Assembly: GCF_004153455.1 (NCBI RefSeq)
Contig: NZ_SDQE01000001.1
Coordinates: forward strand, 372,001-436,000
Direction of reading: 5' to 3'
DNA: 64,000 nt
Source of the DNA: Allopusillimonas ginsengisoli
Lineage (GTDB): Bacteria; Pseudomonadota; Gammaproteobacteria; Burkholderiales; Burkholderiaceae_B
The stretch's first letter is position 1. Every line of letters begins with the position of its first letter. A program made the position numbers and the translations under genes. Below the pieces are notes generated by a model. The model saw only the letters and a program-made list of their open reading frames with translations, had not been told where the DNA came from and searched no databases. Of the stretch, positions 1-64,000 are shown piece by piece.

Positions 1-2
1 TT

Positions 3-56
3 TTCATGCTCAAGACCGGCCAATGGCCCTTGAACGAGCAAACGAAGGCGGAGTAA
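3..56 (+). CDS. possible 3' end of an unidentified upstream gene
   Basis: An open frame enters from the left edge and stops at TAA 54-56, reading ...MLKTGQWPLNEQTKAE. It ends 23 bases before the integrase start, the spacing expected of a small gene just upstream of a recombinase in a mobile element (for example an excisionase-type or cargo gene). Too little is visible to name a family, and it could be chance. Confidence 0.25.
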   Translation, partial: FMLKTGQWPLNEQTKAE

Positions 57-79
57 GCATAAGCAGCAGGAGCATCGTG

Positions 80-1345
80 ATGGCAGTCGAAGCAGTAGCG
101 AAGACCGGCTTCCCCGGCATCTGGATACACGGCAAATCGATCCGCGTGGACTTCATGCACCAGGGCGTGCGCCATCGGCATACGCTTGGACTTGACCCCA
201 CCAAAGCAAACCTCAAGCACGCCGCGCGTCTGCGCAGTGCGGCTCTGTATGCGTTGCGCACCGGCACCTACAACGAAGCAGAAATGTTTCCGCACACGCG
301 CCCAGCGGAAAGCACTGCCCAAACCAGCAAGCGCCTGGTCGACCTGTGCGACCGCTACAAGCCGCTCAAGGCGGTCGACATCACACCGGAAACACAGTCA
401 CGCTACGAGAACGCGCTAAACGTCTGCCTGGAGACGATCGGCCGCGACCGCCAAGTCGACGCGCTCAAGCCCGCCGACATCCAGCAGTTGCGAGTCGATC
501 TGATCGCCACCCGCGCGGTCTCTACCGTCAACCACTACCTCGCAACCTTCTCCGGCTTCCTGTACTGGTGCGAAGACAACGGATACTGCAAGGATCTGGC
601 CAAGCATTGCACCCGCTTCACCAAAAGCCACAAAGACCCCGACCCGTTGAGCTTCGAGGAGTATCAGTTGCTCATTGATAAAGGCTGCATACACCCGATT
701 GACCGGGCGGCAGTCACGTTGGCGGTCTATACCGGACTACGCCCCGGCGAACTGCTGGCATTGGCTTTGGAGGACGTGGCCACCGACCTGAGCAAGATTA
801 CGGTACGCCGGTCAGTGACCCAATCCATGACGTTCAAGGTTCCCAAGACAAACAAGGAACGCACCGTCTTGCTGTTCCCGCCCGCCCGTGAGGCACTGCG
901 GGTGCTTATCGAGGACGCCAAACATCGCAAGCCCGCTGATCTGCAAGTCTGGCTAAACCGCCATGAATCGCGTACCGACCGCGTGCGCGTTCTCCTGTCG
1001 CCCAAAACTCAAGCACGCAGGAAGGAAGTCAACGAATTCTTTGTGCCCAGCGCCTGGAATACCAAATGGAGCAACCTGGTCCGACGGGCGGAGATTCGCC
1101 CACGCCCACCCTATCAGACGCGGCACACCTACGCATGCTGGAATCTGACGGCTCGCGGAAACTTGGCCTTTATCGCCAATCAGATGGGCCACAATGATTA
1201 CTCCATGCTCGTGCAAGTGTACGCGCGCTGGATAGATTCAGAGTCTCCCAGCGAGCTGGAACGTATCTGGGAGAGCATGCAAAACATGCGTCAAATTGTC
1301 CCAAATTTGTCCCAAGAAAACCGCGAAGAAACAGTAACTATTTGA
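80..1345 (+). CDS. tyrosine recombinase / phage-type integrase
   Basis: Site-specific recombinase of about 421 residues that would integrate or excise a mobile element. The N-terminal 60-70 residues resemble the arm-type DNA-binding module of phage integrases ([13 protein letters not shown]). A core-binding region spans about 100-200. The catalytic domain shows Arg221 in TGLRPGELL, the Arg348-His349 box, His371 in MGH and the nucleophile Tyr381 in VYARW. The ATG at 80 is preferred over the in-frame ATG at 23 because AGGAG (68-72) lies 7 bases upstream of it. The gene ends 5 bases before mutS and points into it, so the rest of the element should lie left of the window. No other phage or conjugation gene is visible. 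The family is confident; the element type is unknown. Confidence 0.9.
1292..1313 (+). repeat. short tandem repeat at the 3' end of the integrase gene
   Basis: Two near-identical copies of CAAATTGTCCC / CAAATTTGTCCC run head to tail inside the last codons of the integrase. Repeats at an integrase 3' end are often part of the attachment core or recombinase arm sites, so this is a candidate att-proximal element. That role is inference only; no second copy is visible in the window. Confidence 0.3.
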
Positions 1346-1350
1346 TTTGT

Positions 1351-4104
1351 ATGAATAAAACCGATTCATCTTCGCACACCCCCATGATGCAGCAATACCT
1401 GCGCCTCAAAGCCGAGGCCGGCTCGCATCTGCTGTTCTATCGCATGGGCGACTTCTATGAGATGTTCTACGAAGATGCTGAGCGCGGTGCGCGGTTGCTC
1501 AACCTCACCTTGACCAAACGGGGCTCGTCCAATGGCGCCCCCATTCCGATGGCGGGCGTTCCCTTCCATTCGATGGAAGGCTATTTGGCGCGGCTGGTGG
1601 CGCTGGGCGAATCGGTTGCCATCTGTGAGCAAATTGGTGATCCAGCCACCGCCAAGGGCCCAGTGGAGCGCAAGATCGTACGCATCGTGACGCCTGGCAC
1701 GCTCACCGACGACGCTCTGCTGCCAGCCAAGGCTGATCGGGTGATTGCCGCGGTGTGGACGGCGCGCGTCAATCGCGCCGAGCGCACGGGGCTGGCGTGG
1801 ATGAATCTGGCCAACGGCGAATTCAGCGTGTGTGAGTGCACGCCGGATATGTTGGATACAGAATTGCACCGGCTGGATCCCGCCGAACTCGTCTACGCAG
1901 AAAGCGCAAGGCTGGCCGGGCATGACGGTATGGCCCTCAGCGCCATACCGGACTGGCATTTTGACATTGATAGCGCTCGCAATGTGCTGCATACCCACTT
2001 CAAACTGGATACGCTGGCCAGCTTTGGCATGGCTGACCTGCCTGTTGCCACCTGCGCGGCGGGTGCGCTACTGCGTTATGTCAGCCGTACGCAATCGCAG
2101 TCACTCTCTCATATACAGGCGATCCGGGTGGATCAGTCTGGCGAATACCTGGTGCTGGACCCCGTTACCCGCAAGAACCTGGAGCTCACCGAAACCATTG
2201 CCGGCGAGTCCAGCCCTACCTTGTTTTCGACGCTGGATCACTGCCAGACACCCATGGGCAGCCGCCTGTTAAGACGCTGGCTGCACCACCCTCTGCGCGA
2301 CAACGCACCGGCGCTGGCACGCCAGTGGGTGATTGCGGCGTTTCTGTCTGCGCCGCCCGGAGGCGAAGCGCTGGACGCAGAGCCTGCGCTCGATGCGCTG
2401 CGCCGCATGCTGGATCGCTATCCCGATATTGAACGCATCGCCACGCGCATTTCCATGCGTTCTGTGCGTCCGCGCGAACTGGCCAGCCTGCGTGAAGCGC
2501 TGGCCCTGCTGCCACAGCTCGCGCAAACACTCTTGTCGTCTTTTGGCGCGGAGCCTCGGGTACAGGCCTTTGCGCAAAGCATTGCGCTGGATCCATCGCT
2601 GGCCGAGCTGCTTCACAATGCCATTGATCCCGAGCCTGCGCTGCTGGTGCGCGAAGGCGGGGTCATCGCCGCAGGGTACGACGATGAGCTGGACGAGCTG
2701 CGCCGATTGGCCACCGACAGCGGCGAATTTCTGATCGCACTCGAAGCGCGGGAACGCGAGCGCACCGGGATCAGCACGCTCAAGGTGGAGTACAACCGGG
2801 TACACGGATTCTATATCGAAGTGTCTCGCGCTCAGGCCGACAAGGTTCCGGCCGAATATCGCCGTCGTCAGACGCTGAAGAATGCCGAACGCTATATCAC
2901 CCCAGAACTCAAGTCTTGGGAAGACAAAGTCTTGTCCGCCAAGGATCGCAGTCTCACTCGTGAAAAATGGCTGTTCGAACAAGTGCTGGACCTACTGGGC
3001 GAACAGGCCAAGGGGCTGTCAGCATGCGCGGCAGCGCTGGCCGAGATTGATGCACTTGCCGCATTGGCCAGTCACGCCTTCCTGAACGACTGGTCTGCGC
3101 CCGAATTGGGTGAGCATGGCGAAATCCAGATCGAAGCGGGACGCCATCCCGTCGTGGAACACAGTATCGAACAGTTCACCCCCAACGATTGCGAGCTGGG
3201 CCCGCAACGCCGCATGCTGTTGATCACCGGGCCGAACATGGGCGGCAAGTCTACCTATATGCGTCAGGTAGCGCTGATAGCGCTGCTGGCGCGCGTGGGC
3301 AGTTTTGTGCCGGCGCGCTCAGCCCGAATCGGCAAGATAGATCGTATCTTCACGCGTATCGGCGCCGCGGATGACCTGGCCGGCGGGCGTTCCACATTCA
3401 TGATGGAAATGACCGAGGCGGCCGCCATTCTGTCCGCCAGCACACCCAACAGCCTGGTGCTCATGGATGAGATCGGGCGAGGCACCTCCACCTACGATGG
3501 CCTGGCCCTGGCCTGGGCCATTGCCCATCGGCTGCTGTCGCACAACCAGGCGCTGACGCTGTTTGCCACACATTATTTCGAGATCACGCGACTGCCAACC
3601 GAATCGCCGGTGGCGGCCAATGTGCATCTGGCTGCCGCCGAATCGGCAACAGGCATCGTTTTCCTGCATGAGGTGCGCTCTGGCCCGGCCAGCCGCAGCT
3701 ATGGCATTCAGGTCGCGCAGCGCGCCGGCGTCCCGCAGGCAGTGATCCGCCATGCCAGCCGGGAACTGGCGCGTCTGGAAGCCAGTGGAGCGCCTACCCC
3801 GCAACTGGATTTGTTCACGATGGCGGCCGCGCAGTCAGCGGAGACCCTGGCGGACGCGGCGGAGGACGCAGACGTATCTGCCAGATCTGCGACGGCCGAC
3901 GCGAACCTGCCGGTGGCAGCGCATCTGGACGGCGCGCAGGCAGAACAACGCCACACCGCTCCAGGCCCAGACATCGGACATCATTCAGACGATGCCGACG
4001 CGCAGGCCCTGCTGCAAACACTGGCCGAGCTGGATCCGGATTCACTGACACCACGCGCAGCACTCGATCTGCTGTACCAACTGCGTCAAGACTATCTCAA
4101 ATGA
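1351..4104 (+). CDS. mutS: DNA mismatch repair protein MutS
   Basis: Recognises mismatches and small loops and recruits MutL for methyl-directed repair. It is about 917 residues, long for the family because of an acidic, Ala-rich linker at about 835-890 before the conserved C-terminal tail. Visible motifs are the mismatch-wedging Phe35-Tyr36-Glu37 in GDFYEMF, Walker [10 protein letters not shown] near 627, and the Walker B/signature region [12 protein letters not shown] near 704. ATG 1351 is preferred to the upstream in-frame TTG 1342 because the protein aligns naturally from MNKTD. There is no clear ribosome-binding site, and only 5 bases separate it from the integrase stop, so expression may depend on transcription through the mobile element. 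It overlaps the next gene by ATGA. Confidence 0.97.
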
Positions 4105-5288
4105 ATATTGATCACCCCCTGGACTTGTTGGGCGGCCTCACGCCACGTGTCTTCATGCAACGCTATTGGCAGCGGCGGCCGCTGCTGATTCGCCAGGCCA
4201 TTCCTGGTTTCATCCCTTCGCTGTCGATTGCTGACATACGTCAATTGGTCAAACGCGAGGAGGTCGAATCGCGCCTGATCTGGCACGACGCGAACGGCTG
4301 GAACATGAAATCAGGGCCGTTTGCCCGGCTCCCTGCCGCCCGTCGTCCGAACTGGACGGCGCTGGCGCAAAGTGTCGATCTACATGACGACGGCACGGCG
4401 GCGCTCATGCAACAGTTCCGCTTTATCGCTGACGCTCGGCTGGATGATGCCATGATCAGCATTGCCTCTCCGGGCGGCGGTGTTGGCCCTCATTTCGACA
4501 GCTACGACGTATTCCTGCTGCAGGCCCATGGCCGCCGCCGCTGGCGCATCAGCCAGCAAAAAGACTTGTCTTTGGAGCCTGGCCTGCCACTCAAGATTCT
4601 CCGCCATTTTCAGGCTGATGAAGAATACGTGCTTGAGCCCGGGGATATGCTGTATCTGCCACCACACGCCGCGCACGACGGGGTTGCGTTGGATGACTGC
4701 ATGACAATATCCATCGGATTTCGGGCGCCCACGCAGGCGGCGCTGGCCTGCGGCATGCTGGAAGCGGCCAATGATCAAGTCATGGCCAATCTGGGCGACA
4801 ACGGCGGCCTGTATGCAAGCCCGGTCATTCCCGGCCCTTCGCTGGCCGCTACGTATAAAGATGCCGGCGAACCTGCCACCGAAACCCCGGCCGCTTTACC
4901 GCAGCGCCTGGTCGATGCCACACTTGCTGCGATCAACAAGATACGGTTCAACGAACAACTGGCTGCCCGCTTTCTTGGCATATGGCTGACCGAGCCGCCC
5001 GCCAGCGCGTACTTTGAACCTGCGGACCAAGCACCCTCTTTCGACCAAGGCTTGCCTGCGTCAGGCGTGCTTGCGCTGGACCGCTGTACACGCATGATGT
5101 ATCGGAATCGGCAACTCTTCGTCAATGGCGAAGTCGCGGGCGTGGCAGCCAGCGCCGTTTTGCGTCGCCTGGCCGATGAGCGCCGTCTGCTGTGCACACC
5201 CGCTCTTGCCCGCCGGCTCAACGACGCTGAACTGGGTGTGCTGGCGCAATGGCTGGAAGACGGATGGCTGCATTATGTTGAAGACTGA
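4101..5288 (+). CDS. RoxA/YcfD-like cupin (JmjC-fold) ribosomal protein oxygenase
   Basis: Member of the 2-oxoglutarate/Fe(II) oxygenases related to E. coli YcfD/RoxA, which hydroxylates an arginine of ribosomal protein L16. The N-terminal [20 protein letters not shown] is the family signature. The iron-binding facial triad is visible as His131-x-Asp133 in [10 protein letters not shown] plus a distal His near 190 (PPHAAHDG). A C-terminal winged-helix-like region (about 290-395) ends the protein, and 395 residues matches the family. The start overlaps the mutS stop (ATGA), so translation is probably coupled. The substrate is inferred from the family. Confidence 0.85.
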
Positions 5289-5339
5289 TCCTTCGCCTGA
5301 ATCAAAAAATCCGCACGAAATGTGACAAGCCGCACGGGA

Positions 5340-5469
5340 TTTATTTCCATTTTGCTGCCAAACCGGCGAAAAATAAGCTTATAAGCAATATGGAAATAAA
5401 AAACCCTTCGTTCGCGCATGACGCTTGGCTCTCTAGAATGGTGACATACCTTCTTTGCGAGAGTGCGTC
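5340..5469 (+). promoter_or_regulatory. palindrome-rich promoter region of cysJ
   Basis: Three symmetric elements lie upstream of a TAGAAT -10 (5434-5439). An 11-bp perfect inverted repeat TTTATTTCCAT (5340-5350) / ATGGAAATAAA (5390-5400) flanks a 10-bp palindrome ATAAGCTTAT (5373-5382). That palindrome overlaps a direct repeat of ATAAGC (5373-5378 and 5381-5386). No good -35 is seen, which fits an activated promoter. A CysB-type LysR activator is the natural candidate because the operon reduces sulfite, but the sites were not matched to a measured consensus. Confidence 0.55.
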
Positions 5470-7263
5470 ATGCTGGCCCCATCTTATCTGCCCGAATCCA
5501 AACATCCTTTGATCACTGAGCTTGCCGACAGCCTGGACAATAGCGCGCTCAGTTGGTTATCAGGGTATTTTGCAGGTGTCGCCCAGGGCCGCCAATACGC
5601 GCCAGCACCGGCTCCGGTCATCAGCGCCGTCACGGAAACCAGTACGGCCAAACGCCTTACCATTCTCTATGGCAGCCAGACCGGCAATGCCAAGCGCGTC
5701 GCCGAAGCGCTTTCCGAGCGCGTAAGCAGTGAAGGCCTGCAGGTGCGACTGGTGCGCGCCGACCGCTACGCTACGCGCGAACTCAAGGACGAGGATCTGC
5801 TGTATATCGTGATGAGCACGCAGGGCGACGGAGAGCCGCCAGACGACTCCATTGCATTTGTGGAGTTCCTCAACAGCCGGCGGGCGCCCAAGCTGCCTCA
5901 GCTCAAGTATGCTGTACTCGGCCTGGGCGATTCCAGTTACCCCCTGTTCTGCGGCATCTCTCAACACATCGATGCGCGGCTGGCGGAACTGGGCGCCGAA
6001 CGGCTGCAAGAGGCAGGCACCGCGGATCTTGATATCGATACCGTTGCCGCGCCGTGGCAGGACGCCGCCCTGGAGCAGGCCCGCAAAGAGCTCAAGCAGA
6101 GCGTCGCGCCGACTGCCAGCGTTACCGCGTTGCGCCCGAAAACACCGGCCATCACCCGCGACCAACCGTTCCTGGCAGAACTTCTGCTCAATCAACCTAT
6201 CACGGGCCGTGGCAGCGACAAGGATATACGCCATCTCGAAATCTCACTGGAAGGCAGTCCCCTCAGCTATCAACCCGGCGATGCCCTGGGCGTATGGCCT
6301 ACTCAGTCGGACGAGCTGGTCAGCCGGGTGCTGGACACCTTGGATCTGGATGGGGGAACGTCTGTCACAGTCAATGGAACCACCCGCGCGCTGCGCGAGT
6401 GGCTCCACAGCCACCGCGAGCTTACCCAAATCACGCGGCCTTTTCTGGTCGCACACGCTGACCGCGCAGGCAGCGAGACGCTGAAAGCACTGCTGCAGCC
6501 AGACGGTATTGCAGACTTTCGCCAATTGCTGGAAACCCGTCAGTTGATCGACGTCTTGCGCACTTGGCCTGCAAGCTGGACGCCGCAGGAATTCGTGCAG
6601 GCGCTTCGTCCGCTGGCGCCGCGCATGTACTCCATCGCCTCCAGCCAGTCCGCCGTCGACGAAGAAGTGCATTTGACCCTGGCCCACGTAGGATACGAGC
6701 AGGAAGGCGAGGAGCGCTGGGGTGTTGCATCGCATTTTCTCACTACCCTGGCCGAAGGCGACAAGCTGCCCATCTTCATCGAAGAGAACACGCGCTTCCG
6801 CCTGCCCGAAGATACCTCTCGCGATATCATCATGATCGGTCCCGGCACCGGTATTGCCCCCTTCCGGGCCTTCGTGCAAGAGCGCGCCGCCACGCAGGCG
6901 AGCGGCCGCAACTGGCTGTTCTTTGGCAACCCTCATTTCTCGACAGACTTTCTGTACCAGACTGAATGGCAGCGCGCCCTGCAGGACGGCGATCTGCACC
7001 GTCTGGATCTGGCCTTCTCGCGCGATCAGTCCGAGAAAGTGTATGTCCAGCACAGATTGCTTGAGCGCGCAGGCGATCTCTATGCCTGGATCCAGGATGG
7101 CGCGCATGTGTATGTGTGCGGCGACGCCAACCACATGGCCAAGGATGTGCACCAGGCGCTTCTACACATTGCCCAGCAGGAAGGCGGGCTGGATGAAGCC
7201 CAGGCACGGGCATGGCTGGATGAACTGGCCGCGCAAGGCCGCTACGCCCGCGACGTTTATTGA
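5470..7263 (+). CDS. cysJ: NADPH-sulfite reductase flavoprotein (alpha) subunit
   Basis: Carries electrons from NADPH through FAD and FMN to the CysI hemoprotein in assimilatory sulfite reduction. It has about 597 residues, normal for CysJ. In order: an N-terminal segment, a flavodoxin-like FMN domain (about 60-200, starting LTILYGSQTGNAKRVAE), a connecting/FAD domain with RMYSIASSQ near 388, GVASHFL, and an NADPH-binding domain with GPGTGIAPFRAF near 460 and the C-terminal RYARDVY. The ATG at 5470 is taken over an upstream in-frame TTG because the family aligns from here. It is first in cysJ-cysI-cysG. A strong hairpin follows its stop, so subunit ratios may be set after transcription. Confidence 0.96.
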   Translation: MLAPSYLPESKHPLITELADSLDNSALSWLSGYFAGVAQGRQYAPAPAPVISAVTETSTAKRLTILYGSQTGNAKRVAEALSERVSSEGLQVRLVRADRYATRELKDEDLLYIVMSTQGDGEPPDDSIAFVEFLNSRRAPKLPQLKYAVLGLGDSSYPLFCGISQHIDARLAELGAERLQEAGTADLDIDTVAAPWQDAALEQARKELKQSVAPTASVTALRPKTPAITRDQPFLAELLLNQPITGRGSDKDIRHLEISLEGSPLSYQPGDALGVWPTQSDELVSRVLDTLDLDGGTSVTVNGTTRALREWLHSHRELTQITRPFLVAHADRAGSETLKALLQPDGIADFRQLLETRQLIDVLRTWPASWTPQEFVQALRPLAPRMYSIASSQSAVDEEVHLTLAHVGYEQEGEERWGVASHFLTTLAEGDKLPIFIEENTRFRLPEDTSRDIIMIGPGTGIAPFRAFVQERAATQASGRNWLFFGNPHFSTDFLYQTEWQRALQDGDLHRLDLAFSRDQSEKVYVQHRLLERAGDLYAWIQDGAHVYVCGDANHMAKDVHQALLHIAQQEGGLDEAQARAWLDELAAQGRYARDVY

Positions 7264-7273
7264 ACTCAGGCCG

Positions 7274-7313
7274 ACATGGCAGGTTCGGGCCCGACAACCC
7301 GGGCCTGCCATGT
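7274..7313 (+). terminator. hairpin between cysJ and cysI
   Basis: A perfect 10-bp stem ACATGGCAGG (7274-7283) / CCTGCCATGT (7304-7313) encloses a 20-base loop that can form a further CGGG/CCCG stem. GTTTTC follows. It sits 10 bases after the cysJ stop and 80 before cysI. It may be a partial terminator or an RNA-stability element; the short T-run argues against a full stop. Confidence 0.6.
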
Positions 7314-7393
7314 GGTTTTCAGCCGTGGTCCCGGGCTTGGCGCGGACGCGCCACCCTCTACGACCGTATGCATCAATCAGGAATCAAGACAGC

Positions 7394-9124
7394 ATGACAA
7401 CCCCCTCAGCCGACGCTCCCGGCACGGATAAACCGCTTTCTCATCTCGAACACATCAAGGCCGAGAGCCGCCACCTGCGCGGCACCATTGCAGAAGGCCT
7501 GGCGGATCCGGTGACAGGCGCCATCAGCGACGACGACAACAAACTGCTCAAGTTTCATGGCAGCTATCAGCAGGATGATCGCGACATCCGCGACGAACGT
7601 CGCCGCCAGAAACTTGAGCCCGCCTATGCCTTCATGATTCGCGCGCGCTTGCCTGGCGGCGTGGTGCAGCCCCAGCAATGGCTGGCCTTTGACGATATCG
7701 CCCGCACTTATGCGTCGCGTGGCTTGCGCATTACCACGCGCCAAACGTTTCAGTGGCATGGCATTATCAAGCACAATCTCAAGCCCACCATGCAGGCCAT
7801 CCACAACGCCATGGCCACCACCATCGCAGCCTGTGGCGATATCAATCGTCAGGTCGTATGCTCCGTCAATCCTCATTTGTCCAGCGAGCATGCCATCGTC
7901 TGGGAGTGGGCCAAGAAGCTCTCCGATCACTTTATCCCCCGTACCCGCGCATATCACGAGATCTGGCTGGACGGCGAGAAAATCACTGATGAGCCCGAAG
8001 AGGAGCCCATTTATGGCGATACCTATCTGCCGCGCAAGTTCAAGATTGGCATCGCAGTACCGCCAACGAATGATATCGACGTATTTGCGCAGGATCTCGG
8101 CCTGATCGCCATCATCGAACATGGCAAGCTGCTGGGCTTTAACGTGGCGACCGGTGGGGGCATGGGCGCCACTCATGGCGATGATACAACTTACGCGCGC
8201 CTGGGCAGCCTGATTGGTTTTGTGCCACCGGAGCAAGCCATTGCGTTGGCCGAAGCCGTTGTGACGGTACAGCGCGACTACGGGAACCGATCAGAGCGAC
8301 AGCACGCTCGCCTCAAGTACACCATTGATCATAATGGCCTGGAATGGTTCAGGGACAAGGTCGAGGAGCGCGCCGGTTTTACGCTGGAGCCGGCCCGCCC
8401 CTATGCCTTTGTACGCAATGGTGATCGCTTTGGTTGGGAACAGGGCGAAGATGGCAACTGGCATTTGGGCCTGTACATTGAATCCGGCCGCCTGTGGGAT
8501 CAGGACGATCAAAAGCTCCAGACCGGCATACGCGAAATCGCCAAAATCCTGAAAGGCGAGTTCCGCATGACCTGTAACCAGAATCTGGTCATCTCCAACG
8601 TGGCAACCCGGGATCGCGCAAAGATAGACAAACTGGTTGCCCAATTTGGACTGGATGGCTACAAGGCGCAAAGCGGCATTCGCCGTCACAGCATTGCCTG
8701 TGTCGCCTTGCCGACCTGCGGACTGGCCATGGCCGAGAGCGAGCGATATGCACCGGCGCTGCTCAGCAAGCTCGAGACCATACTGGACAGCCATGGCCTG
8801 CTGGATGCGCCCATTCTGTTGCGCATTTCGGGCTGTCCCAACGGTTGCGCCCGGCCCTACCTGGCCGAAATTGCGCTGATTGGCCGCGCCCTGGGCCGTT
8901 ACGACCTGCGCCTGGGCGCGAACTTTACCGGTGAGCGGCTCAACGTCGTGTATCGCGAGAACATCGCGGAACCCGACATACTCCAAACGCTGGATGAGCT
9001 ATTCGGCGCCTATGCCAGAAACCGTGAACCGGACGAAAAGTTCGGCGACTACCTCATACGCAGCAATGTACTGCCTGCGCCAAGTGCCAATTTGATTCCG
9101 ATCCGGCTGGATACGGTGGCGTGA
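7394..9124 (+). CDS. cysI: NADPH-sulfite reductase hemoprotein (beta) subunit
   Basis: Catalyses the six-electron reduction of sulfite to sulfide at a coupled siroheme-Fe4S4 centre, using electrons from CysJ. It has 576 residues, as expected. The cluster cysteines are visible: Cys436-x5-Cys442 in CVALPTCG, and Cys481-x3-Cys485 in GCPNGC. The Arg/Lys-rich substrate loop ([13 protein letters not shown]) is also present. The start at 7394 has AGGAA at 7379-7383; the open frame continues far upstream inside cysJ, but that part is only shadow. It lies between cysJ and the siroheme-making cysG, so cofactor supply and enzyme are encoded together. Confidence 0.96.
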
Positions 9125-9155
9125 TCACTGGCTCGGACGCTTCCACCGGACTACC

Positions 9156-10571
9156 ATGAGATTATTCCCTCTGTTTGCCAATCTCTCTCAACGCCGCGTG
9201 CTGGTGATCGGTGGCGGTGCAGTTGCCGAGCGCAAGATCAAAAGTTTGCTGGTCTCCGATGCCGACATCACGGTCGGCGCGCCCGCGCTCACTGAAACGC
9301 TGGCAGAACTCGCCAGGCAGCACCGCATACAACATCTGCCCGGCACTTTCGAGGAAAACTGGCTGGATGGCGTCTGGCTTGTGATCGCCGCCACTGACGA
9401 TCGCGCACTGAACCGGCAAATCGCCGAGCTTGCCGAGCAACGCCGTCTCCTCATCAATGTGGTGGACGACCCTGAACTGTCTTCTTTCCAAGTCCCTTCC
9501 ATTGTCGACCGTTCTCCCTTGACCATCGCCATTTCATCGGCGGGCCATGCGCCTGTGTTGGCACGCCGGGTGCGCGAACGCATCGAAAGCCTGTTCGACC
9601 ACAGCATAGGCGCCCTCGGCGCATTGGCGGCCCGTTACCGTCCTGCGATTCGCAAGGCTCGCCCTGACCTGCGGCAACGCAGGGAGTTCTACGACTGGAT
9701 GCTGGACGGACCGGTGGCCGACGCGTTGAAGCGGCAACAACCTATCGAAGCCGAAAAATGGCTGGAAGACGGCTTGGCCAGTCAGACGACTGCACCGCAA
9801 GGCAAGGTGCTGCTGGTCGGCGCAGGGCCTGGCGACCCCGGGCTGCTGACCCTCAAGGCTTTGCGAGCCCTGAACGAGGCCGATGTCATTCTTTATGATC
9901 GCCTGGTTGCGCCAGATATCCTGGAGCTGGCGCGCCGCGACGCCGTTCAGATCGCCGTGGGCAAACGCCCGGGCGAAAATCATGATGCAACCCAGGCACG
10001 CATCCACGCCTTGATGCTTGCGCATGCCAATCAGGGCCATAGGGTGGTCCGCCTGAAAGGTGGAGACGCCTTTATTTTTGGCCGCGGCGGCGAGGAACTG
10101 CAGTTTCTGCGCGCCCATGGCATTGCCTACGAGGTAGTACCGGGCATTACCGCTGCATTGGCCTGCTCGGCTTATGCAGGCGTGCCACTGACCCATCGCG
10201 ATTATGCACAATCCGTCACGCTGGTCACCGCTCACTGCCGGGAGGGCGCCATGCTTGAAGACTGGTCCGCACTGGCCCGTGAAAAGCAGACTCTGGCCTT
10301 TTATATGCCCGTCAGCCAGCTCGAATGGCTGGCCGAGCAATTGATGACGCATGGCCGATCCGGGGAAACGCCTTTTGTCATTGTGGAAAACGGCACGCGT
10401 CCGGAGCAGCGGGTGTTGCAGGGGCGTTTGAAATCACTGGCGCAATCCGCTCAGGCAAATCACATCGCTTCGCCTTCTTTGCTGCTGGTTGGTGAAGTGG
10501 CTGGCCTGGCGCCAGATCTGGAATGGTTCGGCGCCAGCATCAAGGCCGGGAGCCTGGTTCCCGCCGATTAA
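9156..10571 (+). CDS. cysG: siroheme synthase (multifunctional CysG)
   Basis: Makes siroheme for CysI. The N-terminal half (about 1-210) has the Rossmann motif [11 protein letters not shown] of precorrin-2 dehydrogenase/sirohydrochlorin ferrochelatase. The C-terminal half (about 215-471) is uroporphyrinogen-III methyltransferase, with [22 protein letters not shown], the [17 protein letters not shown] loop and VPGITAALA. The 471-residue length matches full trifunctional CysG. It follows cysI by 31 bases on the same strand and is closed by a hairpin. Confidence 0.95.
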
Positions 10572-10598
10572 GCGCCCGTTGATCGGCCAGCACTATCG

Positions 10599-10633
10599 CC
10601 AGCGCAATGGCGCCCTGAGGGCCATTGCGCTGG
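10599..10633. terminator. bidirectional terminator hairpin between cysG and bamC
   Basis: A perfect 13-bp stem CCAGCGCAATGGC (10599-10611) / GCCATTGCGCTGG (10621-10633) with a 9-base loop lies in the 68-bp gap between two convergent genes. It has no T-run, so it may stop transcription from either side imperfectly or protect both 3' ends. Confidence 0.65.
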
Positions 10634-10639
10634 TGTTCG

Positions 10640-11764
10640 TTACTTCATGTGCTTGGTGAGCACCGTCAGAATACGCTTGGCGGTATCGGTTTCCTGAGGC
10701 TGGCCAGCGGCATCAAGTACCGTGACAACCGAGCTGCCGCCCTGATCTGCCACATGAATGCGGTAGGTCGCGGCTTCGGCAGTGTTCTTGCCCCCAAACA
10801 TGCGACTGAAGATATTCTGCTGCTCGATCTTTTCGCCAGTATCGCTATCGAGATAGCGAATGTAATAATCACCGGCGGAGCGATCGCGATCGGCCACTTC
10901 GAAGCCCGCAGAATCAATGCCCACGCCGACACGGCGCCAGGCGCGATCGAAACCTTCGTTGAGCGACACGGCTGCCTGGCCTTGTTGCAGCTGGGCAATC
11001 TGAACCTGATCAGGATCCTGTTCCGCCTGGGTGACAAGTTCCTGGGCGCGGTCTACATTGGTGCCGAGATAGACCATGAGGCGTGCCAGCATGGCTGCAT
11101 TCAGGCCCGGGTCTTCTTTACCGTAAACCCATTTCCAGCCGCTGCCATCCTGGGTTTGGGTTTCTTCCATGTGCTCATGGCTGATATAGACTTCGGTCTT
11201 GCCGTTGACACGTTCAAGACGTGTGCGGAAACGTTCGCGTTCGCCGCTGTCGTAGACCGTATCAAGAATGGCGCCCAGGGCGGACCGTATCCAACCCTCG
11301 GGGATTTTGGCACGGTTTTCGGCCCAGTCTGTTTGAATGATGCCGGCCTTGGCATCCTGCGAACGCAGTGTAAAACCCTGCTGGCCCCAGAACTCAACCA
11401 CTTTGGGATAGACGTCTTCGGCAGGACGATCGATCTGCAGCCAGCGCAGGTCGCCGTCTCGCATAACCTCTATGCCCTCGGCCTGAGGCAGAACCCTGTC
11501 CTGCGCACTGGCATTTTGTTGGGCCTGTTGGCTGCTCGCATATTCGCTGAACGTTGTCGTGCCTTCGGGCGCGCGATAGCGCGTATCCTGATTGGCTTGC
11601 GTCAGATCGGGAGGAATGCTGAGCGGTTCGCCACGGACCGTGCTTTTGTAGTCGACGGATTCTTCGGCACCAGTCAGTTGGTTGACGGCGGAGCAGCCGG
11701 TCAGCAGGAGGGCCCCAAGGCCCACTGCCACACCAGCACGTGTAGTAATACGCAATTTCATCAT
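10640..11764 (-). CDS. bamC: outer membrane protein assembly factor BamC (NlpB-type lipoprotein)
   Basis: Accessory lipoprotein of the BAM complex that folds beta-barrels into the outer membrane. The protein of about 374 residues starts with a lipoprotein signal ending LLLTGC, so Cys24 (or 23 if the second ATG is used) would be acylated. The unstructured N-terminal stretch after the Cys (VDYKSTVRGEPLSIPPDLTQ) is the conserved BamD-binding segment, and two helix-grip domains follow. dapA ends TAA directly before the ATGATG start, so the two genes are co-transcribed, as in many proteobacteria. Confidence 0.9.
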   Translation of the reverse strand: MMKLRITTRAGVAVGLGALLLTGCSAVNQLTGAEESVDYKSTVRGEPLSIPPDLTQANQDTRYRAPEGTTTFSEYASSQQAQQNASAQDRVLPQAEGIEVMRDGDLRWLQIDRPAEDVYPKVVEFWGQQGFTLRSQDAKAGIIQTDWAENRAKIPEGWIRSALGAILDTVYDSGERERFRTRLERVNGKTEVYISHEHMEETQTQDGSGWKWVYGKEDPGLNAAMLARLMVYLGTNVDRAQELVTQAEQDPDQVQIAQLQQGQAAVSLNEGFDRAWRRVGVGIDSAGFEVADRDRSAGDYYIRYLDSDTGEKIEQQNIFSRMFGGKNTAEAATYRIHVADQGGSSVVTVLDAAGQPQETDTAKRILTVLTKHMK

Positions 11765-12670
11765 TTAGATCAGACCCGCTTCTTTTAACGCGCTTCGTAC
11801 CACAGAGTGGTATTGTTCGTGCAGGGGAGTCAAGGGCAGACGATAGCCAAGCTGGGTCAGACCCATTTCGGCAACAGCCCACTTGACCGGGATGGGATTG
11901 GCTTCCAGGAAAAGCACTTTATTGAGCAAGGCCACGCGCTTGTTGAGTTCACGCGCACGTAATCCGTCGCCCGTAATGGCAGCCACACAGAGATCGTGCA
12001 TGATGCGCGGCGCCACGTTGGCGGTGACGGAAATATTACCGTGTCCGCCTAACAACATGAGCGCAACGGCGGTTGCGTCGTCGCCGCTGAACACCAGGAA
12101 ATCCTTGGGCGCATCGCGCAACAGCAGCGCGACGCGGCCGATATCGGCGGTGGCATCCTTGACGCCGACAATGCCTGGCACCTGCGCCAGGCGCAGCAGG
12201 GTGTCGTTGGACATGTCCGCGACGGTGCGGCCAGGCACGTTGTACAGCACAACAGGCAGATCGACAGCTTCTGCGATGGTGCGGAAATGCTGATACAGGC
12301 CTTCTTGCGTGGGTTTGTTGTAGTAAGGCACGACCGACAGCCCGGCCTGTGCACCCACGCTCTTGGCATGGCGCGACAACTCGATGGCCTCGGACGTGGA
12401 GTTGCCACCCGTTCCGGCGATGACCGGAATGCGGCCTGCGGAATGCTCCACCGCCACACGTATCAATTCGGCATGCTCTTCGACATCGACCGTAGGGGAT
12501 TCGCCCGACGTACCGACCACGACCAACCCGTCAGTGCCTTCGGCGATATGCCAATCGATCAGTTTTCGGTAGGCGTCGAAGTCAAGCGTGCCATCAGGAT
12601 GCATGGGTGTGATGATTGCCACCATGCTGCCGCCCAACACCGTGGCTGGGGAATCCGTGCTTGTTGCCAT
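11765..12670 (-). CDS. dapA: 4-hydroxy-tetrahydrodipicolinate synthase
   Basis: Condenses pyruvate with aspartate semialdehyde, the first committed step of lysine and diaminopimelate synthesis. It is 301 residues, with a TIM-barrel of the N-acetylneuraminate lyase superfamily. Key residues are the Schiff-base Lys171 in GVKDAT, Tyr143 in LYNVPGRT with Arg148, and the GTSGESPT loop at 53-60. The N-terminus is about 8 residues longer than E. coli DapA. It sits upstream of bamC with no gap and 122 bases downstream of the M50 protease gene. Confidence 0.95.
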
Positions 12671-12792
12671 GATAGGAAGTATCTCCTTGAACTCAACGCG
12701 TGAGTGTATGCCTGTAATAGCGTAATGAAGAAAGGCGCGTGCCCGATTGATCCTGGATCAACTTGCAAGTTTACCGGATTCGGGGCTGAAAT

Positions 12793-13443
12793 TTATAAAA
12801 ACCACCCTACGATCGACTGCCCGAACGCAAGAAAAGGTTGCAGAACTGTCCAGAGTATGCCGGTGACCATCAGCACGATGACGATCAACAGCCCATAAGG
12901 CTCGATACGCGAGTATTGCCATGCCATGCGCGAAGGCAACAGGCTGAACACGATTCTGCCGCCATCGAGCGGTGGCAAGGGCACCAGATTGAGGGCCATG
13001 AGAATAAGGTTCACCTGTATGCCCGCGATCGTCATTTGCACCCAGAAATCACCCTGGGCGGCACCGGTTTCGGCCAGCAGCCGCAAGCCCAGCGCCCAGA
13101 TGACTGCCATGACGAGATTGGAGGCCGGCCCGGCCAGCGCAACCCAAAGCATATCGCGCTTGGGCCGGCGCAGACGGCTCCAATCGACGGGTACCGGCTT
13201 GGCCCAGCCGAACAGCAGCCCGCCGCCGCCGAGCAGCTTGGTGCTGAACAGCAATACCAGGGGTACGACAATCGTGCCGATGGGATCAATATGCCTGATC
13301 GGATTGAGTGTTATGCGCCCAGCCTGCCACGCCGTGGGGTCGCCGAACATTCGTGCAACGTAGCCGTGGGCCGCTTCGTGCAAAGTGATACCAAACAGCA
13401 CAGGCAAGGCATAAACAGTAATGGTCTGTATCAGCGAATCCAT
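12793..13443 (-). CDS. site-2 protease (M50) family intramembrane metalloprotease
   Basis: Membrane-embedded zinc protease of the compact YwhC-like type (216 residues, no PDZ domain). The zinc ligands are His22 and His26 in HEAAH within the first membrane segment, and the third ligand lies in NLVPLPPLDGGR near 166. About five hydrophobic segments are visible. The substrate is unknown. It is flanked by yciO upstream (81-bp gap) and dapA downstream on the same strand, so an operon is likely, although no functional link is evident. Confidence 0.85.
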   Translation of the reverse strand: MDSLIQTITVYALPVLFGITLHEAAHGYVARMFGDPTAWQAGRITLNPIRHIDPIGTIVVPLVLLFSTKLLGGGGLLFGWAKPVPVDWSRLRRPKRDMLWVALAGPASNLVMAVIWALGLRLLAETGAAQGDFWVQMTIAGIQVNLILMALNLVPLPPLDGGRIVFSLLPSRMAWQYSRIEPYGLLIVIVLMVTGILWTVLQPFLAFGQSIVGWFL

Positions 13444-13524
13444 GAAAATCCGGAAGCAGCCGCCTGGAAAAAGGGCGGCCTGTAGAGATATGGCAGGTAG
13501 GAGGAGGAAAAGTTCTCGCGGCGG

Positions 13525-14151
13525 TCAGGCTAGGCCAAGCGCCGACAGGTCGCCCTGCCCCCGGCGGATGACCTCGGGAGCGGGCCCGGTGAGGTCGAGT
13601 ACAGTCGTTTGCGACAACAGGCACGGCCCGCCATCGATCACCGCAGCCAACTGATTGCCATAACGGTCGAAAATCGCCTGGGCGTCGTTCATGGCGTCGG
13701 TTTCGTCTTCGGGAATGAGCGTGGTGGACATCAGCGGGGAGCCTGCCGCCTCGATCAGCGCAAGCGAAATGCGGTGATCGGGCACGCGTATGCCTATGGT
13801 CTTGCGGGAAGGATGGGAAACCCGGCGAGGAACCTCGCGCGTGGCTTCGAGGATGAACGTCCACGGCCCCGGCGTGGCCATCTTGAGAAACCGGTATTGC
13901 TTGTTGTCGACACGGGCAAAATGGCTGATCTCGGCCAGGTCGCGGCACAGCAGCGTGAGATGATGCCGCTCATCGAGGCCGCGCAGTCGGCGCAGCGCCT
14001 GGGCGGCCTGCGCGTCGTCGAGCCGCGCAACCACCGCGTAGCTGGAATCGGTCGGCATGGCGACCAGACCGCCATTGGCCAACAATTGGCCTGCTTGGGC
14101 GAGCAGGCGCGACTGGGGGTTTTCCGGATGAACGACGAATAGTTGAGCCAT
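13525..14151 (-). CDS. YciO-type Sua5/YrdC family protein (L-threonylcarbamoyladenylate synthase-like)
   Basis: A 208-residue protein with the YrdC fold. Family members bind ATP and threonine and make threonylcarbamoyl-AMP for tRNA t6A; the YciO subgroup is weakly active and its true role is debated. The conserved PTDSSYAVVARL stands at the nucleotide site (PTDT-Y in TsaC), with GPWTFIL and IGIRVPDH further on. There is no C-terminal Sua5 domain. It is likely first in the leftward yciO-M50-dapA-bamC run. Confidence 0.85.
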   Translation of the reverse strand: MAQLFVVHPENPQSRLLAQAGQLLANGGLVAMPTDSSYAVVARLDDAQAAQALRRLRGLDERHHLTLLCRDLAEISHFARVDNKQYRFLKMATPGPWTFILEATREVPRRVSHPSRKTIGIRVPDHRISLALIEAAGSPLMSTTLIPEDETDAMNDAQAIFDRYGNQLAAVIDGGPCLLSQTTVLDLTGPAPEVIRRGQGDLSALGLA

Positions 14152-14286
14152 TTAACGTATCCTAACACTCTAGGAGAGTGAGTTTAAGTTTCAATATCGC
14201 CACAGGCAATACAATGTAACCCGCAGCTGGGACTAGGCCATCGAATGGCCGGTACTGCGTCACGACCACGCCTTCAAGGAACCGCC

Positions 14287-15138
14287 ATGCGTCTGGATAA
14301 TTCTCGCGAAAGCCGCAATATAGAAGACCGCCGCGGCCAGCGCGTTCGCCTTGGCGGGCGCGGAAAAATAGGCATAGGAACGATCGTACTTGCGCTTGTC
14401 GCCATGTATTTTGGTATTGATCCTAACATCGTGCTCCAGAATGCAGCGGGCCCTGAGCAATCGTACACCACGACGACGGACGAGGCCCTCCCCGAAACGC
14501 CCGAAACGCGTTTTGTCTCGCGCGTGCTCGCGGATACCGAGGATTCCTGGGACACCCTCTTCCAGAAGAAAGGCTGGGGTCAATATCAGCCGCCCAAACT
14601 GGTTCTGTTCAACGGTGCTACACCCACGGCCTGCGGCATGGGCCAATCCGCCATGGGGCCGTTTTACTGTCCCGGAGACAGCAAGGTGTATCTGGACGTC
14701 AGCTTCTTCCAGCAAATGGCGCAAGAGCTCGACTCGCCGGGCGACTTCGCGCAGGCCTATGTGATCGCTCACGAGGTCGCCCACCACGTCCAGCATCTGC
14801 TGGGGATCACCGACCAGGTCGAACAGGCGCGGCGCCGCAATGGCGCAAGTGCCAACGAGCTCTCCGTGCGTACCGAACTGCAGGCGGACTGCTTCGCTGG
14901 CGTCTGGGCGCAACATTCCAACACCCAGCGCAATACGCTCGAGGATGGCGATATTGAAGAAGGTCTGAATGCAGCGGCCGCCATCGGCGATGACCGCCTG
15001 CAAAAACAATCGCAGGGTTATGTCGTGCCTGACTCATTTACCCACGGGAGCTCCGCCCAGCGCGTGCGTTGGTTCAAGCGGGGTTTTGAAGCCGGTGAGC
15101 CTGGCCAGTGCGACACGTTTAACGCAACGTCGCTCTAG
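14287..15138 (+). CDS. YpfJ/KPN_02809-type neutral zinc metallopeptidase
   Basis: Predicted zinc peptidase of 283 residues. It has a basic N-terminus, one membrane segment (about 25-45, KIGIGTIVLALVAMYFGI), then the catalytic domain with His162-Glu163-x2-His166 in AHEVAHH and downstream acidic residues (ELQADCFAG). ATG 14287 is chosen over an in-frame ATG at 14245 because AAGGA (14276-14280) is 6 bases away. It is anchored facing the periplasm by inference. No partner gene is evident; it converges on the next gene across a terminator. Confidence 0.85.
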   Translation: MRLDNSRESRNIEDRRGQRVRLGGRGKIGIGTIVLALVAMYFGIDPNIVLQNAAGPEQSYTTTTDEALPETPETRFVSRVLADTEDSWDTLFQKKGWGQYQPPKLVLFNGATPTACGMGQSAMGPFYCPGDSKVYLDVSFFQQMAQELDSPGDFAQAYVIAHEVAHHVQHLLGITDQVEQARRRNGASANELSVRTELQADCFAGVWAQHSNTQRNTLEDGDIEEGLNAAAAIGDDRLQKQSQGYVVPDSFTHGSSAQRVRWFKRGFEAGEPGQCDTFNATSL

Positions 15139-15186
15139 ACGTGGCCGCCAGCCCCGCCGCTTGAAAATCTCCAGACAGCATGAACA

Positions 15187-15212
15187 GGCGCCCCCGAAAC
15201 ATCGGGAGCGCC
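15187..15212. terminator. terminator hairpin between convergent genes
   Basis: An 11-position stem with one mismatch (15187-15197 with 15202-15212) closes a 4-base loop in the 99-bp gap between the metallopeptidase and the small exported protein. It can serve both directions; no strong T-run. Confidence 0.6.
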
Positions 15213-15237
15213 CTCTCAGGCCTCGCTGAACCCTGCT

Positions 15238-15597
15238 TTATTGCATGCCAGTGCCGGTGCCTCCACCCATGCCAGGATGGCTGGGCATGGGCTGCTGCTG
15301 GCCGCCCGCGGGCGGGGTGGCATAAGTATCCGGACTGGGCGTGGAAGGCGCCGCCGGCATATTGGTCGACGGGGCCTGGGTTGCCGGCGTGTTGTACGAC
15401 GGTGGCATTGGCTGTGTCTGTGCAGCACCGGAATCAGCCGGAATCTCGGTTTCCTTTACCGTCAGCGTCGGCTGAACGTCGATTTTCTGGGCTTCAATCC
15501 AGGCTCGGTGCTTGGCCGCATCGCCTTGCGCCTGCGCAGCAGCCAGGGGGGCGGCCAACAAAACAGTAATCAAAAGCGTTTTGTGCATAATCTTCAC
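15238..15597 (-). CDS. small Pro/Gly-rich exported protein of unknown function
   Basis: A protein of about 119 residues with a clear Sec signal peptide (KTLLITVLLAAPLAAAQAQ). A short charged region (AKHRAWIEAQKIDVQ) follows, then a low-complexity tail rich in Pro, Ala, Thr, Gly and Gln. The GTG at 15597 is favoured as start because CTCCT on the + strand (AGGAG on the coding strand, 15606-15610) is 8 bases away; the next ATG (15588) would be 17 away. The family is not recognised; it is likely periplasmic or surface-exposed. Confidence 0.65.
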   Translation of the reverse strand: MKIMHKTLLITVLLAAPLAAAQAQGDAAKHRAWIEAQKIDVQPTLTVKETEIPADSGAAQTQPMPPSYNTPATQAPSTNMPAAPSTPSPDTYATPPAGGQQQPMPSHPGMGGGTGTGMQ

Positions 15598-15887
15598 GGT
15601 AACAACTCCTTTTGGACGATTGCGGACACTTCATCGTAGAGGAAACACCTGTGGTTGCCAGACCCTAAACGTTGCCATCCGTCACAAAACCTGCGTAAAG
15701 GCAAACTGCGAATGAGCAAGGGTTATCCCGGGTACAAGGCTGATTTTGATCTCCACTCTGACACAATCAGTTTCAGTTTTATCCAGCAACGCCGCTTTGC
15801 TGAGGAACGGGTTTCGAGCTCAGTCATCAATCTGATTTCGTGCTAGAATCCCGCTCTCAGTTGTGACGGCTTGCCTGCTTCCCTACG
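15598..15887. other. intergenic region with no gene seen
   Basis: Between the small exported protein and the tRNA promoter. Apart from the AGGAG of the leftward gene and a TAGAAT (15844-15849) that could be an alternative -10, nothing gene-like or repetitive is seen. Confidence 0.5.
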
Positions 15888-15896
15888 TGATATACT
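15888..15896 (+). promoter_or_regulatory. extended -10 promoter of tRNA-His
   Basis: TGATATACT gives a TG-n-TATACT extended -10, placing the start of transcription near 15903, about 18 bases before the tRNA. A weak TTGCCT (15871-15876) is too close to act as a standard -35. Confidence 0.5.
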
Positions 15897-15920
15897 TTTG
15901 GGTTCATGCAAGTACACAAT

Positions 15921-15997
15921 GGTGACCGTAGCTCAGTTGGTAGAGTCCCGGATTGTGATTCCGGTTGTCGTGGGTTCGAGCCCCATCGGTCACCCCA
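15921..15997 (+). tRNA. tRNA-His (anticodon GTG)
   Basis: Full cloverleaf. Position 15921 is the extra G-1 typical of tRNA-His and pairs with C73. The acceptor stem GTGACCG pairs with CGGTCAC. The D-loop contains GCTCAGTTGG, anticodon GTG is at 15955-15957, and the T-arm reads GGGTTCGAGCCCC. CCA is encoded (15995-15997). A terminator follows. Confidence 0.97.
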
Positions 15998-16056
15998 GCA
16001 TTTCTGCAGGTTTCCCATTAACCAGGAAACAGGCCAAGGTGGCAACACCGCAAACC

Positions 16057-16080
16057 AGCCCTCCTCTCGAGGGCTTTTTT
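16057..16080 (+). terminator. intrinsic terminator of tRNA-His
   Basis: Stem AGCCCTC (16057-16063) / GAGGGCT (16069-16075), 5-base loop, then a run of Ts to 16080: a textbook Rho-independent terminator 60 bases after the tRNA. Confidence 0.9.
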
Positions 16081-16219
16081 GTGGATCTCGCCAGCTTGGC
16101 AATGCTCAGCATGCCGCATGCCTGGCTTGCAACCCTATATACTTTGCCCAGACCTGTTCCAACTGCGGGGCAGGACGGTTCGGGCTTGACGGCCCGGCAC
16201 CATCGCGAGAGTCTACGTC

Positions 16220-17689
16220 ATGGTTTTGAGTTGGGTTACCTTCCAGTATCTGTTCGAAGCGTACTGGCCGCACCTGGTGTTTTTGCTAAGCCTGGTCATC
16301 GGCAGTACGGCTGCCGTGCACGCAGCCATGACCAAGAATGATGTGCGGGCCGCCATTGCCTGGGTGGGTGTCATCATCATGTCTCCACTGCTTGGGCCTT
16401 TCTTCTATTTGATCGCAGGCATCAATCGCGTGCGACACGAGCATATCTCCGAGCAGCAGAACCGTAATCTCAAGGACTACTTCAGCAATCCAGCCTTGCC
16501 CGTCGCGGATATCGGGGATCTGTGTGCGCCGCAATTCGATTCACTGCGCGTGCTGGGAGACCGTGTCAGCCATTTTCCGCTGCGCGACGGCAATCATATC
16601 CGCCTGCTCAAGGGAGGCGACGAGACCTACCCTGCGATGATAGAAAGCATCGACCATGCCGACAGATCGATTGCATTGCAAAGCTATATCTTTGACGACG
16701 ACAGCGAAGGCCGGAAGATTGCTGACGCACTGGCCAGAGCGCACGAGCGCGGCGTAGAGGTGCGTGTACTCATCGACGCCGTGGGTTCCCGCTACTCACG
16801 GCCGCCTATCATCCGCCGGCTGCGCCGCCTGGGTGTGCCGTGTGCGCTGTTCATGACCAATCCCTGGGGCATGCGCATGCCGTATGCCAATCTGCGCAGC
16901 CACCGAAAGATTTTGGTGGTCGATGGCTGCACGGCGTTTACCGGTGGCATGAATATCCGCGGCGGATTCGTCTCGGCCGTTGCGGGGGCCGACACCGCCA
17001 TGGATACCCACTTCCAGGTAGAGGGGCCTGTCGTACTGCAACTGATGTCCGTGTTCGCCCACGACTGGGAGATCACCACCAAGGAGCAATTGCCACACGA
17101 ATCGTGGTCGTGCGATCAGTGGAATCCGCCGCCCGGCCCCCGAATGCCTGCGCGCTGCATACGATCGGGGCCGGACCGCTACATCGTTGGCACGCACAAC
17201 ATGCTGCTGGGCGCCTTTGCCGTGGCGCAAAAGCATATTCGCATCCAATCGCCCTACTTCCTGCCCGATCAAGTGTTGCTCGGCGCCATCAACACGGCGG
17301 CAAGACGCGGCGTCATCGTGGACATCGTGATACCAGGGCGCAATAATCTGCGCCTGGTCAACTACGCAATGACCGCCCAGCTCGACCAAGTCATCCGCAA
17401 CAACTGCCGGGTATGGCGCACGCGGGGCAACTTCAATCACTCCAAACTCATCACCATCGATGGCGCCTGGTCCTATGTGGGCTCATCCAATCTTGATCCC
17501 CGCAGCCTGCGCCTGAATTTCGAGCTTGACATGGAGCTCTATGGGCGTGAGATCGCCGGCCACATCGAACGCCTGATCGATGCGCAAATCGCCGACGCAC
17601 ATGCCGTGACGCTCGACACGCTGGCGGCCATTCCGTTTCGCAAACGACTGCGCAACCGGGTGATCTGGCTGGCCAGTCCGTATCTGTGA
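16220..17689 (+). CDS. cls: cardiolipin synthase (phospholipase D family)
   Basis: Joins two phosphatidylglycerols to make cardiolipin in the inner membrane. It has 489 residues, with two N-terminal membrane segments (about 12-30 and 42-62). Two PLD-type HKD motifs follow: His228/Lys230/Asp235 in HRKILVVDG, and His407/Lys409/Asp414 in HSKLITIDG. The layout and length fit bacterial ClsA. It appears monocistronic and lies downstream of the tRNA terminator. Confidence 0.92.
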   Translation: MVLSWVTFQYLFEAYWPHLVFLLSLVIGSTAAVHAAMTKNDVRAAIAWVGVIIMSPLLGPFFYLIAGINRVRHEHISEQQNRNLKDYFSNPALPVADIGDLCAPQFDSLRVLGDRVSHFPLRDGNHIRLLKGGDETYPAMIESIDHADRSIALQSYIFDDDSEGRKIADALARAHERGVEVRVLIDAVGSRYSRPPIIRRLRRLGVPCALFMTNPWGMRMPYANLRSHRKILVVDGCTAFTGGMNIRGGFVSAVAGADTAMDTHFQVEGPVVLQLMSVFAHDWEITTKEQLPHESWSCDQWNPPPGPRMPARCIRSGPDRYIVGTHNMLLGAFAVAQKHIRIQSPYFLPDQVLLGAINTAARRGVIVDIVIPGRNNLRLVNYAMTAQLDQVIRNNCRVWRTRGNFNHSKLITIDGAWSYVGSSNLDPRSLRLNFELDMELYGREIAGHIERLIDAQIADAHAVTLDTLAAIPFRKRLRNRVIWLASPYL

Positions 17690-17720
17690 ATACGCACCGG
17701 CCAGCCTTGATCCGCCAGAA

Positions 17721-19037
17721 TCAGATCGCCGGCCCCATAAACCATTCCGGCAAGGCCGTGACAATCCCCGGAAAAACGCAGAGAATCAGGATGGCCAGCA
17801 TCATGACCAGCACATAGGGTAAGGCGCCCCAGAGAATATCTTTGGTGGGAATATCCGGCGCGATCGAATTGAGCACAAAGAGGTTCAGCCCCACCGGCGG
17901 CGTGATCAGGCCGATCTCCATGTTGATGGTCAGCACCACCGCAAACCAGTAGGGGTCGAATCCCGCCTGGGTAATGATGGGAAACAGCAGCGGCGCAGAC
18001 ATCACGATAATGGCAACAGGCGGCAGGAACATGCCCGAGATCAACAGAAACACATTGATCAGCCCCATCAGCGCCCAGCGATTGATTTCCATGGCGGCAA
18101 TCGTGGCGGCCAGCGACTGCGTGATGTACAGCGACGACAACGCAAAGGCAAAGAGCTCCGCAGACGCCATGATCATCATGATCATCACGCTTTCGCGCAT
18201 GGCGGAACCAAATATCCCGGTAAAGTTGCGGATACGGAACAAACGGTAAACGACCACGACCACAATCAACGTCAGCAGCGCCCCCGCGCCTGCCGCTTCC
18301 GAAGGCGTCGCCACGCCGCCATACAGCACAAACAGCATTCCCACGATGATAAAGATCAGTGGCAGCACGCGCGGCAAAGTGGCCAGCTTCTGTTTGAGCG
18401 TGTAGTGCAACGAGGTTGCATGGAACTGAAATCCTTTGCGGCGAGCGTCGAACACAGCCCAGACCATGAACATGGCGGTCAGCATAATGCCCGGCACCAC
18501 CCCGGCAAGGAAAAGACGGCCTATTGATGTTTGTGTCGAGATGCCATACACAATCATCGTGACCGAAGGAGGAATCAGGATCCCCAGCGTCCCGCCAGCA
18601 GCAATGGAACCCGTCGCCACGGAATTCGGATACCCGCGCTTGACCATTTCGGGAATGCCCATCTTGCCGATGGCCGCACACGTCGCTGGGCTTGATCCGG
18701 TCATGCCCGAAAAAATCGCGCAGGCGCCAATATTGGACAGCACCAACCCGCCTGGCACCTTATACAGCCAGCGATCCAGCGCCTTGTACAAATCGCCGCC
18801 CGCCGGTGTGCCGGCCACAATCGCACCCATCAACACAAACATGGGTATTGCGACATAAGCCAGGTTGGCAATGCCCGCGAACATGGTTTCGGTGATGACA
18901 TAAATGACATCGAAGCCCATATCCAGAAACAAGCCGGCAATGGCGGCCAGCCCCAGGGCAAACGCGATCGGCATGCCCGTGCCCAGCAGCAGACACAGGC
19001 CTGAAACGAGCAAAATACCAGCGATCGTTGGCGTCAT
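17721..19037 (-). CDS. dctM: TRAP transporter large membrane subunit (DctM family), probably for malonate
   Basis: The 438-residue, roughly 12-span ion-coupled permease of a tripartite ATP-independent periplasmic transporter. The N-terminus (LLVSGLCLLLGTGMPIAFALG) and GNIGACAIFSGMTGSSPATCAAIGKMGIPEM are typical of DctM. It ends the leftward operon and overlaps dctQ by 4 bases. The malonate assignment rests on the neighbouring malonyl-CoA genes and on the MatPQM TRAP precedent from rhizobia; it is not visible in this protein itself. Confidence 0.9.
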   Translation of the reverse strand: MTPTIAGILLVSGLCLLLGTGMPIAFALGLAAIAGLFLDMGFDVIYVITETMFAGIANLAYVAIPMFVLMGAIVAGTPAGGDLYKALDRWLYKVPGGLVLSNIGACAIFSGMTGSSPATCAAIGKMGIPEMVKRGYPNSVATGSIAAGGTLGILIPPSVTMIVYGISTQTSIGRLFLAGVVPGIMLTAMFMVWAVFDARRKGFQFHATSLHYTLKQKLATLPRVLPLIFIIVGMLFVLYGGVATPSEAAGAGALLTLIVVVVVYRLFRIRNFTGIFGSAMRESVMIMMIMASAELFAFALSSLYITQSLAATIAAMEINRWALMGLINVFLLISGMFLPPVAIIVMSAPLLFPIITQAGFDPYWFAVVLTINMEIGLITPPVGLNLFVLNSIAPDIPTKDILWGALPYVLVMMLAILILCVFPGIVTALPEWFMGPAI

Positions 19038-19522
19038 GTGGGCTCTCCTGCCAGTTTGATCAGTTCAGCAACGTACTGCAGGCTGAGCAACAGCAGCCCC
19101 ACAAGCATCGGCGCCAAGGGCATCCACAATGGAATGGCCGCAACACTGGGTGTTGTCCAGCCGCCTTCCAGCGCCTCATATAGATGGATAGCGGTGGCGA
19201 CCACCATCGTGATGCAGAAAACCATGCCCAACAAAGCACCCGTGCGCTCCATGCGCAGTCGCGTGCGCGGCTTGACCAGCATCTGGATGACATCCACGCC
19301 GACATGGCCTTTTGTCATCAATACGTACGGCGCTCCCAGGAAAATAGCGGCAGTCGCACTGAACACGACGGCTTCGGTCTGCCAGATCGTGGCGGCTCGC
19401 AAGATATAGCGTATGACGATCATCTCGCAGACGACAAGCATGGCAAAAATCAGCAACAAGGCCGACAGCACGCCGCACAGGCGCGACAGCCTCTCTATGA
19501 AATCAACGTAGGTCCGGGTCAT
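19034..19522 (-). CDS. dctQ: TRAP transporter small membrane subunit (DctQ family)
   Basis: A 162-residue, four-span partner that couples the binding protein to DctM. Hydrophobic segments lie at about 15-35, 48-68, 88-108 and 130-150. ATG 19522 is chosen because AAGGA lies about 7 bases upstream and the family aligns from MTRTYVDF; the open frame is longer but lacks support. It overlaps dctM and is separated from dctP by a terminator-like hairpin. Confidence 0.88.
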   Translation of the reverse strand: MTRTYVDFIERLSRLCGVLSALLLIFAMLVVCEMIVIRYILRAATIWQTEAVVFSATAAIFLGAPYVLMTKGHVGVDVIQMLVKPRTRLRMERTGALLGMVFCITMVVATAIHLYEALEGGWTTPSVAAIPLWMPLAPMLVGLLLLSLQYVAELIKLAGEPT

Positions 19523-19599
19523 GTAATGATCCTTGTTCTGGACGAGACACCGGCGCACCACGGCATGGCGCCGGCCAGGCTTATGCGAACAGAAAAATC

Positions 19600-19625
19600 G
19601 CCTGCCGGCGCGCAAACCGGCAGGC
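19600..19625 (-). terminator. attenuator-like hairpin between dctP and dctQ
   Basis: Read leftward, a perfect 9-bp stem GCCTGCCGG / CCGGCAGGC with an 8-base loop is followed by GATTTTTCT. It lies 12 bases after the dctP stop, so it can act as a partial terminator or a 3' protector that makes binding protein exceed permease. Confidence 0.75.
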
Positions 19626-19636
19626 TATCTGCACGC

Positions 19637-20635
19637 TTACTTCACAGCCAATGCCTTCTTTAGCAGCTCATCGCCACCCTTGACCTTCTCGGCAAAGTTC
19701 TTATAGGACGACGCCTCGGCAACCTTCATCCAGGCGTCATAGTCTTCCTGCGACATCGAAACGACCTTGACTCCTGACTTGGTGAAGGTATCTATCATTT
19801 TCTGCTCGCCCTTGCGTGATTCGCCAACAAAATAATCCTCAGCCTTTTTGGCGGCAGCCAGAATGGCGTCCCGTTGCTCAGGCTTCAGATTGTCAAATAC
19901 TTTCTTGGACATGATCACAGGCTCGTACATGAACCACAGTGCGTTTTCGCCCGGTGCCGTCAGGCATTCGACCTGCTCGTAGATGCGATACGACACAAAA
20001 CTGTCATTGGACGTATTGGTGGCATCCAGTACGCCGGTCTGCATGGCCGTGTAGATTTCCGATGAGGGCATGGACGATATTGAAGCGCCCGCTGCCGCCA
20101 GCATCTGCTCGAATGCCGGACCCGCCGCGCGAATCACCTGCCCCTTGATTGTGTCAGGGCTGGTAATGCAATTTTTCTTGGACGCAAACCCGCCTGCCAA
20201 CCACGCATCGGCAATCACCACCGCGCCTTTGTCCTCGACGATTTTCTTGATGTCCTGCATAAACTCAGAATCGTTCAAGCGCTGCGCGTGATCGTAATTG
20301 CGGACCAGCCCAGGCATGAGGGTCGCCGAAAACTGGGGAACACGGCCCGAAGCATAATCCAGCGGGAACGCGGACATATCCAACTGTCCGCGCGTGATGG
20401 CGCCCCACTGCTCATTGGCCTTGTAGAGCGATGATGACGGAAACACCTGGATTTTCAGCCCGACATCGGCCGCAGCGACTTCACGGGCAATGATTTGCAC
20501 CATCTCGTCGCGCGGATCACCCTGCCCGCCAGGAAACTGATGTGATGCGCGTAAAGTCATATCGGCGGCAAGTGCCGTTCCGGTCGCGGCGGCGCATAGC
20601 GCGGCCAGGGCCGCGTATCGAAATACCTTGTGCAT
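19637..20635 (-). CDS. dctP: TRAP transporter periplasmic solute-binding protein (DctP family)
   Basis: The 332-residue extracytoplasmic receptor of the TRAP system. It has a signal peptide ending TGTALAA near residue 23, then the DctP fold with the characteristic RAAGPAFEQMLAAAGA (the substrate-carboxylate Arg region) and DATNTSNDSFVSYRIYE. ATG 20635 is chosen because of a GGAGAC just upstream and because the signal peptide starts there. It follows the malonyl-CoA synthetase gene by 109 bases. The substrate is inferred to be malonate or a related dicarboxylate. Confidence 0.9.
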   Translation of the reverse strand: MHKVFRYAALAALCAAATGTALAADMTLRASHQFPGGQGDPRDEMVQIIAREVAAADVGLKIQVFPSSSLYKANEQWGAITRGQLDMSAFPLDYASGRVPQFSATLMPGLVRNYDHAQRLNDSEFMQDIKKIVEDKGAVVIADAWLAGGFASKKNCITSPDTIKGQVIRAAGPAFEQMLAAAGASISSMPSSEIYTAMQTGVLDATNTSNDSFVSYRIYEQVECLTAPGENALWFMYEPVIMSKKVFDNLKPEQRDAILAAAKKAEDYFVGESRKGEQKMIDTFTKSGVKVVSMSQEDYDAWMKVAEASSYKNFAEKVKGGDELLKKALAVK

Positions 20636-20744
20636 TGCTTGTCTCCTCGTTTTATAGAAATAAAAATGGCAGCCCACTCACCTGCAACTGCCTTACAGCA
20701 TTCTGCCTCCTTCTTATGGCAGTACTCCTGCGCGGTGTGCGCGC

Positions 20745-22283
20745 CTATATGTCTTTGTACTGTTCCCTCAATACGTTCTTCTGAACCTTGCCCATGGTGT
20801 TGCGGGCCAGTTGCTCCGCGATATGGATACGCTTGGGTACCTTGAAATTCGCCAGATCCTGCTTCAGGCTGGCCAGCATGGCCTCGGCATCCAGCGTTTC
20901 GCCCTTGCGGGGCACGACAACGGCCACCACCGCCTCACCAAAATCCGGATGCGGCACGCCAATCACAGCCGACTCATCCACCCCCGGCATGGCGTCGATG
21001 ACCAGCTCGATTTCCTTGGGATAAACGTTGTAGCCCCCAGTGATGATAAGGTCTTTGCTGCGGCCGACAATGGTCAGATACTCGGCTGGCACCGACCCGC
21101 CGCCCCATTGGCCTACATCACCCGTTCTGAACCAACCGTCTTCCGTGAACTCTTCGCGCGTCTTCTCCGGCATGCGCCAATAGCCGGCAAACACATTTGG
21201 CCCGCGCACCTGTACGGCGCCGATCTCGCCAGAATTGACAGGCGACAACTGATCATCCACCACCCTCACCTGAACGCCGGGCAGCGGCTTGCCCACCGTG
21301 CCGCCGATACGCTCGCCATCAGCGGGATGATAGGGGTTGGAGGTAAGCATGACGGTTTCGCTCATGCCATAACGCTCCAGTATCGTATGACCGCTACGCT
21401 CCCGAAACGCGTTAAAGGTTTCCGCAAGCAGCGGCGCCGAGCCTGAAATGAACAAGCGCATGTTCGCGCACACTTCGCGCGTAAATCGCGGGTCTGCCAG
21501 CAGGCGGACATAGTAGGTAGGCACACCCATCATGATCGTGCTGCGAGGCAGATAGCGCAGCGCCTGCTCCACATTGAGCCTGGGCAGCCATATCATCTTG
21601 GCCCCTGCCAGCAACGCGCCGTGCGAAGCGACAAACAAGCCATGTACATGAAAAATAGGCAACATGTGCAGCAGCACGTCGTCCGACTGCCAGCCCCAAT
21701 ACGCTTTCAATACCTCGGCATTGGATGACAGATTGCGATGCGAAAGCATGGCCCCCTTGCTCCGGCCTGTGGTGCCAGAGGTGTACAGGATTGCCGCCAG
21801 ATCATCAGGACTGTTCTGCACTGTTTCGAAGGTTGCCTCCTGGCTTGCCGCTGCCACCGGCAGGCTGCCGCTGCCATCCGCATCCAGCGTATAGACATGC
21901 GGCGTGCCGGTTTTCTTTGCGAGCGCACTGATCCAATCCTGGTTGCGGCTATCGCACACCACCAGCGATGGCTCAGCATCCGTCAGAAAATACTCGACTT
22001 CGGCCGCACGATAAGCGGTATTGAGTGGCAAATACACCAGCCCCGCTCGCAGGGTCGCCAGGTAGAGCATAAGCGCTTCTGGCGATTTTTCCACCTGCAC
22101 AGCCACGCGCGCGCCCGCAGGCAATTCCAGCGCCTGCAGCAGTGCAGCAAGGCGCGCGCTGATATCGTCGATATCTGTCCAACTGTAATTGCGCTCCGGT
22201 GTTTCGATCGCAATCTGCGAACGATCCGCCGGAAAGCCCGATGAAAGCAGAGCATACAGATTGGCATTGCCTTCCAAGGTCAT
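20745..22283 (-). CDS. matB: malonyl-CoA synthetase-like acyl-CoA ligase (MatB)
   Basis: AMP-forming ligase of 512 residues, predicted to activate malonate with ATP and CoA. The P-loop AILYTSGTTGRSKGAMLSHRNL lies near 165-185, the adenylate-site ERYGMSETVM near 300, and WFRTGDVGQW and GRSKDLIITGGYNVYP (hinge) near 390-420. The C-terminal catalytic Lys lies in NTMGKVQKNVL. Malonate specificity follows from the adjoining malonyl-CoA decarboxylase and GntR regulator (matABR arrangement). It overlaps the crotonase gene by 4 bases. Confidence 0.88.
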   Translation of the reverse strand: MTLEGNANLYALLSSGFPADRSQIAIETPERNYSWTDIDDISARLAALLQALELPAGARVAVQVEKSPEALMLYLATLRAGLVYLPLNTAYRAAEVEYFLTDAEPSLVVCDSRNQDWISALAKKTGTPHVYTLDADGSGSLPVAAASQEATFETVQNSPDDLAAILYTSGTTGRSKGAMLSHRNLSSNAEVLKAYWGWQSDDVLLHMLPIFHVHGLFVASHGALLAGAKMIWLPRLNVEQALRYLPRSTIMMGVPTYYVRLLADPRFTREVCANMRLFISGSAPLLAETFNAFRERSGHTILERYGMSETVMLTSNPYHPADGERIGGTVGKPLPGVQVRVVDDQLSPVNSGEIGAVQVRGPNVFAGYWRMPEKTREEFTEDGWFRTGDVGQWGGGSVPAEYLTIVGRSKDLIITGGYNVYPKEIELVIDAMPGVDESAVIGVPHPDFGEAVVAVVVPRKGETLDAEAMLASLKQDLANFKVPKRIHIAEQLARNTMGKVQKNVLREQYKDI

Positions 22284-23104
22284 TCTCCCGTAAATACCGG
22301 TACGCGCCCCGCCAGAAAAGCCGCCACCCCCTCGCGATGATCGCGGCTTTCGGCATAGCCGAAAAAGGCCTTGCGCTCGGTTTCAGTTAAAGGATCGGGC
22401 GTCGCACACAAGCGCGCCGCCGTCAATTTATTGATGCGGGCCGCCAGCGGCGCGCCGCGCTCTATACGGCGTGCCGCGCGCATCACATCGGCCGCGACAT
22501 CGCTGTCTGGCACGATGCGGGTCAACAAGCCTTTTGCCTGGGCCTCTGCCGCGCCAAACACACGCCCTTCAAGCAGAATCTCCAGTGTGACGGCACGCCC
22601 GGCCAGGGCCAGCAGTCCGCGCATTTCGTCCGGCGCCATGGGAAAGCCCAGGCGATTGATGGGCACGCCAAAACGAGCGGATTCACCTGCAATACGCAAA
22701 TCGCATTGGCTGGCAAGCTCCAGCCCGCCGCCAACGCACACGCCCTCTATCTGCGCCAGCACCGGGTGTCGACAGTTGCCCACGGCAACCAACGCCGGCG
22801 CCAGTATCTCGGTGTGATAGCGCAAGACGCCGGCCATGTCTGCACGTTCGCGAGGAAACTCGCTGATATCCGCGCCGGCGGCGAACTGCTTGTTGTCGCC
22901 GCGCAATACCACGCAGCGCAGATCATCCTGCGCGGACAGTGCCGTGAAGATTTGCCTGATCGACGCCCACATAGCCACGCTGATGGCGTTTAACCGCCCC
23001 GGATGGCTCAATGTGACCAGCGCGATGGCGCCATGCTGCTCCACCTTAACGTGACCGCCCGGCGCGCTGTCGATGTGGGATTCGTTCAACTCATTCATCG
23101 CCAT
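22280..23104 (-). CDS. crotonase-superfamily protein in the malonate operon
   Basis: Enoyl-CoA hydratase/isomerase fold, about 274 residues. Oxyanion-hole segments are FAAGADI (74-80) and GVCVGGGLELA. The first catalytic Glu of hydratases is kept (Glu129), but the second (the Glu of GQPE in rat hydratase) is replaced: the sequence reads FGVPINRLG, Ile149. A classical hydratase reaction is therefore doubtful. A CoA-ester decarboxylase, hydrolase or isomerase role is possible, as in other crotonase subfamilies. It overlaps the decarboxylase gene by 10 bases and matB by 4, so it is a full operon member. Confidence 0.8.
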   Translation of the reverse strand: MAMNELNESHIDSAPGGHVKVEQHGAIALVTLSHPGRLNAISVAMWASIRQIFTALSAQDDLRCVVLRGDNKQFAAGADISEFPRERADMAGVLRYHTEILAPALVAVGNCRHPVLAQIEGVCVGGGLELASQCDLRIAGESARFGVPINRLGFPMAPDEMRGLLALAGRAVTLEILLEGRVFGAAEAQAKGLLTRIVPDSDVAADVMRAARRIERGAPLAARINKLTAARLCATPDPLTETERKAFFGYAESRDHREGVAAFLAGRVPVFTGE

Positions 23105-24486
23105 CGCAGGTTCAGCCCCATTTTTGGTTTGCCCTCGGCAAGCTGGGCCAGATTATCGTCAAGCTGATCCAGCTCATACAGATAATTGGTCATGATGCCG
23201 CAGGATTGCGCCATGCCCTTGGCAGAGCAATCCGCCGCCCAATTGACCCGTTCAATGCGCGCACCGTTGCCCAGGTGAAACCGCGCGACAGGATCCAACG
23301 GCTGCCCCCCCTTCATGCTCCGCAAGTAATGCACCGCCAGCCGCAGCCCCGTGCGCTGCAACGCGCCGTCGCCGCCCTGCCCCGCCGCGGCAGCCGCCTG
23401 CAAGCGCTGCACCCACTTGCTGCCGGCATCGGGATCATCGACGGCTGCCTGTTTGTCGGCCTTATCGTGCAGCAAATCCTGCAAGGCCTTGCCGTCCTGC
23501 TTGCTCAGCCAGTCAGCAAAACCAGGGATAGGCGAGAGCGTCGCGAATGACTTCAAGCGTGGCAACTCGGCAAGCAGCGCATCGATCACGCGCTTGAGCA
23601 GGAAATTCCCGAAACTGATGCCACGCAGCCCCGGCTGTGTATTGGAAATGGAATAGAAGATTGCCCAGCGCGCCTTCTCGGGGCTGTCGGACGGAACATG
23701 CGGATCAAGCAGCAGCTGCACGTTGCCGGCCATTTGGGCGGCAAAAGCCACCTCGACAAAAATCAATGGCACATCGCTCATGCGCGGATGAAAAAACGCA
23801 TAGCATCGACGGTCATCCGCGACACGATGCTTCAGCTCCTCCCACGAACGGATCTCATGGACAGCTTCGTACTGAATGAGTTTTTCGAGCAGCGATGCGG
23901 GCGAATCCCAGTTGATGGGCCGCAATTCCAGCATGCCCACATCAAACCAGCTGGACAGCAATCCCTCGAGCTCGCGCTCCATCACGCTCAGCCCCGACAC
24001 CTGATTGCGCCAGCGCAGCATATCGGCGCGCAAATCGACCAGCAAGCGCAAGCTCTCTGCCTGCGCATACAAGCGCTTGAATAGACGCTGCCCTTGATCG
24101 CCGCGCGGCTCAAGCTTGCCGCTGGCCTGGGCCAGCACCGCCAGCAGCGTACGCCGTTCCTTGCCGTCGGCGGCATCGTAGCGGGTGCTCCATTGCTTGG
24201 CCAAGCGATTGGCGGCCACATCAGTCAGGCGCGCCGTGAACAGCGGCGCCACCTCGCTGGCGGTGGGTGTGTGATCCCGCTCCAGCCAGCGGCCCAGGCG
24301 AGCCATCAGGCCCTGCGCGGGCTTATCGAGTTTATCCTCGGGCTTGTCTTCGCCCATGGCAGGGGCTGCGGCGCCCACGGACACAACCGACGTGCCGGCG
24401 GTTTTCGGCCGCACCGCTTCAGGTTTGTCGTCAATTGGCTTGCTCTGGGTTGTCGCGATCACTTTGTCACTGTCTTTCAATGCCAT
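23095..24486 (-). CDS. matA: malonyl-CoA decarboxylase (MatA)
   Basis: Converts malonyl-CoA to acetyl-CoA and CO2. It has 463 residues, including about 70 N-terminal residues of Lys/Asp/Pro-rich linker that is unlikely to be part of the fold. The helical N-domain (about 75-220) is followed by the GNAT-like catalytic domain with FFHPRMSDVPLIFVEVAF (231-248) and SISNTQPGLRGISFGNFL (279-296), both family signatures. It starts inside the end of the regulator gene (20-bp overlap), with AGGAG upstream of the ATG. With MatB it forms a malonate-to-acetyl-CoA route. Confidence 0.93.
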   Translation of the reverse strand: MALKDSDKVIATTQSKPIDDKPEAVRPKTAGTSVVSVGAAAPAMGEDKPEDKLDKPAQGLMARLGRWLERDHTPTASEVAPLFTARLTDVAANRLAKQWSTRYDAADGKERRTLLAVLAQASGKLEPRGDQGQRLFKRLYAQAESLRLLVDLRADMLRWRNQVSGLSVMERELEGLLSSWFDVGMLELRPINWDSPASLLEKLIQYEAVHEIRSWEELKHRVADDRRCYAFFHPRMSDVPLIFVEVAFAAQMAGNVQLLLDPHVPSDSPEKARWAIFYSISNTQPGLRGISFGNFLLKRVIDALLAELPRLKSFATLSPIPGFADWLSKQDGKALQDLLHDKADKQAAVDDPDAGSKWVQRLQAAAAAGQGGDGALQRTGLRLAVHYLRSMKGGQPLDPVARFHLGNGARIERVNWAADCSAKGMAQSCGIMTNYLYELDQLDDNLAQLAEGKPKMGLNLRWR

Positions 24487-25189
24487 CTATTTCTCCTGTT
24501 TCCAGAGGGGCCGTTCGATCGGTGAGTTGGGCTGCTTCCTCGGCAGCGAGGCAATGCAACGCTTCGAGCTGACGCAACAAGTGCTTGCGTGTCAAGGCTT
24601 CTGCGCCCTCCGGATCGCGCGCCTTCAGCGCAGCGAAAATCGCCAGGTGCTCCGCGCAGGATTCACTGATACGGCCCGGCCACGCCAGGCTTTTATGCCG
24701 CGAGAGGCTGAGCAACTTGCGCAGATTGTCGATCAGGTCAGACAGCCAGCGGTTGTCCGCGAGCGCCTGAACCGCCTCATGGATGAGCGCATTGCTGGCG
24801 TAGTATTGATCAATGTCGCCCAACGCAGCGTGCTCGCTCAGGCGTTGGTGCAGTGGTTCGAGCCGGCGCAAGTCTTCGTCGGTGACCTTGCTGGCCGCTT
24901 CGTAGGCACAGCGCCCTTCGAGCATGGCCATGAGCGGGAAAATTTCATCGAGATCACGCGCCGAGAGCTGATTGACGAAACAGCCGCGCCGGGGCTCCAG
25001 CCGCAACAGGCCTTCGGCCACCAGCACCTTGAGGGCTTCGCGCAGCGGTGTACGTGAAATGCCGAGATCCCGGGTAAGGCGAACTTCGTCTATCCATTCG
25101 CCGGCCTCCAGCTCGCCGGCCTGGATCATGGCGCGCAATTGATCGGCAACCTGCTGATACAACACTTGCTGGATGATACGCGATGCCAT
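24467..25189 (-). CDS. matR: GntR-family (FCD) regulator of malonate use (MatR-like)
   Basis: A 240-residue FadR-subfamily repressor: an N-terminal winged helix (about 5-72, LTRDLGISRTPLREALKVL recognition region) and an all-helical FCD ligand domain (about 85-215) with Asp/His residues that usually bind a metal and a carboxylate ligand. It is the first gene of the leftward operon and overlaps the decarboxylase gene, so it probably autoregulates with malonate or malonyl-CoA as effector. The palindrome upstream (25259-25275) is its candidate operator. Confidence 0.87.
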   Translation of the reverse strand: MASRIIQQVLYQQVADQLRAMIQAGELEAGEWIDEVRLTRDLGISRTPLREALKVLVAEGLLRLEPRRGCFVNQLSARDLDEIFPLMAMLEGRCAYEAASKVTDEDLRRLEPLHQRLSEHAALGDIDQYYASNALIHEAVQALADNRWLSDLIDNLRKLLSLSRHKSLAWPGRISESCAEHLAIFAALKARDPEGAEALTRKHLLRQLEALHCLAAEEAAQLTDRTAPLETGEIDGIERQ

Positions 25190-25258
25190 GCCCCTCTCCC
25201 GATGTACAGCAGCTTGAACCGCTTTCCTGCATCAAGGCGATGCGTAATTTTCAGCCAT

Positions 25259-25275
25259 CATAATTCATAATTATG
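25259..25275. promoter_or_regulatory. candidate operator upstream of matR
   Basis: CATAATT (25259-25265) and AATTATG (25269-25275) form a perfect 7-bp inverted repeat with a 3-base centre, about 70 bases before the regulator start and 94 before the divergent PLP-enzyme start. GntR-family dimers bind sites of this size. The assignment is by position only. Confidence 0.45.
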
Positions 25276-25368
25276 GCGATGACTATAGGGTATGCCAGCA
25301 TACGGCGTATTATCGGAAGCGGCGCAGGCTGTTGGATGCGCAACACCTCAACCTACCATGGAGTCCTA

Positions 25369-26568
25369 ATGAAAGTCGCCGCCCCCGAACCCTCTTCAGT
25401 GTCCTGGCATGATGAAACCACTGTATTGCACGGTGATGCCTCGCTCTCCATAGACCGGTCTGTGGTGCCGCCGATCCACTACAGCGCCACCTACCGCGCT
25501 GACACTGCCGAGCAGTTTGCCGACATGGCCAACACCCCTCGGCACCCAGGTTTTTATACACGCTATGGCAATCCCGTTCACAAGCACGTGGAAGCCATCC
25601 TCGCCGGGCTGGAGCAAACCGAAACCGCATTACTCATGGCATCGGGCATGGGCGCCATCAGCACCACCATTCTGGCGCTGGTTGCCAAAGGCGACCATGT
25701 CATTGCCCAGCGCAAGCACTATATGAGCACCTCCAAGCTCTTCGAAGAGGTGCTGCCCAGGTTCGGCATTGAATCGACCATCGTAGACCAGACCGACACC
25801 GAAGCATTCGCAGCAGCCATCCGACCCAACACCCGATTGATCATGGTGGAAACTCCCGTTAATCCCACCCTCTCGCTCACTGACCTGCAGGCCATAGGCG
25901 ACCTGGCCAAGGCACGCGGCATCATTACAGTGGCCGACAACACCTTCGCCTCGCCGCTCAATCAACGGCCGCACACGCTGGGCATCGACATCGTTGTACA
26001 CAGCGCCACCAAATATTTCGGCGGACACCATGACCTGACCGCCGGCGCAGTGTGTTGCAGCGAGGAACTTGCCCAGAAAATCTGGAGCATGCACATCACG
26101 CTCGGTTCGGTTCTATCGCCGATGGACGCCTGGCTTTTGCTGCGCGGCCTGCGCACGCTATCCCTGCGCATGGAGCGCATCAATGCCAATGCGCTGGCGC
26201 TGGCACAATGGCTGGAACAACACCCACAAATCGAAAACGTGTTTTATCCCGGCCTGCCCAGCCATCCCCAACATGCGCTGGCGCTTCGTCAAATGAAGGG
26301 TTTTGGCGCAGTGATTGCCTACTCGCTCAAAGGTGGTTTCGAAGCAACCAGCCGCTTTGTGTCATCGCTTCAGCTGGCAACGCATGCGGTCAGCCTGGGC
26401 GGTGTCGAAACCTTGGTCGTGCATACCGCCGCCATGTGGGCCAGCACCATGACCGAAGCGCAGATGAGTACGGCAGGCATAGAACCTAATTTTGTGCGAA
26501 TGTCTGTCGGCGTAGAACACATCGACGACCTCAAGGCTGATCTCGGGCGCGCGCTTGCCAGCCTGTGA
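25369..26568 (+). CDS. Cys/Met-metabolism PLP-dependent enzyme (cystathionine lyase/gamma-synthase family)
   Basis: A fold-type I PLP enzyme of 399 residues. Lys215 in HSATKYFGGH is the cofactor lysine, Tyr and Arg of FYTRYGNPV (62-70) reach the neighbouring active site, and Asp190 in VADNTF is the pyridine partner. The family includes cystathionine beta-/gamma-lyase, gamma-synthase and methionine gamma-lyase, and sequence alone does not settle which. ATG 25369 has GGAG 5 bases away; an upstream in-frame start (25273) lies inside the operator and is unlikely. It diverges from the malonate operon. Confidence 0.88.
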   Translation: MKVAAPEPSSVSWHDETTVLHGDASLSIDRSVVPPIHYSATYRADTAEQFADMANTPRHPGFYTRYGNPVHKHVEAILAGLEQTETALLMASGMGAISTTILALVAKGDHVIAQRKHYMSTSKLFEEVLPRFGIESTIVDQTDTEAFAAAIRPNTRLIMVETPVNPTLSLTDLQAIGDLAKARGIITVADNTFASPLNQRPHTLGIDIVVHSATKYFGGHHDLTAGAVCCSEELAQKIWSMHITLGSVLSPMDAWLLLRGLRTLSLRMERINANALALAQWLEQHPQIENVFYPGLPSHPQHALALRQMKGFGAVIAYSLKGGFEATSRFVSSLQLATHAVSLGGVETLVVHTAAMWASTMTEAQMSTAGIEPNFVRMSVGVEHIDDLKADLGRALASL

Positions 26569-26618
26569 AACATTGCAGTCACTGTCAGCCCAGAGGTGAG
26601 AGTGCGCCACAGGATCTC

Positions 26619-27172
26619 AACACTGGCCAGCACCTGCTCACCCCACTCAGGATGGGGCGCGCCGCATGCCTGCGCCCTGCCCACTGAAGCGATACGCGCA
26701 TGCCAACGGGGTTGGCGCCGATCGGCAATCGCCTCGGGTCGCATGGCGGTAATGGTCATGGGGCTTTCGCCCTGGCCATAGATTTGCGCGAAGCGCGGAC
26801 CCAGTGTATCGAGCGCTTCGATTCGGCCAGCGCAAGAATCTCCCGACTGTCAAAACCGCGCGAAACCGGCACCACATGGCGCGCGCCAAAAAGCACGAAG
26901 GCAAAATTGTACAGGCCCGCCCCATGCGACATAGGCGCCACGAGCCTGGGCGCGGCAAGGCCGTTCGCCCTCGCCATCAGGGCGCGAAACGCATCGGTAT
27001 CAACGCCAGCTATCTGGCAGCCTTCCGGATAGTCCGATTGCAAATGCGCAGCGAGCGCGTTCGCTCTAACCGCAAACTGCCGATACGTCGCCCAGAGCGA
27101 TGTGCCGGAACACAGCGCGGGCGCCTCCGGCGCCAGCAGCGCACGGCTATGCAGCCAATTGGCGATATTCAT
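26619..27172 (-). pseudogene. decayed AMP-forming acyl-CoA ligase
   Basis: Fragments of an acyl-CoA synthetase in order but with large pieces missing. An N-terminal part (MNIANWLHSRALLAPEAPAL... AANALAAHL-type) runs straight into a mid-domain segment (RLVAPMSHGAGLYNFAFVLF, ARHVVPVSRGFD). A frame change then leads to IYGQGESPMTITAMRPEAI, and a second deletion joins SVGRAQAC to HPEWGEQVLASV. An intact ligase has about 500 residues; about 185 codons remain and the P-loop is gone. The remnant lies beside a PAS-LuxR regulator, probably its former controller. Confidence 0.8.
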
Positions 27173-27311
27173 GAGCATCCAGACAGGCCTGGACGCCTGC
27201 TGAGGGCGTCAGGCCGGCCGATTCCGGCATGGCCACCGGGCCTGACCGAAACAGGTTGCGCGTGCATCGTCCACCCTCCGGTGATTGTTTTTTGAATAAT
27301 GACTGGATATC

Positions 27312-27353
27312 ATACGTAGGTCCATTCGTGCCTGCACGTACATGTATACGTAG
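27312..27353. promoter_or_regulatory. repeated motif upstream of the PAS-LuxR gene
   Basis: ATACGTAG occurs at 27312-27319 and 27346-27353, 34 bases apart, with a near-palindromic CGTACATGTATACG overlapping the second copy. It sits in the divergent gap between the decayed ligase and the regulator. It may be a regulator site; there is no direct support. Confidence 0.3.
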
Positions 27354-27393
27354 CAAAATCCATCGCTGTCCCAAACCCCGCCGTCCCGCCAGC

Positions 27394-28005
27394 ATGCCCG
27401 CAAACACCGCAGCTGATCCTCATTTGACTGATCACGTCAAGGCCATGTCCGATCCTGAACTCGAAGCGCTTGCATTTCGTGAATCGCCCGCGCCGCAGAT
27501 CATCACCCAGAATCGCAAGATTCTGCGTTGCAATCATGCTTTCGCGAATCTGTTCGGCTATACCGTCGAAGCGCTCACCGGCGAACTCATTCTCAAACTC
27601 TATCCGTGCAGCGCTGATTACTACGAAATCGGCGAGCGCTGTCTTAAAGCACTGCAAGACAAGAATAGCTACGAAGACGAGCGCTTCATGCAGCATCGCA
27701 ACAAGGAAATCTTCTGGGCCAGGGCGCGCGGCATCACGCTGACGCCTCAACAACCATTCAACCTCATGATATGGAGTTTCGAACGCATCCATCGCAACCT
27801 GACCAAAACCGCCGACCTCACGCCGCGCGAGCAGGAAATCTCGGGTTATATCGTCAATGGCCTGACATGCAAGGAAACCGCAGCCGCGCTAGGCATCTCG
27901 CACCGCACAGTCGAAGTCCATCGCGGCAGGCTCATGAAAAAGCTGGCAGCCAAGAATACGGCAGAACTGGTGTCCAAGATCATCATGGTGACCAGCCGGG
28001 AATAA
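27394..28005 (+). CDS. PAS-LuxR transcriptional regulator
   Basis: About 203 residues. A PAS sensor domain (about 25-125, APQIITQNRKILRCNHAFANLFGY) is followed by a LuxR/NarL-type HTH (about 140-195, LTPREQEISGYIVNGLTCKETAAALGIS then HRTVEVHRGRLMKKL). The PAS ligand or cofactor is unknown. The start is uncertain: ATG 27394 is used, and ATG 27445 is also possible. No ribosome-binding site is clear. It is divergent from an acyl-CoA ligase remnant, a pairing that suggests it once activated that gene. Confidence 0.82.
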   Translation: MPANTAADPHLTDHVKAMSDPELEALAFRESPAPQIITQNRKILRCNHAFANLFGYTVEALTGELILKLYPCSADYYEIGERCLKALQDKNSYEDERFMQHRNKEIFWARARGITLTPQQPFNLMIWSFERIHRNLTKTADLTPREQEISGYIVNGLTCKETAAALGISHRTVEVHRGRLMKKLAAKNTAELVSKIIMVTSRE

Positions 28006-28044
28006 ACGGGGCATGCAAGCCAAACCCGTAACGCCGCCGTATGA

Positions 28045-29082
28045 TCAGGTCACGTAAGTAAACGGCCGGAAGCGGCGAAGCACCATGATCGCCGCCATCG
28101 ACAGCGCAAACACGCACACCGCCATGAACGGAATCGACCACCACGGCGAGCTGTCGCCCGTCATGATATCGGTCGCGTCGTCAACACGCTGCAAGATGAA
28201 AATGTGGATGCAATAGACGCCGAGCGTACAGGCTGAAGCCCGCTTCAAAGGCCCTGCAAAATCGCCACTCTTGGAGCCCAGACCGTACAGGATATTGAAC
28301 GCGCACACAGACGACGCCAGCACAAACGGAGACAGATAATCATAGAACAAGGGATCCGGTTCGCCTGCACGTAAAGAATATGCATAGGTAGCGACCATTG
28401 TCAGCGCCGAAAACACCGCGAACAGGCCAGCGTTGCCCAGGACATACTGACGCTTGTTCTCCTGCTGCAGATAAAGCTCATGTACATAGGCGCCCAGGAA
28501 CAAATAGCCGACCAGTCCAAAGAATGGGCCTACTCCGTATACTTCAAGCAAATCGGCATCAATGCCCAGCACCGTCTTGATGGTGGGCCAGCACGACACC
28601 ATGGCCCATACCCCAAGATAGATTTTTTTCTCTGAAGGGCCAGTGGCATTCCATATCTTGCGCAAAAACGGCACAAACAGATAAATGCCGACGATGGCGT
28701 AGAGATACCAGAGATGGAATGTTACAGGCCCATTGAGCAATTCACCCAGCCAGTCGTACCAGGCGCCGTAGCGCTCACCCTGCAAAGTGTTCCATATCAT
28801 GTAAAACAGTGACCAGAACACCAGGGGCGGTAAAACACGCAAGAACCGTTTCCTGAAAAAAACCGGCATTGCCTCCTGCTTGCCCAGAAGCAGTACCCCG
28901 GTAATCATCAGAAAAAGCGGCACGCAACTGCGAGTCAGTGAGTCGTAGAAATTACTGGCCCACCATTGTTCGTCGAATACATGGAAGTTCAATGCAGCCA
29001 CATGCAGCAGTACAACCATGAAACAGGCCACTACTCTCGCAGTGTCCATCGCCACGCCGAATCCTTTCTGTTTTACCTGCAT
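28045..29082 (-). CDS. acyltransferase-3 family membrane protein (WecH/OafA-like)
   Basis: About 345 residues with roughly ten hydrophobic segments; it probably O-acetylates a surface glycan. The family's catalytic-type His is near the start (VVACFMVVLLHVAALNF), as in WecH-like enzymes. Other hallmarks are FRKRFLRVLPPLVFWSLFY and HLWYLYAIVGIYLFVPFL. A GTG at 29139 is in frame but has no ribosome site; ATG 29082 has GGAG/AGGAG just upstream and aligns with WecH. It appears to stand alone; the acceptor is unknown. Confidence 0.82.
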   Translation of the reverse strand: MQVKQKGFGVAMDTARVVACFMVVLLHVAALNFHVFDEQWWASNFYDSLTRSCVPLFLMITGVLLLGKQEAMPVFFRKRFLRVLPPLVFWSLFYMIWNTLQGERYGAWYDWLGELLNGPVTFHLWYLYAIVGIYLFVPFLRKIWNATGPSEKKIYLGVWAMVSCWPTIKTVLGIDADLLEVYGVGPFFGLVGYLFLGAYVHELYLQQENKRQYVLGNAGLFAVFSALTMVATYAYSLRAGEPDPLFYDYLSPFVLASSVCAFNILYGLGSKSGDFAGPLKRASACTLGVYCIHIFILQRVDDATDIMTGDSSPWWSIPFMAVCVFALSMAAIMVLRRFRPFTYVT

Positions 29083-29245
29083 GCACTCCTGACTCCAGTG
29101 GCGCGCCGCGCCCAGGCTGGGCGCAGGCACCGTGTTCACGGCTTGTTTGATCTGCCTGCCTTATGTGTAACATACCGCCCACACGGGCGTGCTTTCGAAC
29201 TTTTCCAGGTGTAGCAGAGCGTAAACGCGGAATACGCAGGCGCGG

Positions 29246-30016
29246 TCAGGCGGCAGCACGCCGCGCGTAAACGCTGGGCGGCCTGCCCGTCACCTTTCTG
29301 AACATCGCCGAAAATGCCGACGGGTGCTCATAGCCCATATCCATCGCAATGCTCGTGACACTGTCTCCTTGCGACAGGCGCGAAATTGCAACGAGCACAC
29401 AAGCCCGACTGCGCCAGTCGATGAAGTTCAGGCCCGTGCCCGCCACAAATCTCCGGTAAAACGTGCGCTCGCTGACATGCAGCCTGCTTGCCCACTGCGC
29501 CGGCGTAATCGACTGCGTCGGCGCCCTGAAAAAGGCATTGCAGATCGCGGCAAGCTCGCCATCGCGCGGCATCGGCAAATGAAAAGGCGCGGCAGGCGAC
29601 TGGCTAGCTTCGAGCAGCAACAGATGCATCAGTGCACCATCGCGCTGCCCAATGTCGTACAGCACCGGCACCTGGGCTGCCGCATCGATGAGCTCGCGCA
29701 GCAAAGGCGATACCTCTATGACCTGGCAGGCCTGCGGCACGCGGCGCAGCGCATCCACCCTGAAATACAGACTGCGAGTTGTGACGCGCGAAGTCCGCAG
29801 TTGATGCCGTACGCCTGCGGGAATCCACAAGGCAAAGCCTGGCGGCACGATCCATGTGCCCTGGCCCGTTTCCAACTGCATGATGCCGCTGATCGCGTGC
29901 AGCAGCTGCACCCGCTTGTGGGTATGGCTGGCCACCACGTGACCATCGGGGTATTCGGACTCCACCACCACCACATCCCGATCGGTTTGTTCGAGCAGAT
30001 CAATTTTGAGCATCAT
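29246..30016 (-). CDS. AraC-family regulator with cupin N-terminus
   Basis: A 256-residue protein. The N-terminal cupin-like sensor (about 10-90, VVASHTHKRVQLLHAISGIM) precedes two HTH motifs in the C-terminal 100 residues (ITPAQWASRLHVSERTFYRR and SVTSIAMDMGYEHPSAFSAM). It diverges from the Fsr-type exporter with a 144-bp gap and is its likely regulator, a common pairing. The effector is unknown. Start codon 30016 or 30013 (ATGATG). Confidence 0.88.
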   Translation of the reverse strand: MMLKIDLLEQTDRDVVVVESEYPDGHVVASHTHKRVQLLHAISGIMQLETGQGTWIVPPGFALWIPAGVRHQLRTSRVTTRSLYFRVDALRRVPQACQVIEVSPLLRELIDAAAQVPVLYDIGQRDGALMHLLLLEASQSPAAPFHLPMPRDGELAAICNAFFRAPTQSITPAQWASRLHVSERTFYRRFVAGTGLNFIDWRSRACVLVAISRLSQGDSVTSIAMDMGYEHPSAFSAMFRKVTGRPPSVYARRAAA

Positions 30017-30160
30017 AGGCTGGCCGAAATTCGTTGATGAATGTCTATTATTCTAATGACAGACAGCCCTCCCACGCCTATATTTTGTTATTCAAAGGTC
30101 GGAACCGGAATGGTCGGCCTCGTTTTTGCATTGCCACGCCATTTTTCGAGCGTCTGAATC

Positions 30161-31450
30161 ATGAATCAAGCCACCGCCGCGATCTCGCCCGACACCAGCG
30201 CGGATACGCCCATCGCCCCTGCAGGGCAGGAAATCCCCCCTACGGCATCCATCTCGTCGACCAGTGCGGCGCCTGCCAAAGACACCGGCGTCGCCTACCG
30301 CGTGCTCGGAGCCATCAGCGTCTCGCATCTGCTCAACGACATGATGCAGTCGGTGCTGCTGGCGCTGTATCCCGTGCTCAAGGGCAATTTCTCGCTCAGC
30401 TTCGCCCAGATTGGCGTCATCACGCTTGCCTTTCAGTTTTCATCTTCTCTGCTGCAGCCCCTGATCGGCGCCTTTACCGACAAGCGGCCCAAACCGTACT
30501 CGCTGCCGATAGGCATGAGTTTCACGCTGCTCGGCCTGCTGCTGCTGTCGCAAGCATGGAACTTTCCCAGCATTGTCGCCGCCGCCGCGTTGATTGGCAT
30601 GGGTTCCTCGGTGTTTCACCCTGAGTCATCCCGCGTGGCGCGCATGGCCTCGGCAGGCCAGCATGGCTTGGCGCAATCCATCTTCCAGGTGGGCGGCAAT
30701 ATTGGCTCCTCTCTGGGGCCCTTGTTGGCCGCGCTCATTATCGTACCGTTCGGGCAAGGCAGCGTCGCCTGGTTTTCGCTTGCGGCATTGGCCGCCATCT
30801 TCATTCTGATGCGAGTAAGCCGTTGGTACGGCGCAAACCTGAATACCGTGCGCGGGCGCGCCAGCCTCGCACGCGTGGAGACCGGCCTGACGCGCTCCCA
30901 GGTCATCGGCGCGCTATGCATACTGCTTGTCCTGATTTTTTCCAAGTATTTCTATCTGACCGGCCTGAACAGCTATCTGACGTTCTATCTCATCGACCGT
31001 TTCGGTGTATCCATTCAGAACGCGCAGTACTGCCTGTTCGTGTTCTTGTTCGCCGTAGCAGTCGGGACGGTCGTCGGCGGCCCAGTGGGTGATCGCATCG
31101 GCCGCAAGCGCGTTATTTGGGGTTCGATTGTGGGCGCCGCCCCCTTCGCCCTGGCACTTCCCTATGCCAACCTATTCTGGACGATTGCACTGATATTCGT
31201 GATCGGCCTGATCATTGCCTCTGCGTTTTCGGCCATCCTGGTGTATGCGCAAGAGCTGGTGCCGGGCAAGACAGGCATGATTTCCGGCCTGTTCTTTGGC
31301 CTGGCCTTCGGCATGGCCGGCATCGGCGCCGCAGCGCTCGGGAGCCTGGCGGATGTAACCAGTATCGAGTTTGTCTACAAGGTGTGCTCCTTCCTGCCGC
31401 TGTTGGGGCTGGCTGCCTTTTTGTTGCCGGAAAGGCACGGGAAGACCTAG
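30161..31450 (+). CDS. fsr: MFS exporter of the fosmidomycin-resistance (Fsr) type
   Basis: A 12-span major-facilitator drug exporter of 429 residues. The first 45 residues are a Ser/Thr/Pro-rich cytoplasmic tail. The family signature VSHLLNDMMQSVLLALYPVLK and GMGSSVFHPESSRVARMASAGQHGLAQSIFQVGGNIG match Fsr proteins. The native substrate is unknown. It diverges from an AraC regulator. Its stop shares the four bases CTAG with the stop of the convergent GMC gene, leaving no room for a terminator. Confidence 0.9.
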   Translation: MNQATAAISPDTSADTPIAPAGQEIPPTASISSTSAAPAKDTGVAYRVLGAISVSHLLNDMMQSVLLALYPVLKGNFSLSFAQIGVITLAFQFSSSLLQPLIGAFTDKRPKPYSLPIGMSFTLLGLLLLSQAWNFPSIVAAAALIGMGSSVFHPESSRVARMASAGQHGLAQSIFQVGGNIGSSLGPLLAALIIVPFGQGSVAWFSLAALAAIFILMRVSRWYGANLNTVRGRASLARVETGLTRSQVIGALCILLVLIFSKYFYLTGLNSYLTFYLIDRFGVSIQNAQYCLFVFLFAVAVGTVVGGPVGDRIGRKRVIWGSIVGAAPFALALPYANLFWTIALIFVIGLIIASAFSAILVYAQELVPGKTGMISGLFFGLAFGMAGIGAAALGSLADVTSIEFVYKVCSFLPLLGLAAFLLPERHGKT

Positions 31451-33066
31451 GCGGAGCTGTTCAAGACGAGATCAGCGCCCCGCTCTCCTATCATGATTGA
31501 TGCTGCGTTTGTGTTGGTGGAAACAATACGGGGCATGACAGAGGCATCAACCACGCGCAGCCTTCTCGCTCCCCGAACCCGTAATTCAGCATCCACGACT
31601 GACTGTGGATCACTGCCCATACGGCAAGTACCCGCTGCATGAAACACCGTGCCCCCTTTGCTGCGGGCGAAGGTGGCCAGATCGGTTCCGCTACGAATCT
31701 GACTGCCCGGCAGGTACTCCTCGGGCGTGATCAATTCCCGGAATGCGGGCTGCTGGTAGATGTCGCGCAAGATCCTCAACCCCGACACCAACACATCGAC
31801 ATCCAGTCCGGACTGCAGATAATTGGGAAGAATCGCGGGCGCCACCAGTGGGTCGGCGGAGGCAATTCTTACTTCGCCCAACGACTCAGGCCGGCATTGC
31901 GCCGCCGACGCTGAGAATCCCGAAAAACCGTGCAAGGGATCACCCGGTTTGTCCACCGACAATGGCATCACGTTCAACAGCAGATCGGGGCGCCCCTGCC
32001 TGGCATGCTCACTGCAGACCAGGCCGCCCACCTGGCCTGCCCCGACCGTCAACGGGCCCCGCTTCTGAAAAAGCCATTGCGCGCCCATGCCCATGAGCTT
32101 GACGGGATTGCGCACGTCGTCATTGAGCGACATCTTTTTCTTGAGCTTGACGATTACGCGAGCCTGATAATGATCCTGCAGATTTTTTCCTACTTCAGGG
32201 GCATCCACTCTGACCCGGACATCATGTTGCTTCAACAATCCGGCAGGCCCTATGCCCGAAAGCTGCAGAATCTGGGGCGACTGTACGGCCCCTGCCGCGA
32301 TGATGACCTCGGCATCTGCGTGCGCGCTCTTCAGTTCACCCTCTGCAAGCCACTCAACGCCTGTCGCCGCGTCGCCATTGAAGAGCACACGCGTAACATG
32401 CGCCCCTGTTTTCACAAAGAGATTGTTGCGCGTCATCACGGGCTTCAGAAACGCAGTTGCCGCGTCGCAACGCCAATGCCCCCGCAACGTCAGCTGATAC
32501 GTGCCAAGGCCGGAATCGTCTGCCCCATTGAAGTCTCCTGTTGATGCAAAGCCGGCCTGCGCTCCTGCATTCAACCAGGCCTCGCAATAAGGATGGTCGT
32601 TTCGCAGGTTCGACACTCCAAGCTCGCCACTGCCGCCATGATATTCGCTCTCGCCTCCCTCATAACGCTCTGAGCGTTTGAAATAAGGCAAGACATCGCG
32701 ATAGCGCCAGCCATACGCCCCCGCTTGCTCCCAATCATCGAAATCAGCATGCTGGCCGCGGATGTACAACAAGCCATTAATCGCGCTGGATCCTCCCAGC
32801 CCACGGCCTCGCGGCCAGATGATTTCGCGATTGGCCGTTTCGGGCTGGGGGGTGGTGGGAAACTGCCACGAAAAGCGCGGGTCATAAATCGTACGGAAAT
32901 ACCCCACAGGCAGCCTCAGCCAAAGGCTGCGCGGCGCCCCGCCGGCCTCCAGGAGCAACACGCGGACAGCCGGATTGACGCTCAGCCTGTTGGCCAGGAC
33001 GCACCCTGCCGATCCCGCGCCGACAATGATGTAATCATAATGTTCAATTTTAGGGGCCTTATTCAT
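31447..33066 (-). CDS. GMC-family FAD-dependent alcohol dehydrogenase/oxidase
   Basis: Choline-dehydrogenase-like flavoenzyme of 539 residues. The FAD-binding IIVGAGSAGCVLANRLS lies near residue 12 and GGSSAINGLLYIRG near 92. The catalytic His is in VFHAAGTCRMG and the partner Asn in STNTNAASIMIGERGAD near the end. It oxidises an unidentified alcohol. It is third in a leftward set after the Bug receptor and sulfatase (33-bp gap to the sulfatase), which suggests the substrate is an alcohol freed from a sulfate ester. Confidence 0.9.
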   Translation of the reverse strand: MNKAPKIEHYDYIIVGAGSAGCVLANRLSVNPAVRVLLLEAGGAPRSLWLRLPVGYFRTIYDPRFSWQFPTTPQPETANREIIWPRGRGLGGSSAINGLLYIRGQHADFDDWEQAGAYGWRYRDVLPYFKRSERYEGGESEYHGGSGELGVSNLRNDHPYCEAWLNAGAQAGFASTGDFNGADDSGLGTYQLTLRGHWRCDAATAFLKPVMTRNNLFVKTGAHVTRVLFNGDAATGVEWLAEGELKSAHADAEVIIAAGAVQSPQILQLSGIGPAGLLKQHDVRVRVDAPEVGKNLQDHYQARVIVKLKKKMSLNDDVRNPVKLMGMGAQWLFQKRGPLTVGAGQVGGLVCSEHARQGRPDLLLNVMPLSVDKPGDPLHGFSGFSASAAQCRPESLGEVRIASADPLVAPAILPNYLQSGLDVDVLVSGLRILRDIYQQPAFRELITPEEYLPGSQIRSGTDLATFARSKGGTVFHAAGTCRMGSDPQSVVDAELRVRGARRLRVVDASVMPRIVSTNTNAASIMIGERGADLVLNSSA

Positions 33067-33099
33067 CCTGCGCGCTCCATGCTTGCCTGCGAACGACCG

Positions 33100-34635
33100 T
33101 CACTCACGATCCGGTTCCGATATCGCCAAACGGGAAAACGCTTCGGCCGGCGCTTCGTGGGCACTCATGATCTGCGCCATCAATCCAAGCAGCCGGGCCT
33201 CTATGCCCTCGTCGCGAAAAGGTCGCTGCTGCTCGTAATCGGTTGCAAGATCATAGAGAACCGTTGTGGTGTCCTCATAACCACCGCCCTGGCCTTGATG
33301 GCCAGCTGGCTGGCCCTTCACGTTCCGGCGCGCCGGCACCTTGAGCAAAGGCACCCCCTGCGAAAAACCAAATGGTTCCACCAACTGTGCCGCGCGCAGT
33401 TCGTCCACATGAAACATGCTCTTTAAATGCATGGGCATCAATGTGTACTCGTACAGCATCTGTTGAGTCATATCCTCCGGATAACGAAAATAGGTGTGGC
33501 GTCCGTCGGTAATATTGGTGCCTGCCCCGAACATGCCATACACGGCGGCTTCGCGCACTGCGCTGTCTTCTTCAAGCAATGGAAGCAAGGAATGGCCTTG
33601 GACACTTTCCGGAACAGGCGCGCCGTGACAAGCCAGCAGCGTGGGCATGATATCGATCGTTTGCGTCAGGGATTTGCGGCGCTTCCCCGCCTGGCTGCGA
33701 TGCGCCGGATGGTGAATCATCAAGGGGATATGTGCGATTTCGTTATAGAAGGGCATGCGGTTTTTGCCCCACCAGTCGTGCTCCGCCAACAGAAAACCAT
33801 GGTCTGTCGTCAGAATAACGGCCGTGTCACGCCACATGTCGTGCCTGTCGAGGTAATCAAGCATCTGCCCCAGGTAAAAGTCGCACATGCTGAGGAGGGC
33901 AGCGTAATTGGCGCGCAGCTCCTGCACCTCTGCGCCGTCCTCCTCCAACCGCTTGTAGCGGGGCCAATCCAGGATCGGGCCGTTATAGCCCGTCGGATAT
34001 TTCTCTCGAAACCGTGGCGGAGCAAAAAACGGTTCATGAGGATCAAAGCACTCCAGATGCAGCAGCCAGTTGTCCGCTTCTCGGTTCAGATCCAGGAACT
34101 CAAAACCCGCAGCAAATGTGCGCGGACAGCAAAACTCGCTTTCATCACGCATGAAATGCCGATTGACCATGGCCTGAATCCTCCCATCCTGCTTGTCGGC
34201 TGGATGTTGCATGGGATGATACATGGCACGAAATCGATCCAGGGGTGGCTCGACCATGGCCTTCCATTTGTCCCACTCCTGTCCGCGCACGAACTCCCAC
34301 GACCTATACCGATTGTGGTACGTGGAGCCGCCATCCTCCCAATAATGGTAGTGGTCGGAAATCAGATGCGTGTATACATCTTTGTCGCGCAGCAATTCCG
34401 GAAAAGACTGGTCAAAGGGTTCCAAAGGGCCCCAGCCGCGATGGAGAAAATTCAGTCGCCCTGTGTGCATGTCACGCCGCGCCGGCATACACGGCAAACT
34501 ACCCACGAAGTGATTGTCGAACGTGACAGACCGCTCGGAAAAGCGCTGAAAATTGGGCGTATAAACAGATGTCCCCCCATAGCACTCGAGCGCATTGCGA
34601 ACAAGTGAATCGAAAAGCAGGAATATGGTGCGCAT
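33100..34635 (-). CDS. formylglycine-dependent sulfatase (alkaline phosphatase superfamily)
   Basis: A 511-residue hydrolase of sulfate (possibly phosphonate) monoesters. Cys49-Met-Pro-Ala-Arg53 in SLPCMPARRDMHTGR is the C-x-P-x-R motif whose Cys is converted to formylglycine. Asp9 near the N-terminus and TTDHGFLLAEHDWWGK supply metal ligands. There is no signal peptide, so the enzyme is cytoplasmic. The start is 3 bases after the Bug receptor stop, so translation is coupled. No dedicated formylglycine-generating enzyme is in the window. The substrate is unknown; it does not match the choline-sulfatase N-terminus. Confidence 0.88.
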   Translation of the reverse strand: MRTIFLLFDSLVRNALECYGGTSVYTPNFQRFSERSVTFDNHFVGSLPCMPARRDMHTGRLNFLHRGWGPLEPFDQSFPELLRDKDVYTHLISDHYHYWEDGGSTYHNRYRSWEFVRGQEWDKWKAMVEPPLDRFRAMYHPMQHPADKQDGRIQAMVNRHFMRDESEFCCPRTFAAGFEFLDLNREADNWLLHLECFDPHEPFFAPPRFREKYPTGYNGPILDWPRYKRLEEDGAEVQELRANYAALLSMCDFYLGQMLDYLDRHDMWRDTAVILTTDHGFLLAEHDWWGKNRMPFYNEIAHIPLMIHHPAHRSQAGKRRKSLTQTIDIMPTLLACHGAPVPESVQGHSLLPLLEEDSAVREAAVYGMFGAGTNITDGRHTYFRYPEDMTQQMLYEYTLMPMHLKSMFHVDELRAAQLVEPFGFSQGVPLLKVPARRNVKGQPAGHQGQGGGYEDTTTVLYDLATDYEQQRPFRDEGIEARLLGLMAQIMSAHEAPAEAFSRLAISEPDRE

Positions 34636-34638
34636 GTG

Positions 34639-35613
34639 TTAATCCAGTTGTATGTTGGCCTGCTTCGCGATTGTCTTCCATCTGGCGTAATCGTCGTGCA
34701 GGTATTCCTTGAATTGCGCGGCGGTTCTTGGCTGAGCCGCCGTCATGCCATTTGTCACAAGTGAGGCCTGCAGTTTTTCATCAGACACTGCGGTGACGAT
34801 GGCCTCGTTCAGCTTGCCGAGCACCTCGGATGAAACGCCCGCCGGCACCAGATAGCCGATCCACTGATCCAAGTCAAAATCCTGTATGCCCGCTTGCGCC
34901 ATGGTGGGCACGTCCGGCAGCTGAGGGATGCGCTGTGCACTGGCGACCGCCAAAGCCTTGATCTTGCCCGCCGCTATCTGTGGCAGGGCAACAGCCGCAT
35001 TGGCAAAGTGATAATCCACGCGCCCCGAGATCTGATCTATCATCGCGGGAGGGCCACCCTTGTATGGCACGTGAACCACGTCGAGCCCCTCTCTGGCCTT
35101 AAGCATTTCACCCGCAAAATGGCCGGGCGTGCCAGTGCCCGCAGACGCATAAGTGAGCTCACCGGGCTTGGCCCTGGCCTGCTCTATGAGCATTTTCACC
35201 GATGCTGGCCCCTGAGGGCTGGTGACCAGAATAAGCGATGTGTAGGCGGCAACCGCAACTGGGTCAAAAGCCGTTTCAACATCGAAGGGGAGCTCTGAAC
35301 GTATGGCCGCATTCATGTTCATTGCGCTGGTGGTCAACAGCAATGTGTAGCCATCAGGCGACGCACGTGCCACATCGGACGCCCCAATCACCCCGCCCGC
35401 ACCAGGCTTGTTTTCTACGACAATGGGAACGCCCAGTGACTGCTGCATTTTTTCAGCCACACCGCGCCCAACGATATCGACCAAGCCGCCCGCGGGCCAG
35501 GGAATCACCATGCGCAAGGGCTTGTTCGGGAACCCGGCCGCCCAGGCAGGCGACATTGCCAATAAGCCGCTTGCGGCGAGGCTTATGGCGAAATATCTCA
35601 ATAAGTGCTTCAT
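34639..35613 (-). CDS. Bug/TctC-family periplasmic solute receptor
   Basis: A 324-residue tripartite tricarboxylate transporter receptor. It has a signal peptide ending MSPAWAA (about residue 26), then NKPLRMVIPWPAGGLVDIVGRG, VENKPGAGGVIGASDVARASPDGYTLL and DVVHVPYKGGPPAMIDQISG, all family hallmarks. It is first in the operon with the sulfatase and GMC genes, with GGAGGG before its ATG, so it presumably binds that pathway's acidic substrate. No TctA/TctB membrane genes are nearby. Confidence 0.92.
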   Translation of the reverse strand: MKHLLRYFAISLAASGLLAMSPAWAAGFPNKPLRMVIPWPAGGLVDIVGRGVAEKMQQSLGVPIVVENKPGAGGVIGASDVARASPDGYTLLLTTSAMNMNAAIRSELPFDVETAFDPVAVAAYTSLILVTSPQGPASVKMLIEQARAKPGELTYASAGTGTPGHFAGEMLKAREGLDVVHVPYKGGPPAMIDQISGRVDYHFANAAVALPQIAAGKIKALAVASAQRIPQLPDVPTMAQAGIQDFDLDQWIGYLVPAGVSSEVLGKLNEAIVTAVSDEKLQASLVTNGMTAAQPRTAAQFKEYLHDDYARWKTIAKQANIQLD

Positions 35614-35653
35614 GTGTCTCGCCCTCCAATGGTTGAGGAGTATTTGTCAGAGT

Positions 35654-35673
35654 TATAGTCTTATCGTACTATA
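35654..35673. promoter_or_regulatory. candidate operator in the Bug receptor/enolase-superfamily divergent promoter
   Basis: TATAGT (35654-35659) and ACTATA (35668-35673) form a perfect inverted repeat with an 8-base spacer. It sits in the 85-bp gap between the two divergent start codons, where a single regulator could control both transcripts. The GntR/UTRA protein at 36873-37592 is the nearest candidate. Confidence 0.45.
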
Positions 35674-35698
35674 GACCATCCCTTATGACAATAACGAT

Positions 35699-36871
35699 AT
35701 GGAGCCACTTTTGCTTCCACACCACCGCCCCCCGCTTCCCCAGGACCCGCTGACCATATCGAGCATCAAAACTTATGTATATCGTGCGCCGATCACGAAA
35801 CCCGTCAAGACATCGTTCGGCACGATGCATGATCGGCCGGCGGTATTTGTACAAGTCATCGATACGGACGGCGTTGAAGGCTGGGGGGAGGCATGGTGCA
35901 ATTTTCCCGCCTGCGGCGCGGAATATCGGGCCCAGCTGATTGACGTCGTACTGGCCCCTTTACTGGTGGGTCGCGCGTTTTCTGGCCCTTCCTCCGCCTT
36001 CAGCCGTATGATGGAGCAAACTCAAGTATTGGCACTTCAGTGCGGTGAGCCAGGCCCTTTATCGCAGGCCGTTTCGGGCATTGATATTGCATTATGGGAT
36101 TTAAGCGCGCGGCGCGCCGGTTTGCCCTTGTGGAAATACCTGGGCGGTGTCAGCGACGACATCGGCGTCTATGCAAGCGGCATAAATCCCGACGACGCGG
36201 TTGGAACGGTGCGCAGCGCGCTCTCGGCCGGCCATTCGTCTTTCAAACTCAAGGTTGGTTTTGATGACGACAAGGACCTTCGCAACGTGGAGTGCGTACG
36301 CGACATGCTGGGATCGGAACACTCGCTGATGCTCGATGCGAATCAGGGGTGGGATATCCCTCGCGCCATGCGCATGACGGCATTGCTGGAGGGTTGCGAT
36401 ATTGCCTGGATAGAAGAACCATTACGCGCCAATGTTCGCTGGCCCTGCTGGAAAGACCTGGCTCACAGCACAGACATACCCCTGGCCGCAGGCGAAAACC
36501 TGATTGGCGCGCCAGCATTCGACGAGGCGATCATGTCTGGCGCATTGCGTGTGATTCAACCCGATATAGCCAAATGGGGAGGAATCTCCGGCAACTGGCC
36601 CGTCATCGCCCGCATCCTGGCCAAGTCGCTTCGATATTGCCCGCATTACCTGGGAGGCGGTATCGGGCTGCTGGCCTCTGCACACCTGCTTGCCGCCACC
36701 GGCGCGAATGGGATTCTCGAGATAGATGCCAACCCCAACCCTTTGCGTACGTTCTCCCGCCCCGCATTTTCACATCCCGATCAAGGACGGGTAAAGCTTG
36801 GCAGCGAGCCTGGGCTCGGCGTGCTTCCTACGCCCGGAGAATGGGAAACCGTGGCGAGACGCTGCCACTGA
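35699..36871 (+). CDS. enolase-superfamily enzyme (mandelate racemase/sugar-acid dehydratase subgroup)
   Basis: A 390-residue enzyme that abstracts the alpha-proton of a carboxylate. Visible are the Lys183-x-Lys185 base pair in SFKLKVGFD, metal ligands aligning with Asp213 (LDANQGW), Glu239 (IEEP) and Glu266 (AGENL), Asp289 (QPDI), and a second base His316 in CPHYLGGGIG. The His with KxK places it in the mandelate-racemase-like group, which includes acid-sugar dehydratases and racemases. The substrate is not determined. It is divergent from the Bug receptor/sulfatase genes, convergent on the GntR gene (1-bp gap), and its first 18 residues may be leader. Confidence 0.88.
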   Translation: MEPLLLPHHRPPLPQDPLTISSIKTYVYRAPITKPVKTSFGTMHDRPAVFVQVIDTDGVEGWGEAWCNFPACGAEYRAQLIDVVLAPLLVGRAFSGPSSAFSRMMEQTQVLALQCGEPGPLSQAVSGIDIALWDLSARRAGLPLWKYLGGVSDDIGVYASGINPDDAVGTVRSALSAGHSSFKLKVGFDDDKDLRNVECVRDMLGSEHSLMLDANQGWDIPRAMRMTALLEGCDIAWIEEPLRANVRWPCWKDLAHSTDIPLAAGENLIGAPAFDEAIMSGALRVIQPDIAKWGGISGNWPVIARILAKSLRYCPHYLGGGIGLLASAHLLAATGANGILEIDANPNPLRTFSRPAFSHPDQGRVKLGSEPGLGVLPTPGEWETVARRCH

Positions 36872-36872
36872 G

Positions 36873-37592
36873 TCAAGGCTTCAAGTCCATTTCCAGACGA
36901 ATGGCGTCCCCCCGATAGGTAACCTCGGCCAGATAAATAATTACGCCGTTCGCGTCCTTGAATATCCGTCTCACCTCCGCCACCGGCGCGTTGATCGAAA
37001 GGTCCAGATAGCGGGCAGTCGCGATATCGGCCGTTCCAATGGTCAGCGTCTGGTGCGCGTCCGCTATCTTTCCGGAGGCCATCAGCAACGGAATGACTGT
37101 GCTGTTGCGAAACTGCTCCGGGTTTTCGCGAAATATGTCTTCTGCGACATAAATATTGATGGTGCAATAGGGTCGTTCCTGGCGTGAATGGACCCTGCGC
37201 ATATATACATAATTGTCAGCGGCCAGCCCTTCGCCAGGCTGCAGTGGCGGCAGACGGCTGGACTCATCGATATTGACAATCGTAGGCTGTGTATCGCGAT
37301 AAACATTGGCCAGCGCCTCCAGCGTCGTGACGACATTCACCCACCGGTCATTACGGGGCTGATTGGTCACGAATGTGCCGCGCCCTTGCTGCCTTGACAC
37401 CAGTCCTTGCTGGGCAAGCATGTCTATCGCTTGCCGCACCGTGACGCGGGCGACACCGAATTCGGCGAGCAATTGCTCGAGTGATGGAAGCCTGTGCCCC
37501 TCGGGCCAGTCGCCCCGGATAATGCGCTGCCGCATTAATTCGGCAAGCTGCAAATATCGAGGAACCCGGCTATCGAGAAATCTGATATTCAT
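36873..37592 (-). CDS. GntR-family (HutC/UTRA) regulator
   Basis: A 239-residue protein with an N-terminal winged helix (about 10-75, LPSLEQLLAEFGVARVTVRQAIDML) and a C-terminal UTRA ligand-binding domain (about 95-235) that senses small molecules. It is last in the leftward sugar ABC operon, 36 bases after the ATPase gene, and meets the enolase-superfamily gene tail to tail. It probably represses the ABC/kinase operon and may also control the divergent promoter at 35614-35698. Confidence 0.88.
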   Translation of the reverse strand: MNIRFLDSRVPRYLQLAELMRQRIIRGDWPEGHRLPSLEQLLAEFGVARVTVRQAIDMLAQQGLVSRQQGRGTFVTNQPRNDRWVNVVTTLEALANVYRDTQPTIVNIDESSRLPPLQPGEGLAADNYVYMRRVHSRQERPYCTINIYVAEDIFRENPEQFRNSTVIPLLMASGKIADAHQTLTIGTADIATARYLDLSINAPVAEVRRIFKDANGVIIYLAEVTYRGDAIRLEMDLKP

Positions 37593-37628
37593 CGCTGGCG
37601 GTAACGTACGTGGATATGCAATATCGCA

Positions 37629-38408
37629 TTATTTCAGACTCCCCTCGGCGGCGACCGGCCCGGCCGGCCACTCCCCTGTCATGATGGCCTGCGCGAGCGC
37701 TGCCGGCTGGAGGCCTTCGACCGGGCCTTGCGTTGCTACGCTGCCGGCCTTCAGGATAACCACGCGGTCGGCTACCCGAACCACATCGTCCATATTGTGA
37801 CTGATCAGTAACACCGTAACGCCTTCGTTCTTCAATTGCTGAATCAATGCCAGCACACGGGCGGTTTCCTTGACGCCCAGCGCGGCAGTAGGCTCATCCA
37901 TGATCACGATCCGGGCTTGCCAGCGCAGCGCCCGGGCAATGGCGACCGCCTGCCGCTGGCCGCCGGAAAAATCCGACACAGGCCTGTCGACATCATCGAT
38001 GTCCTGGTTCAAGCGCTGGAGATAGGATAACGTCTGGGTACGCATGCTGCGCTTGTCGAGCACATGCAAGCCAGGCAGCACGCGGCGCCGCAACTCCGCC
38101 CCCAGGAACACGTTTTGCCAAATACTGAGCCGCGGCGCCAGGGCGAGATCCTGGTAAATGGTGGCCACTCCATTGGACAGCGCATCGTGCGGCGAAGACC
38201 ATCGCGCCTCACGGCCAAACAGCCGCATCTGCCCTGAACTCATGGAATGCGCGCCGGACACCACTTTGATCAGCGTGCTTTTGCCCGCGCCGTTGTCGCC
38301 GCAAATCGCCAGCACCTCGCCTTCGTGCACGTCGACATCGACACCGCGCAGGGCTTCCACAGCCCCATATCGCTTGGCCAGCTGGCGCAGCTCAAGGATC
38401 TTGTTCAC
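37629..38408 (-). CDS. sugar ABC transporter ATP-binding protein (single-domain, FrcA-like)
   Basis: A 259-residue ATPase with Walker [11 protein letters not shown], signature [15 protein letters not shown], Walker [13 protein letters not shown] and an H-loop LLISHNMDD. Only one nucleotide-binding domain is present; the RbsA/XylG group usually has two, while FrcA-type proteins have one. It is adjacent to a carbohydrate-type binding protein (2-bp gap) and an RbsC-like permease, with which it forms the importer. Confidence 0.92.
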
Positions 38409-38410
38409 GC

Positions 38411-39358
38411 TCAGTTCTTCAGAAAATCGGCGACGTTGCCAGCGTCTACCAGCTGGGCATCAAGGTAAATGTATGGGCCAGGCGCAACCGATTCCCTGGT
38501 TTCTTTCTTGACCGCGATCCGGTCCACGACATCCACCGCCTCCGCACCCATCTTCTCGAACGGAATCATCACGGTTGCCATCAATAGCGACTCAGGATCG
38601 GCAATACGGCGGTAGGTTTCAGCGCCACCGTCTATGCTGACCAGGACCGGGTTGCCTTTTTTGGCACCCATCTGGCGCAAAATATCGTCAATGATATAGG
38701 CCTGCGCGTCAAAGGATGCCCAAATACCGTCCACCTTGCCCTGATTCTTGAGCAGCAAGGCATTCATGCCAGCCTGCACATCGTCGCGCCATGATGCCGT
38801 GCGTGCCATGGTGTGGCTGCCAATTTGCTTGACGGCGGGATTTTCGCTGAGCACCACATCCAATATCTTGCCGCGAATACGCGTGCCCACATTGCCCTCG
38901 AAACGCTGGGTCAGGATATTGCCTTGATAATTGAGATGATCAAGCAGATATAGCGCAGCCTGCGCGCCTGCGGAATACTCATTGACAGCAATATCGGCAA
39001 GGGAATCGGGGCTGGTGCCGCTCATGACCGTCACGAGCGGTATGCCTGCCTCCCTGGCCTTTCGAAACTGCTCCTGAGCCTGCAAGGGCTTACCCATCGC
39101 GATGATAATGCCGTCGGGCTGCGTCAGCAACAGGTTGTCCAACTGATTGATATGGGTGGACATATCACCCTTGCTGTTCAGCACTTGTACATCCCATCCT
39201 TTGGCTTCAGCCGCGGCCTTCGCGGCGTTAGCCACCCGCGCGTGAGTCTCTGACGACATCTGAAAACCAATGATGGCCAGCTTGGCGGCCTGGGCCGCAC
39301 TCGCGCAGCTCCAGGCCAGCGCCGCAATAGCGACACAACGAAGAAGTGATTTGCGCAT
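38411..39358 (-). CDS. periplasmic sugar-binding protein (PBP1/ribose-binding type)
   Basis: A 315-residue receptor with a signal peptide (to about 27, SCASAAQA). The LacI-like periplasmic fold shows NQLDNLLLTQPDGIIIAMGKP, VTVMSGTSPDS and IWASFDAQAY. ATG 39358 is used; an upstream in-frame start (39373) adds five residues before the signal peptide. It lies in the operon kinase-permease-receptor-ATPase-regulator. The sugar is unidentified. Confidence 0.9.
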   Translation of the reverse strand: MRKSLLRCVAIAALAWSCASAAQAAKLAIIGFQMSSETHARVANAAKAAAEAKGWDVQVLNSKGDMSTHINQLDNLLLTQPDGIIIAMGKPLQAQEQFRKAREAGIPLVTVMSGTSPDSLADIAVNEYSAGAQAALYLLDHLNYQGNILTQRFEGNVGTRIRGKILDVVLSENPAVKQIGSHTMARTASWRDDVQAGMNALLLKNQGKVDGIWASFDAQAYIIDDILRQMGAKKGNPVLVSIDGGAETYRRIADPESLLMATVMIPFEKMGAEAVDVVDRIAVKKETRESVAPGPYIYLDAQLVDAGNVADFLKN

Positions 39359-39396
39359 GACGCTCTCCCCCAAATTTGAAACTGTGGTTATCTAAA

Positions 39397-39424
39397 TAAA
39401 TGGCACGGCTTAAATGGCACGGCT
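39397..39424 (+). repeat. perfect 14-bp tandem duplication
   Basis: TAAATGGCACGGCT occurs twice back to back (39397-39410 and 39411-39424) in the short gap between the permease stop and the binding-protein start. It looks like a recent slippage duplication in the leader of the binding-protein gene. A functional effect is unknown. Confidence 0.85.
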
Positions 39425-39433
39425 GGATACCCG

Positions 39434-40390
39434 CTAGATCGAGAAAGCCGCTTTTTTAAGTACCGAGGACGAAAGCGCCACCGACACAACAATAATGACT
39501 CCCAGGAGAATATCCTGAAAATAGTACTCGACGCCCATGAGCACCAGGCCATTGCCCAACATACCAATAATCATGGCACCGACCAGTGTTCCCATCACAT
39601 TTGCGCGGCCGGGTTCGAACATGGTCATGCCCAATAAAACGGCCGCAATCGCCGTCAGCATCAGATCGGCGGCGGAATTTGGCGCGGCCGACGCCAGGCT
39701 GGAAGTCATCAGCACCGCGGTAATGCCAGCCGCAAGCCCCGAGAGCGCCAGACCGATAATCTTGATCGCCCTCACGTTCACCCCAGCCAGACGCGCCGCT
39801 TCGGTCGCCTCGCCAACCGCGAGCATGCGAAATCCCAGCCGCGTCTGCTTGAGCAGAAACCAGGCCAGGATATTGACGACCAACAGCCAGAAGATAAGCG
39901 ATGGCATGCCAAACAGAGTGCCCCGCCCTATCCATAAAAAGCGGCTGTCCCACTGGCCCACAAACGCAACGCCTTCGGTCACCATGAAAGACAGGCCATT
40001 CGCAACCGACGCTGTCGCCAGTGTGGCAATCAGCGAAGGAATGCGCAGCATGGTGACGAGCAGGCCATTGAGCACGCCGGCCCCCAAGCCCACCGCCAGA
40101 CCCGCCGCCACCGCAGTCTCGGGCGCGTGCCCGCCATGAATAAACCAGCCCACGCACACAGCGCATAGGCTACAGACATTGGCAAAGGAAAGATCCAGCT
40201 CCGACACCAACAGCGCCAACGAAAACCCCAATCCCAACACCGCCATGAAGCTGATTTGCTTGACGATATTCGACAAATTGAGGACGGACAAAAAGTTGGG
40301 CGCCCACAGCGCAAAAAACACAAAGAGCGCCAGGCCGGCGATACAGGTGCCGTATCGGCTCAACCACGCATGGAACGTTACAGTGCTCAT
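39434..40390 (-). CDS. sugar ABC transporter permease (RbsC/FrcC family)
   Basis: A 318-residue inner-membrane permease with 8-10 hydrophobic segments and the EAA-like family motif MLAVGEATEAARLAGVNVRAIKI near 190-210. It overlaps the kinase gene by 4 bases (ATGA-type), indicating coupled translation, and precedes the binding-protein gene by 75 bases that hold a 14-bp tandem duplication. Confidence 0.92.
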   Translation of the reverse strand: MSTVTFHAWLSRYGTCIAGLALFVFFALWAPNFLSVLNLSNIVKQISFMAVLGLGFSLALLVSELDLSFANVCSLCAVCVGWFIHGGHAPETAVAAGLAVGLGAGVLNGLLVTMLRIPSLIATLATASVANGLSFMVTEGVAFVGQWDSRFLWIGRGTLFGMPSLIFWLLVVNILAWFLLKQTRLGFRMLAVGEATEAARLAGVNVRAIKIIGLALSGLAAGITAVLMTSSLASAAPNSAADLMLTAIAAVLLGMTMFEPGRANVMGTLVGAMIIGMLGNGLVLMGVEYYFQDILLGVIIVVSVALSSSVLKKAAFSI

Positions 40391-41820
40391 GATAAGGAAG
40401 GATCTCTGCTCAACATCAATGAAAACGCCTGGGCTCTGGATTCAAAATAGGCGGCACGCGCTGACTGGGGGGACATCCGGGTAGTGCCAGCGTCAATCGC
40501 GCACCGTGCCGCCTCGATGCTCTCGTACAGGCCAGCCGCAACCGCCGCCGCCAAGGCGGCGCCCACGAGCGCGGATTCGGTCGACTTGCCGACCTTCACC
40601 GGCATATCAAACGCATCGGCCCGCAGCTGCACCCATTGCGGCAACTGGGCCCCACCGCCACCCATATACAGCGTGACGTCGCGCTTGCGGGCCAGCATGG
40701 CATCCAGCGCAAACCTGTGCGCCAATGCCAATCCTTCGACCAGCGCCTGCGCCATGTCCGCGCGAGAGTGATGCGATTTTACCCCGTGAAAACTGGCCGA
40801 CAGACTGTCGCTCCACAACGGCATACGTTCGCCAGACAGATAGGGCAGGCACAAGGGCAGATCCACAGCACGCGAGGCCTGCGCTGCGACCAGCGTGTGG
40901 CCTGCTTCATCACTGTCCAGGAATGTCCGTGCAAACCAGGCCAGCGTCCCCATTCCGGTCTGGCAGGGACCGCCCGTTTGCCACAAAGTGTCTGTCCACG
41001 GCATGGATACCATGCCTTTGATGGAGCGAGGCTGCCGGCTGAACAGGCCCAACACCTGTGTTGTGCCGGAAATATCGTAAACGCCACCGTCCCGCAGGGC
41101 GCCCATCCCCAGGCAGGATGACCAGGTATCGAAACTGCCCACGGCCACGGGAATGCCGTTCAAGCCTTCCTGCGTTGCCTCGCCCAGCATTCGCACCGGC
41201 AAAGCCCGCGGGGGAATCAGCGATGCTGGCAGACCAAGGCGGGCCAGCACATGCGCAAGCGTGATGCCGTTGCCGGCAGCCGGGTCAAGGCGACCAAAGG
41301 CGACGGAATCAGTCACCAATTGCCCGGTCAAGCGGTAGTTGAGCCAGTCTTTAAGTTCCGCCAGCCTGTGCGGCATAACGGCATGATCGTGCCCGAACTG
41401 CAATGCTCGCGCCAGCGGATGAAACGCCCCATACCCCGGCATGTCGCCAGGCAGCCCGTAGGCCTGAGCCACCCGCGCGCCTTGCTGCGCGCCGCTGGCG
41501 TCATGCCAGAGCATTACACGCCCCAGCGGATGGCCATTCTGGTCCAGAAAAACATGAGACCGCGTCGCGCCAGTCATCGACACCGCCAGTATCCGCGCGG
41601 ATGCAGCGTGAGCCCGCAGCTGCAGCAGCAAATTGAGTACGTCGAGCCAGACAGCCTCGGCATTCAACGGCTCTGACGCCCGCAACGGGGAAGCCACCCG
41701 CTCGATATGCAACAAGCGACCGTCAATCGTTGACAAGCCACCTTTGAGCCAGGTCGAACCCAGATCCAGGACAAGCACCACGCCCGCGTCCCAGCCCGCA
41801 CCACGTGACGCGCCTTGCAC
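40387..41820 (-). CDS. FGGY-family carbohydrate kinase
   Basis: Phosphorylates the imported sugar or polyol (xylulokinase-like). The ATPase-fold phosphate-1 motif is VLVLDLGSTWLKGGL near the start, SMTGATRSHVFLD follows, and the C-terminal FGGY-type region contains LYMGGGGAQLPQWVQLRADAF and GKSTESALVGAALAAAVAAG. The GTG at 41820 is chosen because GAGGAGG lies 8 bases upstream; the ATG at 41841 lies 5' of that ribosome site and has none of its own. First gene of the operon. No isomerase, epimerase or aldolase is beside it, so the pathway is incomplete here. Confidence 0.85.
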   Translation of the reverse strand: MQGASRGAGWDAGVVLVLDLGSTWLKGGLSTIDGRLLHIERVASPLRASEPLNAEAVWLDVLNLLLQLRAHAASARILAVSMTGATRSHVFLDQNGHPLGRVMLWHDASGAQQGARVAQAYGLPGDMPGYGAFHPLARALQFGHDHAVMPHRLAELKDWLNYRLTGQLVTDSVAFGRLDPAAGNGITLAHVLARLGLPASLIPPRALPVRMLGEATQEGLNGIPVAVGSFDTWSSCLGMGALRDGGVYDISGTTQVLGLFSRQPRSIKGMVSMPWTDTLWQTGGPCQTGMGTLAWFARTFLDSDEAGHTLVAAQASRAVDLPLCLPYLSGERMPLWSDSLSASFHGVKSHHSRADMAQALVEGLALAHRFALDAMLARKRDVTLYMGGGGAQLPQWVQLRADAFDMPVKVGKSTESALVGAALAAAVAAGLYESIEAARCAIDAGTTRMSPQSARAAYFESRAQAFSLMLSRDPSLS

Positions 41821-41955
41821 GCACCCGCCCTCCTCAACCATCGTTCTACCTGCCTCTGGACGCCAAAACCAATGATTTTATCCCTTGCGCCAACTTCTCC
41901 CCTGGAATGAAACTTGTCATGGACTCCGTTACACTGCATTCTCAAGGAGGAACTC

Positions 41956-42813
41956 ATGCGCGAACAGATTCTGATACAACCCGCCGACCTGAACAAACTG
42001 CTGGATGAACGCCGCGGCAAGGACATCCTTGTCTGCGACTGCAGCTTTGACCTTGCCCAGCCTGAAGCTGGCCGCCAAGCCTACGAAGCCGGGCATATTC
42101 CGGGCGCCGTCTACGTCCATCTGGAAGACGATCTTAGCGCGCCGCGCACTGGCCATAATGGCCGGCACCCCTTGCCCGCCGCGCAGGATTTTGCCAACCG
42201 CATGGCCGAGCTCGGCGCAGACAACGACACCCTGATCATTGCCTACGACAACGCCAATAGCATGTATGCCGCCCGGCTGTGGTGGATGCTCGGCTGGATG
42301 GGCCATGGGCGCCGCCAGGTACTGGACGGCGGCATTGCGGCCTGGACAGCCGCAAGCCTGAATATCGAAAAGGGAGAACCTCTGCCGGTATCCCGAGGCG
42401 ATTTCACACAGCGCGAGGCCTTGCAATCCAGCGTAGATTACAACGCCGTACTCGCCAATCTGGAGACGGGCCAACACCAGCTCATCGACGCGCGCAACGC
42501 CGAACGTTTTCGCGGACAGAACGAAACCATGGACGCCAAGGCGGGCCACATCCCTGGCGCACGCAACCGATTTTTCATGCAAAACCTGGATGCCGACGGC
42601 AAGTTCAAGACGCCCGAGCAGTTGCGCACGGAGTTCTCATCCCTGCTGGACGGGCGCGATCCTGCGACGATTGTGAATCAGTGCGGCTCGGGCGTTACCG
42701 CCTGCCATAACCTGCTCGCCATGGAAATTGCGGGGCTGCATGGTGCAAAGCTTTATCCAGGTTCCTGGAGCGAATGGAGCCAGCAGAAGGATGCGCCAGT
42801 CGCGACGGATTGA
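41956..42813 (+). CDS. sseA: 3-mercaptopyruvate sulfurtransferase (rhodanese family)
   Basis: Two tandem rhodanese domains, 285 residues. The active-site loop in the second domain is Cys243-Gly-Ser-Gly-Val-Thr, the 3-mercaptopyruvate type (thiosulfate enzymes have CRKGVT-like loops). The domain linker near 150 and the conserved HIPGA-type motifs (GHIPGAVYV, GHIPGARNR) are present. ATG 41956 follows AAGGAGG (41944-41950) at 5 bases. It transfers sulfur from 3-mercaptopyruvate to thiols or cyanide. It is divergent from the kinase gene and apparently monocistronic. Confidence 0.9.
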   Translation: MREQILIQPADLNKLLDERRGKDILVCDCSFDLAQPEAGRQAYEAGHIPGAVYVHLEDDLSAPRTGHNGRHPLPAAQDFANRMAELGADNDTLIIAYDNANSMYAARLWWMLGWMGHGRRQVLDGGIAAWTAASLNIEKGEPLPVSRGDFTQREALQSSVDYNAVLANLETGQHQLIDARNAERFRGQNETMDAKAGHIPGARNRFFMQNLDADGKFKTPEQLRTEFSSLLDGRDPATIVNQCGSGVTACHNLLAMEIAGLHGAKLYPGSWSEWSQQKDAPVATD

Positions 42814-42885
42814 TCCATCTGCGATGACGATCTCCTCTCCAGCGACGATCCTTAGGTAAACAGCGTCTGGAAGTCGTAAGGCGCT

Positions 42886-44280
42886 TTAAGCGGGCACCTG
42901 AAAAATGCGTTCGGTCAAGCGCATTAGCCAGATCGCTTGCTGTCGGACGAGATCCACAATGCCTTGTGCGAAATCACGCTCGTCGGGCAAATACGGCATG
43001 GCGTCCAGCAAAGGCTGGGCCGTCTTGCTGGCAAGGGCACACAGTCGCCTGGCTTCACGCGAAAGGAAGCCAGGCTCAATATCACACCGAGCGGCGAACT
43101 TGGCAAGTTCCAGAGCTGATACGTCTTTGATAACGAAAGCATCGCCAATTGCCATCGCCATTTCGTGAGAACGCGTCGGATACTGCGCAACACTGACCAG
43201 GTCATACCAAGGCGCTGGCGCCAGCCCTGCAGATGTCATATAGAAAGAAAAATTCTTGCCGTGGGCCTCATAATTTCCAATCAGCAATTGAAACAATACC
43301 CACTGAACCAAAGCCTTTTTGGTTACCGCTGGCGCCACCGCATGCCGACTGGCCACTTTGAATAGGCGCGGCAGACTCATCCCTTCCCTGATGTGTGCCA
43401 CATGACGGCTTCTGCCGAAATTGCGTTCATACTTCATACTGAGGGGGAAATCGCAGGCTTGACAAGCGTCGATAATATGCCGGCGACTTACTTGGCATAA
43501 ATAATCGTTGGCATACATATGTTTCCAAGAAGTTCCATCCGTTCCCGAAAACGCAAGCTGGCGATCGAATCGCCTTACGGTCAGCACCAATTCTGGAATG
43601 CGCAAAACTCCAGCATCCGCTACAGGCAACTGCATCATCCTGGCCAATGACATACAAAAATGCTCGTTAATAACCAAATGTTCAAGATCTGAGGGCTGCG
43701 GTTTGAATATATGGGTCGATGCGAGCGGATATTCCGGGAGGAACAAATAGGCGCCTACGCCATTTACCCCTTCGTGCACATGAACTGGTAGTTTTTGTTG
43801 CGTCCCGGCGATGGACATGTGGATCTTTCCATCCCAGTCGAGCAAAGGCCTGGTCTGCTGCGAAACAACGCGATCACTCAGTTCCCTCATCGTGATCGGT
43901 CTGGGAAGCCACGCCGCTGGCGACGTAGCGTGTTCATCAACCGGCAAAAATCTAAACGCTCCGGTCGTCTCCGCGCCAATCGCGCAGAGCAGGCCAAAGA
44001 CACAGTTTCTGGAAATATACTGAGATGCGGCAATCGCATCAAGCACGGAGCCCTCTGGCAGCAGGTTCTCCAGAAAACGTTTGACTGCACCCGCGTCGTA
44101 AACAAGCGATGGCTCCCGCGTGTCTGGCACAGGCAAGCTGGGAGAGAGCGCAAAGTTGTCAAACTTGCCCCGCCATTCCTGGGAATATTCAAGACGCCAC
44201 ACGTCATGCCTTGGTTCGTGCGTAATCGTCGCAACACACTCTGTGTCGGTCCACACCTTCAAAGCGACTGCGTCAGCCAT
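42886..44280 (-). CDS. hipA: HipA-type serine/threonine kinase toxin
   Basis: Toxin of a type II toxin-antitoxin module; in E. coli, HipA phosphorylates glutamyl-tRNA synthetase and induces persistence. It has 464 residues (E. coli about 440). Visible are the autophosphorylation loop Ser156 in MSIAGTQQK, the ATP Lys193 in HIFKP, and the catalytic loop GNYEAHGKNFSF with Glu338, His340, Lys342 and Asn343. The position of the catalytic Asp of E. coli HipA (TDGHAKNFS) is Glu338 here. The metal-binding Asp360 (WYDLVS) is kept. It overlaps hipB by 8 bases. It may be active, altered or regulatory. Confidence 0.88.
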   Translation of the reverse strand: MADAVALKVWTDTECVATITHEPRHDVWRLEYSQEWRGKFDNFALSPSLPVPDTREPSLVYDAGAVKRFLENLLPEGSVLDAIAASQYISRNCVFGLLCAIGAETTGAFRFLPVDEHATSPAAWLPRPITMRELSDRVVSQQTRPLLDWDGKIHMSIAGTQQKLPVHVHEGVNGVGAYLFLPEYPLASTHIFKPQPSDLEHLVINEHFCMSLARMMQLPVADAGVLRIPELVLTVRRFDRQLAFSGTDGTSWKHMYANDYLCQVSRRHIIDACQACDFPLSMKYERNFGRSRHVAHIREGMSLPRLFKVASRHAVAPAVTKKALVQWVLFQLLIGNYEAHGKNFSFYMTSAGLAPAPWYDLVSVAQYPTRSHEMAMAIGDAFVIKDVSALELAKFAARCDIEPGFLSREARRLCALASKTAQPLLDAMPYLPDERDFAQGIVDLVRQQAIWLMRLTERIFQVPA

Positions 44281-44605
44281 CCATCAATTCCACCGATCTC
44301 ATCAACTCCTGCTGTATCAACGCACGCAGACCCGTGTGGCCTTTGACGGCCACAAACAACTCAAGCCCGACACTGGAGACGACCTGCAAAACCTTGTCCG
44401 TAGCAATGCCGCCTTTGCCATTCTCTAGCCTGGACAACAAATCCACCGACACGCCACATAAGCTGGCGGCATCGTCTATGCGGAGCCCCTGGGCTTTTCG
44501 GGCTGCACGGATTCGGGAACCAATGTCCCGCAACGCTGCAACCGAATGGAGGGCGGGCATATCGGCGGGTTTGGACCCGGAGGATCTTTGAATGGAGGCA
44601 CACAT
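44273..44605 (-). CDS. hipB: HipB-type antitoxin, XRE-family repressor
   Basis: A 110-residue DNA-binding antitoxin. The HTH lies at about 25-80 (IGSRIRAARKAQGLRIDDAA, SLCGVSVDLLSRLENGKGG), with a short C-terminal extension that would contact HipA. It is first in the hipBA operon. The ATG at 44605 has no ribosome site and lies about where transcription should start if TATAGG (44618-44613) is the -10, so a leaderless mRNA is possible; ATG 44560 is the alternative start. Two matching operators lie directly upstream. Confidence 0.87.
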   Translation of the reverse strand: MCASIQRSSGSKPADMPALHSVAALRDIGSRIRAARKAQGLRIDDAASLCGVSVDLLSRLENGKGGIATDKVLQVVSSVGLELFVAVKGHTGLRALIQQELMRSVELMDG

Positions 44606-44612
44606 AGATAGG

Positions 44613-44698
44613 CCTATATCAGATTATGCTGTTTCTGATATGCCGAAACCAGCATAGCAACTCAGCGTCAACCATAATCATTTCTGAAATTCCGAAAC
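44613..44698. promoter_or_regulatory. hipBA promoter and repeated operators
   Basis: An 18-bp motif TTTCTGATATGCCGAAAC (44632-44649) recurs as TTTCTGAAATTCCGAAAC (44681-44698), 16 of 18 positions identical and 49 bases apart (close to five helical turns). Each is near-palindromic (TTTC...GAAA). The first also forms a perfect 7-bp inverted repeat ATATCAG (44616-44622) / CTGATAT (44635-44641) over the promoter -10. This is the pattern of cooperative HipB operators. Confidence 0.65.
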
Positions 44699-44714
44699 AT
44701 CACCCGATACACCT

Positions 44715-44939
44715 CTAATCTAACAAGGGTCTCGAAAGCATATCCTGCCGCTGACGCCACTCGGCAGACATGCCAATGGCTAGAATTCTTGCACATTGGG
44801 AAGCCAGGGACCAGGCCTCGCCCGTCAGATTGCGTAAAGTACGTATCGTGGACAAACGCGCTTGAACATAAAAATCTACAATATCGGTATTGACTTTCCC
44901 CCCCTCTCCGCAACAGGATCCACAGATGTTCCACATCAC
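44715..44939 (-). CDS. possible small open frame, unidentified
   Basis: The gap between hipB and msrC contains a leftward frame whose last 55 residues (VNTDIVDFYVQARLSTIRTL, then RNLTGEAWSLASQCARIL) look protein-like rather than random. The only ATG lies over the msrC start, and no good ribosome site fits it. It may be a remnant or chance. Otherwise this gap holds only the hipBA operators. Confidence 0.2.
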   Translation of the reverse strand: MMWNICGSCCGEGGKVNTDIVDFYVQARLSTIRTLRNLTGEAWSLASQCARILAIGMSAEWRQRQDMLSRPLLD

Positions 44940-45435
44940 AGCACAGGACTATGACAACAAACAACAGCACTACGCCGACCTGCTTGAACAGGCCCGGGGC
45001 CTGCTGCTCGACGAACATGACCTGATCGCCAACGCTGCCAACTTCAGCGCCTTGGTATTCAACAGTCTTCCGCAACTGAACTGGGCGGGGTTCTATCTTT
45101 TTGATGGCAAAGAGCTGGTCGTGGGCCCCTTTCAAGGCAAGCCCGCCTGCGTACGCATCCCGCTGGGCTCGGGCGTATGCGGAACAGCTGCCCAAACGCG
45201 TCAAACGCAGGTCGTTGCCGACGTCAATGCCTTTGCGGGTCACATCGCCTGCGACGCCGCTTCGCAGTCAGAAATTGTCGTGCCGCTGATCAAGGACGAC
45301 GGCACGCTGCTTGGCGTCTGGGATTGTGACAGCTTCGTGACCGAACGTTTTGATGAGGATGATCGCATTGGAATGGAGGCGCTTTGCGCGTGCTTTATGC
45401 ACAGCCTGCAGGAACATCAGGGCAGGCAAAGCTAA
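44926..45435 (+). CDS. msrC: free methionine-(R)-sulfoxide reductase (GAF-domain fRMsr)
   Basis: A single GAF domain, 169 residues, reducing free Met-R-sulfoxide with thioredoxin. The three catalytic/resolving cysteines are Cys75, Cys85 and Cys109, with exactly the 10- and 24-residue spacings of E. coli YebR (84, 94, 118), in ACVRIPLGSGVCGTAA and HIACDAASQSEIVVP. ATG 44926 is used; an earlier in-frame start adds 12 residues without support. Its stop overlaps the stop of the convergent LysR gene. Confidence 0.92.
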   Translation: MFHITAQDYDNKQQHYADLLEQARGLLLDEHDLIANAANFSALVFNSLPQLNWAGFYLFDGKELVVGPFQGKPACVRIPLGSGVCGTAAQTRQTQVVADVNAFAGHIACDAASQSEIVVPLIKDDGTLLGVWDCDSFVTERFDEDDRIGMEALCACFMHSLQEHQGRQS

Positions 45436-46322
45436 GCAGCCTCTTTTGCTGCATTAACGAAAGCATCAACAAGCGCATTGTTTCTGCCTTTTATATAGGC
45501 AAGCGCCAGTTCGTAGCCCAGCAAACGCTTTGGCGCATCAATATCGACATAAGTAACGTTGTGCATATGGATTGCCTTTAGCGCTGCCGGCACCAGGGCA
45601 ATACCCAAATCACTGGCAACAAGGGTAAGGATGGTCTGCATCTGGGATGCCTCCTGGGTTATCCGTGGCGAAAACCCTGCATCATGGCACGCTGCCAGTA
45701 CTGCCCCGGCAAAACCACTCCCTTCTGAATAAGAAAACGAAATAAAAGACTCTTCTGCCAGCATCGGCAGTTTGATTTTCCGTTCCTGGGCGAGAGCATG
45801 GCCCGCGGGTAACGCCAGCACCATTTTTTCGCGTCGCAATACAGTGATATCCAGGCCATTTGCGTCTGCCAGGGGAGGCACAATCATCGCAATATCGATG
45901 ATCTCCGAGCGCAGTCTGGCAACCTCTTGTTGCGTGCTGGCGCCTGTCAGCACCAGACGAACCCCGGGGTGGGCCTGTTGGAAGCGGCGCAAGAGCTGTG
46001 GCAGTACATCCAGCGCCGCGCTGGGCACAAACGAAAACCTCAGCACGCCGGACAGGCCCGAGCCTATGCCTTGCGCCGCTTCCATTGCGAACTTGGCCTG
46101 CGCGAGCGTGCGGCGCGACTCCGTCAGGAACACCTCTCCCGCCGCCGTCAGCCGCACATACTGACGGGTCCGCTCGAACAGTTTTACACCCATGCTCTGC
46201 TCTAAACGGCGAATCGCCGCGCTCAAAGGCGGCTGCGACATATGGAGCCGCTGGGCCGCCCGCCGAAAATTCAACTCTGTCGCAACCATGATGAATTGCT
46301 GAAGTTGCCTGATATCCACCAC
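45432..46322 (-). CDS. LysR-family regulator, divergent from the diiron/GGT operon
   Basis: A 296-residue protein with a winged HTH at 1-60 (LNFRRAAQRLHMSQPPLSAAIRRLEQ) and a periplasmic-binding-fold effector domain (about 90-295). The N-terminus resembles the CatR/BenM-like branch that usually responds to pathway intermediates. It is divergent from the diiron protein gene across 175 bp carrying a spaced inverted repeat, so it most likely activates that operon. Confidence 0.9.
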   Translation of the reverse strand: MVDIRQLQQFIMVATELNFRRAAQRLHMSQPPLSAAIRRLEQSMGVKLFERTRQYVRLTAAGEVFLTESRRTLAQAKFAMEAAQGIGSGLSGVLRFSFVPSAALDVLPQLLRRFQQAHPGVRLVLTGASTQQEVARLRSEIIDIAMIVPPLADANGLDITVLRREKMVLALPAGHALAQERKIKLPMLAEESFISFSYSEGSGFAGAVLAACHDAGFSPRITQEASQMQTILTLVASDLGIALVPAALKAIHMHNVTYVDIDAPKRLLGYELALAYIKGRNNALVDAFVNAAKEAA

Positions 46323-46378
46323 TGCAGTGCTCCTTGGCCGTGCTTAACGCCGCTGCCGACAATCTTCCAATCGAACAT

Positions 46379-46442
46379 GAAAAGTATCACAAGGCCAGAC
46401 AAATGGTATTAGAAATATAAAAGAACGCCACCTATACTTTTC
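46379..46442. promoter_or_regulatory. spaced inverted repeat and promoter of the diiron/GGT operon
   Basis: GAAAAGTAT (46379-46387) and ATACTTTTC (46434-46442) are perfect 9-bp inverted copies about 55 bases centre to centre. The right copy overlaps a consensus-like -10 TATACT (46433-46438) with TTAGAA (46409-46414) as -35. A LysR tetramer binding both halves over the promoter would fit. Confidence 0.5.
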
Positions 46443-46497
46443 CTCACCACAAGCGAGCAACTGATAAACGTAATGCAAACATAGAGAGGAGACAATC

Positions 46498-47412
46498 ATG
46501 CAGCCCTCATTGCTTGAAGAGCTTACCCCCGTTCCCAATCCCTACCCCATTCAATCGGAACTGAGTTATCCCGACATCTGGACACTCTGTACGCAGGCGA
46601 GGGATCTGGCCTGGGACCCTCGCTCGATTGATTATCAAGACATAGAGAACGCCGACCTGCCCGCCGATGTCAGGGACGCTGGCGCCGAGTGGTGGAGCCT
46701 GCGCGCCTGGATGGAACACGGCGCCATTCCCTATGGGGCGGAGCGGCTTCGCGATGCCATCTACAGTCATCTGCCGTTTGAAATCAAGCAGCATGTTGTG
46801 AACTTTATCGCCGAAGAGTTGCGGCACCACGAGGCCTCGTTCCACATCGCCCAGGCGCTGGGCGGCTACCAACCCTCACCCCGCGCGGACTATTTTCAAT
46901 CAATCATTCCTCAGTTTCATAATGAAAATGAGGAAAAGACCATGTCTTTCTTTGGCGGCATGGCCGTCAACACACTGTTCGAACAGTTGTCCGGCGAGCT
47001 GCTGCAGGCACGCTATGAGAATGCGCAGTTTGACTCAATCAAACTAGCCTGCAAGCTGATTCTGCGCGACGAAGCGCGTCATATTCAATTCGGCCGCGTC
47101 ATCATGCGCCACTTCTTCGGCGAGCTGTCCTCTGCCGAGAAATTGCTTCTTGGGCAGCAGTTCGCCAAGAAACTCAAAGGCAGCCTGCTCAATGGCGTGT
47201 ATGCCGTCGTCAACCTTCCTGAAGATGAACGACGGCGAGCCGGACGCAATCGTGCACTCGCAGCGCAACATGGTCTTGGGGCCACGCATCCCGATGATGA
47301 AATCGATGTCATCAAACGCGCGCTGGATGAAATCCGCGAAGACGTGAGCAAGTACGGCATAGAAATCCCACACATTGCCGAGGTCGATGATAAACAGCCC
47401 ATCGTTCTGTAA
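46498..47412 (+). CDS. ferritin-like diiron protein, probable oxygenase
   Basis: A 304-residue helical protein with two E-x2-H motifs, Glu107-x2-His110 (AEELRHHEASFH) and Glu192-x2-His195 (RDEARHIQFGR), plus intervening Glu162/167 (FEQLSGELLQ). This is the diiron-carboxylate pattern of ferritin-like oxygenases; AurF-type N-oxygenases and MiaE-like hydroxylases are relatives by fold. The exact family is not certain. There is no signal peptide. GAGGAG precedes the ATG. It is first gene of an operon with a Bug receptor, gamma-glutamyltransferase and Rid protein, so it probably oxidises an imported small molecule. Confidence 0.65.
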   Translation: MQPSLLEELTPVPNPYPIQSELSYPDIWTLCTQARDLAWDPRSIDYQDIENADLPADVRDAGAEWWSLRAWMEHGAIPYGAERLRDAIYSHLPFEIKQHVVNFIAEELRHHEASFHIAQALGGYQPSPRADYFQSIIPQFHNENEEKTMSFFGGMAVNTLFEQLSGELLQARYENAQFDSIKLACKLILRDEARHIQFGRVIMRHFFGELSSAEKLLLGQQFAKKLKGSLLNGVYAVVNLPEDERRRAGRNRALAAQHGLGATHPDDEIDVIKRALDEIREDVSKYGIEIPHIAEVDDKQPIVL

Positions 47413-47523
47413 GCAACTGAGGTCAGTGTTCGGCCAGTACGACTGAACATCTCATTCCTTCCCAAATAGCGTGACTGCTTTCCCGCCCTCGAAACGGTAA
47501 AGCGGTCAACGAGGAGCATCCTC

Positions 47524-48507
47524 ATGATGTGGATTCAAAGCTGCTTGCGCGCCGTTTTTGCTGTACTGGCATTGGGTATCGTGCACACGCCCGCGACCGC
47601 GGCGAACTACCCCTCTCATCCGGTGCGGATGGTCGTACCGTATCCGCCCGGCGGCTCGGCTGACATACTGGCCCGCCTGATCGGAGAAAAACTGCAGGGC
47701 CAACTGAAACAAACAATCGTGGTGGAAAACCGGCCTGGCGGGGGCGCTATTGTCGGCGCACGAAGCATCGTCAACGCCCAGGCGGATGGATATACCCTTC
47801 TGCTTGGCACGGTCAGTTCGCACGCCATGACACCGGCGGTCAATACAAGGGCTGGCTATGATCCTGTTGCCGATTTCACCGCCATTGCCCGCATCGCCTC
47901 CATGCCTTTTGTGCTGTTGGTGCGGCCTGGCCTCAATGTAAAGTCGATGAAGGAACTGATCGCGCTAGCGGAGAAGGAGCCCGATGCATTAACGTACGGC
48001 TCCGCCGGCGTGGGCACCTCCAATCACATGGCAGGCGCTCTTTTCAACAGCCGTGCCAATACGCAAATGGTGCATGTACCTTATCGCGGCAGCGCGCCTG
48101 CCATGAATGCTTTACTTGCGGGCGAAGTCGATATGATGTTTGATCTGGTGTTGACTGCTGCCCCCCACATCAAGGCCGGAACGGTCATCGCTCTGGGAAC
48201 AACAGATAGCAAACGCAGCCAATTCTTTCCCGAACTTCCAACCCTGGCAGAACAAGGGCTGGAAGACTACCAGGTTACGGCATGGTTTGGTCTGTTCGGT
48301 CCCGCTGATTTGCCCGACGCCATTTCAGACAGATTGAACAGCGAAATCAACACCACGCTGTCACTTCCCGAAATACAGAATCGCCTGCAGCAACTGGGGG
48401 TAGAGCCTGAGATGGACAGTACAGAGGCTTTCCGCGAGTTCGTGAAGGCGGAGTCGGCCAAATGGAAAGCAGCAGTGGACGAAAGCGATATCGCTGTGGA
48501 GAACTGA
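47524..48507 (+). CDS. Bug/TctC-family periplasmic solute receptor
   Basis: A 327-residue receptor with a signal peptide to about residue 26 (HTPATAA). The family motifs NYPSHPVRMVVPYPPGGSADILAR, VVENRPGGGAIVGARSIVNAQADGYTLL and MVHVPYRGSAPAMNALLAGEVD are clear. AGGAG precedes ATGATG. It lies between the diiron protein and gamma-glutamyltransferase genes (3-bp gap to the latter). No TctAB permease is in the window. Confidence 0.92.
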   Translation: MMWIQSCLRAVFAVLALGIVHTPATAANYPSHPVRMVVPYPPGGSADILARLIGEKLQGQLKQTIVVENRPGGGAIVGARSIVNAQADGYTLLLGTVSSHAMTPAVNTRAGYDPVADFTAIARIASMPFVLLVRPGLNVKSMKELIALAEKEPDALTYGSAGVGTSNHMAGALFNSRANTQMVHVPYRGSAPAMNALLAGEVDMMFDLVLTAAPHIKAGTVIALGTTDSKRSQFFPELPTLAEQGLEDYQVTAWFGLFGPADLPDAISDRLNSEINTTLSLPEIQNRLQQLGVEPEMDSTEAFREFVKAESAKWKAAVDESDIAVEN

Positions 48508-48510
48508 ACG

Positions 48511-50109
48511 ATGTTCGAGACTGGAGATCCGCAGTTCCCCTACGCCTCCACGCTCAGGCCCGTCATCGGCAAAAACATGGTGATCGCCTCGCAGCCCCTT
48601 GCCGCTCAGGCGGGCTTGCAAATGCTTGAATACGGCGGCAATGCCGTGGACGCGGCAGTCGCCGCAGCCGCCGTCATCGCGGTGGTGGAACCCACCAACA
48701 ATGGTGTGGGGGGCGATGCCTTCGCTACCATATGGGATGGGCAATCACTGCAAGGCTTAAATGGCACCGGCCGTGCACCGCGTTCCGCGAGCCTTGAGCA
48801 AATGGTGCAAAAGTACGATGGCTGCATGCCCGAAAGAGGATGGGACAGCGTTACCGTTCCCGGATCCGTATCGGCATGGAGCGCATTGTCGGAACGCTAT
48901 GGCACGCTTCCCTTTGAGCAGCTCATGGCGCCGGCCATTCGCTATGCTGCCGACGGGTTTTTCGTCTCGCCTGGCGTTGCGCGCAAATGGATGGAGCAAA
49001 CCAATGATCTCAAGGATCAGCCTAACTTCAGCGCTGCTTTTTTACCCGGAGGACAGGCGCCCAGCTTCGGTCAGCGCTTTGTGCAGACCGAACTGGCCGA
49101 CACCCTGGATCGCATCGCGCGCAGCAAAGGCCGGGACTTCTACACGGGCATCACCGCGGAACGTATCGCGGCGTTTGCAGCCCAATGCGACGCTAATCTG
49201 ACCTTTTCCGATCTCGCGTCGCACCGTGCAGTATGGACCGAACTATTAAGTACACGCTATAGATCCGCGACGGTCTTTGAGATGCCTCCCAACGGCCAGG
49301 GTCTCATTGCACTGTACGCGCTGGCTGTTCTTGAGCACCTGGAACTGGAACGCTATCAACCGGATTCCTTCCAGGCACTTCATCTGCAAATCGAAGCCAT
49401 CAAACTCGCCTGCGCGCATGTACAGGGCTACCTGGGCGATCCAGAACAAATGCAGGTAAGCCATGCACAACTCATGAATCCCGCGCGAATCGCCCTGGCT
49501 GCCTCAATGATAGACAGCAAGCGCGCACAGGATTTCCAGCATAGCCTTCCGGCACTGGCTGGCACGGTGTATCTGGCGGCTGGCGATGCCTCAGGCATGA
49601 TGGTTTCTCTTATTCAATCCAACTATATGGGGTTTGGTTCCGGCGTGGTGGTGCCAGGCACAGGCATAGCGCTGCAGAATCGCGGGGCTGGGTTCCTGCT
49701 GGACAAAGCGTCACCGGCGCGCCTGGGGCCAGGCTACAGGCCTTTCCATACTATTCTGCCCGGTTTTCTTCAGCACGATGGACACGCGCAGGTCGCATTC
49801 GGTGCGACAGGTGGCGCCTTTCAGCCACAAGGTCATGTCCAGTTGGTTGTGCGTCTGATGACGTTTGGCCAGAATCCCCAGGCAATCGTCGACGCCCCCC
49901 GTTTCAAAATCGCGAGCGGCTTGAAGGTTACGCTGGAACCTGGATTCTCCCACACCTGCGTAGAAGGCTTGAGGTCGCTGGGGCATCACATTACAGAACA
50001 GGATACGAGCACATGGGACTTTGGCGGCATGCAGATACTGCAGCGGCGAGACGGCTATTACATGGGCGCGAGGGATTCTCGCCGAGACAGTCACGTCGCC
50101 GTATCCTGA
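48511..50109 (+). CDS. gamma-glutamyltransferase family Ntn hydrolase, cytoplasmic type
   Basis: A 532-residue autoprocessing enzyme. Thr352 in LAGTVYLAAGDASG is the expected nucleophile exposed by self-cleavage, and MGFGSGVVVPGTGIALQNRG is the conserved glycine-rich C-terminal motif. The N-terminus starts directly with the fold (MVIASQPLAAQAGLQMLEYGG) and has no signal peptide, unlike periplasmic glutathione-cleaving GGT, so it resembles YwrD-like cytoplasmic members. The context suggests it hydrolyses an imported gamma-glutamyl or other amide compound. Confidence 0.88.
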   Translation: MFETGDPQFPYASTLRPVIGKNMVIASQPLAAQAGLQMLEYGGNAVDAAVAAAAVIAVVEPTNNGVGGDAFATIWDGQSLQGLNGTGRAPRSASLEQMVQKYDGCMPERGWDSVTVPGSVSAWSALSERYGTLPFEQLMAPAIRYAADGFFVSPGVARKWMEQTNDLKDQPNFSAAFLPGGQAPSFGQRFVQTELADTLDRIARSKGRDFYTGITAERIAAFAAQCDANLTFSDLASHRAVWTELLSTRYRSATVFEMPPNGQGLIALYALAVLEHLELERYQPDSFQALHLQIEAIKLACAHVQGYLGDPEQMQVSHAQLMNPARIALAASMIDSKRAQDFQHSLPALAGTVYLAAGDASGMMVSLIQSNYMGFGSGVVVPGTGIALQNRGAGFLLDKASPARLGPGYRPFHTILPGFLQHDGHAQVAFGATGGAFQPQGHVQLVVRLMTFGQNPQAIVDAPRFKIASGLKVTLEPGFSHTCVEGLRSLGHHITEQDTSTWDFGGMQILQRRDGYYMGARDSRRDSHVAVS

Positions 50110-50141
50110 TTTTCTCGGAAACGTCTTAAAGGAGTAGACGC

Positions 50142-50564
50142 ATGGCGAGCAATATCGCAATAAACCCGAAGAGTATGGCTTCTCCGTTGGGGCACTACAG
50201 TCAAGCTGTCCGTACTGAAGGGCACGGTTGTTGGCTACACATCTCCGGCCAGGTCGGCATTCAGCCCGATGGAGCGCTCGCCCAAGGGGTGGCCGGCCAA
50301 ACTGAAGCCGTGTGGAAAAATATCACGACGTTATTGCATGAAGCCGGCATGGGCATTGCGGACCTCTGCAAGGTCGTCACCTACGTCACAGATCCAGCTG
50401 CACTGAAGCCCGTCAGTGAAATCAGAGCGGTGTATTTGGAAAACCACCGTCCTGCGTCGACCGTTCTGGTTGTTCAGGCCCTCGCGCGGCCTGACTGGTT
50501 GATCGAAGTCGAGGCAATCGCCTTTCGGGGAGATGCAACAGTCCCTGCGCTTTCCCGCAGCTAG
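50142..50564 (+). CDS. Rid-family (YjgF/YER057c) protein lacking the catalytic Arg
   Basis: A 140-residue small trimer-forming protein. The fold signature ISGQVGIQPDGAL and the C-terminal LIEVEAIAF are present. RidA deaminases have PARSxV with the enamine-deaminating Arg105; here the segment reads RPASTVLVV, so that Arg is missing, as in Rid4-7 subfamilies. A deaminase role is therefore doubtful. AAAGGAG precedes the ATG. It is last gene of the diiron/GGT operon. Confidence 0.85.
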   Translation: MASNIAINPKSMASPLGHYSQAVRTEGHGCWLHISGQVGIQPDGALAQGVAGQTEAVWKNITTLLHEAGMGIADLCKVVTYVTDPAALKPVSEIRAVYLENHRPASTVLVVQALARPDWLIEVEAIAFRGDATVPALSRS

Positions 50565-50619
50565 TGTGCAAGTTGCGCCCCTATCGTCTCCACGAAGTCA
50601 CTCGGGAACAAACAGCTTA

Positions 50620-52116
50620 TCAATGCTTAGACTTGGCACGGCTCTTCAGGCGTAACCGGCGGCAGCCGACCACGACCCCCGTAATGCTCAGCATGAGTCC
50701 CCCGGCGCTCAGACACAGCAGTACCGCATCCCAAAGCGGCCGCCGGTTCAGCAAAGGCAACCAGTCCCAGCTATGCAGCATCTGGAACAGCCACCGGCGC
50801 AGACGGCCATGACGATCTGTATGTCCCAGAATCTCTGCCGTAGCTGCGTCCACATGCACCCAAGTCTTTTGATCATCGCCGAACTGAGCCCGAATGACAG
50901 GCAGCGGCCGATTATGCCCGCCCGTCATGGTGTGCGGTGCGCGGTCATAGTAGTAGAAGTCGTATTGCTGCAGCACCTCTGTACGCAACAGCGGCGCATC
51001 AAACAGACCGGCGGCGGCGCGAGCGATCTCAGCCTGTTCGAAACGGACCTCCTCGCCATTGAGGGCATCGGCCATGCGCGTGTACCCGGCGGCGTTGCGA
51101 ATCATGACCACACTACGGCCGAGCCTTGTGCTCCAGCGCAATTCGCGTACGTTCGTTGCATCGCTCAAAAACAGTGCCGGGGCAGCGGTCAGCCGCTGCA
51201 CAGAAAGCGGCGGCCCGTGCATTGCGGCGACGTTCGGAGCAGGCCCGGTCGAGCGCAGAAATCCCCACGGCACCATGGACATGAGTCCACTGAACAGCCA
51301 CATCAACGTGATGGCTGCGAACAGCAAGCCGAACTTGTGATGCCAGCGCATCATTCGGCCAGGATAAGGCGAGCGCGACCCGCTGCGGTAGGGCCGCGCA
51401 AAGCGCCATCGCAATAGCCCAACGATCGCGCCGGTGATAGTCAACGCCAGACCTCCTATCGACAGCCAGTTCACGATGTTGGCCCATTGGTGATCCAGGA
51501 AAGTGCCGCGAAAGGGATACAGCCAGTGTATCCAGGCACCCACATAGTTCCAGCCTCGTTCCTGCTGCGACGCATCCCGAACTACCTCCCCGGTTGTACT
51601 GGAGATGTACAGTCTCGTCCCTGCGGCGTCGTCAAGCATAATGCGATGCAAGGGCCGGTGACGGTCAAGCGCGCGCGAATGCGTGAAGGCATCCTCATCG
51701 ACAACGCCCTCATCGCTCAGCTCGATCTGTGAACCCGCATAGGCCTGCGCGCTGCGCAGCGCGATTACGTTGCTCGTGCTGGCGATGCGTTCGCCGCGCT
51801 GCGCGTCGACCACGACCCGGCTGCCGTCCGCGAAGACAGCCTGATAGACGGGCGCACCCGCGCGTGCCGCGCTTAGCGTCAGTTCACGCAATGACCCGTC
51901 CATGCCTATGCGACTCAACGCCTGGGCGGGGCTGAGCAGTGACGCTGTCGAGGAAAGTGACGGCAACCGCTCAAGCCGTTCCTGGTCTGTAAGCTTTGGG
52001 TAGCCGACATACATCATCACGACACCCGAGAGGAACCACATCGCCAGGAAAATACAAAGCACAATCCCCGTCCAGCGATGCGTCAGGTAAAGCCAACGTT
52101 TGCCATTGAACGCCAT
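50620..52116 (-). CDS. PepSY-associated transmembrane protein
   Basis: A 498-residue inner-membrane protein with four main membrane segments (about 10-35, 200-225, 258-282 and 455-480) and PepSY domains in the large periplasmic loops. The family includes FoxB/PiuB-like proteins that help strip or reduce metal from complexes brought in by TonB receptors. The N-terminal RWLYLTHRWTGIVLCIFLAMWFLSGVVMMY is typical, with His residues that may bind heme. It is last gene of the propeller-HiPIP-receptor operon, 10 bases after the receptor gene. Confidence 0.88.
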   Translation of the reverse strand: MAFNGKRWLYLTHRWTGIVLCIFLAMWFLSGVVMMYVGYPKLTDQERLERLPSLSSTASLLSPAQALSRIGMDGSLRELTLSAARAGAPVYQAVFADGSRVVVDAQRGERIASTSNVIALRSAQAYAGSQIELSDEGVVDEDAFTHSRALDRHRPLHRIMLDDAAGTRLYISSTTGEVVRDASQQERGWNYVGAWIHWLYPFRGTFLDHQWANIVNWLSIGGLALTITGAIVGLLRWRFARPYRSGSRSPYPGRMMRWHHKFGLLFAAITLMWLFSGLMSMVPWGFLRSTGPAPNVAAMHGPPLSVQRLTAAPALFLSDATNVRELRWSTRLGRSVVMIRNAAGYTRMADALNGEEVRFEQAEIARAAAGLFDAPLLRTEVLQQYDFYYYDRAPHTMTGGHNRPLPVIRAQFGDDQKTWVHVDAATAEILGHTDRHGRLRRWLFQMLHSWDWLPLLNRRPLWDAVLLCLSAGGLMLSITGVVVGCRRLRLKSRAKSKH

Positions 52117-52126
52117 TATCAGGTAC

Positions 52127-54310
52127 TCAGAATTGAATTTGCAGCGCCAGATCTACCGTTCTGGGCGCCCCCAGATACGCCTGCCCCGTATTGATGTTGG
52201 CGGCGTACACCTTGTCGGTGAGGTTGCGCACGCGTCCGACCAGGCGCAAGCGCGGATCGATCTGCCAGGCCAGCGCCAGATCCACCAGGGTATAGCTGGG
52301 CCAGTAAACTGTGTTGGCCGCGTCGGCAAACACCCGCCCCACATGGCGCAGGCCGACGCTACCCTGCACCTCTGGCGTAAAGGCGTACGACGCCCAAAGA
52401 TTGCCCACGACCGAAGGCGTGTTGGACGGAGTTTTGCCTGCCAGGGATACGCCTCCCTGAACAAAGTCGTCGTACTGCGCGTCAACATAGGATAGGTTGC
52501 CTTGCAAGGAGAACCATGGCGTGGGCTGTAGGCCGATGCCCAGCGCTACGCCACGCGATGACTGCTCACCCACCTGCACGGTCAGGGCACTATTGTTTGG
52601 ATCTTGCGTGGCAATATTTTTGCGCTTGATGTGATAGAACGCCAGGGTCGCATTACCCTTGCCTTCCCAGAAATCCAGCTTGGCACCGATCTCCGCCTGG
52701 CTGCCGGACGTGAGCTCGCTGTTGTTGCGCACATCAGAGAAGTTTGCCGTGGACAGGATGCCCGACGGAGGATCGGCCGCGGTCGCGTATTGCACATAGG
52801 CGTTCAAGTCGGGCGTTACGTTCCACAACAGTGCAACGCGACCCGTAGTGGGAGCGTAGTCGCGCCGATACGAGGCGGGGTTGGCGGTGGTCACCTCGCG
52901 GCGATTGGTCAGGTCCAGGCGAATCCGCTCGTGCCGCAAGGCCGTCACCAACTGCACATCAGGAACAAGAAATGTGCGATTTTCCAGATACAGCGCTGTC
53001 GTAGTGACCTTGTTGTCGCGATCCGGCTGATAGCCCCGTGTCATGCCAGGGATATCATAAAAATACTCCGTATCGAAATCATAAGGATCGACCGTGCTTA
53101 TTTCCGAAGACAGGCTGGTCGGAAACCGTGTTTGCTTGTTGATACTGAAGTCGGCGCCAAAGGACCAATCGCTGCGCCGGCCCAAGAACGACCCGCTGTA
53201 CTGGCCTTCAATGCGATTGCCGTACAAGCGCTGATCATGTCGCTGCAATAGTGCGTCAGACCGTATCACCGCGGAGTTGTCTTGAGTGTATCGGTAGGTT
53301 TCAACGTTGCGATAATCGCGTCGCGCATTGTAAAGATAGAAGGTGTTGCTGAGCTGCAGCGCATCAGATGCCTGCCATTCAGTAATGGAGCGCAGCCAAT
53401 GTACGCGCTGACCGTAGTAGCCGTCTTCGCTGTTGTAATTCTTGAATCGAACGCCATCGTCGATGCGTGCGCGCCCCGCAACAGGGTTGAGCAGCGGCGT
53501 ACCCCAATAGGGGCGTTTCACATCCTCTTGCTGATATTCATAGGCAAGTGTGTGGCGCACGCCGCCACCCAGATCGGAGAGCAGTGAGGTGGCCAGCTGT
53601 GTGGCGCGTGAATCGGTGCCATCCACCCAGCTGTCCGCATCGCGATGATTCACATCGATCCGAAAATAATGATTGTTGCCACCCGTTCCGTCGCCCCATA
53701 CGTGACGGTTCAAGCCCACCGACGCTTCGCGCAAGCCATAGCTGCCCAGGCGCAACCGCCCCTCGGTGAAATCGCCGCGTTCCGCAAGCTTGGTCACGTA
53801 ATTGATGGTGCCACCTACGGCACCCGCGCCAAACAGAAAGCTGGACGGTCCGCCAATGGCTTCGACCCGATCATAGATCCAGCTATCGACCGGCCGCGCT
53901 GCGATGGAGTACTGAACATTGATGCCGTTGAACAACTGACTGATGGAGCCGCCAGCAAAGCCACGATAGCTTACGCCAACGCTGCCCGGCGCGTCGTGTG
54001 CTGTCACACCGGGAATCGAGCGCAATATCTCCTGGGTATTCTGGGCGCCGCGCTCTTCAATGGTGCTGCGGTCGATGACCGTCACCGTGGCCGGTGTCTC
54101 GCGTGCGCTCAAGCCGAGGCGGCTGCCCGTGGCAATGGGTGTATCGAGATCAATAAGCCCGTCCGCAGTCAGCGGCGCGCGCCCGGTCACCACTGTAGGC
54201 GCGAGCTCGCTCACAGCGTCCTCTTGTGCGCCCGCCGGGGCGTGGAAGGTCGCCGCGGCCACCACGCAGACGGCGCCGCAGAACACCTCTGTTCTGGAAC
54301 TTGCTTTCAT
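52127..54310 (-). CDS. TonB-dependent outer-membrane receptor
   Basis: About 727 residues. The signal peptide ends HAPAGAQ (about 29), followed by a plug domain (about 60-185; RETPATVTVIDRSTIEERG, TQEILRSIPGVTAHD, GGTINYVTK) and a 22-strand barrel ending in the aromatic LALQIQF. ATG 54310 has AGGA upstream; the longer frame has no ribosome site. The ligand is not evident; the copper-type operator upstream suggests copper or a metallophore rather than iron. It is third gene of the operon, between HiPIP and PepSY genes. Confidence 0.9.
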   Translation of the reverse strand: MKASSRTEVFCGAVCVVAAATFHAPAGAQEDAVSELAPTVVTGRAPLTADGLIDLDTPIATGSRLGLSARETPATVTVIDRSTIEERGAQNTQEILRSIPGVTAHDAPGSVGVSYRGFAGGSISQLFNGINVQYSIAARPVDSWIYDRVEAIGGPSSFLFGAGAVGGTINYVTKLAERGDFTEGRLRLGSYGLREASVGLNRHVWGDGTGGNNHYFRIDVNHRDADSWVDGTDSRATQLATSLLSDLGGGVRHTLAYEYQQEDVKRPYWGTPLLNPVAGRARIDDGVRFKNYNSEDGYYGQRVHWLRSITEWQASDALQLSNTFYLYNARRDYRNVETYRYTQDNSAVIRSDALLQRHDQRLYGNRIEGQYSGSFLGRRSDWSFGADFSINKQTRFPTSLSSEISTVDPYDFDTEYFYDIPGMTRGYQPDRDNKVTTTALYLENRTFLVPDVQLVTALRHERIRLDLTNRREVTTANPASYRRDYAPTTGRVALLWNVTPDLNAYVQYATAADPPSGILSTANFSDVRNNSELTSGSQAEIGAKLDFWEGKGNATLAFYHIKRKNIATQDPNNSALTVQVGEQSSRGVALGIGLQPTPWFSLQGNLSYVDAQYDDFVQGGVSLAGKTPSNTPSVVGNLWASYAFTPEVQGSVGLRHVGRVFADAANTVYWPSYTLVDLALAWQIDPRLRLVGRVRNLTDKVYAANINTGQAYLGAPRTVDLALQIQF

Positions 54311-54369
54311 ATGCAATCCTGTTGTCATTGTTTTGCCTGAAGCGCCTGGCACACGCTGCAATCTGCCTA

Positions 54370-54681
54370 TCAGCCATTCCCCGCATACGCCAGGCACCAG
54401 CCTTTGGGACTGATATCGCCTGCCACCACCGTACAGCCACCCGCCGCATCGGCAGATTTTCCTGGAATGAAATTCGCGCAATTGGCGCAATCGGACTTTC
54501 CCTTGGGATGATCCTGGTATTGCACCGCCGATTTGCTGGCCTTGCCGGCTGCATCGTTTGCTTGCGCACGCGCCGACGCGGACCAGTACAGCAGCGGTAG
54601 CGCGGCTGTGGCGCCGGCGAGACCTGCTATCTTTTGCAGCGCTTTACGGCGGGCAGTCAAAGAAAAAGTTGTGTTCGTCAT
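54370..54681 (-). CDS. high-potential iron-sulfur protein (HiPIP), Tat-exported
   Basis: A 103-residue protein with a Tat-like signal (TARRKALQKIAGLAG). The mature part has the four cluster cysteines in HiPIP spacing: Cys65-x2-Cys68, Cys83 and Cys96 (CANCANF, GGCTVVAG, KGWCLAYA). It is a periplasmic one-electron carrier. Co-transcription with a TonB receptor and PepSY protein is unusual and suggests it gives electrons to, or takes them from, a metal-complex redox step. Confidence 0.93.
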   Translation of the reverse strand: MTNTTFSLTARRKALQKIAGLAGATAALPLLYWSASARAQANDAAGKASKSAVQYQDHPKGKSDCANCANFIPGKSADAAGGCTVVAGDISPKGWCLAYAGNG

Positions 54682-54772
54682 GGAGAGATCCTCATGTCGT
54701 CAATAAGAAGGCTTGATAGCAGCAGGGCGAGAGCCCTGCCCGTTTGGGATTCCAGGAAAGCGGCGCAGCGTC

Positions 54773-55777
54773 TTAGTCGTTGCCTTGCACAGCGAGCCAG
54801 AAAGGCAGCTTGCCTTGCGTTGGCACCTGTTTGACGACGTCCAGCGTGGTGGCGTCGATCACGGCGATCTTGTCCGTACCGGTCACGCCAACGTATATCC
54901 AGCGCCCGTCGCGGCTTGCGCGAACGCCATGCGGTCCCTGGCCTACATCGATCCGCTTGACCACCTTGAGCGTGGCAGGATCGATCACATCCACGACGTG
55001 GTCGGCAATTGCCCCAGTCACCACATAACGACCACCGGGTATGACATCGATGCCGCCATGACTCAGGCCAACGGGAATCACCGCGAGCACTTCACGCGTC
55101 TTGATGTCGACCGCCGCCACCTTGCCCACAAGGTCGCGCACCCACATTGTGCTTTCGTCGGCGGAAAGATCCAGATTGTGAGGGCCCTTGATGCCCGGCA
55201 CATCGATCTCATCAATCTTTTTCATTGCTGTCATATCCACGACTGCAACGCCTGTGCCGCCCTGCAGCGTGACATAGACGAGCTTGCTGTCGGCAGTGAA
55301 GCGTACATTGTGCGGCACCTTGCCGACAGCGATGGACTTGACCTTTTTCTGCGTATGTATATCGATGACAGCCACCGTGCCGGCGCCTGCGCTCACGGCC
55401 AGTCCCCAGCGGCCATCAGGGCTGAAGCCTACGCCTTGCGGCGTCTCTCCGACATTGAACGTGGCGAGTTTCTTTCCGCTGCTGACATCCAGCAGGTAGG
55501 CTTCCGGCAAATCCTTGGCGCTGACCAGCATACGCTGGCCATCAGGGCTGATGGCGTCGTAGTGAGCGCCAGGATATTCACCCCAGGTCTGGCCCGCCTG
55601 CACGTTTTCAACTGCGTTGCCCGTCTGCAGTGTCGCGTATACCGGTTCCGGAAATAAATCCTTCGACTCGGCCGCGTTGACACTGGCTACGCCCAGGCCC
55701 ATGGCAAGCGCACTGACGAGACAGGTCAGTGTGAAACGCAAATGATGTGTTGTCGGCGAGTGATCGCTCAAGGTCAT
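54773..55777 (-). CDS. YncE-like YVTN beta-propeller periplasmic protein
   Basis: A 334-residue protein with a signal peptide ending ASVNA (about 35). It is followed by about seven propeller blades with repeats of the type VAVIDIHTQKKVKSIAVGKVPHNV, VVDMTAMKKIDEIDVPG and AVIDATTLDVVKQVP. The biochemical role of YncE-like proteins is poorly known. ATG 55777 follows AGGAG; the longer frame reads through the promoter. It is first gene of the leftward operon, about 115 bases from its predicted promoter. Confidence 0.88.
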   Translation of the reverse strand: MTLSDHSPTTHHLRFTLTCLVSALAMGLGVASVNAAESKDLFPEPVYATLQTGNAVENVQAGQTWGEYPGAHYDAISPDGQRMLVSAKDLPEAYLLDVSSGKKLATFNVGETPQGVGFSPDGRWGLAVSAGAGTVAVIDIHTQKKVKSIAVGKVPHNVRFTADSKLVYVTLQGGTGVAVVDMTAMKKIDEIDVPGIKGPHNLDLSADESTMWVRDLVGKVAAVDIKTREVLAVIPVGLSHGGIDVIPGGRYVVTGAIADHVVDVIDPATLKVVKRIDVGQGPHGVRASRDGRWIYVGVTGTDKIAVIDATTLDVVKQVPTQGKLPFWLAVQGND

Positions 55778-55898
55778 ATCAACTCCTGTAAGAAGGTGGA
55801 AATTGAATGCCCAAGGCTTCTTTGATGTGCTGTAGGGATAAGCTGATTGACTGCGGTCAGCACAAAGCCATCGAATGGGCAAGCTTGATCCTGCCGTC

Positions 55899-55952
55899 AT
55901 CCTAGGGGTTGAACGCTGTCATCGACATGGCATTGCGGTGACAAATTTGTCA
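55899..55952 (-). promoter_or_regulatory. leftward promoter with a copper-response (CusR/CopR) box
   Basis: TGACAAATTTGTCA (55939-55952) is a perfect 14-bp palindrome and matches the known TGACAA-N2-TTGTCA box of CusR/CopR/PcoR response regulators. On the minus strand, a TAGGAT -10 (55904-55899) lies 34 bases downstream, which puts the box centre near -53, the usual activating position. It should drive the propeller-HiPIP-receptor-PepSY operon. Confidence 0.7.
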
Positions 55953-55975
55953 TGCAACTTGAGCCGCTCGATGAC

Positions 55976-56039
55976 GACAAATACATGTCTTATTTGTCAC
56001 GCTGGCGTCATCGGACAGTAACCGCGTGATCGCTAGAGT
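55976..56039 (+). promoter_or_regulatory. rightward promoter with a second, variant metal-response box
   Basis: GACAAATA (55976-55983) and TATTTGTC (55991-55998) are perfect 8-bp inverted halves, related to the first box but with a 7-base centre. TAGAGT (56034-56039) is a likely -10, 35 bases further right. The mirror-image spacing to the leftward promoter suggests one regulator drives both sides. The rest of the 55778-56120 gap holds no gene. Confidence 0.55.
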
Positions 56040-56120
56040 GGAGTCCTGGCCAGATCGTCTGGCCCTGATATCACGCAGCACTACTGCACTGCGTGACAAC
56101 TATTTTCATAGGAATCTCTC

Positions 56121-56453
56121 ATGTCTGTACGTTTCAAAATGCTTATCGCCACTTTCGCACTTGCGGCAACCGCCCCCGTCACGAGTTTTGCCTATTGGGT
56201 CCCCGACAATACCGAACAAGGCGGCACCGAGGTATACGACTGGTCCAATATGAAGAGCCGCACCCAGGTCCTTCAAGAGCTTGAAGAAGCCAAGGCAGAT
56301 CCAACGTGGGAGTCGCGCCAGGGTGAAGCGACGGGTTCTTGGCCACAGGACCAGGCTGCCTCAACGAAAACACGGGCGCAGGTCAGACAAGAACTGGCAT
56401 CAATGACGGATGAAGAGAAAGCCTACATAGAAAGCTTTTACACCGGCGCCTGA
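56121..56453 (+). CDS. small exported DUF4148-type protein
   Basis: A 110-residue protein with a Sec signal peptide (LIATFALAATAPVTSFA). The mature part contains two copies of the DUF4148 motif, SRTQVLQELEEAKADPTW and KTRAQVRQELASMTDEEKA. Function unknown; such proteins are frequent in Burkholderiales. AGGAA precedes the ATG. It is expressed divergently from the metal-linked operon, from a promoter with a metal-response-like box, so it may be a stress or metal-related periplasmic protein. Confidence 0.8.
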   Translation: MSVRFKMLIATFALAATAPVTSFAYWVPDNTEQGGTEVYDWSNMKSRTQVLQELEEAKADPTWESRQGEATGSWPQDQAASTKTRAQVRQELASMTDEEKAYIESFYTGA

Positions 56454-56500
56454 TACCCACTGTTCAACAGGCCAGCAAGCATCCCGGTCGCAAGCGATAA

Positions 56501-57406
56501 CTAATCGCCCAGCATTGCCCAGATCCGTTCCACGGCTTCTGGATAGCGCGACCGGGAACTGCGATACAAGCCCAGTTGCAGCGTCAGCGGTTTCAGGACG
56601 TCGCCCACGGGTTCAAGCATAAGCAGCGCGCCTGACCTTAACTCCCGCTGGACGAGACTTTCCGGCAGCCACGCCATGCCTAGTCCAGCAAGCAGCATCT
56701 CCTTTACACCCGCCAGAAAAACCGACTCATGAACGATCTCCACGTTGCAGTGCTGAAGCAATGTGATGAAGCCATGCTCGTACATGATGCGGCCCAGGAA
56801 GCTGTCCGGTGGAAAGGCCAGCAGGTTCAATGGCCTATCTTCGTCAGGCACATGCAATGGGCGGCCATGCTCGTCGGGCGCGCTCAAAGGAATCAGCTTC
56901 TCACACCCGAGCGCCAGGCGTGAGGTTTCCGGCACCAACTTGTACAAGGGATCGTTCTCCTCTTCCATGCACAACAGCATATCGACATCCCCGCGCAGGA
57001 AAAGCGCCACACACTCATCCCGGTTTTCGGAACGCACGCTGAAGTTCACGCTGCGATTCAGGCCCCGCATCAAACGCTCAAGCAGACAGGGAAGCCGCGA
57101 CATCGTCAGCGAATGCTGTGTTGCGAATACAATGCGCGCCGAACCGCTATGCTCAGATTGCATACGGCTGCGCAACTGGCTCATATCGCGCAAAAGAACC
57201 CGGAAGGCAGGCACATGCCGCTGCGCCACCGTGGTCAGGCGCAACGGCTGGGTGCGTCGGTCCACAAGTTCAACGTCCAACCACCTTTCCAGCATTTGTA
57301 TACGGCGAGAAAACGCTGGCTGCGTTACATGCCGCAACGCGGCAGCACTTGAAAACGAACCCGTTTCCACCAACGCCAGAAAATCCTCTATCCATAGCTG
57401 CTTCAT
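56501..57406 (-). CDS. LysR-family regulator of the cysteate/cysteine-type cluster
   Basis: A 301-residue protein with an N-terminal HTH (LVETGSFSSAAALRHVTQPAFSRRIQMLE) and a C-terminal effector domain. ATG 57406 follows GAGGAG; the longer frame adds 18 unsupported residues. It is divergent from the PLP lyase across 111 bp that contain a 15-bp motif also found upstream of the last gene of the window, so it probably controls both transcripts. Confidence 0.9.
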   Translation of the reverse strand: MKQLWIEDFLALVETGSFSSAAALRHVTQPAFSRRIQMLERWLDVELVDRRTQPLRLTTVAQRHVPAFRVLLRDMSQLRSRMQSEHSGSARIVFATQHSLTMSRLPCLLERLMRGLNRSVNFSVRSENRDECVALFLRGDVDMLLCMEEENDPLYKLVPETSRLALGCEKLIPLSAPDEHGRPLHVPDEDRPLNLLAFPPDSFLGRIMYEHGFITLLQHCNVEIVHESVFLAGVKEMLLAGLGMAWLPESLVQRELRSGALLMLEPVGDVLKPLTLQLGLYRSSRSRYPEAVERIWAMLGD

Positions 57407-57446
57407 GCCGCCGCTCCTCACGATATGCAAAAACGACATATTGCGC

Positions 57447-57489
57447 CAAAAACATAGCATTGGGCAAACGATTTCTCTATTTATAAGAT
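57447..57489 (+). promoter_or_regulatory. promoter of the PLP-lyase/ABC operon with shared motif copy 1
   Basis: CAAAAACATAGCATT (57447-57461) is flanked by TTGCGCC and GGGCAAA, an imperfect inverted pair, and abuts a promoter TTGGGC (57461-57466) - 17 bp - TAAGAT (57484-57489). The 15-mer is identical to 63591-63605. It is a probable LysR site. Confidence 0.6.
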
Positions 57490-57517
57490 GGGGAACATTT
57501 ACAAACAGGAGTCAACC

Positions 57518-58543
57518 ATGCTTCAACTTGCCGCGTACCCTCGCGTACGTTTGGGCCATTTCCCAACCCCCCTGGAATTCATGCCGAATCTGACGCGGCA
57601 CCTTGACGGCCCGAACCTGTACATTAAGCGTGATGATTGCACGGGGCTGGCCACAGGCGGAAACAAGACACGCAAGCTTGAATTTCTGGTGGCGCAGGCC
57701 ATTGCAGAAGGCGCAGATACCCTGATTACCCAGGGCGCGGTGCAGTCGAATCACGCACGGCAAACAGTCGCCGCTGCCGCCCGAATGGGCATGAAATGCA
57801 AGATTCTGCTTGAGGAGCGCGTTCCCAACGCAACAGACGACTATGCGCACTCCGGCAACGTGATGCTTGACGGGCTCATGGGCGGTGAAATCGCTGCTCG
57901 CCTGCCGGCCGGCACCAATATGCAGCAGGCCGCGGAAGCACTGGCAGCGGAACTACGCCAGGCTGGCCACAAGCCTTACGTGATTCCCGGCGGCGGCTCG
58001 ACGGCGGTGGGCGCGCTCGGCTACGTCGCCTGCGCGCAGGAATTGCTTACCCAATCATTTGAAAGCGGCGTACGCATAGACCATGTGGTGCACGCCACCG
58101 GCAGCACGGGTACGCAAGCCGGTTTGGTGGTGGGCCTGCGCGCAAGCAACAGTGGCATTCCTGTCTACGGCGTCAGCGTGCGCGCGCCGCGTCAGAAGCA
58201 GGAAGAGAATGTCTGGAATCTGGTTCAGGCTACGGTGGATTACATGGGCCTGCCCGTGTCGTCGATCGATCGCGCAGACATCGTCGCAAATTCGGATTAC
58301 GTTGGCGAAGGCTATGGCATCCCAACAGATGGCATGATCGAAGCAGTACGCCTTACCGCTGAGCTCGAGGGTATTCTGCTGGACCCTGTCTATTCGGGCA
58401 AGGGTATGGCTGGGCTGATCGACCTGATCCGCTCGGGGCACTACAAGAAAGGCGAAAACGTGGTGTTCATTCATACCGGCGGCGCGGTTGGCCTGTTCGG
58501 GTATCGGACAGCATTTGCCAACAGCGGATCCAACGCTGCATAA
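57518..58543 (+). CDS. PLP-dependent L-cysteate sulfo-lyase / D-cysteine desulfhydrase family enzyme
   Basis: A fold-type II PLP enzyme of 341 residues. Lys50 in [11 protein letters not shown] binds PLP and QSNHARQ holds the substrate carboxylate; the middle [12 protein letters not shown] and the end [18 protein letters not shown] and [13 protein letters not shown] are shared by CuyA and DcyD. ACC deaminase is related but fits less well. CuyA turns cysteate into pyruvate, ammonia and sulfite; DcyD releases sulfide from D-cysteine. ATG 57518 follows AGGAG at 6 bases. It heads an operon with an acidic-amino-acid-type ABC importer and an Asp/Glu-racemase-family protein, which favours cysteate, an aspartate analogue. 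Confidence 0.8.
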
Positions 58544-58642
58544 ACATTCGACTGTCAGGGCCACGCGCTCGCGCCGCCCTCTCACCAAGCAGAATCCCTT
58601 TACCTGGGTGACACAGCGTTCGTCACCCGGAGGAGACACACA

Positions 58643-59539
58643 ATGAAAATCTGGAAAATTCTACTGTTGGCAACCACTATTGCCGCAATGGGCACCGCCT
58701 ATGGACAAGGGCGACTGGAAAAAATCAAATCGACTGGAGAGATTACGATTGGCCATCGGGATGCATCCATCCCCTTCTCGTACCTGGATGATCAGCAAAC
58801 ACCCGTAGGCTACTCGATGGACATTTGCGCCAAGGTCGTGGATGACGTCAAGCAGAAGCTTGGCCTGGACACGCTTAACGTCAAGCTCGTGCCCGTGACC
58901 TCCTCCACGCGCATCCCGCTGGTTGCCAATGGCACCGTTGACCTGGTCTGCGGATCGGCCACCAATACGGTGGAGCGTCAGAAGCAGGTGAGCTTTGCGC
59001 CAACGACATTTGTCACCGCAACCCGATACGCCGCGAAGAAGTCGTCGAACATCAACAGCCTGGACGATCTGAATGGAAAAACGGTAGTCTCCACTGCCGG
59101 TACCAGCAACATCAGGTGGTTGACTGCCGTCAATGAAAGCGAGGGCAGGAAAATGCGCATCATTCCGACCAAAGACCATCCCGCCGCCATGCTGACCGTA
59201 GCCAACGGCCGCGCCGTGGCGTTTTTCATGGACGACATTCTTCTGGCCAGTCTGGTTGCCACCGAACGACAACCCGACGAATGGATGATCAGCCAGGACA
59301 CCTATACCGTGGAACCCTACGCCATCATGGAACCAAAGAATGATCCCGAGTTCAAGAAAGTGGTGGATGATTCGATAGCCGCCATGATGAAAGACGGGAC
59401 GCTGGCCACGCTGTACAAGAAATGGTTCGAAATGCCTATCCCGCCTAAGAACGTCAACCTTAACTTGCCGATGAGCGAAGCACTCGCCCGGGCAGTCGCC
59501 AACCCCACCGATTCGCCCGACCCAGCGGACTATCAGTAA
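58643..59539 (+). CDS. amino-acid ABC transporter binding protein (Glu/Asp type, family 3)
   Basis: A 298-residue receptor with a signal peptide ending GTAYGQ (about 22). RLEKIKSTGEITIGHRDASIPFSYLDD opens the fold; LVCGSATNTVERQKQVSFA and FFMDDILLASLVA are typical of GltI-like proteins. GGAGGAGA-like spacing precedes the ATG. It belongs with the two permeases and ATPase downstream. The ligand is probably an acidic amino acid or its sulfonate analogue. Confidence 0.9.
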   Translation: MKIWKILLLATTIAAMGTAYGQGRLEKIKSTGEITIGHRDASIPFSYLDDQQTPVGYSMDICAKVVDDVKQKLGLDTLNVKLVPVTSSTRIPLVANGTVDLVCGSATNTVERQKQVSFAPTTFVTATRYAAKKSSNINSLDDLNGKTVVSTAGTSNIRWLTAVNESEGRKMRIIPTKDHPAAMLTVANGRAVAFFMDDILLASLVATERQPDEWMISQDTYTVEPYAIMEPKNDPEFKKVVDDSIAAMMKDGTLATLYKKWFEMPIPPKNVNLNLPMSEALARAVANPTDSPDPADYQ

Positions 59540-59611
59540 CTGGCGCGGCATACCTCTATCACGCTTGACCGGCAGCTCATCGCCTTGATGGGGATGCCGG
59601 TTCACCGCACG

Positions 59612-59663
59612 ATGACGTAGCGCCGGCCTGGCACCCAGGGTGCGCAAGCCGGTGCTACGTCAT
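59612..59663 (+). terminator. large intercistronic hairpin between binding protein and permease genes
   Basis: ATGACGTAGC (59612-59621) pairs perfectly with GCTACGTCAT (59654-59663). The stem continues through a G-T wobble into CCGGC/GCCGG, and a second stem GCACC/GGTGC (59631-59643) tops it. There is no T-run. It ends 12 bases before the permease start, overlapping the approach to its ribosome site. It likely protects the receptor mRNA 3' end or damps permease translation. Confidence 0.75.
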
Positions 59664-59675
59664 CTGGAGACAACA

Positions 59676-60455
59676 ATGAATTACAACTGGAACTGGCCCA
59701 TATTCTTTGAACTGGCGCCAACCGGTGGAACCTACTTACAGGCGCTGCTCTCAGGCTTGGCGTGGACCATTGCCACAGCGGCACTGTCGTGGATGCTGGC
59801 ACTGGCGATGGGCGTGATGGTCGGCGTTGCCAGAACCACTCGCGTGAAATGGGCCCGCATTGTCGGCACCGCATATGTCGAGCTGTTTCGCAACATTCCG
59901 CTGCTCGTTCAGATGTTTCTATGGTATTTCGTTGTACCGGAAATACTGCCAACGGCATTGGGCGACGCGATCAAACAAATCGCCCCACCCTGGGGAATTT
60001 TTGTACCGGCAGTGTTGTGCCTGGGCTTTTATACCTCGTCGCGCGTGGCCGAACAGGTTCGCGCAGGAATCGAATCCCTGCCGCGCGGTCAATCCATGGC
60101 CGCAACCGCCTTAGGCATGAAACCGCATCAGGTTTATCGATATGTGCTGTTGCCCACGTCGTTTCGCATCATTCTGCCTCCGCTGATTTCCGAGCTCCTG
60201 AACCTCATCAAGAACACCTCGGTGGCCTTCACCATAGGCCTGCTTGAACTGGTGGGTGCGGCGCGCTCCATGCAGGAGTTCAGCTTTCAGGTATTTGAAG
60301 CGTTCACGGCCGCCACGCTGTTTTATCTGCTGCTCAATCTGGTCGTATTGCGAGGCATGTTGCTCATCGAGGCGCGTATCGCCGTGCCTGGCTTCATCGG
60401 ATCCTCCCTCGCCGCCAAGAAGACCGGCGCACTCAAAGAGGTAGTGACAACATGA
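59676..60455 (+). CDS. amino-acid ABC transporter permease (GltJ-like)
   Basis: A 259-residue inner-membrane permease of the His/Glu/Gln family, with five or six spans. The EAA loop is visible as EQVRAGIESLPRGQSMAATALGMKPHQVYRYVLLP near 128-162. ATG 59676 follows GGAGA. It overlaps the second permease gene by 4 bases. It forms a heterodimer with it. Confidence 0.92.
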   Translation: MNYNWNWPIFFELAPTGGTYLQALLSGLAWTIATAALSWMLALAMGVMVGVARTTRVKWARIVGTAYVELFRNIPLLVQMFLWYFVVPEILPTALGDAIKQIAPPWGIFVPAVLCLGFYTSSRVAEQVRAGIESLPRGQSMAATALGMKPHQVYRYVLLPTSFRIILPPLISELLNLIKNTSVAFTIGLLELVGAARSMQEFSFQVFEAFTAATLFYLLLNLVVLRGMLLIEARIAVPGFIGSSLAAKKTGALKEVVTT

Positions 60456-61141
60456 ATAGCTTTGACTTTGATGTCATCGAACGCTCGTTGGGGTATCTGT
60501 TTCGCGATGGCATGGTTTTCACGCTGAAGCTGACCATTCTGTCGACAACAATGGGGCTCACTCTGGGCACGCTGCTGGCCATGTGCCGTTTATCCGGCAT
60601 CAAGCCGCTGGCGTCGGCCGCCGGCGCCTACGTGAATTTTCTGCGCGCCCTGCCGCTTATCCTCGTCATCTTCTGGTTCTATTTTCTGGTTCCCTACATT
60701 GGCGGGTGGCTCACCGGCCAAGGCAGGCCATTGAATGTGGGTGGCTTCACGTCAGCACTAATCACCTTCACGCTGTTTGAGGCTGCCTATTTTTGCGAGA
60801 TCATGCGTGCAGGCATTCAATCGATCCCTCGCGGGCAAGTGGCGGCCGGTTATGCGCTGGGACTGAACTATTGGCAAATGATGGCCAATGTTGTGCTGCC
60901 GCAGGCCTTGCGCAATATGGCACCCATACTGCTGACACAGACCATTGTTCTGTTCCAGGATACGTCGCTGGTCTATGTATTGTCACTGACCGACTTCCTC
61001 GGCGCCGGCATCAATGTGGCCCAGCGAGACAACCGATTGGTCGAGATGTATATCTTCGTGGCGGCCGTCTATTTCGTCATGAGCTATGCCGCCTCCCAGC
61101 TGGTCAAGTATCTCCAGCGCCGCAACACCATGGCGGCGTAG
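60452..61141 (+). CDS. amino-acid ABC transporter permease (GltK-like)
   Basis: A 229-residue second permease. The EAA loop is CEIMRAGIQSIPRGQVAAGYALGLNYWQMMANVVLPQALR near 115-155. Its start overlaps the previous gene (ATGA), and a 28-base gap leads to the ATPase. Confidence 0.92.
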   Translation: MNSFDFDVIERSLGYLFRDGMVFTLKLTILSTTMGLTLGTLLAMCRLSGIKPLASAAGAYVNFLRALPLILVIFWFYFLVPYIGGWLTGQGRPLNVGGFTSALITFTLFEAAYFCEIMRAGIQSIPRGQVAAGYALGLNYWQMMANVVLPQALRNMAPILLTQTIVLFQDTSLVYVLSLTDFLGAGINVAQRDNRLVEMYIFVAAVYFVMSYAASQLVKYLQRRNTMAA

Positions 61142-61169
61142 CAACCCTATATAAAAGCAGGAGACCCAA

Positions 61170-61904
61170 GTGATAGAAATCAAGCAAGTCAGCAAGTGGT
61201 ATGGATCAACCCAGGTCCTGGACGACTGCATGACCAATGTGGCCAGCGGAGAAGTCGTAGTCGTATGCGGCCCGTCTGGTTCCGGAAAGTCCACCCTGAT
61301 CAAAACCGTGAATGGGCTGGAGCCCTTTCAGAAAGGGGAAATCAAGGTCGACGGTATATCGGTGGGTGCGTCAAGCACCAACCTTCCCCGATTGCGAGCC
61401 CGCATCGGCATGGTTTTCCAGGGCTTTGAGCTGTTTCCCCATCTGTCCGTCATGCAGAATCTGGTGTTGGCTCAGGTAAAGGTGTTAAAACGGCCTGCCG
61501 CCGACGCCGCCTCGCGCGCGTCGGCGTTGCTGGACCGCGTGGGGCTCAAAGCGCATCAGGACAAGTTTCCCGGACAGTTGTCCGGCGGACAGCAGCAACG
61601 CGTGGCGATTGCGCGCGCGCTGGCCATGGATCCCATTGCAATGCTGTTCGATGAGCCTACCTCGGCACTGGATCCTGAGATGGTCAACGAAGTGCTGGAT
61701 GTGATGATAGATCTTGCGCGCGAAGGCATGACCATGATGGTGGTCACGCACGAAATGGGCTTTGCGCGCAAAGTTGCCGACCGCATCATCTTCATGGATG
61801 CCGGCAAAATCGTCGAAGATTGCAGCAAAGAGGAGTTTTTCGGCAACCTGCCGGCCCGATCCGAACGCGCACAGATGTTTCTCTCCAAGATAATCTCTCA
61901 CTGA
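61170..61904 (+). CDS. amino-acid ABC transporter ATP-binding protein (GltL-like)
   Basis: A 244-residue ATPase with Walker A GPSGSGKSTLIKTVNGLE, signature LSGGQQQRVAIARAL, Walker B LFDEPTSALDPEMV and H-loop VVTHEMGFARKVAD. It starts at GTG 61170 with AGGAG upstream. Its stop shares bases with the next start (TGATG), coupling it to the racemase-family gene and tying racemase to transporter. Confidence 0.93.
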   Translation: MIEIKQVSKWYGSTQVLDDCMTNVASGEVVVVCGPSGSGKSTLIKTVNGLEPFQKGEIKVDGISVGASSTNLPRLRARIGMVFQGFELFPHLSVMQNLVLAQVKVLKRPAADAASRASALLDRVGLKAHQDKFPGQLSGGQQQRVAIARALAMDPIAMLFDEPTSALDPEMVNEVLDVMIDLAREGMTMMVVTHEMGFARKVADRIIFMDAGKIVEDCSKEEFFGNLPARSERAQMFLSKIISH

Positions 61905-62632
61905 TGAACGATACACAATTCGAAGGCAGGTTTCTGGGCGTGCTGGGCGGCATGGGACCTATGGCGGGGGCAGTTTTCATGCAGCGTCTGGTTGCGCTCA
62001 CCGACAGCCCATCCGATCAGCAGCACGTACCTGCCATCCTGTGGAACGACCCGCGCGTGCCCGACCGTCCCGCCGGCTTCGCAGGCTCTGGACCGGACCC
62101 CCTGCCCTGGATGAAGAACGGCGTGAGCAAGCTGGTACGGGCCGGGGCAGCCGCGCTCGTCATTCCCTGCAATACCGCCCACCTTTGGTACGAACAGCTC
62201 GCCGCGTCGACGCAGGTGCCTATCCTGCATATCGTACAGGCAGTAGTAGATGATCTGCGCAGCCAGGGAATAACCACAGGACGCATCGGGCTGCTGGGCA
62301 CCGCGACAACGCTGAAGCTGGGCCTGTACCAGAACGCGCTTCAGGCACACGGATACGAACCGGTACTGCTTCCCGACCATCTCATCGAAGGGCCGTGCGC
62401 GGCGTCGATAAAGCTGGTCAAGAACAATCGTTTTGCGGACGCCCTGGAGCCGGCCACATGCTGTGTCACCGCCCTACGCCGACTGGAGGTCAACGCAGTG
62501 GTGCTGGGATGCACCGAGTTGCCGCTCGCCCTTCCGCATCATCACCGCGCTGCCCTCGATGTGGTCCTGACGGATTCCATCGATTCTCTGGCGCGCGCTG
62601 CGTTGAGGTGGTATCGATCCGGCCAGACGTAA
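61904..62632 (+). CDS. aspartate/glutamate racemase family protein
   Basis: A 242-residue PLP-independent racemase fold. The two catalytic cysteines are Cys89 (IPCNTAHLWY) and Cys203 (LGCTELPL), and the N-terminal LGVLGGMGPMAG is the family mark. ATG 61904 overlaps the ATPase stop; the longer frame is ATPase shadow. It could invert aspartate, or an analogue such as cysteate, so that the PLP lyase upstream receives the correct enantiomer. Closely similar to the neighbouring 62672-63400 gene. Confidence 0.9.
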   Translation: MNDTQFEGRFLGVLGGMGPMAGAVFMQRLVALTDSPSDQQHVPAILWNDPRVPDRPAGFAGSGPDPLPWMKNGVSKLVRAGAAALVIPCNTAHLWYEQLAASTQVPILHIVQAVVDDLRSQGITTGRIGLLGTATTLKLGLYQNALQAHGYEPVLLPDHLIEGPCAASIKLVKNNRFADALEPATCCVTALRRLEVNAVVLGCTELPLALPHHHRAALDVVLTDSIDSLARAALRWYRSGQT

Positions 62633-62671
62633 GGCATTCATTTGCTGCAACATGCTTCGGTGCCTGCGTGA

Positions 62672-63400
62672 TCAGTACCAATCCATGGCCGCCAGAGCCA
62701 GCGCGTCGATTGAATCAACAATAGGTATGCCCAAGCCGGGCCGTATCGGATGAGGCAGAGCCAGCGGCAATTCGGTGCATCCCAGCACCACGACATCGGC
62801 GCCACGGCTTTTAAGTATGCTAACGCACTCGGCGGCAGGCTTGAGCGCCTCCGCGATGCGGTTGGCGCCCACCAGTGTGATGGATGCGCTGCAATAATCC
62901 GCGATCTCTGTTTCGGTCGGCATCATCCAACGGTATCCATTCTTCTCGAGCGCCCGCTGATATAGGCCAAGCCTGAGCGTTGCGGACGTACCCATCAAAC
63001 CTACGCATCCTTGATGTATGCCCTGGCGACGCAGATCGTCGATCACCGCTTGCACGATATGCAACACAGGCACTTGCACAGCGGCGGAAATTTGCTCGTA
63101 CCACAAGTGGGCGGTGTTGCAGGGAATGGCAATGGCGCCCGCGCCCATACTGACCAGACGGTTCACGCCATGCATCATCCAGGGTAAGGGATCTGGTCCG
63201 AGCTTTGCATACCCTTTTGAGCGGCCGGGAATGCGTGGATCGCTCCACAGGATGGCTGGCAGATGCTGCTGATCGCAATCTGCATTGGATAAGGCCACCA
63301 GCCGAGCCATGAAACTTGCGCCGGCCATTGGCCCCATGCCACCCAAAACCCCCAGAAATCGCCCTTCGTGGCAAGTATGGTTCAAGGCGGAAATATCCAT
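62672..63400 (-). CDS. aspartate/glutamate racemase family protein, second copy
   Basis: A 242-residue protein with Cys94 (IPCNTAHLWY) and Cys208 (LGCTELPLALP) and the same N-terminal LGVLGGMGPMAG. By eye about two thirds identical to the first copy over the first 150 residues. It is convergent with it (39-bp gap) and divergent from the oligopeptide-type binding-protein gene. It may serve that second uptake system or have a different enantiomer preference. Confidence 0.9.
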   Translation of the reverse strand: MDISALNHTCHEGRFLGVLGGMGPMAGASFMARLVALSNADCDQQHLPAILWSDPRIPGRSKGYAKLGPDPLPWMMHGVNRLVSMGAGAIAIPCNTAHLWYEQISAAVQVPVLHIVQAVIDDLRRQGIHQGCVGLMGTSATLRLGLYQRALEKNGYRWMMPTETEIADYCSASITLVGANRIAEALKPAAECVSILKSRGADVVVLGCTELPLALPHPIRPGLGIPIVDSIDALALAAMDWY

Positions 63401-63590
63401 CAAAAACCAGTCCTGTTGTAATAAGTGAGTGCAATATCGTACGGGGCGGGCTTCGTCTTGCATAATGCCATATGCTTAGCGCAACATGCCCTTTTTGCAT
63501 AGCAAGGCACTGACTATTGGCTTCAACCCGTCGTTGCTGGCAATGGTAACTGAGCACAGCACGTCTTCATGCAAGATACGCATACGAGTG

Positions 63591-63605
63591 CAAAAACATA
63601 GCATT
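63591..63605 (+). promoter_or_regulatory. shared regulatory motif copy 2
   Basis: CAAAAACATAGCATT, identical to 57447-57461, lies 83 bases before the binding-protein start and just upstream of a plausible promoter (TTCGAC, 63604-63609, then TAGGAT, 63629-63634). It is a probable site for the LysR regulator at 56501-57406. The rest of 63401-63687 holds no gene. Confidence 0.55.
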
Positions 63606-63687
63606 CGACAGCGCCCCTTTGAGCTACGTAGGATAGCAAGAGAATTTCCTACTAAAGCCGAAAACACCAACGAGGGGTGGAGACAAA

Positions 63688-64000
63688 ATGATAGCTACGT
63701 TAGTTAAATGCAGTGTGCTGGCCGGCGCCGTCGCGCTGGCCGCTGTTCCCGTACAGGCGAAGACACTGCGCTGGTCATATCAGGGTGACATCCAGTCGCT
63801 GGATCCGATGGCACTCAATGAAACGTTCACAATGGGAACTCAGGACTGGTTCTACGAATCACTGGTGACCTTCGACAAAGACCTCAAGCTCATGCCGCGG
63901 CTGGCGGTCAAATGGGAAAACACGGAACCGACAAAATGGGTCTTCCACCTTAGACAGGGCGTCAAGTTTCACGACGGCACTCCCTTTACCGCCGATGATG
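63688..64000 (+). CDS. oligopeptide/dipeptide-type ABC binding protein (family 5), partial
   Basis: The first 104 residues of a longer gene that runs off the window. The signal peptide ends VPVQAK (about 24), then TLRWSYQGDIQSLDPMALNET, FYESLVTFDKDLKLMPRLAVKWE and WVFHLRQGVKFHDGTPFTADD, the standard DppA/OppA opening. GGTGGAGA precedes the ATG. The ligand is unknown; the shared upstream motif links it to the lyase/racemase block. Confidence 0.9.
   Translation, partial: MIATLVKCSVLAGAVALAAVPVQAKTLRWSYQGDIQSLDPMALNETFTMGTQDWFYESLVTFDKDLKLMPRLAVKWENTEPTKWVFHLRQGVKFHDGTPFTADD

Follow-up and report, generated by a model that had tools for sequence, protein, structure and literature searches.

A CusR/HprR-class divergent promoter in Allopusillimonas ginsengisoli as a candidate part of an HprRS/MsrPQ-like regulon that includes a crtA-crpH copper-uptake pair

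Which regulator, and which signal, would act on the divergent promoter between a beta-propeller gene and a DUF4148 gene of Allopusillimonas ginsengisoli? Both genes lie in a stretch of 64,000 nucleotides (contig NZ_SDQE01000001.1, positions 372,001 to 436,000), hereafter the window, in which a first-pass annotation had assigned the two directions to copper-type response boxes under a metal-responsive two-component regulator. The reading preferred here is that of two divergent promoters of the CusR/HprR class, both dependent on an activator and probably run by an HprRS-like system encoded elsewhere in the genome on contig C1. It builds on the site, its conservation and geometry, the gene content, the regulator neighbourhood and the sensor residues. 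The features concerned are as follows.

50620..52116, minus strand: PepSY_TM protein (domain match), CrpH-like by its position behind crtA
52127..54310, minus strand: TonB-dependent receptor, predicted CrtA-type copper importer (PDB 9RVQ/9RVX); start at ATG 54310 or 54328
54370..54681, minus strand: HiPIP-family protein, Iro-like, a profile match below the NCBIfam cut-off
54773..55780, minus strand: secreted beta-propeller (Cytochrom_D1/YNCE-like; signal peptide by eye), first gene of the presumed operon
55899..55954, minus strand: whole 56-base operator-promoter module of the propeller operon (own-genome model E 6e-12, the site being part of the model; matrix score 52.9)
55899..55905, minus strand: -10-like element of the propeller promoter, CTAGGAT, separated from TGTCA by 33 bases (gap of 33 in four of four loci)
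55927..55932, minus strand: second half-site, TGCCAT, which follows the TGTCA half 11 bases downstream; propeller and DUF305 promoters retain it in slightly varied form
55939..55952, no strand: palindromic operator TGACAAATTTGTCA of the CusR/HprR class (exact match; palindrome count), with a similar one upstream of the propeller gene in loci L037, L038 and L039
55984..56039, plus strand: weaker DUF4148 module with half-sites CATGTC, TTTGTCA and CGTCA and the element CTAGAGT; same layout at six of six close orthologue promoters in the genus
56121..56453, plus strand: DUF4148 protein, small and probably secreted (signal peptide by eye)
56501..57460, minus strand: LysR-family regulator beside the DUF4148 gene, 69% identical to the LysR of relative G013, whose gene stands between those for the kinase and DUF4148

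The exact CusR/CopR box claimed for this promoter is borne out by the letters, since TGACAAATTTGTCA lies without mismatch at 55939-55952 and TGACAANNTTGTCA occurs once in the window against 0.01 copies expected from dinucleotide shuffles (one of 100 shuffles had a copy). As in operators of the CusR/HprR class, which carry TGACAANNTTGTCA or TTACAANNTTGTAA upstream of a promoter, the palindrome here stands upstream of a promoter. Two copies of TGACAANNTTGTCA are found in the whole genome, the window site and one within a coding region that we take to be frr; the latter was treated as chance rather than as an operator, since it lies inside a coding region. A chance palindrome as the origin of the window box was ruled out by the shuffles, by the conservation confined to the module and by the matrix score. 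The box as such is confirmed, and it looks like a conserved landing site for a CusR/HprR-type regulator encoded elsewhere in the genome. The related halves said to lie beside it fared less evenly: the plus-strand element CATGTCTTATTTGTCA exists at 55984-55999, with its last 14 bases three mismatches from the box, but by letters alone it is at chance level and not significant, the window having three matches at up to three mismatches and 26 of 100 shuffles having at least three.

The mirror-image arrangement of the two sides, with a -10 element annotated 34-35 bases from each box, turned out to be tighter than described. The gap between the end of TGTCA and CTA(G/A) is exactly 33 bases on either side and is the same in three relatives, the -10-like elements being CTAGGAT at 55905-55899 on the minus side and CTAGAGT at 56033-56039 on the plus side. 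A second half-site follows 11 bases past TGTCA on both sides, as TGCCA leftward and CGTCA rightward. A generic sigma-70 scan found no promoter in the divergent region, a result consistent with an activator-dependent promoter whose -35 is poor, though no proof of one.

Conservation was assessed by a propeller search at E <= 1e-60 in 250 genomes of the family, which matched five genomes, the source genome included. The G027 match is partial and contains a stop, leaving three intact relatives, G013, G052 and G173, whose sequences align gap-free between the palindrome and the -10. Across the module, 15-base blocks have a mean pairwise identity of 0.53-0.80, versus 0.19-0.34 on the flanks, and this footprint limited to the module is the strongest single piece of evidence that the site is probably a working one. 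The box is thereby kept in all three intact close-propeller genomes of the 250 sampled, so that a loss of the box in relatives that keep the genes, named in the first-pass annotation as a refuting outcome, is not seen in them; HiPIP and the regulator pair are also near the propeller gene in all three. In the G027 locus (L040, 7232-8115), the propeller gene is split into overlapping pieces with an internal stop, and the assembly is fragmented.

A box common to all propeller relatives was ruled out, as none of 13 distant propeller loci had a model match at E <= 1 (12 loci plus one of Marinobacter; some are short, and L036 is a gene piece only), which counts against the preferred reading. In the three distant loci checked with Pfam, a sigma-70-family (ECF-type) gene lies near the propeller gene (L025 7277-7795, L026 11551-12120 and L029 7270-7788, from Rhodanobacteraceae and Modicisalibacter), and by eye some propellers have an inverted element resembling GGGAATAAA upstream; the propeller may have a different regulator there. 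In the Marinobacter salarius plasmid pSMR5 (L019), a 50% identical propeller adjoins merTPA and is followed downstream by genes for a sigma factor, a zf-HC2 protein, a 'sulfite oxidase', a cytochrome c, CcdA and a P-type ATPase, and the propeller accompanies metal and periplasmic redox genes there too.

The regulator was correctly placed outside the window, where all 16 Trans_reg_C matches of the genome are found. In G052 and G173, the module is followed by the propeller and HiPIP genes, with those for a response regulator and a kinase immediately after them, and the G013 cluster runs propeller-HiPIP, YncE-DUF305 (on the opposite strand), regulator, kinase, LysR and DUF4148. The orthologous regulator of the source genome lies on contig C1 and shares 91, 81 and 78% identity with those of G013, G052 and G173, respectively. 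The C1 pair adjoins DUF305-YncE and msrQ-msrP, and the DUF305 and msrP promoters both carry the module. The window cluster thus looks like part of an ancestral cluster still joined in G013, msrPQ excepted, and the likely regulator of the box is the C1 response regulator, not CopR.

Profile models place this pair in the heavy-metal class. The regulators and kinases of G013, G173 and G052 score above the cut-offs of the heavy-metal models (TIGR01387/TIGR01386), and the C1 pair is orthologous to them and has the corresponding Pfam domains. The narrower NCBIfam cut-offs were missed by the regulators of the three orthologous pairs, for the HprR equivalog with 288-294 bits (cut-off 353) and for the copper/silver regulator with 290-296 bits (cut-off 420). 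The C1 regulator is 58.6% identical to E. coli CusR versus 55.3% to HprR; this slight difference and the missed cut-offs count against an HprRS-like assignment. msrPQ genes that adjoin the pair and bear the box are found in the source genome and G102; those of G173 lie near the pair yet have no model match, which counts against the preferred reading, and in the inspected stretches of G013, G052, G071, G095 and G033 msrPQ was not seen. hiuH had no match in the 17.5 kb around the C1 pair. In G173, a sigma-70-family gene and a Pfam-less gene lie between the kinase and msrPQ (L038, 11940-15097), and both regulator kinds occur in this one cluster.

The kinase bears on the signal. The C1 kinase aligns with HprS over its full length (33% over 456), whereas it aligns with CusS in the second half only. 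Among eight such kinases, Met72, Met153 and Cys165, the sensor residues of HprS, are kept in eight, four and none, respectively, and the counts for the last two speak against the preferred reading. DUF305 proteins have been linked to copper, and a copper oxidase and a DUF411-like gene lie upstream of the propeller in G173; both points speak against an oxidant alone as the signal. The Cu(I)/Ag(I) residues of CusS, named as H42, F43 and H176 in the available part of PMC10100754, are absent from all eight kinases and all present in the genome's own CopS. For HprS, PMC10151825, as far as its text was available, speaks of two methionines and one cysteine without giving numbers, and cites El Hajj 2022 for the sensing of reactive chlorine by the two methionines. 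According to the accessible portions of the respective papers, E. coli msrP is induced by HOCl via HprSR and by copper via CusSR (PMC9302797), and HprR and CusR have the same recognition sequence with different affinity (PMC8249747). By these residues and alignments, the C1 sensor is more like the HprS of E. coli than its CusS, and an oxidant, with or without copper, appears at least as likely a signal as copper alone and is ranked ahead of it here. The metal-responsive regulator proposed for both sides thus stands as to its CusR/CopR/HprR class and the shared geometry, but a metal-only reading is too narrow, because the C1 sensor is without the CusS metal residues and has the HprS Met72. The label "copper-type" was half right and is partly supported, in that the locus would belong to an HprRS/MsrPQ-like envelope-stress regulon overlapping copper.

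The range of the module was examined with a sequence-only model (R1) made from eight sites. In the source genome, it recovered the propeller, DUF305, msrP and DUF4148 sites at E 6e-12 to 1.8e-7, scores that hold by construction as all four are in the model. New matches were the promoter of a DUF4148 paralogue (C1:146143, E 1e-4; protein 69% identical), that of copR (1.2e-4) and a site lying between copR and the copper oxidase gene (0.24); two more overlap known palindromes, and a further one (0.56) has no known gene of the set beside it. In the family, 28 of 250 genomes matched at E <= 0.001. Among the 48 matches listed, 13 without a locus were left out of inspection; of the 24 loci L059-L082, four lie beside a C1-type pair, 18 beside CopR and/or a copper oxidase, as the suggested search for box copies near copper genes had anticipated, and the remaining two beside a DUF411 or DUF326 gene only. 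Matches outside the training set adjoin a C1-type pair in G071, G095, G102 and G033 and include the msrP promoter of G102. The model picks up the cusC promoter of E. coli as well (L043 3513-3553, E 5.6e-4), but it has no match in the E. coli hprRS-hiuH-msrPQ stretch, which counts against the preferred reading.

A matrix built on nine sites taken from other genomes, five of which had been found via R1 with its source-genome sites so that independence is incomplete, scored 58.6 for the DUF305, 52.9 for the propeller, 31.8 for the msrP and 31.1 for the copR site, 24.1 for the copper-oxidase side, 17.4 for the DUF4148 paralogue, 13.2 for E. coli cusC and 9.9 for the window DUF4148 site. The best score in 40 Markov-simulated windows, used as the null in place of shuffles, was 10.0 and the mean 2.6. 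With 52.9 on the minus and 9.9 on the plus strand, the two sides of the promoter are unequal in strength.

In the preferred reading, within which we infer binding, activation, signal and co-transcription, the periplasmic sensor of the C1 system would most likely respond to the oxidation of methionines during reactive chlorine or oxygen stress, and perhaps also to copper. The phosphorylated C1 regulator would bind the palindrome and the half-site 11 bases on, and recruit RNA polymerase to the CTAG-type -10 located 33 bases after the palindrome. Leftward, this would yield the periplasmic beta-propeller and HiPIP and, by presumed read-through, the CrtA-CrpH-type copper-uptake pair; rightward, the weaker site would drive the DUF4148 protein and may be shared with CopR.

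The main competitor is the canonical CopRS system on C22, whose neighbours are copper oxidase, CopB, cupredoxin-like, DUF411 and DUF326 genes. If it were the main regulator, both sides would answer periplasmic copper, as originally proposed for the locus. CopR is 70% identical to CusR, CopS keeps H42/F43/H176, and the CusSR-dependent copper induction of E. coli msrP and the recognition sequence shared by HprR and CusR at different affinity (PMC9302797 and PMC8249747, in the parts available) likewise speak for it, as does G080, a genome without a C1-type regulator at the threshold used, in which one of two DUF4148 boxes has the CopR-typical TGTAA half. The letters of the right half stand on the other side. 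In a tally of 35 loci, from which six duplicates were dropped and in which three were classed as 'other', TGTCA is found at 12 of 12 distinct sites grouped with the C1 regulator (11 of 11 when the DUF4148 site of the window is set aside, its assignment being by proximity, with the propeller on the same locus), whereas the CopR/copper-oxidase sites carry TGTAA in 12 of 14 cases and TGTCA in two of 14 (Fisher p 1e-5, which for related sequences is no true probability). Moreover, among the 250 family genomes, propeller-HiPIP lies near a C1-type pair, not CopRS, in all three intact relatives. In E. coli, the letters are reversed, with TGACAA-TTGTCA at cusC and TTACAA-TTGTAA at hiuH; the box agrees with cusC and not with hiuH, which counts against an HprRS-like reading, and letters alone therefore cannot name the signal. 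On balance, CopRS as the main regulator is considered unlikely.

Far less probable still is that the box serves the neighbouring LysR regulator (56501-57460) or is a non-functional palindrome. LysR proteins bind imperfect palindromes, the LysR gene adjoins DUF4148, and the LysR of G013 is placed likewise; yet the DUF305 and msrP promoters bear the same 56-base module with no LysR gene recognised beside them in the ORF list, and the conservation limited to the module makes chance very unlikely.

The leftward genes bring a copper importer under this promoter, at least by position. The receptor matches PDB 9RVQ/9RVX, the CrtA of Bordetella pertussis, with 890 bits against 129 for the next best, and all six CrtA ligand-site residues named in the available part of PMC12914433 (Y130, W265, E337, Q356, H358 and R395, counted along the 9RVQ alignment) are present. 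The receptor is, as judged by this homology, a CrtA-type copper importer, which the first-pass annotation had not foreseen. The HiPIP stop and the receptor start are 59 bases apart (ATG 54310) or 41 (ATG 54328), the receptor and PepSY_TM genes 10 bases; a scan of 52000-54900 gave no sigma-70-like promoter, and a single weak terminator-like hairpin falls within the HiPIP gene, with shuffles averaging 1.5 and 2.1. Co-transcription of propeller-HiPIP-crtA-crpH is presumed from the spacing. Between the propeller and HiPIP genes, a GC-rich hairpin without a T-run (GGGCAGGGC-TCTC-GCCCTGC, 54715-54745) was seen by eye and is possibly an mRNA-stability element.

At E <= 1e-100, the receptor is found in 47 of the 250 family genomes, the source genome included, and in none of the four other genomes of the genus. 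In the best 19 of the 47, the source genome aside, the PepSY gene lies directly behind the receptor in every case, and a CruR-like ORF stands ahead of it in all 19 (the weakest at E 6.9e-10 and 3.5e-6; the profile was built from four of the 19, and four were confirmed as DUF2946). In B. pertussis, crtA-crpH is located behind cruR and shut down by copper, according to the accessible part of PMC9426467; PMC12914433, likewise available in part, reports cruR as first gene in >40% of crtA operons and PepSY_TM after >75% of crtA genes. The window crtA is without a CruR (DUF2946) leader, with no profile match on the minus strand of 54281-57000, and the only DUF2946 match of the genome lies on C30. 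Conversely, a box common to the crtA-crpH relatives was ruled out: a search at E <= 0.5 that covered some 1.5 kb to either side of the receptor gave no match in any of the 19. Because the leader is absent here, the box is absent in the 19 relatives and the receptor is absent in the genus-mates at the threshold given, crtA-crpH seems to be an addition of this lineage, placed behind propeller-HiPIP and under different control. A tentative extension, possible rather than probable, is that crtA-crpH moved from copper-repressed CruR control into an HprRS/MsrPQ-type regulon, in which envelope oxidation and not copper shortage would induce uptake together with the propeller-HiPIP redox pair.

On the rightward side, the genome has five DUF4148 genes (nine matches), of which the window copy and that at 146 kb of C1 are close and both carry the module, and the other three have no model match at E <= 10. 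Six close copies exist in three of five genomes of the genus, and all six promoters match the model at E 0.001 or better over the 20 kb searched, and share an equally spaced TTGT(C/A)A and TA(A/G)AGT -10; in five of them the second half-site ends in GTCA, and in the sixth it is TGACA. Taken alone, the window DUF4148 site is weak, its matrix score being at the noise level of the simulated windows. Of the two copies in G080, one has TTGTAA, and the other, with TTGTCA, adjoins copper-oxidase genes; this, and the presence of the orthologues in a genome where the threshold used detects no C1-type regulator, counts against the preferred reading. Given these copies, the TTGTAA half and the copper-oxidase neighbours, the DUF4148 side may answer to CopR as well. 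Further on (57488-61141), a gene for the D-cysteate sulfo-lyase CuyA (above cut-off) is followed by genes that by eye are ABC-transporter-like, a cysteate-use island beside the copper/redox genes.

Among known systems, the putative regulon is similar to E. coli HprSR-MsrPQ (yedVW-hiuH-msrPQ) in the pair beside msrPQ, the whole-length kinase similarity, Met72 and the box class, but it seems to add DUF305-YncE, propeller-HiPIP and crtA-crpH, and it differs in having no hiuH match, cusC-type letters and no Cys165. With E. coli CusSR-cusCFBA it shares the palindrome class, the TGTCA half-site repeat at 11 bases and the -10 offset of cusC; unlike CusSR, the sensor is without the CusS metal residues, no cus genes were found under the sites, and the nearest CusR is CopR. 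The B. pertussis cruR-crtA-crpH operon likewise has PepSY_TM after crtA and the kept ligand-site residues (PMC12914433, PMC13038864 and PMC9426467, as far as available), whereas the pair here has no CruR leader and sits behind propeller-HiPIP and a CusR/HprR-class box. The CopRS-copper oxidase operons of the family have the same box layout with a second half-site, but mostly a TTGTAA right half (12 of 14) in place of TTGTCA. In titles and abstract openings of the open-licence literature, no description was found of a DUF305/MsrP/YncE/HprR module or a HiPIP-YncE-copper-TonB combination. The class of system is known; what appears new is the set of members brought together in the regulon and a crtA-crpH pair with a replaced leader.

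With this locus, a branch of the heavy-metal-type two-component systems that has been little studied gains a regulon open to testing, in a genome holding two sister systems whose operator letters, TTGTCA and TTGTAA, may separate them. It also suggests an envelope-stress role for some DUF4148 and DUF305 proteins. A paradox arises from crtA-crpH, as uptake genes that are copper-repressed via CruR in B. pertussis are placed here behind a box of a class that is induced by copper or oxidants in E. coli. At stake is whether oxidised cells would restock copper, for example for heme-copper oxidases, or whether the sensor reads something else.
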